Shown here: one piece after another, positions 1 to 34,476 of the stretch
Layout of the letters: every line of letters begins with the position of its first letter
How positions within the stretch are numbered: the first letter of the stretch is position 1
Assembly (NCBI GenBank): GCA_016744975.1
Contig: JADGDI010000019.1
Coordinates: 1-34,476, forward strand
DNA from: Hyphomicrobiales bacterium
GTDB lineage: Bacteria > Pseudomonadota > Alphaproteobacteria > Rhizobiales > OSC116
Reading direction: 5' to 3'
DNA: 34,476 bases
The notes under the pieces: model-generated
What the model saw: the letters and a program-made list of their open reading frames with translations, nothing else
The model's database searches: none
Told to the model about the DNA's origin: nothing
Program-made: the position numbers and the translations under genes

Positions 1-1135
1 AAACTGGTACGCCTAATGTAAGCATAAGTTCTACATGGGTCGAATGTAGCTTCTTCCACATATTTGAATCTTGATTATTACTTAGATGGTATAAAGGCTC
101 AACATCTTGAAAAGCACCAGCACCATGACCTAAAATCGGCCGATCAAATATTGCTGGAATAGCATCTAATATTAAGTTTAATCTTACTTGTGTTGAGCCA
201 ATAGAACTGTTGCTTCTTGCTTGTGCTAAATAGTAAAATAGGACTGTAATTAAACCAAATGTTATGATGCAAACTAAATAAATCGGTAATTTTGAAGCAT
301 ATTGATGTTTTTTTGAACTAAAACTTGCATAAAAAGCTAAGAAAGCCATCGATATTAATGTAACTGATATTGCTCCAATCCCTGCTCTAGAGCCAGTTAA
401 TATTAAAATAACAATTAGAAAAATAAGATTTGTAGAAAATACAAAAAACTGAGCAGAAATGTTTATTTTTTGAGTCAATGAACGCTTATTTAGTAATAGT
501 TCGATTAAACAGGCGATACAAATAATAATCCCAAAGCTAACAAAGTTGGACATGGCATTTTTATAAACGAAAGTACCAGTTAGCCATTTGAAAAAAGATG
601 ACTTTTCGATTATTCCTAATGTCTCTAAGTCAAATATAAAAACAATCAAACCAAATAAAGAAATTAAATTTATAATAATTAGACAAATGAATTGGATTTG
701 CACGGCCGACTTTATGTCATAATTTGCCATATAAATACCGATGAACACAATTGATAGACTGAAATAAGAAATTAAACTGGACCAGCTAAGGCCTGGATTA
801 AGGCTAATGGCTGAGCTTTTATTTAGGTTTAAGGTTTCCCACAATGGGTGATGTAGAAAGTCTGGTGTGAATTCTGATGCTTGAAATGAAATCCATAACG
901 GTATCACCATAAACAAAAATATCAGCAAGTTCCGAGTTCTTTTATCCAATCGCGAAAGTAATTTAGACATATTACCTGAATAAATAAACAGCACGAATAT
1001 TAGTAGAGCCAATGCTAAATTTATTAATTCAAATATATGACGGTTACTTCCTAATAATATTGGCGAAATAAACAATAATAATATTAGTAATATTTTGCTA
1101 GCATGATAGCTGATATTTTGTAAATTTTTATGCAT
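1..1135 (-). CDS. O-antigen ligase/polymerase-like membrane protein (Wzy_C type), 3' end outside window
   Basis: Reading the minus strand from the ATG at 1135 gives 378 open codons that run off the left edge, so the C-terminus is missing. The protein is a very hydrophobic polytopic membrane protein with many predicted helices. It carries marks of the O-antigen ligase/Wzy_C family: GSRAG at about residues 248-252, a GHGAGAF segment at about 336-342 in the large periplasmic loop, and HSTHVEL at about 364-370, matching the family's H-x-x-[HY]-x-E-L pattern. Such proteins join or polymerise undecaprenyl-linked glycans on the periplasmic side of the inner membrane. It lies last in the visible operon, after the Wzc-like gene and a small unknown gene. 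No strong ribosome binding site precedes the start. Family membership is clear; ligase versus polymerase cannot be told from sequence. Confidence 0.85.
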   Translation of the reverse strand, partial: MHKNLQNISYHASKILLILLLFISPILLGSNRHIFELINLALALLIFVLFIYSGNMSKLLSRLDKRTRNLLIFLFMVIPLWISFQASEFTPDFLHHPLWETLNLNKSSAISLNPGLSWSSLISYFSLSIVFIGIYMANYDIKSAVQIQFICLIIINLISLFGLIVFIFDLETLGIIEKSSFFKWLTGTFVYKNAMSNFVSFGIIICIACLIELLLNKRSLTQKINISAQFFVFSTNLIFLIVILILTGSRAGIGAISVTLISMAFLAFYASFSSKKHQYASKLPIYLVCIITFGLITVLFYYLAQARSNSSIGSTQVRLNLILDAIPAIFDRPILGHGAGAFQDVEPLYHLSNNQDSNMWKKLHSTHVELMLTLGVPV

Positions 1136-1242
1136 TTAGTTTTAATTTCAATTATGTTGAATAAGAATTTAAGGGTAATTGGTTAAACTTTGTTCATACA
1201 TTAATATATCCGATTTTAATGGGGCTTTAGGAATAGCCAAAA

Positions 1243-1947
1243 TTATCGCGCAGCTCGAACATAGTTTACAAATCGGCGCTGGACTTGTTTTTCTGACTTT
1301 CTGATCCAGTTTTCTATAATTGGTTTGGCATTGGCATCAGCTAAAAATTGTCTTGCAAGTTTGCGTAATATATTAGTATTTGAACCGTAACGTAAGAAAT
1401 CGAGTTCAGCATTTATTTTGTTTTTTTGGTTAAGTATAACCCAGTTATCAAGGCTTAATAGAATGCGGCGATGGGCTATCCAACTCTGCCGATGAGCCAC
1501 AATCCACATGTTATGCAACGACAAGTTAAATTTTTTCTCTGCATTATTTTGTTGGCTATGCAAAAGTGCTTTTTCGTACCAAACCAGTTGAGATGCTGGT
1601 GCAACTTTTAAAGCATCATCTAATATTTTCAGGCAAATTTTAAGCTGACTTTCTACTTCTAATTGATTGTAGTTTTTATAGATTTGAAGCTTAACTTGGC
1701 ATGGTTTATACTGGGCATAAACAAGCTTATTGCTAGAAAAATATGGATTTAAGGCTTTTGATAAATTGGCTTTTTTAGTATCAATTTTTATAAGTGATGG
1801 AACAAAATAATTTATGTCTACCAACAAATGTTCATTTGGTGTAGCCATTAGAATCGCAGTTTCACGCCCCAATAGTAACAATATTAAAAAAGGAAATATA
1901 AATCTAAAATAGTTTTTAATTAGCATTGTAAATTGCCTTTCAAACAT
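1243..1947 (-). CDS. Hypothetical membrane-anchored or exported protein of a polysaccharide cluster
   Basis: The protein has 234 residues and I do not recognise a named family. It begins with one hydrophobic segment (about residues 10-30) that could be a signal peptide or anchor. The rest is basic and helical, with a stretch at about residues 100-170 of tandem amphipathic helices (LKICLKILDDALKVAP, then WYEKALLHSQQNNA) resembling TPR-like repeats. The start is 2 bases after the wzc stop codon, so the two are surely co-transcribed. AGG at a suitable distance supports the ATG at 1947. An internal ATG at 1926, preceded by GAAAGG, is a plausible alternative that removes seven residues. Position between the Wzc-like protein and the ligase suggests an accessory role in polysaccharide polymerisation or export, but that is context only. 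Confidence 0.75.
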   Translation of the reverse strand: MFERQFTMLIKNYFRFIFPFLILLLLGRETAILMATPNEHLLVDINYFVPSLIKIDTKKANLSKALNPYFSSNKLVYAQYKPCQVKLQIYKNYNQLEVESQLKICLKILDDALKVAPASQLVWYEKALLHSQQNNAEKKFNLSLHNMWIVAHRQSWIAHRRILLSLDNWVILNQKNKINAELDFLRYGSNTNILRKLARQFLADANAKPIIENWIRKSEKQVQRRFVNYVRAAR

Positions 1948-1949
1948 CC

Positions 1950-4154
1950 TTACCTATTGTAATAATAGGAATATTCTGCACCATACATACCATAATACGA
2001 GGCCTGATCTTCATTCTGTTGAGTGATTATGACAGAAATATCTAAATCACTTTTCGCGTGATTGATATAACTGATACCAGTCAATACGTTTTTTTGACTG
2101 GTTGACGCGTGTTTAATCACATAAACCATTTGGTCTACTTTTTGTGCAATGATTTGGGTATCTGCAACCAGGCCAACTGGCGGCGTGTCGATTATTATAA
2201 TATCATATACTTGTTTCAACTTTGCAATTATCTCTTCAAGAATTTCAGATTGAACTAAAATGTCTGTAGAAATTTTTCTTGGCTCACCACTGAGGATAAT
2301 GTCGAGTCCTACTTCTTCTTCAGTTAAGACAAGTTCATCCAAATCTAATATATTTCTACTTTCTCTTATAAAATCTTGCAATCCATACGATTTCTCTAAC
2401 CCAATTCTATCGCATATTGCGGGATGTCTAAAATCCAAATCAATTAAGATGGTGTTTTTACTGCTCAGTGCGTAAGATCTCGCAAGGGATAAAGCAGTGG
2501 TGGTCTTACCTTCTTTTGGTAAAGTAGAGGTAATAGCGATTAAACGCGCTTCACTTTTATTGCTAGTGCCATGTTTTAAATAATTATTGTCTAAGCCAAT
2601 TCTTAACATCCGAATTGCTTCAGAAAACCGAGATAATGGTGCGTTTGAAATAATATTTTGTGTATCAGCATTTTCATGTTTTGGTATGACGCTTAGCGGT
2701 AGAACACCCAGCACTGATTTAACTTGTTCTGAAGATGAAAAACCACCAATTAACTTATCTCTAATGGTGGCGATAACAATGCCACAGAATACGGCAAATA
2801 TTGCCGTTCCAATTGCCAATAAGCTTTTATTTGGCTTTATTGGTAAAAGCGAAGGAAATGCAGTCGCAATTACCCTAACATCAGGTATGAGGATACCAAT
2901 TTTTTGTTCAACCTCGCTATATTTGGTTGATTCGGTTTCATATAGACGGCGTTTGCTTTCTATATCATTGGTAAGCCTGTATAGTGCAAGAGACACTTCT
3001 TCTGGTAAATTTTGATCCGCAAATAATTTTTGTCTGGCCTTTTTGAGTTTTAGGATTTCAGAACGAGAATTGCTAATTGATTGACTAAGATTGTCTCGTA
3101 ATTTAGTTGCAAAACCCTTCAAGTTAATTTCGATTTTATCCAATTCTTCCGATAAGTTGAATTTATCGTCTATAGATAAAGACGTATCACTTAATTGCAA
3201 ATCAATAGTTTGATATCTACTATATAAAGTGCCTATATTTTCATCTTGTGTGAGACTTGCTAATAGTGAATAATTTTTTGATGCAGATGATCGGTCAATT
3301 TTAGCCATTTTTAAGGTTTTTGCCAATCTAGCATCAATTCTAAAGGTTGTTTCTAAACGCAGCTTTTCTAATTCAGCACGTACTTCAGCTGAGTTAATTT
3401 TACCCGACTGTTCTAGAATAAAATTCTCAATCTGATGTTCATAACCTTGAATTTCAATCGACAATTTATTGAGCTGAGTGCGTAATACATCAGCCGCCTC
3501 TCTTATTGAATTAGCTTTACTTTCAACTTTTTCAGATAGATATGAACGTGTAATATTATTTGCAATATCTGCTGCTCGATTGGCAAACGGTGATGTCACA
3601 CTAATTTCAATAACATTGGTTCTTCGAATTTGTGATACGATTAAATTTTTGCTTATGGCAGTAAGGTATGCATCAATTTCTTGTCCCGATAAATCACTAT
3701 ATTTTCTAAAACTGCTATTGGCCTTCACGGGGGTTTTTGTTGCAACTAACGCCAACAATTTTTCTTGAAAACTGCTTTCATTATAGTCAGAGCTATTCCA
3801 TAATTGTAGGTTTCTTATGGTACGTAGCTTTACTTTATTCGACTTTATAATCTCAACTTCTGTATTCACTTTATAATCTAAGTTGCCACCGCTAGCGCCT
3901 CCTATTTCCAAACCAACCAGCTTAGATTGTTCCGTATCTACTACAATTTTTGCGGTTGATTGATAGATTGGTTTTAAAGCATAAATAATGGGCAAGCCAA
4001 TTATTAAAATTAAAAGACCAGTGTAAATGGCATATCTCTTTTGACGTAACAAAATGTGCCAATAGCCTAAAATATTGATGGTTTCTTGTATGTCATTTTG
4101 CAAGGCAATAAAACCTTGTTTTTCATAGTTAAAGAAGCCATTTTCTTTAGCCAT
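1950..4154 (-). CDS. wzc: Wzc-like polysaccharide copolymerase / BY-family tyrosine autokinase
   Basis: The 734-residue protein has the full architecture of a bacterial tyrosine kinase of the Wzc/ExoP type. It has a Wzz domain with a first membrane helix (about 43-60), a long periplasmic coiled-coil region (about 200-420), and a second helix (about 444-464). The cytoplasmic kinase domain follows, with Walker A STLPKEGKTTT (542-552), Walker A' ILIDLDFR (569-576) and Walker B IIIIDTPP (about 652-659). The C-terminus has a tyrosine cluster of seven Tyr between 720 and 732, the usual autophosphorylation tail. In the family it controls chain length and export of capsule or exopolysaccharide. AGAGGGA sits just upstream of the ATG. 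It follows the phosphatase gene by 47 bases on the same strand. Confidence 0.95.
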   Translation of the reverse strand: MAKENGFFNYEKQGFIALQNDIQETINILGYWHILLRQKRYAIYTGLLILIIGLPIIYALKPIYQSTAKIVVDTEQSKLVGLEIGGASGGNLDYKVNTEVEIIKSNKVKLRTIRNLQLWNSSDYNESSFQEKLLALVATKTPVKANSSFRKYSDLSGQEIDAYLTAISKNLIVSQIRRTNVIEISVTSPFANRAADIANNITRSYLSEKVESKANSIREAADVLRTQLNKLSIEIQGYEHQIENFILEQSGKINSAEVRAELEKLRLETTFRIDARLAKTLKMAKIDRSSASKNYSLLASLTQDENIGTLYSRYQTIDLQLSDTSLSIDDKFNLSEELDKIEINLKGFATKLRDNLSQSISNSRSEILKLKKARQKLFADQNLPEEVSLALYRLTNDIESKRRLYETESTKYSEVEQKIGILIPDVRVIATAFPSLLPIKPNKSLLAIGTAIFAVFCGIVIATIRDKLIGGFSSSEQVKSVLGVLPLSVIPKHENADTQNIISNAPLSRFSEAIRMLRIGLDNNYLKHGTSNKSEARLIAITSTLPKEGKTTTALSLARSYALSSKNTILIDLDFRHPAICDRIGLEKSYGLQDFIRESRNILDLDELVLTEEEVGLDIILSGEPRKISTDILVQSEILEEIIAKLKQVYDIIIIDTPPVGLVADTQIIAQKVDQMVYVIKHASTSQKNVLTGISYINHAKSDLDISVIITQQNEDQASYYGMYGAEYSYYYNR

Positions 4155-4201
4155 ATTTTTCCCTCTAAAACATCAATTATTAATTATATGTATATTTACC
4201 G

Positions 4202-4984
4202 TTATAGTGCGATTTGATTTTGATCATTAATTAGTAAGCAAGTTAGGTTTTTTGTAGCATAAGCGCCGGTATCAATGTTAATTTTTGATCTACTATAGTT
4301 AATTTCATCGGTTAAAACATGGCCATGAACTACAATTTTTTCATAATGTGGGGTTTTCTCAAATCTATTATATAGTAATGTTGTTTTTGGCTGCTCATGT
4401 AAAGGTTTGCCATATTTAGGTATCGCATGACAAAAGAAATAGTCACCATTGACATAATAGCTTTCCAACTCACTTATGAAATTGAGCATATCCATGCCCA
4501 TCATTTTTATTAATTGCTGCCTTATTTGTATGGCATTTTGATCGATATTAATGCCAAAGCTGGTCAAGGTTGCAGCGCCACCGATTGACATCCAGAGCGT
4601 TAAATATTTTTTAGGATCATCTAAAAAGTTTAATAATATTTGCTCATGGTTGCCCATTAAATAGTGGACTTTGCAATCATCTAGGTCCAAGTTTAATAAT
4701 GTTTCAAGAGTTTCTCGTGATGCTTGGCCTCTGTCAATATAATCCCCTAAAAATACTAAATGAAAAGTCATAGGGCTATTTTGAGTTATTTTTTCAATTT
4801 GCTGATTAATTATTTCAAGTTTTTGGTTGAGCAAATCAACGCAACCATGAATATCGCCAATTGCAAAAACCACTTCATTCTCATTTACTTTGGCCATTTG
4901 CCTTTGAATAAAGTTGCTTGGCGTAACATTTTTTACAGTCGTATTTTTTTTTAGGATTTTTTTAAAAAGTGCATCAATCAGCAT
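4202..4984 (-). CDS. PPP-family metallophosphatase (serine/threonine-protein phosphatase type)
   Basis: The 260-residue protein shows the ordered metallophosphoesterase signatures of the PPP family: GDIHG (43-47), GDYIDRG (80-86), GNHE (111-114), a histidine in FFCHA (186), and HGH (220-222) with a following DTG. These supply the two-metal site. Family members remove phosphate from Ser/Thr and, in some bacterial cases, Tyr residues. It is the first gene of a same-strand run leading into the Wzc-like tyrosine kinase, so it may act on that kinase or on polysaccharide enzymes; the target is inferred from position only. No clear Shine-Dalgarno sequence precedes the ATG at 4984. Some residues before the first motif may not be translated, since another Met lies at residue 30. 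Confidence 0.9.
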   Translation of the reverse strand: MLIDALFKKILKKNTTVKNVTPSNFIQRQMAKVNENEVVFAIGDIHGCVDLLNQKLEIINQQIEKITQNSPMTFHLVFLGDYIDRGQASRETLETLLNLDLDDCKVHYLMGNHEQILLNFLDDPKKYLTLWMSIGGAATLTSFGINIDQNAIQIRQQLIKMMGMDMLNFISELESYYVNGDYFFCHAIPKYGKPLHEQPKTTLLYNRFEKTPHYEKIVVHGHVLTDEINYSRSKINIDTGAYATKNLTCLLINDQNQIAL

Positions 4985-5124
4985 GTTATATTCAAGTTTT
5001 TTACTATATATTTGCTCGATTTATAAAGACCGACATGGTATGAGAGCAAGGCTTTTGAACAGTTATGGTTAACCCTCAACCCAATACATACCCTATAAAA
5101 AGCTTGATTTTTCGACATTTTTAG

Positions 5125-5172
5125 GTTAATAAATTGTTCACAAATTTTTGGACTTAAAATTAATTTATTAAC
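5125..5172. repeat. Perfect 11-bp inverted repeat upstream of an exported-protein gene
   Basis: GTTAATAAATT at 5125-5135 is matched exactly by its reverse complement AATTTATTAAC at 5162-5172, with a 26-base spacer. The right arm ends 22 bases before the ATG at 5195. It could be an operator or a weak leader hairpin. The arms are all A/T apart from one G/C pair, so chance pairing is also possible. Confidence 0.4.
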
Positions 5173-5194
5173 AATATTGCCTGTGGACACTCAA

Positions 5195-6022
5195 ATGTTT
5201 AAGCGTTTATCTATTATTTTTTTCGCTTTATTGCTAGGCGTATCATCCACATCCGCAGCAAACAAAGCAACGACAAATCCAACTCTGCAGACTACAATAA
5301 ATGAAGTTGCAGTGGCCACTATTGACGGGATTGGCTCATTCATTCAATTAGCAATTGAGGCTGGGCTTTCTGAGTCAGTAATTAACCAACTAATTGCTTT
5401 AAAATCAAATTCTAACCGCATATTACAAGATGCAATTGATATTTTGGTTACTCAACAAAATGGTAGTTTAGCAAAAATTGCATCGGCTGCAGCAAAACAA
5501 GATTCAGGCTTACTAAATAAAGTAATTAAAATTGTGGCTAATGGTTCTTCAGATGCTCTTAAACAATACCCGACTATTCTTGAAATAGTGATAAAAGTTG
5601 TTCTAAAAGATAACCCAACAAAAGCTGTGGAGGTTGTATCGGCCGCTGTTGCTGCGAGTCCAGACAAAATGGCCAAAGTAATTGAAGTTGCAATTTCTGC
5701 TGTAAAGCGGGATGATGGTACAATGCTTGTTAAAGTTTCAAATATTGTTTCTAGTGCTGTTGCACAAAGCCCTTCTAGGGCAGTGGATGCCGTTTTAGCA
5801 GCGGCAAAAGCCGCTCCTGAATTTGCAAGCGAAGCTGCTGGTGCAGCAGTGTTGGTAAATGCTGACGCAGCTGAAGAAATTAAACAAAGGATACCTGATG
5901 TTGATGGTGTATCGCCTGATGTTCAAGCAGCAGTCGCTAACGCAGTAGATAATCCAGAAGATACCATGGCTTTAACTGGAGATACGCTGGATATTGGCAA
6001 TGGAAGCGCAAGTAAAACTTAA
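5195..6022 (+). CDS. Exported Ala-rich helical-repeat protein of unknown function
   Basis: The chosen ATG at 5195 gives 275 residues. An in-frame TTG at 5177 would add six residues before a textbook signal peptide, so the ATG is preferred. The signal peptide spans residues 1-21 (MFKRLSIIFFALLLGVSSTSA, cleavage after TSA), so the product should be periplasmic or secreted. The mature part is rich in Ala, Val, Lys and Ile. It is built from short amphipathic helices that restart at Pro-containing turns, such as NPTKAVEVVSAAV, ASPDKMAKVIEVAISAV and QSPSRAVDAVLAAAK, an alpha-solenoid-like pattern. The last 40 residues are acidic and probably flexible. I recognise no enzyme motif or named family. 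It is divergent from the phosphatase-wzc operon and convergent with the GGDEF gene. Confidence 0.8.
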   Translation: MFKRLSIIFFALLLGVSSTSAANKATTNPTLQTTINEVAVATIDGIGSFIQLAIEAGLSESVINQLIALKSNSNRILQDAIDILVTQQNGSLAKIASAAAKQDSGLLNKVIKIVANGSSDALKQYPTILEIVIKVVLKDNPTKAVEVVSAAVAASPDKMAKVIEVAISAVKRDDGTMLVKVSNIVSSAVAQSPSRAVDAVLAAAKAAPEFASEAAGAAVLVNADAAEEIKQRIPDVDGVSPDVQAAVANAVDNPEDTMALTGDTLDIGNGSASKT

Positions 6023-6120
6023 TTATTTATATCTGGCAATGGTAATAGAATTATAGCCTTCAGCTTTGTGGGTTTTATGTCTTAGTAAGACTCTGATCTA
6101 TAAAATTATAACCCTGCTAA

Positions 6121-7137
6121 TTATAAGTCTAATTCTGACATAACGCGATTTCTTCCAGTTTCTTTTGCAAGATAGAGTGCTTTATCGGCCCTTGATATGA
6201 ACTCAAGCACTGTTTCGCCTTTTCTATATTTAGCAGCACCAAAACTCATAGTGATAGTTCCCAAGTCTTCACCAGTAGACTTTTTCATTAGCTTTTTTCT
6301 TTCCACTCCTATACGTGCGTTATTTGCAACTTTTAAGGACAGTTTAAGATCAGCGCCAGGTAGAATAACTGCAAACTCTTCACCGCCATAGCGGGTGGTT
6401 ACATTGGGGCTTTTTGCAGTTTCATTAATTGTTCCAGCTACGAAACGAAGAACATTATCGCCAGTTTGGTGCCCAAAAGTATCGTTAAACTTCTTAAAAT
6501 AATCTATATCGCCTATAAGAACACATAAATCAGAATTATTTTTATTAGTGAGATCAATTTGAACTTCCAAAGTTTCATCAAACTGTTTCCGATTGCCAAT
6601 CCCCGTCAATTGATCGGTTCGAGCTTCTATTTTAACATTCTTCAAATTCTTATTCAATTCATTGATTTGACTGTTAGAATCCTCCAATTTTTGTTGAAGG
6701 GTAGCGCTTTGTTTTTCCATTTCAGTAGTCGCTTCAATTAGTGTATTAACGACAGACTTGATCGCAAATGGGTCAATATCATGATTTAACTCCTTACTTA
6801 CATCACCAAGCGCTTCATTATAATCAGAAGCATTACTCAATGCGGATGAAATCATAGCAGATATTGAATTTATTTCTGTGGACACGCCATCCGTGATTTT
6901 ATCAACTTTTTCAACTCTACTTCCATTTATAATAAACTTTTCTCGAATTTCATTTAATCCAGAAGATTTATCAGACGTGCTAGAGGTAACCAAATCATTC
7001 ACTGCTGCAATAAGCTGCTGGTCGCGCCCTTGGGAATAAGTGTATATTGTCTCAAAATCTGTCGGTTCTGAATTAAAACTATGCTTAATTAAAAAAGAAA
7101 CTGTTTTTTTTGCTAGCTCGTTGGATCTGTTTTTCAT
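6121..7137 (-). CDS. Diguanylate cyclase (GGDEF domain) with N-terminal helical sensor region
   Basis: The C-terminal half is a GGDEF domain: DQLTGIGNR opens it and RYGGEEF is the catalytic signature, about 75 residues later, as usual for enzymes that make cyclic di-GMP from two GTP. The N-terminal ~150 residues show no membrane segment and no recognised sensor domain. A coiled coil precedes the domain (METEMEKQ-like heptads, QQKLEDSNSQINELNKNL), typical of signalling linkers. The allosteric I-site RxxD, expected five residues before GGEEF, reads KSPN, so product inhibition is probably lost. An in-frame GTG at 7152 would add five residues; neither start has a strong ribosome binding site. Cyclic di-GMP often controls polysaccharide synthesis, and the neighbouring operon fits that, but a direct link is inference. 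Confidence 0.93.
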   Translation of the reverse strand: MKNRSNELAKKTVSFLIKHSFNSEPTDFETIYTYSQGRDQQLIAAVNDLVTSSTSDKSSGLNEIREKFIINGSRVEKVDKITDGVSTEINSISAMISSALSNASDYNEALGDVSKELNHDIDPFAIKSVVNTLIEATTEMEKQSATLQQKLEDSNSQINELNKNLKNVKIEARTDQLTGIGNRKQFDETLEVQIDLTNKNNSDLCVLIGDIDYFKKFNDTFGHQTGDNVLRFVAGTINETAKSPNVTTRYGGEEFAVILPGADLKLSLKVANNARIGVERKKLMKKSTGEDLGTITMSFGAAKYRKGETVLEFISRADKALYLAKETGRNRVMSELDL

Positions 7138-7468
7138 GTATTTATACCGCACATATAGTTGATACCTTGAGGGGCATTGGGTATCGAGGATTATTCTTAC
7201 CAGCTATCGGGATATAGCTACATTAAAGCCCTACTCTTAGCAGGACTCAATTTAAGATTACCATTATTTCTACAATGAATTGCTTAATGTAAGGTAAAAC
7301 AAAAAAGAGCTGTCGTTAAAGATGTTGTATGACTAGACACTAAGTCTAAATAGATTCATTTACCCTGCGATTCTTAGTTAAACCTTTTTGTTTAATTCTT
7401 GTTGATTTGTAATAATTTTATTCTTTTTTGTTTAAATATTCGAAGATTAAATAGTCTCAGAATTTCAT
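7138..7468. other. Intergenic region without a gene
   Basis: This 331-base stretch lies upstream of the GGDEF gene and downstream of the MocR gene, both on the minus strand. I found no open frame with a credible start and no strong terminator. The only structure I noted is the short inverted repeat TAGAC-ACTAA-GTCTA at 7334-7348. The promoter of the GGDEF gene must lie here, but I cannot place it. Confidence 0.5.
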
Positions 7469-8950
7469 CTATTCTGTGTTGGCAACAAATTCATCATATG
7501 ATTTTCGCAATAGTTTCACTCCCATATTAATTTTGTCCAAACTAATCGCCGATACTCCAAGGCGGAACAGCCCATAACTGTCTTTTGGGTTTGAATAGCA
7601 TATTTTTAGATGATCCATCACCACACCTTGGTTTAAGGCCAAAGAGACCAATCCCGTAAAATCAATTTTATGTTTGGATTCAATTATAAAGTTTGTGCCG
7701 CCCTTGCCACTCATTATTTTGCAATCTGGAAAATATTTATTAAGGGCGTCATTGGCAGCATGCCAACGTTTTTTATAGATATTTTGTAACATATTAATAT
7801 GGGCATCATGGTGACCCATACTAATAAACTTTGCAGTAGTTAATTGCAAAAATGGTGGTAAATGCCTTACCATCAGCCCCCTTAGCTTTTTTGCTTCTTT
7901 TACAAAATCAGGCGACGCTACTAGATACCCTAAGCGTAAACCTGGATTTAAGTTCTTTGATAGGCTGCCAATATAAATAATATTATTTTCATTATCACTT
8001 GCCTTTAAAGAGGTTGTGATCTGCGGATCAAAGTCGGTTTTTGAATCATAATCATCTTCAATGATAATAATTTTTTCTTGCTTTACCATTTCCAATAAAG
8101 TCTTTCGTCTGCCGCTCGACATCTTTAATGAAGTTGGGTATTGGTGATTAGGTGTCACATAAACCATGTCACTATTTTTTAAATTCTGATCGCAAGTAAT
8201 ACCTTCTGAATCCAACTTTATGTGGTTTATTTTACTAAAAAACAGGCTAAATATATTGCGGGCTTCTGGATAACATGGGTCTTCGATGGCGAAAGTTCTG
8301 CTAGAATTTCCAAATATCATCGAGGTTAAATACAAAGCTTGTTGTGCGCCTGCAGTTAATAATATTTCATCCCGAGCCGCCACAATGCCCCTGTTCGGCA
8401 GCAGTCTTGTTTGAATTTCGGTTATCAATTCCTCGCAATCATTATAGGTATGATCACTAATCACTTGGCTGGCCCTATTTAAACTTAATATGTCTGCACA
8501 GCATTTACGCCAATTTTGCAAAGGAAAACGCTTTGCATCCATTTGATTACAAACAAATGGATATGGATTATTTGCCCAATTTTCTGGTCGTGTAATAACA
8601 TCAAAACTTTCTATATATTTATTTGGTTTTAAAACATCAAATAGGCTGCTGGATTTTGTACCCTTTCTAATCAACATTTTACTTGTGTCACAATGGGCTT
8701 TGGCCAGCTCATGAACAAAATATCCAGAACGCTCGCGCGCCTCAACCAAACCATCATAAATTAAATTATGATAAGCACTTACCACTGTATTGCGGGATAT
8801 ATTTAACTGGGAGGCTATTTTTCGGCAAGAAGGCAACCTTTGCCCAGGTTTTAACAAGCCTACTGAAATCTGAAGTGAGATTTTTTCACATAGCTGATCA
8901 CACAAAGTTAAATCAGATGCTTTTGATAAAGGTGTAAATAATATATCCAT
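7469..8950 (-). CDS. MocR/GabR-family regulator (GntR HTH fused to class I aminotransferase domain)
   Basis: The 493-residue protein has the fused layout of MocR regulators. A winged-helix GntR domain spans about residues 10-80, including LPSCRKIASQLNISRNTV. A fold type I aminotransferase-like domain follows, with EDDYDS at 298-303 and the PLP lysine K332 in SLSKNLNPGLRLGY. In this family PLP bound to that lysine reacts with an amino compound or aldehyde and the adduct changes DNA binding. It is transcribed away from mmsA across a 174-base gap, which makes mmsA the likely target and an amine or semialdehyde the likely signal. It is a paralogue of the regulator at 21361-22839: both have a PYPF block, T-P-[NS]-H and [LF]SK near the same positions. 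The effector is not readable from sequence. Confidence 0.92.
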   Translation of the reverse strand: MDILFTPLSKASDLTLCDQLCEKISLQISVGLLKPGQRLPSCRKIASQLNISRNTVVSAYHNLIYDGLVEARERSGYFVHELAKAHCDTSKMLIRKGTKSSSLFDVLKPNKYIESFDVITRPENWANNPYPFVCNQMDAKRFPLQNWRKCCADILSLNRASQVISDHTYNDCEELITEIQTRLLPNRGIVAARDEILLTAGAQQALYLTSMIFGNSSRTFAIEDPCYPEARNIFSLFFSKINHIKLDSEGITCDQNLKNSDMVYVTPNHQYPTSLKMSSGRRKTLLEMVKQEKIIIIEDDYDSKTDFDPQITTSLKASDNENNIIYIGSLSKNLNPGLRLGYLVASPDFVKEAKKLRGLMVRHLPPFLQLTTAKFISMGHHDAHINMLQNIYKKRWHAANDALNKYFPDCKIMSGKGGTNFIIESKHKIDFTGLVSLALNQGVVMDHLKICYSNPKDSYGLFRLGVSAISLDKINMGVKLLRKSYDEFVANTE

Positions 8951-9124
8951 TTTAACCCGCTTATTTTTCTAGAAACTTAGTGATGCAAAAACAAAAATGA
9001 CTGGATCTTTATTCAATCTGTCCCAATCATTATACTAAATCTGTAACTGTTTGAATAGTAGATTAAAGTGCATAAATTTAAAAATAAAATAGTCTAATTA
9101 CAAATTAAATATAAGGAATATATC
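8951..9124. promoter_or_regulatory. Divergent MocR/mmsA control region with a direct repeat
   Basis: The 174-base AT-rich gap separates two divergent genes and must hold both promoters. AATCTGT occurs twice in the same orientation, at 9015-9021 and 9038-9044, 23 bases apart. MocR regulators are known to bind direct repeats, so this pair is a candidate operator. AAGGA at the right distance precedes the mmsA ATG at 9125. Confidence 0.45.
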
Positions 9125-10636
9125 ATGAAAATGGTCACACATTTTGTGAATGGCACTACTTGGTCTGGCGAAAGCGCAAGAACAGCAAAAATTTACAACC
9201 CCGCCACAGGCAAATCTATTGGTGAGGTTGCACTGGCCTCTAAAGCCGATGTCGATAAGGTGGTTGATATTGCATTTGAAGCCTTTCAGGCCTGGTCGAT
9301 GACGCCGCCTGCCAAACGTGTGCAAATCATGTTCAATTTTAGAGACTTGTTGCGCAGTAATATAGATGAGCTTGCCGAACTTTTATCATCTGAGCATGGT
9401 AAAACAATTCCCGATGCTAAAGGTGAAATTGATCGCGGCATAGAAGTGATAGAATTTGCTTGTGGTATTCCACATCTTCTAAAAGGTGAATATTCTCAGC
9501 AGGTTGCAAATGGAGTGGATACCTATTCTGTCCGTCAACCACTTGGGGTTATTGCAGGTATTACACCGTTCAACTTCCCCGCTATGGTGCCACTTTGGAT
9601 GTATCCAGTGTCATTGGCCTGTGGTAATAGTTTTATTTTAAAACCATCCGAAAGAGACCCATCGGTAGTAATGCGCATTGCAGAATTATTAGATGAAGCT
9701 GGATTGCCTAAAGGTGTATTTAGCGTGGTAAATGGTGATAAAGAGGCAGTGGATGCGTTATTGGACAACCCAAAGGTCGATGCGGCAAGTTTTGTTGGTT
9801 CAACGAGCATTGGTCATTATATTTATGCGCGCGGCACCAATAATGGCAAGCGCATTCAGGCCTTATGTGGGGCTAAAAACCATCTTGTCATCATGCCTGA
9901 TGCCGATATAGGACAAGTTGCCGACGCTTTAATGGGTAGTGCTTATGGCTCAGCTGGCGAGCGTTGTATGGCGATTTCAGTAGCCGTTCCTGTTGGCAAA
10001 GATACTGCCGATAAATTGATTAATGCTTTAAAGTCGCGAGTTGAAGCGCTGAAAATTGCACCTTATACCGATGCATCTTCTGACATGGGCCCTGTAATTA
10101 CCCAAGAAAGTCTTGACCGAATTAATGGATTTATTGCAGAAGGCATTGAAAAAGGTGCAAGTTTGGTGGTTGATGGACGCGATTTAAAGGTAGATGGCCA
10201 TGAAGGGGGGTATTTTATTGGCGGTTGCTTGTTTGACAATGTCACCACCGATATGTCTATTTATAAGGATGAAATTTTTGGCCCGGTATTAAGTGTGGTG
10301 CGCGCCAATTCTTATGAAGAAGCCGTAGCAATGATTAACAGCCATGAATATGGCAATGGTACGGCCATATTCACCCGTGATGGTGATACCGCGCGTGACT
10401 TTACCACGCGGATTAAAGTTGGTATGGTTGGGGTGAATGTGCCTATTCCCGTGCCTGTAGCTTACCATTCATTTGGTGGTTGGAAACGTTCATTATTTGG
10501 TGATCATCACATTCATGGAATGGAAGGCGTACGCTTTAATACCCATTTAAAAACTGTGACCGAGAGATGGCCGTCAGGTATAAAAGAAGGCGCCGTATTT
10601 AACTTTCATTCGGGCAGCGATACCCATAGCGATTAA
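9125..10636 (+). CDS. mmsA: CoA-acylating methylmalonate-/malonate-semialdehyde dehydrogenase
   Basis: The 503-residue protein is an aldehyde dehydrogenase of the MmsA/IolA group. It has PFNFPAMVP (about 147-155), the coenzyme segment LKPSERDP (about 172-179), and the nucleophile Cys281 in GERCMAIS. In the segment where most aldehyde dehydrogenases have the general-base glutamate it reads CGAKNH (about 248-253), as is typical of the CoA-dependent group. These enzymes convert methylmalonate semialdehyde to propionyl-CoA or malonate semialdehyde to acetyl-CoA, with NAD and CoA and loss of CO2. They serve valine, inositol or beta-alanine breakdown. No other valine or inositol gene lies nearby. 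The divergent MocR regulator, which senses amino compounds, makes a beta-amino acid source attractive, but this is inference. A strong terminator follows. Confidence 0.92.
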   Translation: MKMVTHFVNGTTWSGESARTAKIYNPATGKSIGEVALASKADVDKVVDIAFEAFQAWSMTPPAKRVQIMFNFRDLLRSNIDELAELLSSEHGKTIPDAKGEIDRGIEVIEFACGIPHLLKGEYSQQVANGVDTYSVRQPLGVIAGITPFNFPAMVPLWMYPVSLACGNSFILKPSERDPSVVMRIAELLDEAGLPKGVFSVVNGDKEAVDALLDNPKVDAASFVGSTSIGHYIYARGTNNGKRIQALCGAKNHLVIMPDADIGQVADALMGSAYGSAGERCMAISVAVPVGKDTADKLINALKSRVEALKIAPYTDASSDMGPVITQESLDRINGFIAEGIEKGASLVVDGRDLKVDGHEGGYFIGGCLFDNVTTDMSIYKDEIFGPVLSVVRANSYEEAVAMINSHEYGNGTAIFTRDGDTARDFTTRIKVGMVGVNVPIPVPVAYHSFGGWKRSLFGDHHIHGMEGVRFNTHLKTVTERWPSGIKEGAVFNFHSGSDTHSD

Positions 10637-10666
10637 TCATTTAATTTAAAATCATGGATTAATTAG

Positions 10667-10704
10667 ATGCCTTGTAGATAATTTCTGCGAGGCATTTTTA
10701 TTTT
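10667..10704 (+). terminator. Rho-independent terminator after mmsA
   Basis: The arms ATGCCTTGTAGA (10667-10678) and TCTGCGAGGCAT (10684-10695) pair over 12 positions, including two G-T wobbles, around a 5-base loop. A T-rich run starts directly after the right arm. It lies 31 bases beyond the mmsA stop and 97 bases before glpK, so the two genes are probably separate transcription units. Confidence 0.9.
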
Positions 10705-10791
10705 ATTTTATTTTAATTTCAAAAAGATAAGGCTATTTCTTAGATGAAAATTATATTAGATTATTTAGATAACGACGTTTAAGGGTTAAGT

Positions 10792-12306
10792 ATGAAATTT
10801 ATATTGGCGATCGATCAAGGTACAACTTCAAGCCGTGCAATATTATTTGATGCCAATATGCAAGTTTCAGCAACCTCCCAGCAAGAGTTTAAACAATATT
10901 TTCCAAATTCTGGTTGGGTTGAACATGACCCCAAAGACATTTGGTCAACCACCGTTAAGACCTGCCGCCATGTGATGAATCGTGTTAATTATTCTAATCA
11001 AAATATTATTGCCATCGGCATTACCAACCAGCGAGAAACCACTTTGGTTTGGGATAAGCAAACTGGCGAGCCCATATATAATGCCATTGTTTGGCAGGAT
11101 AGACGCACCACGCAATATTGCGAAGCAATAAAAGCAGCTGGCCATGAAACGTTAATATCCCAAAAAACAGGCCTGCTGGTTGATCCATATTTCTCGGCGA
11201 CCAAACTTAGATGGTTATTTGACAATGTAGATGGCGCATACCAAAAAGCCAAAGATGGGAAATTATTATTTGGTACCATAGACTGTTATTTAATTTGGAA
11301 GCTCACAGGCGGTAAAACCCATGCAACAGATGCAACCAATGCCGCCCGAACCATGCTTTATAATATCCGTGAAGGCAAGTGGGATAAGGAAATTTGCGAG
11401 ATATTCGATATTCCATTGGCAATATTACCAGAAGTAAAGGATTGTTCAGCAGATTTTGGCAAGACAGATAAACTTCTATTCGGACATGAAATTCCAATTT
11501 ATGGGGTAGCCGGAGACCAACAATCTGCAGCAATGGGCCAAGCATGTTTTAAACCAGGAATGCTAAAGTCAACTTATGGCACCGGGTGTTTTGCTTTGTT
11601 AAATACTGGCTCGCAATTGGTAAGTTCCAAAAACCGTTTATTGGGAACTATTGCTTATCAGTTTAATGGGCAACCAACCTATGCAATTGAGGGTAGTATT
11701 TTTAATGCTGGCACTGTTGTGCAATGGTTGCGTGATGGTTTGAAGCTAATTGATAATGCAGGACAAGCTCAAAAACTTGCAGAACAAGCAGACCCAGAAC
11801 AACGCATATATATGGTGCCTGCATTCACTGGACTTGGTGCGCCCTATTGGGACGCTGAATGCCGAGGTGCAATATATGGCCTTACCCGAAATACTGGCCC
11901 AGCTGAATTTGCCCGTGCTGCACTGGAAAGCGTTGCCTATCAAACACGTGATCTGTTAGAGGCAATGCATGGCGACTGGGGCGACCAAAATGTCAATAGT
12001 ATTTTACGGGTTGATGGCGGTATGGCCGCGTCGGATTGGACAATACAGTTTTTGGCCAATATTTTAGGCGTAGCAGTTGACCGCCCGGAGATTTTGGAAA
12101 CCACTGCGTTAGGCGCTGCTTGGTTGGCAGGTGTGCAAGCGGGGTTTTACCCATCGCAACAAGAGTTTGCAAAAAACTGGATGCTTGAACAACGGTTTAA
12201 TGCTGTGATGGATGATGGGCAACGCAATCAGCTCTATATGGGGTGGAAAGAAGCAGTTAACCGCACTTTAACATCAAAACCTAAACAAACCGCTCAATGC
12301 CAGTAA
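10792..12306 (+). CDS. glpK: Glycerol kinase
   Basis: The 504-residue protein is a full-length FGGY-family kinase that phosphorylates glycerol to glycerol 3-phosphate with ATP. It has the N-terminal phosphate loop DQGTTSSR (8-15), the substrate residues RET (81-83) and WQDRR (101-105), GVAGDQQSA (about 240), and [14 protein letters not shown] for nucleotide binding. AAGGG precedes the ATG at a normal distance. There is no glpF, glpD or glpR next to it in the window, which is less usual. Its last 26 bases overlap the 3' end of the convergent fdhD, so the final residues are encoded in DNA that also codes for FdhD. The upstream terminator implies its own promoter in the 97-base gap. Confidence 0.96.
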
Positions 12307-13099
12307 ATATCATCAATTCTTGTTTGTTGGCAAATGCAGCAAATGACATGTTCGCTTGTTTGGCAATTTTCACAGCCATACTGGTTGGTGCGGATATTGA
12401 AATGATAACGGGTGCGCCAATTCTTGCGCATTTTTGCACCAATTCATAGGCAAACCGACTGGTAATCAAAATAAAACCTTCGGTGACATCCACCTCATTT
12501 TCTGACAATGTTCCGATTAGCTTATCAAGTGCATTATGGCGACCAACATCTTCACGGCAAAATAGGATGTTGCCTTCTTTGTCCGCAAAAACCGCTGCAT
12601 GCACCGAAAAACATGCTGTATTTAGTGGCGTATGATTGCGTAAATTAGACTTGGCTTTGTTTATAGCTAGCAATGAAACATTATTGTTAGACTTTACTTT
12701 AGGTAACTTTTCAACAATATGGCTAAGTGAGGTTAAACCACAAACACCACAGCCAGAGGCACCCGCTAGCCTGCGCCTACGGTCGATTATGTTAAACCGA
12801 TCAAACGCGTCATCGCTCAAAGTCACAATAACTTCTTTGCCTTCTTTTATGTTTTTTTGGCGAATTGATTTAATGGCATTTGCTGATTTCACCAAGCCCT
12901 CACTTAAACAAAAACCCCTTGCAAAATCTATTAAATCAAGCGGTGTTGCCAACATAATGGCATAGGTTTCACCATTGATTCTGATCGCAATTGGTGTCTC
13001 TTCAGGCAATTGCCATTGTTGAGTTTGGGTTTGGGATTTATTACCACCAATCATTAAAAATCCATCGGTGGCAATCGAGCCATGCATGTCTTTGGTCAT
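12281..13099 (-). CDS. fdhD: Formate dehydrogenase sulfurtransferase / accessory protein FdhD (FdsC)
   Basis: The 272-residue protein carries the FdhD signature GCGVCG with the CxxC pair C117 and C120. FdhD passes sulfur from a cysteine desulfurase to the molybdenum cofactor, which formate dehydrogenase needs for activity. A C-terminal segment ([13 protein letters not shown] and following) is also typical. Its ATG overlaps the fdsA stop as ATGA (13096-13099), so it is the fourth gene of a tightly coupled operon. Its 3' end overlaps that of the convergent glpK by 26 bases. In operons of the Rhodobacter type a small fdsD gene follows at this point; here the convergent glpK occupies the space. 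Confidence 0.95.
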
Positions 13100-15969
13100 T
13101 CTGCTGGTAATATCTGTCGTTGTTTTATTGAAAGCTTTGCTAGTTCAGTTTGCCATGACGATATGTCATTGGTCAGCCTTACCTGAACAGCAGTTACTTT
13201 ATATTCTGGGCAACTGGTAGCCCAGTCACTATTGTCGGTTGTTATCACATTGGCACCTGATTCTGGGTGGTGAAACGTGGTATAAACCACACCCGGCTGC
13301 ATACGTTCTGAAATTTCAACCTTCAGAGCGATATTACCCTTGCGCGATGTAATTTTTACCAAATCTCCATTTGAAACACCACGCAATTCGGCATCAATCG
13401 GATGAATTTCTAATATATCTCGCTCTAACCAAACATTATTTTCTGTCCGCCTGGTTTGTGCACCTACATTATATTGAGACAATATACGCCCAGTGGTTAG
13501 CAATAGTGGAAATTTACGGTTGGCTTTCTCGGTAGTTGGGGTGAATTCGGTTACAAAAAACTTACCCTTTCCGCGTACAAATTCGCCAATATGCATAACA
13601 GGCGTACCGTTTGGTGCAGCTTCATTAACAGGCCATTGTAGGCCATCATCTTTGTCCAAACGGTCCAAAGACACATGAGCAAAAGTTGGCATCAATAAAG
13701 CAATTTCATCCATAATTTCCGCTGAATTTTTATAATCCATTGGGTAGCCCATTGCTTTGGCCAAATCTTGCGTGACCTCCCACTCATGCTTGCCAGTCAC
13801 TGGTGGTATGATCTCACGAACACGATTGATACGGCGTTCTGCATTGGTAAAGGTGCCGTTTTTTTCTAAAAAGCTGGTACCTGGTAAAAACACATGCGCA
13901 AAGCGTGCTGTTTCGTTCAAGAATAAATCCTGCACAACCAAACAGTCGAGATTCATTAAAGCAGCTTCTACATGTTGGGTGTCAGGGTCAGATTGGGCAA
14001 TGTCTTCACCTTGCACATACATGCCGCGATATGTACCATCAATGGCATGCTTAAACATATTAGGAATTCGGTAACCAGGTTCATTGTCAATCTCAACGCC
14101 CCAATTGTCTTCAAACTCACCGCGAACGTCATCATCTGCCACGCTTCTATAGCCCGGCAACTCATGCGGAAAGCTGCCCATATCGCACGAGCCTTGCACA
14201 TTATTTTGACCGCGAAGTGGGTTAATGCCCCCGCCGCGTTTGCCTAAATTACCAGTTGCCATTGCCAAATTGGCGATGCCCATAACAGTGGTTGAACCTT
14301 GGCTATGCTCCGTTACGCCTAAGCCATAATAGATACCAGAGGTTTCACCATTCGCGTAGGTTCTCGCCGCAGCTCTAATATCCTCGGCTTTAACACCTAT
14401 AATTTCCTCTTGAATCTCTGGTGCATGTTGTGGTAATGCGACAAATTTTTCCCAAGCCTTAAATGTTTTAAGATCACAGCGCTGATTGACAAATTCTCGA
14501 TCTACCAAATTTTCTGTTACGATTACATGACTAAGTGCATTGATTAACGCTACATTTGTACCTGGTAATAGTGGTAAATGATGGTTCGCCTTGATATGCG
14601 CGCTGCGCACTAAATCAATCTTACGCGGGTCACAAACAATTATTTTGGCACCTTTACGAATTTGTTGTTTCATCCGCGAGCCAAATACTGGATGGGCATC
14701 CGTTGGGTTTGCACCAATCACCAGTATAACATCACTATGCTCAACACTTTCAAAATCTTGTGTGCCAGCGGCGGTACCAAAAGCTTGGTTTAAACCATAA
14801 CCCGTTGGGCTGTGGCATACGCGCGCGCAGGTATCAACATTATTATTACCAAATGCCGCACGAATTAGTTTTTGCACAACCCAGACTTCCTCATTCGTGC
14901 AACGTGATGAAGTGATGCCACCAATGGCTTTTCGGCCATAATCTTTCTGAATGGTCTTTAAGCGCATTGCAGCAAAAGAGATGGCTTCTTCCCAGCTAAC
15001 TTGCCTCCAAGGATCGGTGATATTATCTCTAATCATTGGGTTGGTGATGCGGTCTTTATGGGTTGCGTAACCAAAAGCAAAACGGCCTTTAACGCATGAA
15101 TGGCCTTCATTTGCACCGCCATTTTTATCGGGTATCATGCGCAACACTTTATCACCCTTCATTTGCGCAATGAAAGAGCAACCGACGCCACAATAAGCGC
15201 AAGTGGTTTTAACTTCACGGCTGGGCAAACCCATTTCAAGCACTGGTTTTTCAAGCAAAGCATTGGTCGGGCACGCTTGCACACATGCCCCGCAGGAGAC
15301 GCATTCGCTGGATAAGAAACCTTCAGCAATTCCAGCCACGATCTTAGAATCAAACCCGCGACCTTCGGTTGTAAGTGCGAAACTGCCCTGTACTTCATTA
15401 CAAGCACGTACACAGCGCATGCAGGTAATGCATTTAGATGAAGTGAATGAAAAATAGGGGTTGGTGCCATCCACTTCGCCATTGAAATGATTTTTACCTT
15501 CAAATCCGTAGCGGACTTTTGTTAAGCCAACCGTTGCCGCCATGGCTTCTAATTCACAATCATTTTGTGTATGTTGTTCATCTTTACACGTTGCGTTTGA
15601 AGTTGGGTCAATTGGGTGATCTGACAAATAAAGCTCTAAAACACCTTTACGTAATTTAAGCACATTAGAGGTCTGGGTATTTATCACCATACCCTCTTCA
15701 AACGGTGTGGTGCAAGATGCCGGCAGACCGGTCCTGCCCTCTATTTCAACCACACACATACGGCAAGAACCATGGGCTTTTAGATTATCAGTAGCGCAAA
15801 GTTTAGGGATTTCCACTTCCAGTTGCCGTGCAGCTCGCATAATTGAGGTACCTTTGGCTACGCATATTTGAGTGCCGTCAATCGTGCCGGTAACCATTTC
15901 TAGCGTATCGCCATGTTTGGCGGGTTTAACTTTAGGTGTGCCAAAGTCTTTTTGTTTTACCAAACTCAT
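13096..15969 (-). CDS. fdsA: NAD-dependent formate dehydrogenase, molybdenum catalytic alpha subunit
   Basis: The 957-residue protein oxidises formate to CO2 at a bis-guanine-dinucleotide Mo (or W) centre and passes electrons along iron-sulfur clusters to the FdsBG subunits, which reduce NAD. The domain order is visible. A [2Fe-2S] domain uses C58, C69, C72 and C86, followed by a His/Cys-containing cluster region at about 118-138. Two ferredoxin [4Fe-4S] motifs follow: C180/C183/C186/C190 and C223/C226/C229/C233. The molybdopterin Fe4S4 motif is C257/C260/C264 with C292. The active-site ligand is C385 in RVCHSPTGYG, cysteine rather than selenocysteine. The product is cytoplasmic, with no Tat signal. 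The start and stop overlap the neighbouring genes by 4 bases each, indicating translational coupling. Confidence 0.97.
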   Translation of the reverse strand: MSLVKQKDFGTPKVKPAKHGDTLEMVTGTIDGTQICVAKGTSIMRAARQLEVEIPKLCATDNLKAHGSCRMCVVEIEGRTGLPASCTTPFEEGMVINTQTSNVLKLRKGVLELYLSDHPIDPTSNATCKDEQHTQNDCELEAMAATVGLTKVRYGFEGKNHFNGEVDGTNPYFSFTSSKCITCMRCVRACNEVQGSFALTTEGRGFDSKIVAGIAEGFLSSECVSCGACVQACPTNALLEKPVLEMGLPSREVKTTCAYCGVGCSFIAQMKGDKVLRMIPDKNGGANEGHSCVKGRFAFGYATHKDRITNPMIRDNITDPWRQVSWEEAISFAAMRLKTIQKDYGRKAIGGITSSRCTNEEVWVVQKLIRAAFGNNNVDTCARVCHSPTGYGLNQAFGTAAGTQDFESVEHSDVILVIGANPTDAHPVFGSRMKQQIRKGAKIIVCDPRKIDLVRSAHIKANHHLPLLPGTNVALINALSHVIVTENLVDREFVNQRCDLKTFKAWEKFVALPQHAPEIQEEIIGVKAEDIRAAARTYANGETSGIYYGLGVTEHSQGSTTVMGIANLAMATGNLGKRGGGINPLRGQNNVQGSCDMGSFPHELPGYRSVADDDVRGEFEDNWGVEIDNEPGYRIPNMFKHAIDGTYRGMYVQGEDIAQSDPDTQHVEAALMNLDCLVVQDLFLNETARFAHVFLPGTSFLEKNGTFTNAERRINRVREIIPPVTGKHEWEVTQDLAKAMGYPMDYKNSAEIMDEIALLMPTFAHVSLDRLDKDDGLQWPVNEAAPNGTPVMHIGEFVRGKGKFFVTEFTPTTEKANRKFPLLLTTGRILSQYNVGAQTRRTENNVWLERDILEIHPIDAELRGVSNGDLVKITSRKGNIALKVEISERMQPGVVYTTFHHPESGANVITTDNSDWATSCPEYKVTAVQVRLTNDISSWQTELAKLSIKQRQILPAE

Positions 15970-17498
15970 TCGCTCATCCCTTCTTTAGTTAGCCCAAATT
16001 CCTCGGGGAAATGCTTTAATAAGCTACGCACTGGTTTAGGTGTTAAACCGCCCATTGCACATAACGAGCCCAATTCCATGGTTTCAAATAAATCATCTAA
16101 TAATTTAAAATTTTCTGCTACATTTTGTTTTGTAGCAATTTTGTCTAATATCTCGCCCCCGCGTACCGCGCCAATTCTGCAAGGTGTGCATTTACCGCAT
16201 GATTCTACCTCGCAAAAGTTAAAGGCAAACTTTGCCTGTTGCATCATGTCAATGCTATCATCGAAGACAACAATGCCGCCATGGCCAACCGCACCATCAA
16301 TGGCAGCAAATGCTTCATAATCTAGCGGTATATCAAACTGGCTTGGGTGAATGTAAGAGCCTAGTGGCCCGCCTAATTGCACAGTTTTAATTGGCTTACC
16401 AGTATATGTCCCGCCGCCAAAACCTTCAATCAATTCTCGCAATGTTATACCAAATCCAACTTCAACTAGGCCACCACATTTTATATTACCGCTTAGTTGA
16501 AATGGCAATGTGCCAGTAGAGCGATTAACCCCGAGTTCTGCATAAGCATCTGCGCCCATGGTAAAAATATCAGGCACGGAGGCAAGGGTAATGATATTAT
16601 TTATAATGGTCGGTTTCCCAAACAGGCCTTCAATTGCGGGTAATGGCGGCTTTACGCGCACAGTTCCACGTTTTCCTTCAATGGAGTTTAACATTGAGGT
16701 TTCTTCACCGCATATATATGCACCTGCTCCAATGCGTAATTCCAAGTCAAATGTAATAGCTAAGCCGCCAATATTTTGCCCTAGCCAACCAGCTTGATAA
16801 GCATTTTCAATCGCTCTAGCTAATATCTCTTTGGTATACGGGTATTCACTGCGTAAATAAATATAACCCTTTGTGGCTTGAATAGATGCACCGCAAATAA
16901 TCATACCTTCAATCAGCGCCAAGGGGTTGGTTTCCATCACCAAGCGATCGGAAAAAGTACCACCATCGCCTTCATCAGCATTTGCTGCAACATATTTTTG
17001 GTCGGCTTCAATACCTAAAGTGGTTTTCCATTTAATCCCTGTGGGAAATGCAGCACCACCGCGCCCGCGCAAACCAGACTTTAGCACCCAATCGACAGAT
17101 TCATCACAGCCCAATGAGCAAGCTTTTTTAAGCCCTTCAAATCCGCCCTTGGCGATATAACCATCAATAGATAAGGGATCGCAAATGCCTGCCTTAGCAA
17201 ATATATGGCGGGTTTGCTTTTTGAAGTAATCATGTTCTTCAATCAAACCAATGCATTTATCATGGCCAAAATCTGTTTGAAAGTTTGCTGCAATTAGTGA
17301 GTCAACATCTGCATCGACAATGTTTGAATAGCCAACGCGGCCTTGGTTGCTTTCGACTTCAACCAATGGTTCAAGCCAAGCTGCGCCGCGTGATCCATTG
17401 CGAATGACGTTAAAACCTGCTTTTATAAATTTATCGGCTAACTCATCGGCACCGACCGAAATGCTGGCAGTATCTCTTGGTACATATACCTTGTTCAT
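15966..17498 (-). CDS. fdsB: NAD-dependent formate dehydrogenase beta subunit (NuoF-like, FMN/NADH binding)
   Basis: The 510-residue protein resembles NuoF of complex I with an N-terminal thioredoxin-fold extension of about 110 residues, the usual FdsB form. The FMN-binding loop GLRGRGGAAFPTG is at about 142-154 and the NADH-binding segment ADEGDGGTFSDR at about 174-185. The [4Fe-4S] ligands are C434, C437 and C440 in SCGKCTPC, with C480. It hands electrons from the alpha subunit to NAD. ATGA overlaps join it to fdsG upstream and fdsA downstream. Confidence 0.96.
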   Translation of the reverse strand: MNKVYVPRDTASISVGADELADKFIKAGFNVIRNGSRGAAWLEPLVEVESNQGRVGYSNIVDADVDSLIAANFQTDFGHDKCIGLIEEHDYFKKQTRHIFAKAGICDPLSIDGYIAKGGFEGLKKACSLGCDESVDWVLKSGLRGRGGAAFPTGIKWKTTLGIEADQKYVAANADEGDGGTFSDRLVMETNPLALIEGMIICGASIQATKGYIYLRSEYPYTKEILARAIENAYQAGWLGQNIGGLAITFDLELRIGAGAYICGEETSMLNSIEGKRGTVRVKPPLPAIEGLFGKPTIINNIITLASVPDIFTMGADAYAELGVNRSTGTLPFQLSGNIKCGGLVEVGFGITLRELIEGFGGGTYTGKPIKTVQLGGPLGSYIHPSQFDIPLDYEAFAAIDGAVGHGGIVVFDDSIDMMQQAKFAFNFCEVESCGKCTPCRIGAVRGGEILDKIATKQNVAENFKLLDDLFETMELGSLCAMGGLTPKPVRSLLKHFPEEFGLTKEGMSE

Positions 17499-17950
17499 TT
17501 GGCTGCTCCAATGATCGTTTTTAACCGCTTCGCACTCAAGCGTCCATATATTTTCCCATCAACCAAAGCCGATGGAGCAAGCGCGCAATTGCCTAAGCAA
17601 TAAATAACTTCTATAGCTACATCTTGGTCCATGCCGCATTCAACATCAGACAACATCTTCCTTGACCCCATGGACTGGCAGGCTTCTGATTGGCAAATCT
17701 TTACGATTTTTTTGGCAGGTGGATCGCGTCTAAAATCATGATAAAAAGTAACCACGCCATATACTTCAGCACGTGAAATATTCAGACTATCTGCAATAAT
17801 TTGGTAAGCAGCCTCTGGAATATATTTATTAAAAGCTATAATTGCATGTAATATTTCAAGCAACTGATCTGGTGCATTATCATATTCTGCGCAGATAGAT
17901 TTAATTTTTGTGCGAATTGGATGCATGTCTAAAATACTAACCATTGTCAT
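17495..17950 (-). CDS. fdsG: NAD-dependent formate dehydrogenase gamma subunit (NuoE-like [2Fe-2S])
   Basis: The 151-residue protein is a thioredoxin-fold [2Fe-2S] subunit homologous to NuoE. The four ligands are C86 and C91 (CQSEAC) and C118 and C122 (CLGNC). It is the first gene of fdsGBA-fdhD. GAGGGG lies just upstream. Of two close start codons, the ATG at 17950 is three bases from it and the ATG at 17944 is nine; either is workable, and two residues are at stake. The operon promoter should lie in the 300-base gap before it. Confidence 0.95.
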   Translation of the reverse strand: MTMVSILDMHPIRTKIKSICAEYDNAPDQLLEILHAIIAFNKYIPEAAYQIIADSLNISRAEVYGVVTFYHDFRRDPPAKKIVKICQSEACQSMGSRKMLSDVECGMDQDVAIEVIYCLGNCALAPSALVDGKIYGRLSAKRLKTIIGAAK

Positions 17951-18254
17951 TTACCCCTCAACAATCAACTCAACATGCAGATATTCATGATGACCTCTTG
18001 ATGATATCACAAAATCAATAGTTTTAAATCGTTTTAATCTGATACAGAATTAACAATAAATAATAAGAATTTTCAAGCTCGATACCGAAGAATCTACCGT
18101 CACAAAAGAATATTTTACCAGCACACTCTCAAAATTGACTAAAATAAAGCATGAGCTTTTCGATAACCTACTCCGGGTACTGGATTAAATGAGGATTTAA
18201 TTCCCGTGACATCTACAATATGCACATATTTTGAAACCTTAAACCATAATATAA
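17951..18254. other. Intergenic region between pta and the fds operon
   Basis: This 304-base stretch holds no credible gene. It must carry the fds promoter and the 3' end of the xsc-pta transcript. Near pta, GGATTAAAT (18182-18190) and ATTTAATTC (18195-18203) form a hairpin of about nine pairs, one of them a G-T wobble, with a GAGG loop. No T-run follows it on the minus strand, so it is a weak terminator candidate. Nearer fdsG are the palindrome TGATATCA (18002-18009) and TTGAT/ATCAA arms around it (17998-18018), possibly an operator. Confidence 0.4.
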
Positions 18255-19274
18255 TTAAATTTGAGTATTTGCTTGCACAGATGTAACAGCAATCATCACC
18301 ACTATGTCATCTACTGAGCAGCCGCGCGATAAATCATTTGCTGGTTTTGCTAACCCTTGCAATATAGGGCCTATCGCTTGCAGGCCACCTAATTGTTGGG
18401 CAATTTTATAGCCAATATTTCCCGCTTCCAAATTAGGGAAAACAAAAATGTTTGGCCGCTGTGCAAGCAGACTATTGGGCATTTTTGCAGTTCGAATTTC
18501 GTTATTAAATGCTGCATCAAATTGAATTTCACCATCAATAACAAGTTGCGGTTTGGAAGTTTGAACAATCGTTACCGCATTTTTCACCTTGTCGACAAGC
18601 TTATGTTCAGCACTGCCATTGCTCGAAAATGATAACATTGCAATTCGCGGCTGCTCACCTATCAAGTTCTGGCAAGAACTGGCCGATTGAATTGCAATTT
18701 CTGCTAATTTACTGCTATTTGGCGTAATTTGCAAAGCGCAATCAGCAAATATCATCCCACCTTCAAAGCCATTACTAGCTGCCAAATCGCTACCCTTTGC
18801 GCAGCCCAACATAAGAAAAAAACTAGAAACAATTTTGCTGTTTTTATTTTTACCTATAATATGCAATGCCTGCCTTACTGTATCTGCCGTGGTCTCAACC
18901 GCTCCAGCAAGAGTGCCGTCGGCATCTCCTTGGTCAACCATTATTGCAGCAAAAACCAAGGGGCTTTTAACAACATTTAGTGCATCTTCCATACTATATT
19001 TATGATATTTGCGTTTGGTCTTTAGGGCGGCGGCATAATCAGCAAGTTTGTTACTGCAACAAGGGTCAATAATTGAGTGAATATAATGACTAACTCCTTT
19101 ATTGGTGAGGTTTTTTCCAATGATACCCACATTACCAAGCAAGGTGACCTTTGCCAAACCTTGCTTAGAAGCAATAACTGCCGCTGCTAGAACACGCTCA
19201 TCTTCACCTTCGGCTAGAACAATATGTTTTAGACTTTTTCGAGCATTTTCAAAAATATGTTCTAGCAGGCGCAT
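18255..19274 (-). CDS. pta: Phosphate acetyltransferase
   Basis: The 339-residue protein is the short, single-domain form of Pta. It has HIVLAEGEDERVLAAA near the N-terminus, NGFEGGMIFADCALQITPN in the middle, and MLSFSSNGSAEH, all typical of the PTA/PTB fold. It converts acetyl phosphate and CoA to acetyl-CoA and phosphate. It lies 51 bases after xsc on the same strand, and xsc releases acetyl phosphate, so it directly consumes the Xsc product. This pairing is common in taurine and sulfonate degraders. AAAGGG precedes the ATG. No acetate kinase gene is present nearby, consistent with a role in assimilation. Confidence 0.95.
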   Translation of the reverse strand: MRLLEHIFENARKSLKHIVLAEGEDERVLAAAVIASKQGLAKVTLLGNVGIIGKNLTNKGVSHYIHSIIDPCCSNKLADYAAALKTKRKYHKYSMEDALNVVKSPLVFAAIMVDQGDADGTLAGAVETTADTVRQALHIIGKNKNSKIVSSFFLMLGCAKGSDLAASNGFEGGMIFADCALQITPNSSKLAEIAIQSASSCQNLIGEQPRIAMLSFSSNGSAEHKLVDKVKNAVTIVQTSKPQLVIDGEIQFDAAFNNEIRTAKMPNSLLAQRPNIFVFPNLEAGNIGYKIAQQLGGLQAIGPILQGLAKPANDLSRGCSVDDIVVMIAVTSVQANTQI

Positions 19275-19325
19275 AAAAACCCTTTATTGAAGCGAGTCAT
19301 TTTAAATATTTCAGATCATCTTGTT

Positions 19326-21095
19326 TTATTGCGGCCGCATATCAGATGCCAATATTTCGCAAACTTTGACAGGTTTTTTCATCGCATCACGTCTAAATGG
19401 CTCACCCAGCTCTTGATTAAGTATAATTTCAATAAATGTTGTGACACCTGCTTCTTGCTCCTTACATGCCAGCCTCAGCGCTTCTGAAATCTGATCCATA
19501 TTATTAACCTGCACACCTTTAAGACCACATGCACGTGCTATTTCTGCATAGCTAAAATCATCATTTAATTCGGTACCAACAAAATTATTATCATACCAAA
19601 GCGTGGTATTGCGTTTCTCAGCACCCCATTGGTAATTTCTAAAAATAACCATGGTCATCGCAGGCCATTCCTCACGGCCAATCGAGGTCATTTCATTCAT
19701 CGAAATACCAAAGGCCCCGTCACCTGCAAAGCCCACAACTGGCGTTTCTGGATTGCCAATTTTAGCACCCAAAACTGCAGGAAACCCATAACCACAGGGG
19801 CCAAACATACCTGGAGCCAAATATTTACGCCCCTGTTCAAAGCTTGAATAAGCATTACCAATCGCACAATTATTGCCAATATCGGAGGAAATAATTGCAT
19901 CACTTGGCAATGCCGCACTAATTGCACGCCATGCCATGCGGGGGCTTAAATGATCTGGTTGGCGGTTTCTTGCATCCTCATTCCAAGAAGTACCAACATC
20001 ATCATCTTCATGATCCATAGAGGTTAACAATTGCTGCCAAGCTGATTTGGTTTGACTAATCTCATTTTCGCGCTCTTGCCTGCCTATGTCACCCGCTGTT
20101 GGTTCAAGCAGAGATAATATTTTGGTTGCAACCATTTTTGCATCGCCTTGAATACCAACTGTCACTTTTTTGGTCAATCCAATGCGATCAGAATTAATGT
20201 CCACCTGAATGATTTTTGCATCTGTTGGCCAATAATCCAAACCATAGCCTGGCAGGGTCGAAAATGGGTTAAGCCGTGTGCCTAACGCCAAAACCACATC
20301 AGCTTTTTGTATCAACTGCATTGCAGCTTTTGAGCCGTTATAGCCAAGGGGGCCGCAAGCTAGTGGATGAGCACCAGGGAAGGCATCATTATGTTGATAA
20401 CCGCAACATACAGGTGCACTTAGCCGCTCAGCCAACATTTTGGATACTTCAATTGCACCGCCAATCACCACGCCCGCACCATTTAAAATTACAGGGAATT
20501 TTGCTTCTGAAAGCAAAGCTGCGGCTTGTTTGACCGCATCATCACCCCCCTGAGGCAATTCCAGTTTTACAATTTGTGGTAGTTCAATATCTATCACTTG
20601 GGTCCAATAATCACGTGGTAGGTTAATTTGGGCTGGCGCACAGCCACGCCAAGCTTTTTCAATCACCCTGTTTAATACTTCAGCCACCCTTGATGGATCA
20701 CGCACTTCTTCTTGGTAACAAACCATGTCTTGAAATAATGCCATTTGGTCAACTTCTTGAAAACCACCCTGACCGATTGTCTTATTAGCAGCTTGCGGGG
20801 TTACCAACAGCATTGGCGTATGGTTCCAATAAGCGGTTTTTACTGGTGTAACAAAATTGGTAATGCCTGGGCCATTTTGAGCAATCGCCATACACATTTT
20901 ACCAGTGGAGCGGGTAAAGCCATCAGCAATCATACCTGCCGTATATTCATGTGCGCAATCCCAAAAACTAATTCCTGCTTTGGGGAAAAGGTCAGAAATT
21001 GGCATCATTGCCGAACCAATGATGCCAAATCCATGTTCAATGCCATGCATTTGCAAAACTTTAATAAACGCTTCTTCGGTTGTCATTTTTGTCAT
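19326..21095 (-). CDS. xsc: Sulfoacetaldehyde acetyltransferase (thiamine diphosphate dependent)
   Basis: The 589-residue protein is a full-length acetolactate-synthase-fold enzyme of the Xsc type. The catalytic Glu50 lies in CAHEYTAGMIADGF, and the thiamine diphosphate motif begins GDGAFGISMNEM at about 458, closing with RN about 28 residues later. Xsc turns sulfoacetaldehyde and phosphate into sulfite and acetyl phosphate, the key step in taurine and related sulfonate catabolism. The partner pta follows, and a TauR-like regulator is divergent, which supports Xsc over other members of the family. GGGTGG precedes the ATG at 21095 at good distance; an internal ATG three codons later is less well placed. 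Taurine transaminase or dehydrogenase, and a sulfite exporter or sulfite dehydrogenase, are not in the window. Confidence 0.96.
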   Translation of the reverse strand: MTKMTTEEAFIKVLQMHGIEHGFGIIGSAMMPISDLFPKAGISFWDCAHEYTAGMIADGFTRSTGKMCMAIAQNGPGITNFVTPVKTAYWNHTPMLLVTPQAANKTIGQGGFQEVDQMALFQDMVCYQEEVRDPSRVAEVLNRVIEKAWRGCAPAQINLPRDYWTQVIDIELPQIVKLELPQGGDDAVKQAAALLSEAKFPVILNGAGVVIGGAIEVSKMLAERLSAPVCCGYQHNDAFPGAHPLACGPLGYNGSKAAMQLIQKADVVLALGTRLNPFSTLPGYGLDYWPTDAKIIQVDINSDRIGLTKKVTVGIQGDAKMVATKILSLLEPTAGDIGRQERENEISQTKSAWQQLLTSMDHEDDDVGTSWNEDARNRQPDHLSPRMAWRAISAALPSDAIISSDIGNNCAIGNAYSSFEQGRKYLAPGMFGPCGYGFPAVLGAKIGNPETPVVGFAGDGAFGISMNEMTSIGREEWPAMTMVIFRNYQWGAEKRNTTLWYDNNFVGTELNDDFSYAEIARACGLKGVQVNNMDQISEALRLACKEQEAGVTTFIEIILNQELGEPFRRDAMKKPVKVCEILASDMRPQ

Positions 21096-21360
21096 TTTAT
21101 TTCCACCCTTTTTATAATTTTGTATCCTGCAATTTTTTTACTTAGTGATAGACACATTGATTACAATAATGTCTTCAAGTTTTGCTATCTGTCAATAGGC
21201 AGGATGTCTGCTTAGATATAACGAGACTTTAAACGCATATTGAAACACCAATTTGTTTTTAATGCTATTTTAAAACTTGACGATAGACAGCTCACCATGC
21301 GATTGTTATAGCCAGATTGAATTTTATTTAATGCCAGATTTTAAGGTCACTAAAAACCCA
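21096..21360. promoter_or_regulatory. Divergent xsc / TauR-like control region with repeated TGTC sites
   Basis: This gap separates xsc from the divergent MocR gene. GATAGACA occurs at 21147-21154 and again at 21282-21289. ATGTCT occurs at 21169-21174 and 21204-21209, and CTATCTGTC at 21185-21193. All five share TGTC or its complement. Candidate operators for the adjacent MocR protein are likely among them. The most distal copy lies inside the longest possible reading frame of the regulator, which argues against its TTG start at 21277. Confidence 0.45.
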
Positions 21361-22839
21361 ATGAAAAATAACCAAACTGCTATTTCTTCTGACTTTTTTT
21401 TTATTGATCGTAATAGTTCATTGTCGTTACAGGTGCAATTAATTAGCCTAACTGTCTCGATCATTTTAGAAAAAAATTTGAAATATGGCACACGGTTTCC
21501 CTCCACAAGGGTTTTAGCAAAGTACTTAAATATATCAAGACTAACAGTCAGTCTGGCTTATCAAGAATTGGTTTCACAAGGTTATTTAGTAGCCATACCA
21601 AAATCTGGTTATGCCGTTGCAGAAGACGCACCTAAAAAGCCTTTAAAAAGCAACTTGGAAACCGCCAATAAAGTTCAAGTAAATTGGTCTGATAAATTAA
21701 AACCTAAGCTTAAAAACCGTCGACAAATCATCAAACCAAATGATTGGGATCAATATCCCTACCCATTCATTTATGGCCAGATGGATAAAAAATTATTCAA
21801 CCACACAGCATGGCGAGAATGTGCAAGACAAGCTTTTGGCGCAAAAGATTTTAGCAAGGTCGCTGGCGATTGGGCAGCGGAAGATGATGCCATGCTAATT
21901 GACTATATTTGCGCTCGCACATTGCCAAGGCGCGGCATTGATGCCAAACCTGAAGAAGTGTTAATCACTATGGGTGCACAAAACGCTCTTTGGCTTGCTG
22001 TTAATTTATTGAGCTGCAACTGCAAACAAAAAGCACTGTTTGAAGACCCCGGATACCCTGACATTGTCGAAATGTTACGAAGGTCTGGCATGGAAGCAGT
22101 TGCAACAAAGGTAGATGAGCAAGGTTTTAATCCAGATTTAATACCGCTTAATACGGGCTTGGTTTCAGTCACCCCAAGCCACCATGTGCCAACTGGTGTT
22201 ACCATGCCAATGGCACGCCGCAAAGCGTTGATTAAAAAATCTGAAGAGGATGATTTTATCATCATTGAGGATGATTATGAGTTTGAACGCAGTTTCTTAG
22301 CACCAGCAAGCCCAAGTTTAAAATCGATGGATAACAGTGGGCGAATTATTTATATAAGCAGTTTTTCAAAATCTATTTTTCCAGGGTTACGCCTTGGTTA
22401 TATGGTTGCACCAGAACCATTTATTAAAGAGGCTAGAGCGCTTAGAGCATTAATCTTGCGCCATCCCCCAGGTCATTTACAGCGTATTACAGCTTATTTT
22501 TTAGCACAGGGATATTATGATGCGTTGATTGTAAAAACCCGCCAGCGGTTTAAGCAAAGGCATGAGATATTGGTGCAAAGTTTAGATCTACACGGCATTA
22601 AAATAGCGAGTGGAGCCCGCCATGGTGGTAGTAGTTTGTGGATTGAAGGCCCGAAAAATTTAGACAGCTCCCAATTATCAAAGGCATTGCGTGATGATGG
22701 TGTCTTAATAGAAGCGGGAAAAGCATTTTTTGAAAACCCGCAGTTGCCTTGTTCGTTTTTTAGACTGGCATATTCTTCAATATCGACTGACAAAATTCCA
22801 AAGGGTGTTAGCATAATTGCAAATCATTTAGGTATTTAG
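21361..22839 (+). CDS. tauR: TauR-like MocR-family regulator (GntR HTH plus aminotransferase domain)
   Basis: The chosen ATG gives 492 residues, almost the same as the 493-residue paralogue at 7469-8950. In-frame TTG 21277 and ATG 21331 would add 28 or 10 residues that precede the homologous part, and no start has a strong ribosome binding site. The GntR winged helix lies at about 20-85 (RFPSTRVLAKYLNISRLTV). The aminotransferase-like domain has EDDYEF (about 303-308) and the PLP lysine K337 in SSFSKSIFPGLRLGY. TauR proteins of this layout activate taurine genes when taurine is present. The assignment to taurine rests on its position divergent from xsc-pta; family membership itself is certain. 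The 3' end runs into an 8-bp tandem repeat that supplies the stop codon. Confidence 0.88.
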   Translation: MKNNQTAISSDFFFIDRNSSLSLQVQLISLTVSIILEKNLKYGTRFPSTRVLAKYLNISRLTVSLAYQELVSQGYLVAIPKSGYAVAEDAPKKPLKSNLETANKVQVNWSDKLKPKLKNRRQIIKPNDWDQYPYPFIYGQMDKKLFNHTAWRECARQAFGAKDFSKVAGDWAAEDDAMLIDYICARTLPRRGIDAKPEEVLITMGAQNALWLAVNLLSCNCKQKALFEDPGYPDIVEMLRRSGMEAVATKVDEQGFNPDLIPLNTGLVSVTPSHHVPTGVTMPMARRKALIKKSEEDDFIIIEDDYEFERSFLAPASPSLKSMDNSGRIIYISSFSKSIFPGLRLGYMVAPEPFIKEARALRALILRHPPGHLQRITAYFLAQGYYDALIVKTRQRFKQRHEILVQSLDLHGIKIASGARHGGSSLWIEGPKNLDSSQLSKALRDDGVLIEAGKAFFENPQLPCSFFRLAYSSISTDKIPKGVSIIANHLGI

Positions 22840-22865
22840 GTATTTAGGTATTTAGGTATTTAGGT
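22826..22865. repeat. Five perfect tandem copies of an 8-bp unit across two stop codons
   Basis: ATTTAGGT is repeated five times without error. Copy 2 contains the TAG stop of the TauR-like gene, and copies 5 and 4 read in reverse give the TAA stop of the convergent Rid gene. The coding ends are only 20 bases apart. Because each stop lies near its own end of the array, changes in copy number in the middle would not alter either protein. Confidence 0.97.
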
Positions 22866-23243
22866 ATTTTGCTTTAATGCAGTGACTTCTATTTCAACCT
22901 TCATTTCATCGGTTAACATACCTGCAATTAATAACATTGCAGCAGGGCGGATGTCACCAAAATATTGTCCAAATATTTTAAATGCCTCATCGCTATATGC
23001 TCGTTCCGAAAGAATATAATTCACCCGTACAACTTCATCCAAACTAGAATTTGCTTGGACTAGAGTTTCGCTTATCGTTTTAAAACAGTTATGAATTTGT
23101 TCACTCAGGCTTTCTGGCATAATCATTTTATTATAGTTATAACCTGTTGTGCCTGATACAAAAACCCAATCTCCCTGTACCACTGCGCGGCTATATCCAG
23201 CTTGTTTTTCCATGGGCGAGCCGGTTGTTATTAATTCTCTCAT
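22860..23243 (-). CDS. Rid-family (YjgF/YER057c/UK114) protein lacking the catalytic arginine
   Basis: The 127-residue protein has the Rid fold signatures, including AVVQGDWVFVSGTTG near residue 25 and KVEIEVTAL near the C-terminus. RidA enzymes hydrolyse reactive imines and enamines formed by PLP enzymes, using an arginine in a PAR motif. Here the aligned motif reads RPAAMLL, with Ala at about position 102, so classic imine deaminase activity is doubtful. Rid subfamilies without this arginine are known, and their function is largely unclear. AAGGGA precedes the ATG. It is convergent with the TauR-like gene and divergent from the ABC importer operon. It may act on imines from taurine or other amine metabolism, but this is context only. 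Confidence 0.9.
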   Translation of the reverse strand: MRELITTGSPMEKQAGYSRAVVQGDWVFVSGTTGYNYNKMIMPESLSEQIHNCFKTISETLVQANSSLDEVVRVNYILSERAYSDEAFKIFGQYFGDIRPAAMLLIAGMLTDEMKVEIEVTALKQNT

Positions 23244-23425
23244 TTTATTCCCTTATCTTATTTTACCGCTTTGTAACATAATCCGCTTTACAATTTCAAT
23301 TATTCATGGCCTAGATAAAACTCAATTTTTTTAGTTTTTGCTATTAATTATTAAGTGCGTCAAAATGCCATCTTTCATTTAAAAGTAGAAATTCATAAGT
23401 TGCTTTTATTTCTGAGGAGAAGCTC

Positions 23426-24424
23426 ATGACTGATAGACGTAAATTTTTAAAACACTTAAGCGCATCCGCTGCGGTGATTACAGCAGGGAATATAATACCA
23501 ACATCAGCCTTTGCGGCGCAATCCAAATCAGCACTTAGCCTTTATGGGCCACCTGTTGGCCCGTCTGTCACTTTATCGCATATTGCGCAGACAAATCCAC
23601 TTACTAATTTTGTTGATAAAATTAATTTCAAAGTCTATAAAAACCCTGATATTTTAAGGGCAGGTTTTGTTTCGGGCAACTGGAAGTTAGCCGTAACACC
23701 TAGTTATGTCGCGGCCAATCTTGCAAATAAAGACCTGCCTGTCAAAATGCTGAACATTATGACATGGGGTATGCTTTATGTTATGAGCCTAGATGAAAAA
23801 ATTACTAAGCTAGAAGATTTAGAAGGCGAAAAAATCGCCATGTTTTTCAAAAATGACATGCCTGACTTAGTGTTTAACAAAATAATGAAAGCCAAGGGTT
23901 TAAAACTGGGTAGCGATTATGAGCTACATTATGCAGCAACGCCACTTGAAGCAGTTCAATTGCTTATTTCTGGCCGCGTGAAACATGCGGTATTGCCAGA
24001 ACCCGCCGCAACTGCTGCAATGGTAAAGGCAAAAAAAATACTTGATAAGAACATTTATCGCGCCATATCACTTCAGGACGAATGGGCAATTGTTAATAAT
24101 GGCAATGGTCGCTTTCCGATGGCGGGTGTTATGGTGCATGAAGACTTATTGCAAGCTACGCCTGAATTAATCGAAGCCTTTCATCATCAATGTGCCGTAG
24201 CAACAAGTTGGGTGAAAAACAATCATGCGAAAGCAGCATTGCAAGCTTCTAAAGTTTTAGGTATGGCAGCGCCAATCATTCAAAAGTCCATTCCAAACAC
24301 CCATTTAACCACAGAACGGGCAAAGGATATCAAAATAGAATTGGCTCGATTTTATGAGTTATTAGCAGAAGAAAACCCAAAGATCATTGGCGGTAAATTA
24401 CCCGATGATAATTTTTATATTTAG
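23426..24424 (+). CDS. ABC transporter substrate-binding protein (NrtA/SsuA/TauA-like), Tat-exported
   Basis: The 332-residue protein starts with a twin-arginine type signal: TDRRKFLK, then a hydrophobic stretch and a likely cleavage after SAFA at residue 30. The mature part resembles the NMT1/SsuA-like binding proteins that serve nitrate, sulfonate, taurine or pyrimidine importers, with GPPVGPSVTLSHIA near the start and LLISGRVKHAVLPEPAA in the second lobe. GAGGAG precedes the ATG. It is the first gene of a four-gene run with a permease, an ATPase and nnrS. The ligand cannot be read from sequence. Closeness to xsc suggests a sulfonate; linkage to nnrS suggests something connected to nitrogen oxides or metals. 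Confidence 0.88.
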   Translation: MTDRRKFLKHLSASAAVITAGNIIPTSAFAAQSKSALSLYGPPVGPSVTLSHIAQTNPLTNFVDKINFKVYKNPDILRAGFVSGNWKLAVTPSYVAANLANKDLPVKMLNIMTWGMLYVMSLDEKITKLEDLEGEKIAMFFKNDMPDLVFNKIMKAKGLKLGSDYELHYAATPLEAVQLLISGRVKHAVLPEPAATAAMVKAKKILDKNIYRAISLQDEWAIVNNGNGRFPMAGVMVHEDLLQATPELIEAFHHQCAVATSWVKNNHAKAALQASKVLGMAAPIIQKSIPNTHLTTERAKDIKIELARFYELLAEENPKIIGGKLPDDNFYI

Positions 24425-24441
24425 CATTAAAGCCCCACAAC

Positions 24442-25227
24442 ATGCAAAATTTAAAACAAATATTAGCTAATATTCTTCATTACTTATGGTCTGGCTGGGG
24501 CGGAGTTGCAAGCCTTTTCTTGCTGCTCGCCAGTTGGGAATATGGCCACCTTAAAATGGGTTCGCTCATCTTACCATCGCCAAAAGAGAGCCTCTTAGCG
24601 CTGCATATTGCACTGGTTAATGAGCAAGCATTCATAGATATTTTAATTACCTGCAAACGGGCTTTTTTTGGGTTTGGAGCCGCAGCGATACTTGCATCTG
24701 CCTCTGGTATTTTAGCGGGCATTTCGATGACCACATCAATGGCACTAAGACCAATCATTACCTTTACTATGGGTGTACCGCCAATTGCATGGATTATTCT
24801 TGCGCTCATGTGGTTTGCTAATGATGATATGACAGCAGGGTTTACGGTATTTGTTGTGATATTTCCTATTATTTTTGCGTCGGCAATGCAAGGCATGCGA
24901 ATGCGCAGAGCAACGCTTAATGAAATGGCTAATATCTATCAATTATCGCTTTGGCAAAAACTGATTCACCTAGATCTCCCGCAAGTTATTAGCTACTTGT
25001 TTCCCGCTTGGATAGTGGCGATGGGTATGAGCTGGAAAATTGTGGTAATGGCCGAATTATTAGGCACCAACAACGGCATCGGCGCTGCAATGGCAACAGC
25101 GCGAGTAAATATTGATACAGCAGCCACAATGGCTTGGATATTAGTCATAATCGCTATGTTATTATTAATCGAATATTTGTTTTTAGAGCCCATTAAGCGC
25201 CATATCGAGAGGTGGAAGCCAAGATGA
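24442..25227 (+). CDS. ABC transporter permease (SsuC/TauC/NrtB-like)
   Basis: The 261-residue protein has about six membrane helices and the BPD_transp_1 layout. The coupling loop EMANIYQLSLWQKLIHLDLPQ (about 157-177) is the EAA-like region that contacts the ATPase. SLWQKLIHLDLP and the preceding MQGMRMRRATLNEMA pattern are usual for the nitrate/sulfonate/taurine subfamily. It starts 17 bases after the binding-protein gene. Its stop overlaps the likely start of the ATPase gene as ATGA. Confidence 0.93.
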   Translation: MQNLKQILANILHYLWSGWGGVASLFLLLASWEYGHLKMGSLILPSPKESLLALHIALVNEQAFIDILITCKRAFFGFGAAAILASASGILAGISMTTSMALRPIITFTMGVPPIAWIILALMWFANDDMTAGFTVFVVIFPIIFASAMQGMRMRRATLNEMANIYQLSLWQKLIHLDLPQVISYLFPAWIVAMGMSWKIVVMAELLGTNNGIGAAMATARVNIDTAATMAWILVIIAMLLLIEYLFLEPIKRHIERWKPR

Positions 25228-25952
25228 GCCTACTTAGCGTAAATATTAAAGAATATGGCTATATGCCAATTTACCCAAACATCAGAAACATTCGTTTCGA
25301 GGTCAATATTGGGCAAATCATTGCGATTATTGGCGCTTCTGGCAGCGGCAAAACAACATTGCTTAAGTTAGCCGCAGGGTTAATATATCCCCATGACGGT
25401 GATGTGATAAACCACTTTAATAAACAAGCTTATTTGTTTCAAGAAACTAGATTATTGCCTTGGAAAAACTGTTTGGATAATATTACATTAAGTCAGTTAG
25501 CGAGCAAGGTAGATAAAAAAAAGGCACGTCAATATGCGCTATTAATGGGGCTAAATGACGAAGATTTAAAAAAATATCCCACCGAATTGTCTGGCGGTAT
25601 GCGCCAGCGCGTTGCGCTTGCTAGGGCATTTATCACCGAGCCCGATTTATTGTTTTTAGATGAGCCTTTTGGCGCTTTAGACTTTATGTTGCGCGAAGAA
25701 ATGCAACAGTTATTACTAGGCCAAATTGAACTGCAAAAACGAGCCGTTTTAATGGTAACTCATGATTTGGATGAAGCCATAAAATTGGCCGATATGATTA
25801 TCGTTTTAGGCGGGGAGCCAGCTGAAATTACAAAATCTATTTCCATTTCAAAATCGCGAGAAACTCGAGATGCAGAATATATATTTGTTGAAAAACAAAG
25901 GTTAATGCAAATGCCTGAAATCATCACAAGCTTTAAAGTAAGAAATCAATAA
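25224..25952 (+). CDS. ABC transporter ATP-binding protein (SsuB/TauB/NrtD-like)
   Basis: From the ATG at 25224 the protein has 242 residues. This start overlaps the permease stop as ATGA and has GGAAG upstream, so it is preferred over an in-frame GTG at 25212. All nucleotide-binding motifs are present: Walker A GASGSGKTT, Q-loop YLFQETRLLPW, signature LSGGMRQRVALARA, Walker B LLFLDEPFGALD and switch histidine VTHD. The Q-loop text and the LPW that follows are typical of the nitrate/sulfonate/taurine subfamily. It powers import with the permease and binding protein encoded just before it. The next gene, nnrS, begins directly after its stop. Confidence 0.95.
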   Translation: MSLLSVNIKEYGYMPIYPNIRNIRFEVNIGQIIAIIGASGSGKTTLLKLAAGLIYPHDGDVINHFNKQAYLFQETRLLPWKNCLDNITLSQLASKVDKKKARQYALLMGLNDEDLKKYPTELSGGMRQRVALARAFITEPDLLFLDEPFGALDFMLREEMQQLLLGQIELQKRAVLMVTHDLDEAIKLADMIIVLGGEPAEITKSISISKSRETRDAEYIFVEKQRLMQMPEIITSFKVRNQ

Positions 25953-25953
25953 A

Positions 25954-27168
25954 ATGTCATACATGCCTTTAAATAACCAGCTTTGGAAACAACATATTAC
26001 ATCAGAAGCATTGCGCCTGATTTTTCCGTTAATTGCATTATATGCCATTTTTGCGATCATTATTTGGACATTAACCTTTACTGGCATTTTTAATTTCAAC
26101 CCAGCCGGTGATATTATTGCTTGGCATTATTATGACATGCTGTTTGGCTTTACTTATATTGGCCTTTTGGGCTTTATTTTAACAGCAGGGCCTGAATGGG
26201 CTAACGTTAAAAAAGTGGCCGGAAAAGAACTAATTTTAGTTGTTATTGCATGGATGTTTTGTCGATTTAGCTTTTGGTTCTTAGAGGTTTTAACAATATA
26301 TCCAACAATGTTTAGCCATTTATTGCTGAGTGGGTGGCTAATTTGGCGCCTTATTCCATTATTAATAAACACAATGATGAGCCGCCTAATCCTTACTATA
26401 TCTGCATTATATTTGGCGCAAATATTGTTTTTTGCTACTCATTTAGAGTGGGTCGAAATTAGTCTATTATCTGTTTCTAGGCTGACAGCGGGCATATTCG
26501 TTATTATGATATTACAGGTGCTAAAACCAATTTCATTGGTAATAATGAATGATAGTATAACGCAAAAACATATTGATGAGGTATTTATTCCACGACCGCC
26601 GCGTAGGCGATTTGCTATTTTTTGCCTAGCTTTATTTATAGCAATTGATTTCTCAACCACCAATGCAATGTTTATAATCTCTGCAGATTTAGAGGCCTAT
26701 ATAAGCTTTGCAGTGATGGCATCCTTGCTAAATATTTTAAACGATTGGCATATAAAAAATTCCATATTTTCAATATTTGCGATGCCACTCTACCTAATTT
26801 ATTGGTTTATCGCTATTGGAATGTTGATTTTTGGGCTAGAAAAACTAGCAATTTTTGACTATTTATCTATGGCAAATGCCGAATTGCATGCCCGTCATTT
26901 AATCTTTATGGGCGCGATTGGCTTAGCAATATTTATGGTTCTACTAATTGCTGGTAGACGCCATACTGGCAGATCATTAAATTTATCTATAAAAATAAAA
27001 TTTGCTTTATTGTGCATTATTTCATCGGTAATTAGCCGTGGTTTGATGCCGATCATTCTGCCTGATCAAATTGAATTGATTTACCAAATTTCGGCATTAT
27101 TTTGGGTCCTAGCTTTTAGTTTATATTTAAGTGAGTTTTTACCATTTTTCTTACGAAAAAATCTATAA
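25954..27168 (+). CDS. nnrS: NnrS family membrane protein
   Basis: The 404-residue protein has about twelve membrane helices. It matches NnrS in the early segment AWHYYDMLFGF...GFILTAGPEWANV and the late segment ELHARHLIFMGAIGLAIF...GRRHTGRSL. NnrS proteins are heme- and copper-containing inner-membrane proteins that help cells withstand nitric oxide stress. In most members the first motif is WHAHEMLFGF; here the second histidine is tyrosine, so one possible metal ligand is lost. It begins one base after the ATPase stop without a clear ribosome binding site, so translation may depend on the genes before it. Linkage to an SsuABC-type importer is not the usual setting. Its last six bases overlap the 3' end of the convergent LysR gene. 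Confidence 0.87.
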   Translation: MSYMPLNNQLWKQHITSEALRLIFPLIALYAIFAIIIWTLTFTGIFNFNPAGDIIAWHYYDMLFGFTYIGLLGFILTAGPEWANVKKVAGKELILVVIAWMFCRFSFWFLEVLTIYPTMFSHLLLSGWLIWRLIPLLINTMMSRLILTISALYLAQILFFATHLEWVEISLLSVSRLTAGIFVIMILQVLKPISLVIMNDSITQKHIDEVFIPRPPRRRFAIFCLALFIAIDFSTTNAMFIISADLEAYISFAVMASLLNILNDWHIKNSIFSIFAMPLYLIYWFIAIGMLIFGLEKLAIFDYLSMANAELHARHLIFMGAIGLAIFMVLLIAGRRHTGRSLNLSIKIKFALLCIISSVISRGLMPIILPDQIELIYQISALFWVLAFSLYLSEFLPFFLRKNL

Positions 27169-28068
27169 TTGAGTAATATTATTTGATATTTCTCTGGTTA
27201 ACCAATCACGAAATTTAGCAAATCCTGCAATTTCATCACTATATTTCGGGTATATTAGGCAATAAGCTTGTTCAGCCAGCAATCGGCGTTCGGAATATAA
27301 TACCAAACCGCCAGATGACAATTCTTTTTTTACCAATATTTCAGGCACCAATGCAACACCAAGCCCTGCGATAGCTGCATTAATTAGCATATCAAAATGG
27401 TCAAACCTAGCGCCTCGTAGTATTTCGCGGTGGTCAATTTGAGCATGTTTAAACCATTCAAGCCATAATGTTGGGCGCGTGGCCTGCTGTAAGAGGGGTA
27501 ATTTTATCAAATCCTCATCGCTTAATTCAGCTTGGTTTTTTAACATTTTTGGCGATGCAACAATTACCAAATATTCTTGCATTAATTCAATTGTCTCAGT
27601 GCCTGAACTCCGATGGTTGCCGCGGCCAATAGCTGCATCGAATGGGTCAATTTCAAAATCTACCGGGTGCAAACGCGATGCAATGTCAAAAGTAACATTT
27701 GGCGCAATTTTCTGAAAATTACTTAATCTTGGGATGAGCCAACGGTTGGCAAAGGTTGGTAATATTGCCAAGCGCAAAACTTCGCTATGACCACCGAATG
27801 CCATCACAGACATTGCAGCTTCATCCAAATCAGTTAACAATTTTTTTGCATCATATTGCAGCGCCCTACCCGCATCAGATAATACAAGCCGCTGTTTGAT
27901 TCGATGGAACAACCTCACACCCAATCGCTCTTCTAACGAATTGATGGAGCGGCTAATAGCGCTTTGAGTAAGGTTTAGAGCGTGAGCTGCTTTGGTTGTT
28001 GTGCCAAAAACAATACAGGCAGAAAAAGCCTGTAATTCAATAATAGTAGGTAAATATGATTGTCGCAT
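27163..28068 (-). CDS. LysR-family transcriptional regulator, probably of gcdH
   Basis: From the ATG at 28068 the protein has 301 residues. GGGAG sits six bases upstream, so this start is better than the in-frame TTG at 28080. The N-terminal winged helix contains TTTKAAHALNLTQSAISRSINSLEERLG, split here by family-typical positions at about 20-50, and a substrate-binding domain follows from about residue 90. It resembles the GcvA/GcdR branch. It is divergent from gcdH and a CoA-transferase gene, so it most likely controls them in response to glutarate or a related acid. A pair of 33-bp direct repeats lies in the shared gap. The 3' end overlaps nnrS by six bases. Confidence 0.93.
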   Translation of the reverse strand: MRQSYLPTIIELQAFSACIVFGTTTKAAHALNLTQSAISRSINSLEERLGVRLFHRIKQRLVLSDAGRALQYDAKKLLTDLDEAAMSVMAFGGHSEVLRLAILPTFANRWLIPRLSNFQKIAPNVTFDIASRLHPVDFEIDPFDAAIGRGNHRSSGTETIELMQEYLVIVASPKMLKNQAELSDEDLIKLPLLQQATRPTLWLEWFKHAQIDHREILRGARFDHFDMLINAAIAGLGVALVPEILVKKELSSGGLVLYSERRLLAEQAYCLIYPKYSDEIAGFAKFRDWLTREISNNITQL

Positions 28069-28091
28069 AAAATCTCCCAACTAATCACTAC

Positions 28092-28157
28092 CATAAAAAA
28101 TCATTAACTGCACTTTATTTTTATCATAAAAATTCATTAACTGCACTTTATTTATTG
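28092..28157. repeat. Two adjacent 33-bp direct repeats in the lysR-gcdH gap
   Basis: Copy 1 is 28092-28124 and copy 2 is 28125-28157. They agree at 29 of 33 positions, with a common core CATTAACTGCACTTTATTT. They start 24 bases upstream of the LysR ATG and end 65 bases upstream of the gcdH ATG, inside the region that must hold both promoters. They are probably duplicated regulator sites or a recent duplication. Confidence 0.85.
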
Positions 28158-28222
28158 TTATAAATTTATCTTATGTTACGCTAATATAGGCATAATAGAC
28201 TAAATCAATGAACCATTAAAGT

Positions 28223-28252
28223 ATGAGTGACGACAATATGAGTGACGACAAT
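28223..28252 (+). repeat. gcdH: Exact 15-bp duplication of the gcdH start codon and next four codons
   Basis: ATGAGTGACGACAAT occurs twice in direct succession, so the protein begins [11 protein letters not shown]. The repeat is in frame and gives two possible starts five codons apart, at 28223 and 28238. No Shine-Dalgarno sequence is seen before either. Confidence 0.97.
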
Positions 28253-29467
28253 AAGAGACCCGTATTAAAAACCAAAGACCAACCTGAATTACAAAATTTC
28301 CGTTGGGAAGACCCGTTTTTATTTGATGACCAGCTTGATGATGAAGAGCGGATGATAAAAGACAGTGCGGCAGCTTTTGGTGCTGAACATCTTGCACCAC
28401 GCGTTGAGCAAGATTATCTAGAAGAACGTAGTGACCCAAATATTTTTAAATTAATGGGCGAGACAGGCCTACTTGGCGTCACTTTGCCAGAACAATATGG
28501 CGGTGTTGGTGCCTCTTATGTGTCTTACGGTCTTGTAGCACGCGAAATTGAACGGATTGACAGCGGCTATCGCTCTATGATGAGTGTTCAGTCCTCTCTT
28601 GTTATTTACCCAATTTACGCTTATGGCAGTGAAGCGCAGCGTAAAAAATATTTACCTAAACTTGCTTCTGGACAATGGATTGGTTGCTTTGGTTTAACCG
28701 AACCAGATGCTGGATCAGACCCCGCTGGCATGAAGACCACCGCCAAAAAAACCGATAATGGTTATCTGCTTAATGGTGCAAAGATGTGGATATCCAACAG
28801 CCCAATTGCAGATGTATTTGTGGTATGGGCAAAATCTGAGGCACATGATGGGAAAATCCGTGGGTTTATACTAGATAAAGGCATGAAAGGCCTTAGCGCA
28901 CCAAAAATCGGCGGTAAATTATCGCTTCGCGCCTCGATCACTGGTGAAATTGTAATGCAAGATGTTGAAGTAACCGAAGATGCGTTATTGCCACATGTAT
29001 CTGGCCTTAAAGGACCATTTGGCTGTTTAAACCGAGCGCGTTACGGCATTGCTTGGGGCGCTATGGGCGCAGCCGAAGATTGCTGGTTACGTTCGCGCCA
29101 ATATGGCCTTGATCGCATTCAATTTAACAAACCATTGGCAGGTACGCAATTATATCAAAAGAAATTAGCTGACATGCAGACCGATATTAGTATGGGCTTA
29201 CAGGCGGCTTTGCGTGTTGGACGTTTATTTGATCAAGCCAAAGCTGCACCAGAAATGATTTCAATGATCAAACGAAATAATTGCGGCAAAGCTTTGGATA
29301 TTGCGCGTCAAGCCCGTGATATGCATGGTGGCAATGGCATTCAAATTGAATATCATGTCATGCGCCATTCACAAAATCTTGAAACAGTTAACACCTATGA
29401 AGGCGCACATGATGTACATGCACTCATTCTTGGGCGTGCACAAACTGGCATTCAGGCATTTTTCTAG
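28223..29467 (+). CDS. gcdH: Glutaryl-CoA dehydrogenase
   Basis: The 414-residue protein is an acyl-CoA dehydrogenase of the glutaryl-CoA type. It has the FAD segment [16 protein letters not shown], then [17 protein letters not shown], and [24 protein letters not shown] at the C-terminus with the catalytic base at about E393. These patterns closely follow GcdH rather than generic short-chain enzymes. It oxidises and decarboxylates glutaryl-CoA to crotonyl-CoA in lysine, tryptophan or glutarate breakdown, passing electrons to electron-transfer flavoprotein. A CoA-transferase gene follows by about 25 bases and likely supplies glutaryl-CoA. The start region is duplicated, so translation may begin at 28223 or 28238. 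It is divergent from a LysR gene. Confidence 0.95.
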
Positions 29468-29492
29468 CATAAATTAAAGATCGGGCATTGTG

Positions 29493-30644
29493 ATGAAACA
29501 GGGTTATCCGCTTAGCGGCATAAAAGTATTAGATTTAAGCCGCGTTTTAGCGGGGCCATGGGCGAGCCAAAATCTGGCCGACCTTGGCGCCCAAATTATC
29601 AAAATTGAAAACCCAAAAGGCGGTGATGACACTAGAAAATGGGGGCCGCCTTATGTTAAAAACAGCCAAGGTGAAGCTGACAAAAGAATGTCGGCCTATT
29701 TTAGTGCTGCAAACCGTGGCAAACAATCACTAACCGTCGACATTGCATCCAAAGCAGGCCAACAGCAAATTCTTGACCTGCTTGCAGACTGCGATATCCT
29801 GATTGAGAATTTTAAAGTTGGCGGCTTAGAAAAATACGGTTTAGACCATGTAAGTTTAACAAATAAATTTCCAAAGCTGATTTATTGCTCAATCACTGGC
29901 TTTGGTCAAAGTGGCCCAGACGCGCATAAATCTGGCTATGATTTTATGATCCAAGCCATGGGTGGGTTAATGAGCATCACTGGCGATCAAAATAGCGGAC
30001 CATTAAAAGTTGGCGTGGCAATTACCGACCTGTTCACCGGCATGTATGCCGTTACCGCCATTCAAGCGGCCTTAATTGAGCGCCATAATTCTGGGCTTGG
30101 TCAGCATATTGACTTAAGTCTATTTGATTGCCAACTCGCCATGCTTGCTAACCAAGCAACCAACTATTTAAACAGTGGAAATTCGCCAAAAATGATGGGA
30201 AACCAACATCCAAATATTGTGCCTTATCAATCATTTAAAACCCTAGATGGACATTTTATTTTAGCGGTGGGTAATGACAAGCAATTTGGTGATTTTTGTC
30301 GATTAGTTGGAACAAACTGGGCGGAGGATGCATTATATAATAGCAATGAATTGCGAGTTACCAATCGCGCTCAATTGGTGCCCTTAATTGAACATGAAAC
30401 CGCTCAAAAATCTACCAATTATTGGCTAACTGAATTGGCAAAACTCAAAGTACCAGTTGGCAGAATTAACAATATAGAACAGGCTCTAAATGAACCACAA
30501 ACCAAAGCCCGCAATATGATTATTGAACAAGATTTGGATAATTTTGGCACAGTACAAACGATCGCCACACCGATTAAAATGTCACGTTCAAAGACGGGGG
30601 CAAACACTGCCCCACCACTATTAGGCCAGAATGATAAATCTTAG
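29493..30644 (+). CDS. CaiB/BaiF family CoA-transferase (probably acts on glutarate)
   Basis: From the ATG at 29493 the protein has 383 residues; a GTG one codon earlier is also possible. It is a class III CoA-transferase, with VLDLSRVLAGPWASQNLADLGA near the N-terminus, split by family convention into motif blocks, IKIENPKGGDDTR, and ITGFGQSGP followed by GYD with the likely catalytic aspartate at about D150. These enzymes move CoA between carboxylic acids through an enzyme-bound anhydride. The gene directly follows gcdH, and homologous pairs activate glutarate using succinyl-CoA or a similar donor. Substrate is inferred from this pairing. Ends are intact and no terminator is obvious after it. 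Confidence 0.9.
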   Translation: MKQGYPLSGIKVLDLSRVLAGPWASQNLADLGAQIIKIENPKGGDDTRKWGPPYVKNSQGEADKRMSAYFSAANRGKQSLTVDIASKAGQQQILDLLADCDILIENFKVGGLEKYGLDHVSLTNKFPKLIYCSITGFGQSGPDAHKSGYDFMIQAMGGLMSITGDQNSGPLKVGVAITDLFTGMYAVTAIQAALIERHNSGLGQHIDLSLFDCQLAMLANQATNYLNSGNSPKMMGNQHPNIVPYQSFKTLDGHFILAVGNDKQFGDFCRLVGTNWAEDALYNSNELRVTNRAQLVPLIEHETAQKSTNYWLTELAKLKVPVGRINNIEQALNEPQTKARNMIIEQDLDNFGTVQTIATPIKMSRSKTGANTAPPLLGQNDKS

Positions 30645-30681
30645 CTTAGCTTTAAGTTCTAGCTAGAGAGTTAGGTCTATC

Positions 30682-31797
30682 TCAGTTAGCCATGTCTAAT
30701 TCTTCACCTAGTTTAAATCCGTACATAAATGTATCCTCCAAATCTGCATCCGATATATTGGTCAAGATAATGACCCCAACTCGGTTGTTTGGATTTATAC
30801 CAATTATAGTGGATGTGCCAGTTTCACCACCTTCATGCCCCCAGATTTTATCCTCATACCCGATTAAAAAGGAGTGTAATCCAACGCTATTGTCAATTTT
30901 TTTAATTTGTTGACTGAACATTTCAGCGGTAGTTTCTGGTTTTAAAATCTGAGCCCCTTTATAATTACCGCCATTGCCAAGCATTGCTAAAAACTTATGC
31001 ATATCTTGCGCATGAGAACGCAGCCCTCCATTGGGGTAGTCGGTAAATGTATAATGCTCAACAGCTTTTCCATCTTCATATGGGGTTACGATGCGAGTTT
31101 TTATATTTGCCAAATGCCAGTGGCTATCATCCATTCCCAATGGCTTGAATATATTTTTTCTGGTATATTCAGTAAACGACATTTTAGCAATATTCTCAAC
31201 CAACACTCCAATTAATGCACTGCCTATGTTAGAATAATTATAAACTTTACCCGGATTAAATTCATGAAAATTGTGTTTCATATCGTAAAATTCACCATCA
31301 GTCGAAAAGTAATTACTCATAAAATATTTAAGTTTTACAGGGCTGTCTTCACCAGAGTAATATTGACCATCCATTGCAGGCCCATCGGCAATGGATGATG
31401 TATGGGTCAATAACATTCTAAATGTCACCTTGGTGTTGTGTCTCGGTATATTCACCTCAAATGGCAAATAATCATTAATCGGGTCATCCAATTTAAACAA
31501 ACCTTCATCATATAACTTTAACAGCGCGGCGCCTGTTACCATTTTAGAGACCGACGCCATTAAAAATACATCCTTTTTATTGAGTCTTTGCTTGTTGGCA
31601 ATGTTTGCCAAACCAAAATATCTTTCAAATAACACCTTCTCACCTTTAAACACCAATACTGCATAGGCGGGAATTTCTTGTATTTGCATTTGTAGTTTTA
31701 TATGTTGTGTAAATTTACCTGTCAGCTCATTGGCCTTAACAGGCAGCATTAGGAGTAGAATCGATATAACTTTGACAAATAATTGAAGTAATTTCAT
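30682..31797 (-). CDS. Serine beta-lactamase-like hydrolase (class C / PBP4*-like), exported
   Basis: From the ATG at 31797 the protein has 371 residues. AAGGG lies just upstream, and the start is directly before a signal peptide (MKLLQLFVKVISILLLML, cleavage near KANE), so the longer frame beginning at 31824 is unlikely. The catalytic motifs of the family are present: S92-V-S-K95, Y188-S-N190, and HEGG near the C-terminus in place of KTG. Such proteins include esterases, D-aminopeptidases and class C beta-lactamases. Sequence alone cannot tell which, and drug resistance should not be assumed. It faces the CoA-transferase gene end to end and lies downstream of amt on the same strand with its own likely promoter. 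Confidence 0.88.
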   Translation of the reverse strand: MKLLQLFVKVISILLLMLPVKANELTGKFTQHIKLQMQIQEIPAYAVLVFKGEKVLFERYFGLANIANKQRLNKKDVFLMASVSKMVTGAALLKLYDEGLFKLDDPINDYLPFEVNIPRHNTKVTFRMLLTHTSSIADGPAMDGQYYSGEDSPVKLKYFMSNYFSTDGEFYDMKHNFHEFNPGKVYNYSNIGSALIGVLVENIAKMSFTEYTRKNIFKPLGMDDSHWHLANIKTRIVTPYEDGKAVEHYTFTDYPNGGLRSHAQDMHKFLAMLGNGGNYKGAQILKPETTAEMFSQQIKKIDNSVGLHSFLIGYEDKIWGHEGGETGTSTIIGINPNNRVGVIILTNISDADLEDTFMYGFKLGEELDMAN

Positions 31798-31931
31798 ATT
31801 TACCCTTACGCAAATGATGGTCACATACTAGCCTATATGGTGTCACATAAATGGGTCTACTTCCATTAAAAACTCAAAATGTAGTAATATCTGATTCATC
31901 ACTATTGTTTCAGCCATAGCTGACTTAAATT

Positions 31932-31959
31932 TCGCCCCGCAATTTATATGGCGGGACGA
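31932..31959 (-). terminator. Candidate terminator hairpin after amt
   Basis: TCGCCCCGC (31932-31940) and GCGGGACGA (31951-31959) pair with one internal mismatch around a 10-base loop, just beyond the amt stop. The run that follows on the minus strand is AAATTT rather than pure T, so termination may be weak. A second small hairpin, TCAGC-CATA-GCTGA, lies at 31910-31923. Confidence 0.5.
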
Positions 31960-31972
31960 TTAAAACTATATT

Positions 31973-33319
31973 CTAATATTTTGGGGCAGTCTCAATGTGA
32001 GAGAATTCTGGATAGGCTTTTAAACCTAGCTCCACTTGGTCAAGACCAAGTCTTTCTTGCTCCTCACTTACCCTAATGCCAATGGTCGTTTTAAGTACCC
32101 ACCAGAAAACCGCAGAAACAGCACAGACGAAAACACCAATTGCAATAACACCAATAGCCTGTGTGCCAAAACCTGTTTGAACATTACTTAATGGCACGAT
32201 AAGCGTTCCCCAAATACCGCATAATAAATGCACTGGGATTGCTCCAACCACATCATCAATCTTCAAACGATCCAATAGGGGAACGGAGATGATCACAATA
32301 AAAGCCCCAATAGAACCAATGAATACAGCCTGGGAAATGGATGGTGATAAGGGATCTGCAGTGATGGATACCAAGCCAGCCAACGCGCCATTAAGCGCCA
32401 TGGTTAAATCTACCTTTTTATACAAAAGCTGTGTCAAAACTAATGCTGTAATAGTGCCAGCAGCGGCTGCCATATTGGTGTTTGCAAATATTTTTGCAAT
32501 GGCGATTGCATCTGCAGCAGAGCCTAAAGCTAATTGAGATGCACCATTAAACCCAAACCAGCCAAACCACAGTATAAATGTACCTAAAGTCGCAATAGGC
32601 AGATTTGACCCTGGATATGGCGTGATGCAAATCTTACCGTTAACCTCCCGATATTTACCAAGGCGCGGACCCAAAAATACGGCACCCATTAAAGCTGCCC
32701 AACCCCCTACACTGTGAACTAAGGTGGAGCCGGCAAAATCTGTAAATCCGAGCTCAGCCAACCAGCCTCCACCCCAAACCCACGAACCGGTCACTGGGTA
32801 TATAAATGCAGTTAACACGCCCGAGAAAATTAAAAAAGGCCATAATTTTATTCGTTCTGCTAACGTACCAGAAACGATAGATGATGCAGTCGCACAAAAT
32901 ACCATTTGAAAAAACCAGTCGGCATAAGCACCATAATTGGCACTGAAATCACCACTTATTGCAGCGCTATCGTCGGGTGAAAATATTGATAGTTTACCAA
33001 AATAACCGCTACCAAAACCTTGATTGACATTGTTATACATCAGCTCATAACCAACCAACCAAAACATCAGACCAGACAAAGCATATAGAGAAATATTCTT
33101 AGTGCAAATGGTTGCTACATTTTTACTGCGTACCATACCTGCTTCTAACATAGAAAACCCCGCTGCCATGAACATCACTAAAAACCCACCTATTAAGAAT
33201 AACAGTGTGTTAAATACAAAACTGGTTTCCGCTGGCGTAATTTCTGCTGCTTGAACAGATTGAGTTAGACCTATAATGCTGAAGCCTAACACTATACTTC
33301 GATATTTGAATTTTTTCAT
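31973..33319 (-). CDS. amtB: Ammonium transporter (Amt/MEP/Rh family)
   Basis: From the ATG at 33319 the protein has 448 residues and begins with a cleavable signal (MKKFKYRSIVLGFSIIGLTQSVQA is the region 1-24, split at QA). The longer frame from 33379 would put 20 odd residues before this signal, so it is rejected. About eleven membrane helices follow. Family features include FQMVFCATASSIVSGTLAERIK, the first pore histidine in VHSVGGWAALMG (about H202), FGWFGFNGASQL, and the second pore histidine in PVHLLCGIWG. It conducts ammonium or ammonia into the cell. No glnK (PII) gene is beside it, although that pairing is very common. Confidence 0.95.
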   Translation of the reverse strand: MKKFKYRSIVLGFSIIGLTQSVQAAEITPAETSFVFNTLLFLIGGFLVMFMAAGFSMLEAGMVRSKNVATICTKNISLYALSGLMFWLVGYELMYNNVNQGFGSGYFGKLSIFSPDDSAAISGDFSANYGAYADWFFQMVFCATASSIVSGTLAERIKLWPFLIFSGVLTAFIYPVTGSWVWGGGWLAELGFTDFAGSTLVHSVGGWAALMGAVFLGPRLGKYREVNGKICITPYPGSNLPIATLGTFILWFGWFGFNGASQLALGSAADAIAIAKIFANTNMAAAAGTITALVLTQLLYKKVDLTMALNGALAGLVSITADPLSPSISQAVFIGSIGAFIVIISVPLLDRLKIDDVVGAIPVHLLCGIWGTLIVPLSNVQTGFGTQAIGVIAIGVFVCAVSAVFWWVLKTTIGIRVSEEQERLGLDQVELGLKAYPEFSHIETAPKY

Positions 33320-33591
33320 TTTGAACAATCTTATTATTATATTGGTTACAGTATGCAGAGTTAATAATATAATTTTCACCCCGCATAATAATCATTTCAA
33401 GATTGATGCCAGCTTTTACAACATCGTTAATAGGTTGATTTATATTAACTATTTAAGCGCGTCATTATTCCAACTCCTTTTAAGTGATTAAATTTTAGCC
33501 GATTTGTTATATATGTTTAATATTTAGGCATACATAATAGTGGATAGAAAAACTCAAATCCGCTAGTTTAAAATCAAAAAAGGAAAACCAT

Positions 33592-34041
33592 ATGTCCATT
33601 TGGAAAACTAAAATTGACCCCAATATTATCAACCAATTCCACAATAAAACAGCAATGAAGGTTTTGGGTATTGAAATAACCGAAATGGCTGACGATTGCT
33701 TAAAGGGAAAAATGCCAGTTGATAGCCGAACCCACCAACCAATGGGTGTATTGCATGGCGGCGCGTCGGTGTTATTTGCCGAAACTCTAGGCTCTTGCGC
33801 AGCATCTTTTGTTGCGGGAGAAAAATTTATTTGCCTCGGACAAGAAGTTAACGCCAACCATATTAGAAGTGTAAAAGAAGGCTGGGTTTACGGTAAAGCA
33901 AAACCATTGCATATTGGCCGCAGTTCACATGTTTGGAGTATTGAAATAAGCAATGAAGATGGTAAATTAGTATGCATATCACGCATCACTATGGCAATTA
34001 TCCCAAACCCAGAAGGTATAAACAGCTATATCGGTAGCTGA
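33592..34041 (+). CDS. Hotdog-fold thioesterase (PaaI/YdiI type)
   Basis: The 149-residue protein is a small hotdog thioesterase. It has MGVLHGGASVLFAETLGS (about 43-60), where HGG and the glutamate of FAET form the usual catalytic part, and a matching second half (HIGRSSHVWSIEI). Members hydrolyse acyl-CoA esters, such as aryl- or hydroxybenzoyl-CoA. AAAGGA lies eight bases before the ATG. It is flanked by gaps on both sides and appears to be transcribed alone. The substrate is unknown. Confidence 0.9.
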   Translation: MSIWKTKIDPNIINQFHNKTAMKVLGIEITEMADDCLKGKMPVDSRTHQPMGVLHGGASVLFAETLGSCAASFVAGEKFICLGQEVNANHIRSVKEGWVYGKAKPLHIGRSSHVWSIEISNEDGKLVCISRITMAIIPNPEGINSYIGS

Positions 34042-34382
34042 GCTGTAAAAACCAAAACCGCTAGATTTATCATCCAAGCCACCCCAATCACACATAACTG
34101 ACGCTTTATAGGGCGGTAGAATATTGTCCTGCTAAAGAATTTTCTTCCTCATTATTGTATTTCGCAAAAATTTATGCTTTTTTATAAGCATTAATTACGG
34201 TTAATACTCTAATTAAAAGAAGGTTGTGCTTTAATTAATTTTCATGGAATAATTGCCTTGTCTTAACATAGTGAAAGTCTATCGTCTTGGCAAAATCTGT
34301 ATTTGCTCAAAATACGGAAATGGATCAAATAAACACTAACTTTATTGGATTTTTAAATTATCAACATTGAGGGAAAGATATA
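34042..34382. other. Intergenic leader region before fhs
   Basis: This 341-base AT-rich gap has no credible gene. It must contain the fhs promoter. The only structure I noted is a weak hairpin, ATGCTT (34174-34179) pairing with AAGCAT (34186-34191). I looked for a riboswitch-like fold and did not recognise one. Confidence 0.45.
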
Positions 34383-34476
34383 ATGAGTAGTGATATTGAA
34401 ATTGCACGCGCCGCAAATAAATTACCAATTTTAGAAATTGGTGCAAAGCTAGGTATTAACGCCGAAAATCTAATTC
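34383..34476 (+). CDS. fhs: Formate-tetrahydrofolate ligase, N-terminal fragment cut by window end
   Basis: Only the first 31 codons are present. They begin MSSDIEIARAA and continue KLPILEIGAKLGI, which matches the conserved start of formyltetrahydrofolate synthetase (IAxxAxxxPIxEIAxKLGI). The enzyme joins formate to tetrahydrofolate with ATP, feeding one-carbon units into biosynthesis. GAGGGA lies shortly before the ATG. With the formate dehydrogenase at 12281-17950, the cell has both oxidation and assimilation routes for formate. Assignment rests on a short fragment but the pattern is distinctive. Confidence 0.85.
   Translation, partial: MSSDIEIARAANKLPILEIGAKLGINAENLI

Follow-up and report, generated by a model that had tools for sequence, protein, structure and literature searches.

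Within the 34,476-nucleotide stretch of DNA analysed here (the window), four genes on the forward strand encode the three components of an ABC importer followed by an NnrS-family membrane protein. These genes, and three shorter features discussed below, are:

23312–23325, forward strand: degenerate FNR-like site TAGATAAAACTCAA, lying 114 bases upstream of the first operon gene
23426–24424, forward strand: periplasmic substrate-binding protein, 332 amino acids, of NitT/TauT-like type but its own subfamily (family searches, relatives, tree)
23435–23449, forward strand: twin-arginine (Tat-like) signal start, RRKFL, residues 4–8 (alignment of relatives)
23852–23866, forward strand: acidic ligand-loop motif N-D-M-P-D, residues 143–147 (alignment of relatives and SsuA)
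24442–25227, forward strand: ABC permease, 261 amino acids (Pfam BPD_transp_1, 56.8 bits)
25224–25952, forward strand: ABC ATPase, its ATG overlapping the permease stop (ATGA) (Pfam ABC_tran, 101.7 bits; sequence)
25954–27168, forward strand: NnrS-family membrane protein, importer-linked subfamily (Pfam PF05940, 200.8 bits against a gathering cut-off of 28, profile positions 3–370 of 371; tree; alignment columns)

Coordinates and sequence confirmed the original observation that the genes are consecutive, with gaps of 17, −4 and 1 bases. The ATPase start was taken as the ATG at 25224 (the open reading frame listing begins at an in-frame GTG at 25212). No description of a unit combining an importer with NnrS was found in searches of the open-access literature.

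The importer resembles SsuABC, TauABC and NrtABC (NitT/TauT-type) systems in having a binding protein, a single permease gene and an ATPase of the same general type, and the best NCBIfam models for its genes were SsuA_fam (binding protein), SsuB (ATPase), and SaoP and ntrB (permease). However, the window genes fell far below all curated cut-offs, and the setting differs as well, with NnrS and, in many relatives, an outer-membrane barrel close by. The label "SsuABC-type", given originally, is only loosely right, as the binding protein misses the SsuA family cut-off (35.4 bits against 163.5) and carries an acidic loop in place of the SsuA serines. Pfam matches to this protein were sub-threshold (Phosphonate-bd, 24.5 where 27 is needed; NMT1_2, 20.5 where 24.7 is needed), and TIGR01729 had no match anywhere in the window's genome. 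In the alignment, NDM lies opposite the SSS of the SsuA loop GSSS (structure 2x26), whose serines are presumably the sulfonate-binding residues. Among the 33 NnrS-linked binding proteins aligned (window included; L040, L086, L087 and L088 were dropped as distant or long-branched), the loop is well conserved: D144 in 33/33, M145 in 23/33, P146 in 32/33 and D147 in 27/33. The start of the protein, RRKFL, is similar to the Tat consensus and is a predicted Tat signal. Of the 33 linked proteins, 29 keep R4 and 30 keep R5, and the twin arginine is found in 12/12 hydrogenase-linked binding proteins and 8/9 others.

Sulfoacetaldehyde genes (xsc–pta) are located 2.3 kb upstream in the window, and import of taurine or another sulfonate to feed them would agree with a genuine xsc (952 bits, cut-off 676) adjoining the operon, with SsuB and SsuA as the best models for the ATPase and binding protein, and with TauE-type exporter genes close to some relatives. 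Yet xsc or pta matches were found in 0 of 60 fetched loci, and NnrS is the recurring partner. Together with the low SsuA score and the NDMPD that stands where SsuA has its serine loop, the absence of xsc/pta from these loci led us to reject sulfonate import for the neighbouring genes, which we regard as very improbable.

A gene-neighbourhood survey showed that the adjacency extends well beyond one strain, so that the refuting condition set originally (occurrence in a single strain) did not hold. Of 37 genomes with a related binding protein, 16 encoded NnrS within 7 kb of it. Among the 58 binding-protein genes examined, 33 had NnrS within that distance, and the identical four-gene order, spacing between genes being tolerated, was found for 25 of the 58. 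The near copies L065 and L076 are both included in all three gene counts (58, 33 and 25), and L044 and L045 are each counted twice in the 58 and the 33. Since 25 of 58 related genes share the order, it is not a chance arrangement. The unit was found in both Pseudomonadota and Campylobacterota, and the NnrS link requires 7 changes on the binding-protein tree versus 19 in shuffles. Genes in unannotated loci were called by a simple procedure of our own, and one such call (L050:5067-8276) belonged to no Pfam family; one contig scan for relatives yielded a single one, in a Chromatiales MAG. Within the window's genus, a close importer was absent from three of six genomes, two of which (G051 and G088) have both nosZ and nirK; this counts against the reading preferred below. 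Two loci varied in layout. A small extra gene separates the binding protein and permease in L067, and in L053 the ATPase and NnrS form a single open frame that is missing the end of one domain and the start of the other; with its domains incomplete, this frame was not used as strong evidence.

The NnrS proteins of these operons are themselves distinctive. As in NnrS of denitrifiers and Vibrio, the window protein matches PF05940 and retains three conserved histidines (His58, His315 and His337). In contrast to these, it has Tyr60 at the position of the fourth histidine of ordinary NnrS and belongs to a separate, importer-tied subfamily. Importer-linked NnrS (30 of the 41 rows) occupied one side of the tree, apart from ordinary NnrS, and the two kinds were split even when encoded in tandem. 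The window's genome carries both kinds, with the second, ordinary copy on contig C105. Two alignment columns mark the subfamily: Glu81 in 25/30 importer-linked proteins versus Asn in 10/11 ordinary ones, and Ile332 in 24/30 versus Arg in 10/11. An exception to the rule is L081, where the NnrS adjoining the importer is of the ordinary type. Structure predictions from two-sequence alignments were too poor for reading NnrS (mean pLDDT 50) or for inspecting the binding-protein pocket (mean pLDDT 41).

NnrS might merely be co-transcribed to confer NO tolerance, with no working link to the importer. Passages in two articles describe NnrS as NO-protective or NO-responsive and mention no importer (PMC11526790, PMC10256816), and 20 relatives have a permease and ATPase but no NnrS nearby. 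Against this, a separate NnrS subfamily trails the importer in two phyla, even next to ordinary NnrS, and we consider simple co-transcription improbable. The proposal, made originally from the sequence, that NnrS acts with the importer gained support, because the unit is conserved and the linked NnrS form a separate subfamily.

A pattern scan allowing up to two mismatches bore out the earlier observation that no FNR/NnrR-type box precedes the window's operon. TTGAT-N4-ATCAA at this tolerance occurs 50 times in the window versus 41.2 expected, and the sole match in the region separating the operon from its divergently transcribed upstream neighbour, TAGATAAAACTCAA, was non-significant in the window's genome, with an equally good site in 32% of shuffles. 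Related operons do carry such boxes. Two order-level relatives have FNR-like sites at −146 (TTGATTTTCATCAA, L044) and −117 (TTGACGTTGATCAA, L045), and of the 31 upstream regions of linked genes, 10 carried TTG-N8-CAA boxes, versus a mean of 2.25 in shuffles (0/200 shuffles reached 10). This count omits L076, which is nearly identical to L065, and one linked gene whose available upstream DNA was too short. Elsewhere, boxes were found in 2/12 regions of a hydrogenase-linked branch and 1/13 of the remaining upstream regions.

Denitrification genes had been described as absent. This holds for those 10 of the window's proteins that were put through family searches, none of which matched a denitrification family, but not for the genome, where contig C150 carries nosZ with nosD, an ABC ATPase gene, nosL and an ApbE/NosX gene (NirK had no match in the genome). 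The contrast drawn originally between this NnrS and denitrification is therefore misleading, since relatives adjoin nap genes, NnrU or pseudoazurin, FNR/NnrR-type boxes occur in related operons, and the genome has its own nosZ. NirK and NosZ themselves do not clearly mark linked genomes: one or the other was found in 14/16 linked versus 12/21 unlinked genomes (Fisher P = 0.07). A sharper difference in the first 28 of 39 genomes (14/16 versus 3/10), which had suggested copper enzymes as such a mark, weakened on adding the other 11.

Nap genes following NnrS in two Agrobacterium plasmids, together with the boxes, would also suit an NrtABC-like nitrate or nitrite importer, with NnrS guarding against subsequent NO. 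The nearest solved structure, PDB 3hn0 (the sole PDB chain from a single-sequence search at E 0.1, and also the best with a profile), is named a nitrate transport protein, but this name is the depositor's label. Moreover, 3hn0 reads NGTTPD at the position of the family's NDMPD, and the first acid of the loop is therefore missing there. Judging from the alignment, the acidic loop would make a poor oxyanion site; nitrate uptake needs no receptor-type barrel, and the permease matched ntrB at 78 bits where 209 are required. We therefore think nitrate or nitrite import rather improbable, slightly more so than simple co-transcription.

The barrels in question point toward metals. Receptor-type outer-membrane barrels are encoded near 19 of the 33 linked genes (17 loci) versus 4 of 25 unlinked genes, and a different outer-membrane barrel near two further linked genes; these labels come from phmmer with five reference receptors, and others may be missed. 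The original suggestion that a metal is handled thus stands as regards genomic context (receptor-like barrels, pseudoazurin, and Fur- and Rrf2-type regulators beside relatives), and gains no support from a binding site; the aligned binding proteins share no invariant His or Cys. Also counting against the reading preferred below, no outer-membrane barrel was recognised near 12 of the 33 linked genes, the window's included.

For the window's nearest relatives we lean toward copper as the cargo, with iron as the alternative. OprC/NosA copper receptors (TonB-copper, TIGR01778) were the best curated family for the three barrels without a plug that were compared with NCBIfam (L045, L046 and L062; 236, 178 and 167 bits), two of which (L045 and L062) stand beside these nearest relatives. 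They differ from true OprC/NosA in falling below the cut-off (472 bits), in having no detectable plug and in lacking CxxxM. The OprC-type copper site is CxxxM-HxM (PMC7558416); CxxxM occurred in 0/8 barrels beside relatives and HxM in 4/8, and no adjacent barrel yielded the OprC copper motif. The barrel of L082 had no Pfam match, and an OprC/NosA-type receptor was not found in the window's genome.

Receptors in other linked loci look siderophore- or heme-type, which speaks against copper. An importer of iron or an iron complex (siderophore or heme-related), with NnrS protecting incoming iron from NO (iron-nitrosyl formation), is suggested by siderophore-type models, best albeit below cut-off, for the receptors of five linked loci (L063, L064, L069, L070 and L071) and by ligand-gated or hemin types for that of L067. 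In addition, a Nitratiruptor copy adjoins FTR1, ferritin and a Fur-type gene, a Cereibacter copy adjoins hutW/hutX and FeoA, and Rrf2 regulators beside relatives score near both RirA and NsrR. The copper-like barrels (L045, L062) encoded next to those receptor-bearing relatives that are closest to the window, and the absence of a detected receptor of this kind from six genomes of the window's genus weigh on the other side, and we view iron as unlikely, if clearly less so than sulfonate or nitrate.

Taken together, the four genes form an old and widely common unit, often beside nitrate-respiration genes. Our preferred reading, to which we assign a probability of about 0.4, is that they encode an ABC importer for a metal or metal complex with its own NnrS as a dedicated membrane partner, acting as one functional unit and often tied to anaerobic nitrogen-oxide respiration. 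Besides conservation, subfamily, boxes and barrels, the acidic NDMPD loop and the nos genes of the window's own genome count in its favour. The binding protein would reach the periplasm folded, via the Tat route, and capture the metal or metal complex, which in many relatives may arrive through the receptor-type barrel and in the window's genus, where no receptor was found, might enter by porins. The permease and ATPase would then bring it in, and NnrS, a multi-helix protein with conserved histidines, may handle the metal at the inner membrane by altering its redox state, by exchanging heme or copper, or by keeping it away from NO. In some lineages the unit is probably under FNR/NnrR-type control, beside nitrate-respiration genes.

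The route of copper into the Gram-negative cytoplasm is poorly known, and for NnrS, long familiar from the NO response, no biochemical role has been clearly defined. The MFS-type CcoA family is presented as the prototype for cytoplasmic copper import, with additional systems considered likely (PMC7558416), and NnrS is described as containing heme and copper (PMC10256816). A more specific and doubtful possibility is that the operon represents a new importer class, in which a specialised heme/copper NnrS is a working component that receives the imported metal (copper or iron) at the membrane, from either the permease or the binding protein, and prevents its reaction with NO. If true, the metal supply for denitrification enzymes would include an ABC-import step, and the NnrS family would have its first defined biochemical job. 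The conserved operon, with its dedicated NnrS and importer, offers a direct handle on NnrS function.

The binding protein, permease, ATPase and NnrS genes of the importer operon lie where first noted, all on the forward strand and with intergenic gaps of 17, -4 and 1 bases:

23426-24424, + strand, binding protein (slightly below Pfam cut-offs; best NCBIfam match SsuA_fam, 35.4 bits, cut-off 163.5)
24442-25227, + strand, permease (above Pfam cut-off)
25224-25952, + strand, ATPase (above Pfam cut-off)
25954-27168, + strand, NnrS (above Pfam cut-off)

Among 60 fetched loci, no match was obtained to the window's xsc, pta, PdxR/MocR-type regulator, RidA and downstream LysR genes, nor to the two genes after the LysR gene (labelled by eye); hence, these neighbors are not conserved with the importer. 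The score of xsc at 18255-21095 (952 bits, cut-off 676) confirms it as a sulfoacetaldehyde acetyltransferase gene; it is accompanied by pta, although no TIGR01729 taurine-binding protein was found in the window's genome.

Conservation results support well the view that the importer and NnrS form one unit. Searches with the binding protein (E limits of 1e-20 for the order and 1e-35 for both class and phylum, own genome counted in each) recovered relatives in 27 of 297, 4 of 385 and 9 of 398 genomes, respectively, or 37 different genomes altogether, 16 of which encode NnrS within 7 kb of the relative. When 72,556 plasmid records were searched by tblastn, 67 gave a match, and NnrS was located near the binding protein in 14 of 15 inspected (picked for variety). 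When pooled, 33 of 58 binding-protein genes had NnrS within 7 kb (hereafter linked), and the four-gene order first noted in the window proved to be shared by 25 of the 58. Mapping NnrS onto the binding-protein tree required 7 changes, compared to 19 in shuffles. Named linked records belong to Alphaproteobacteria, Epsilonproteobacteria (Campylobacterota), one Chromatiales MAG and, with a different gene order, Neisseria. Within the genus, a close operon occurs in three of six genomes, and a fourth (G088) carries a distant relative only.

Two plasmid records, CP070277.1 and NZ_CP066787.1, one labelled as from a Dysgonomonadaceae bacterium and the other as from Martelella, are both 166,348 bases long with equal match identity and score; the Dysgonomonadaceae-labelled record is possibly misfiled. 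The Neisseria gonorrhoeae "plasmid" NZ_CP119142.1 (locus L073) has a size (2.17 Mb) suggestive of a chromosome, and next to its importer the receptor gene is broken into two frames. The clusters of order-level relatives L044 and L045 each contain two genes for binding proteins, two for NnrS and one for a receptor barrel; the second binding proteins form a separate branch.

Instead of NnrS, 12 of the 58 binding-protein genes adjoin a [FeFe]-hydrogenase-type gene and a GltD/NuoF-like flavoprotein gene. This sister branch, with no NnrS nearby, comprises loci L033, L035, L047, L049-L051, L054-L058 and L060; the L049 hydrogenase-type protein contains Fe_hyd_lg_C (300.7 bits) and a small-subunit domain, and the other loci were assigned by similarity to it.

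The NnrS proteins of importer clusters are also set apart phylogenetically. A midpoint-rooted tree of 41 proteins separated 30 from importer clusters from a group of 11 that consists mainly of ordinary copies (SH-aLRT 91). Seven loci on the tree carry NnrS in tandem (L044, L045, L048, L064, L065, L076 and L079), and in each of them the ATPase-adjacent NnrS is of the importer type and the second is ordinary; L081 departs from the rule, its adjacent NnrS lying on the ordinary side. The window's genome encodes a second, ordinary NnrS (329 bits). Importer-type proteins retain His58 (29/30), His315 (30/30) and His337 (30/30; numbered as in the window's NnrS), with Glu81 in 25/30, where 10/11 ordinary copies have Asn, and Ile332 in 24/30, where 10/11 have Arg. 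At L053:5594-7147, a 517-aa single frame joins an ABC ATPase domain to most of an NnrS domain, a fusion that is either natural or assembly-made.

Upstream of linked genes, TTG-N8-CAA boxes were detected in 10 of 31 regions (2.25 in shuffles, with 0/200 reaching 10) and FNR boxes (≤1 mismatch) in 4 of 31, where shuffles gave 0.55. The corresponding counts were 2/12 and 0/12 in the hydrogenase-linked branch, and 1/13 for each box in the remaining regions. In place of the window's degenerate TAGATAAAACTCAA, two order-level relatives carry TTGATTTTCATCAA and TTGACGTTGATCAA; congener G122 also lacks an FNR-type box upstream of the operon.

Several features bear on the cargo. The GSSS loop of SsuA is replaced in the binding protein by K-N-D-M, then P-D (D144 in 33/33 and P146 in 32/33 linked rows), a substitution that speaks against an oxyanion ligand. 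The alignment, including the 33 linked rows, contains no invariant His or Cys and thus reveals no classic His/Cys metal site. The N-terminal twin-arginine pair, kept in 29-30 of 33 linked rows, resembles a Tat signal, and the closest solved structure is 3hn0.

Of the 33 linked genes, 19 (in 17 loci) have a receptor-type outer-membrane barrel no more than 7 kb away, and two others have a different kind of outer-membrane barrel nearby; among the 25 unlinked genes, 4 have a receptor in their vicinity. TonB-copper was the best family for the barrels of L045 (236 bits), L062 (167 bits) and L046 (178 bits), all below the cut-off of 472, and those of L045 and L062 adjoin the window's nearest receptor-bearing relatives. 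OprC/NosA-like barrels beside the importer or its binding protein (L045:12361-14337, L046:9255-11180, L062:6045-7982 and L085:6017-7903) have no Pfam plug domain. In other lineages, siderophore- or heme-type families matched best, likewise under cut-off, and plugs were found in all three receptors tested (L068, from Paracoccus denitrificans, L080 and L081). The OprC copper motif given in PMC7558416 is not kept in the barrels beside relatives. No TonB-dependent receptor barrel (PF00593) was detected in the window's genome or five congeners, two of which have a completeness of no more than 71% and 75%.

Among the relatives' neighboring genes, metals and nitrate respiration are recurring themes; no individual metal is. 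Agrobacterium has nap genes with U32-peptidase/SCP2 genes, presumably UbiTUV; in Shinella, nosL and a nosX-type gene lie 4.5 kb ahead of the receptor gene; Martelella has pseudoazurin (131 bits, cut-off 110), NnrU and Rrf2; Chelatococcus and Paracoccus have Rrf2; Nitratiruptor has FTR1, ferritin and a Fur-type gene; and Cereibacter has heme-use genes and FeoA. The window's genome, a 2.77-Mb assembly in 191 contigs with 95% completeness, encodes nitrous oxide reductase, followed by nosD, an ABC ATPase, one further gene, nosL and an ApbE/NosX gene, and gave no match to NirK. On its contig C150, a single open frame (L089:11795-14542) joins part of an RND transporter to homoserine dehydrogenase and may be a misassembly. 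Import of copper to supply NirK and NosZ would predict that these enzymes mark the linked genomes; NirK or NosZ occurred in 14/16 linked versus 12/21 unlinked genomes (Fisher P = 0.07, kinship uncorrected), a distribution that counts against this cargo.

Passages on NnrS in PMC9409073, PMC6710368, PMC6769254, PMC1274295, PMC5918138, PMC9549626, PMC4714114, PMC11526790 and PMC10256816, and on copper uptake in PMC7558416, contain no description of NnrS paired with an importer. Within this mostly open-access literature, the unit is apparently undescribed. Based on the evidence assembled here, we infer that the cargo of the importer-NnrS unit is probably a metal.
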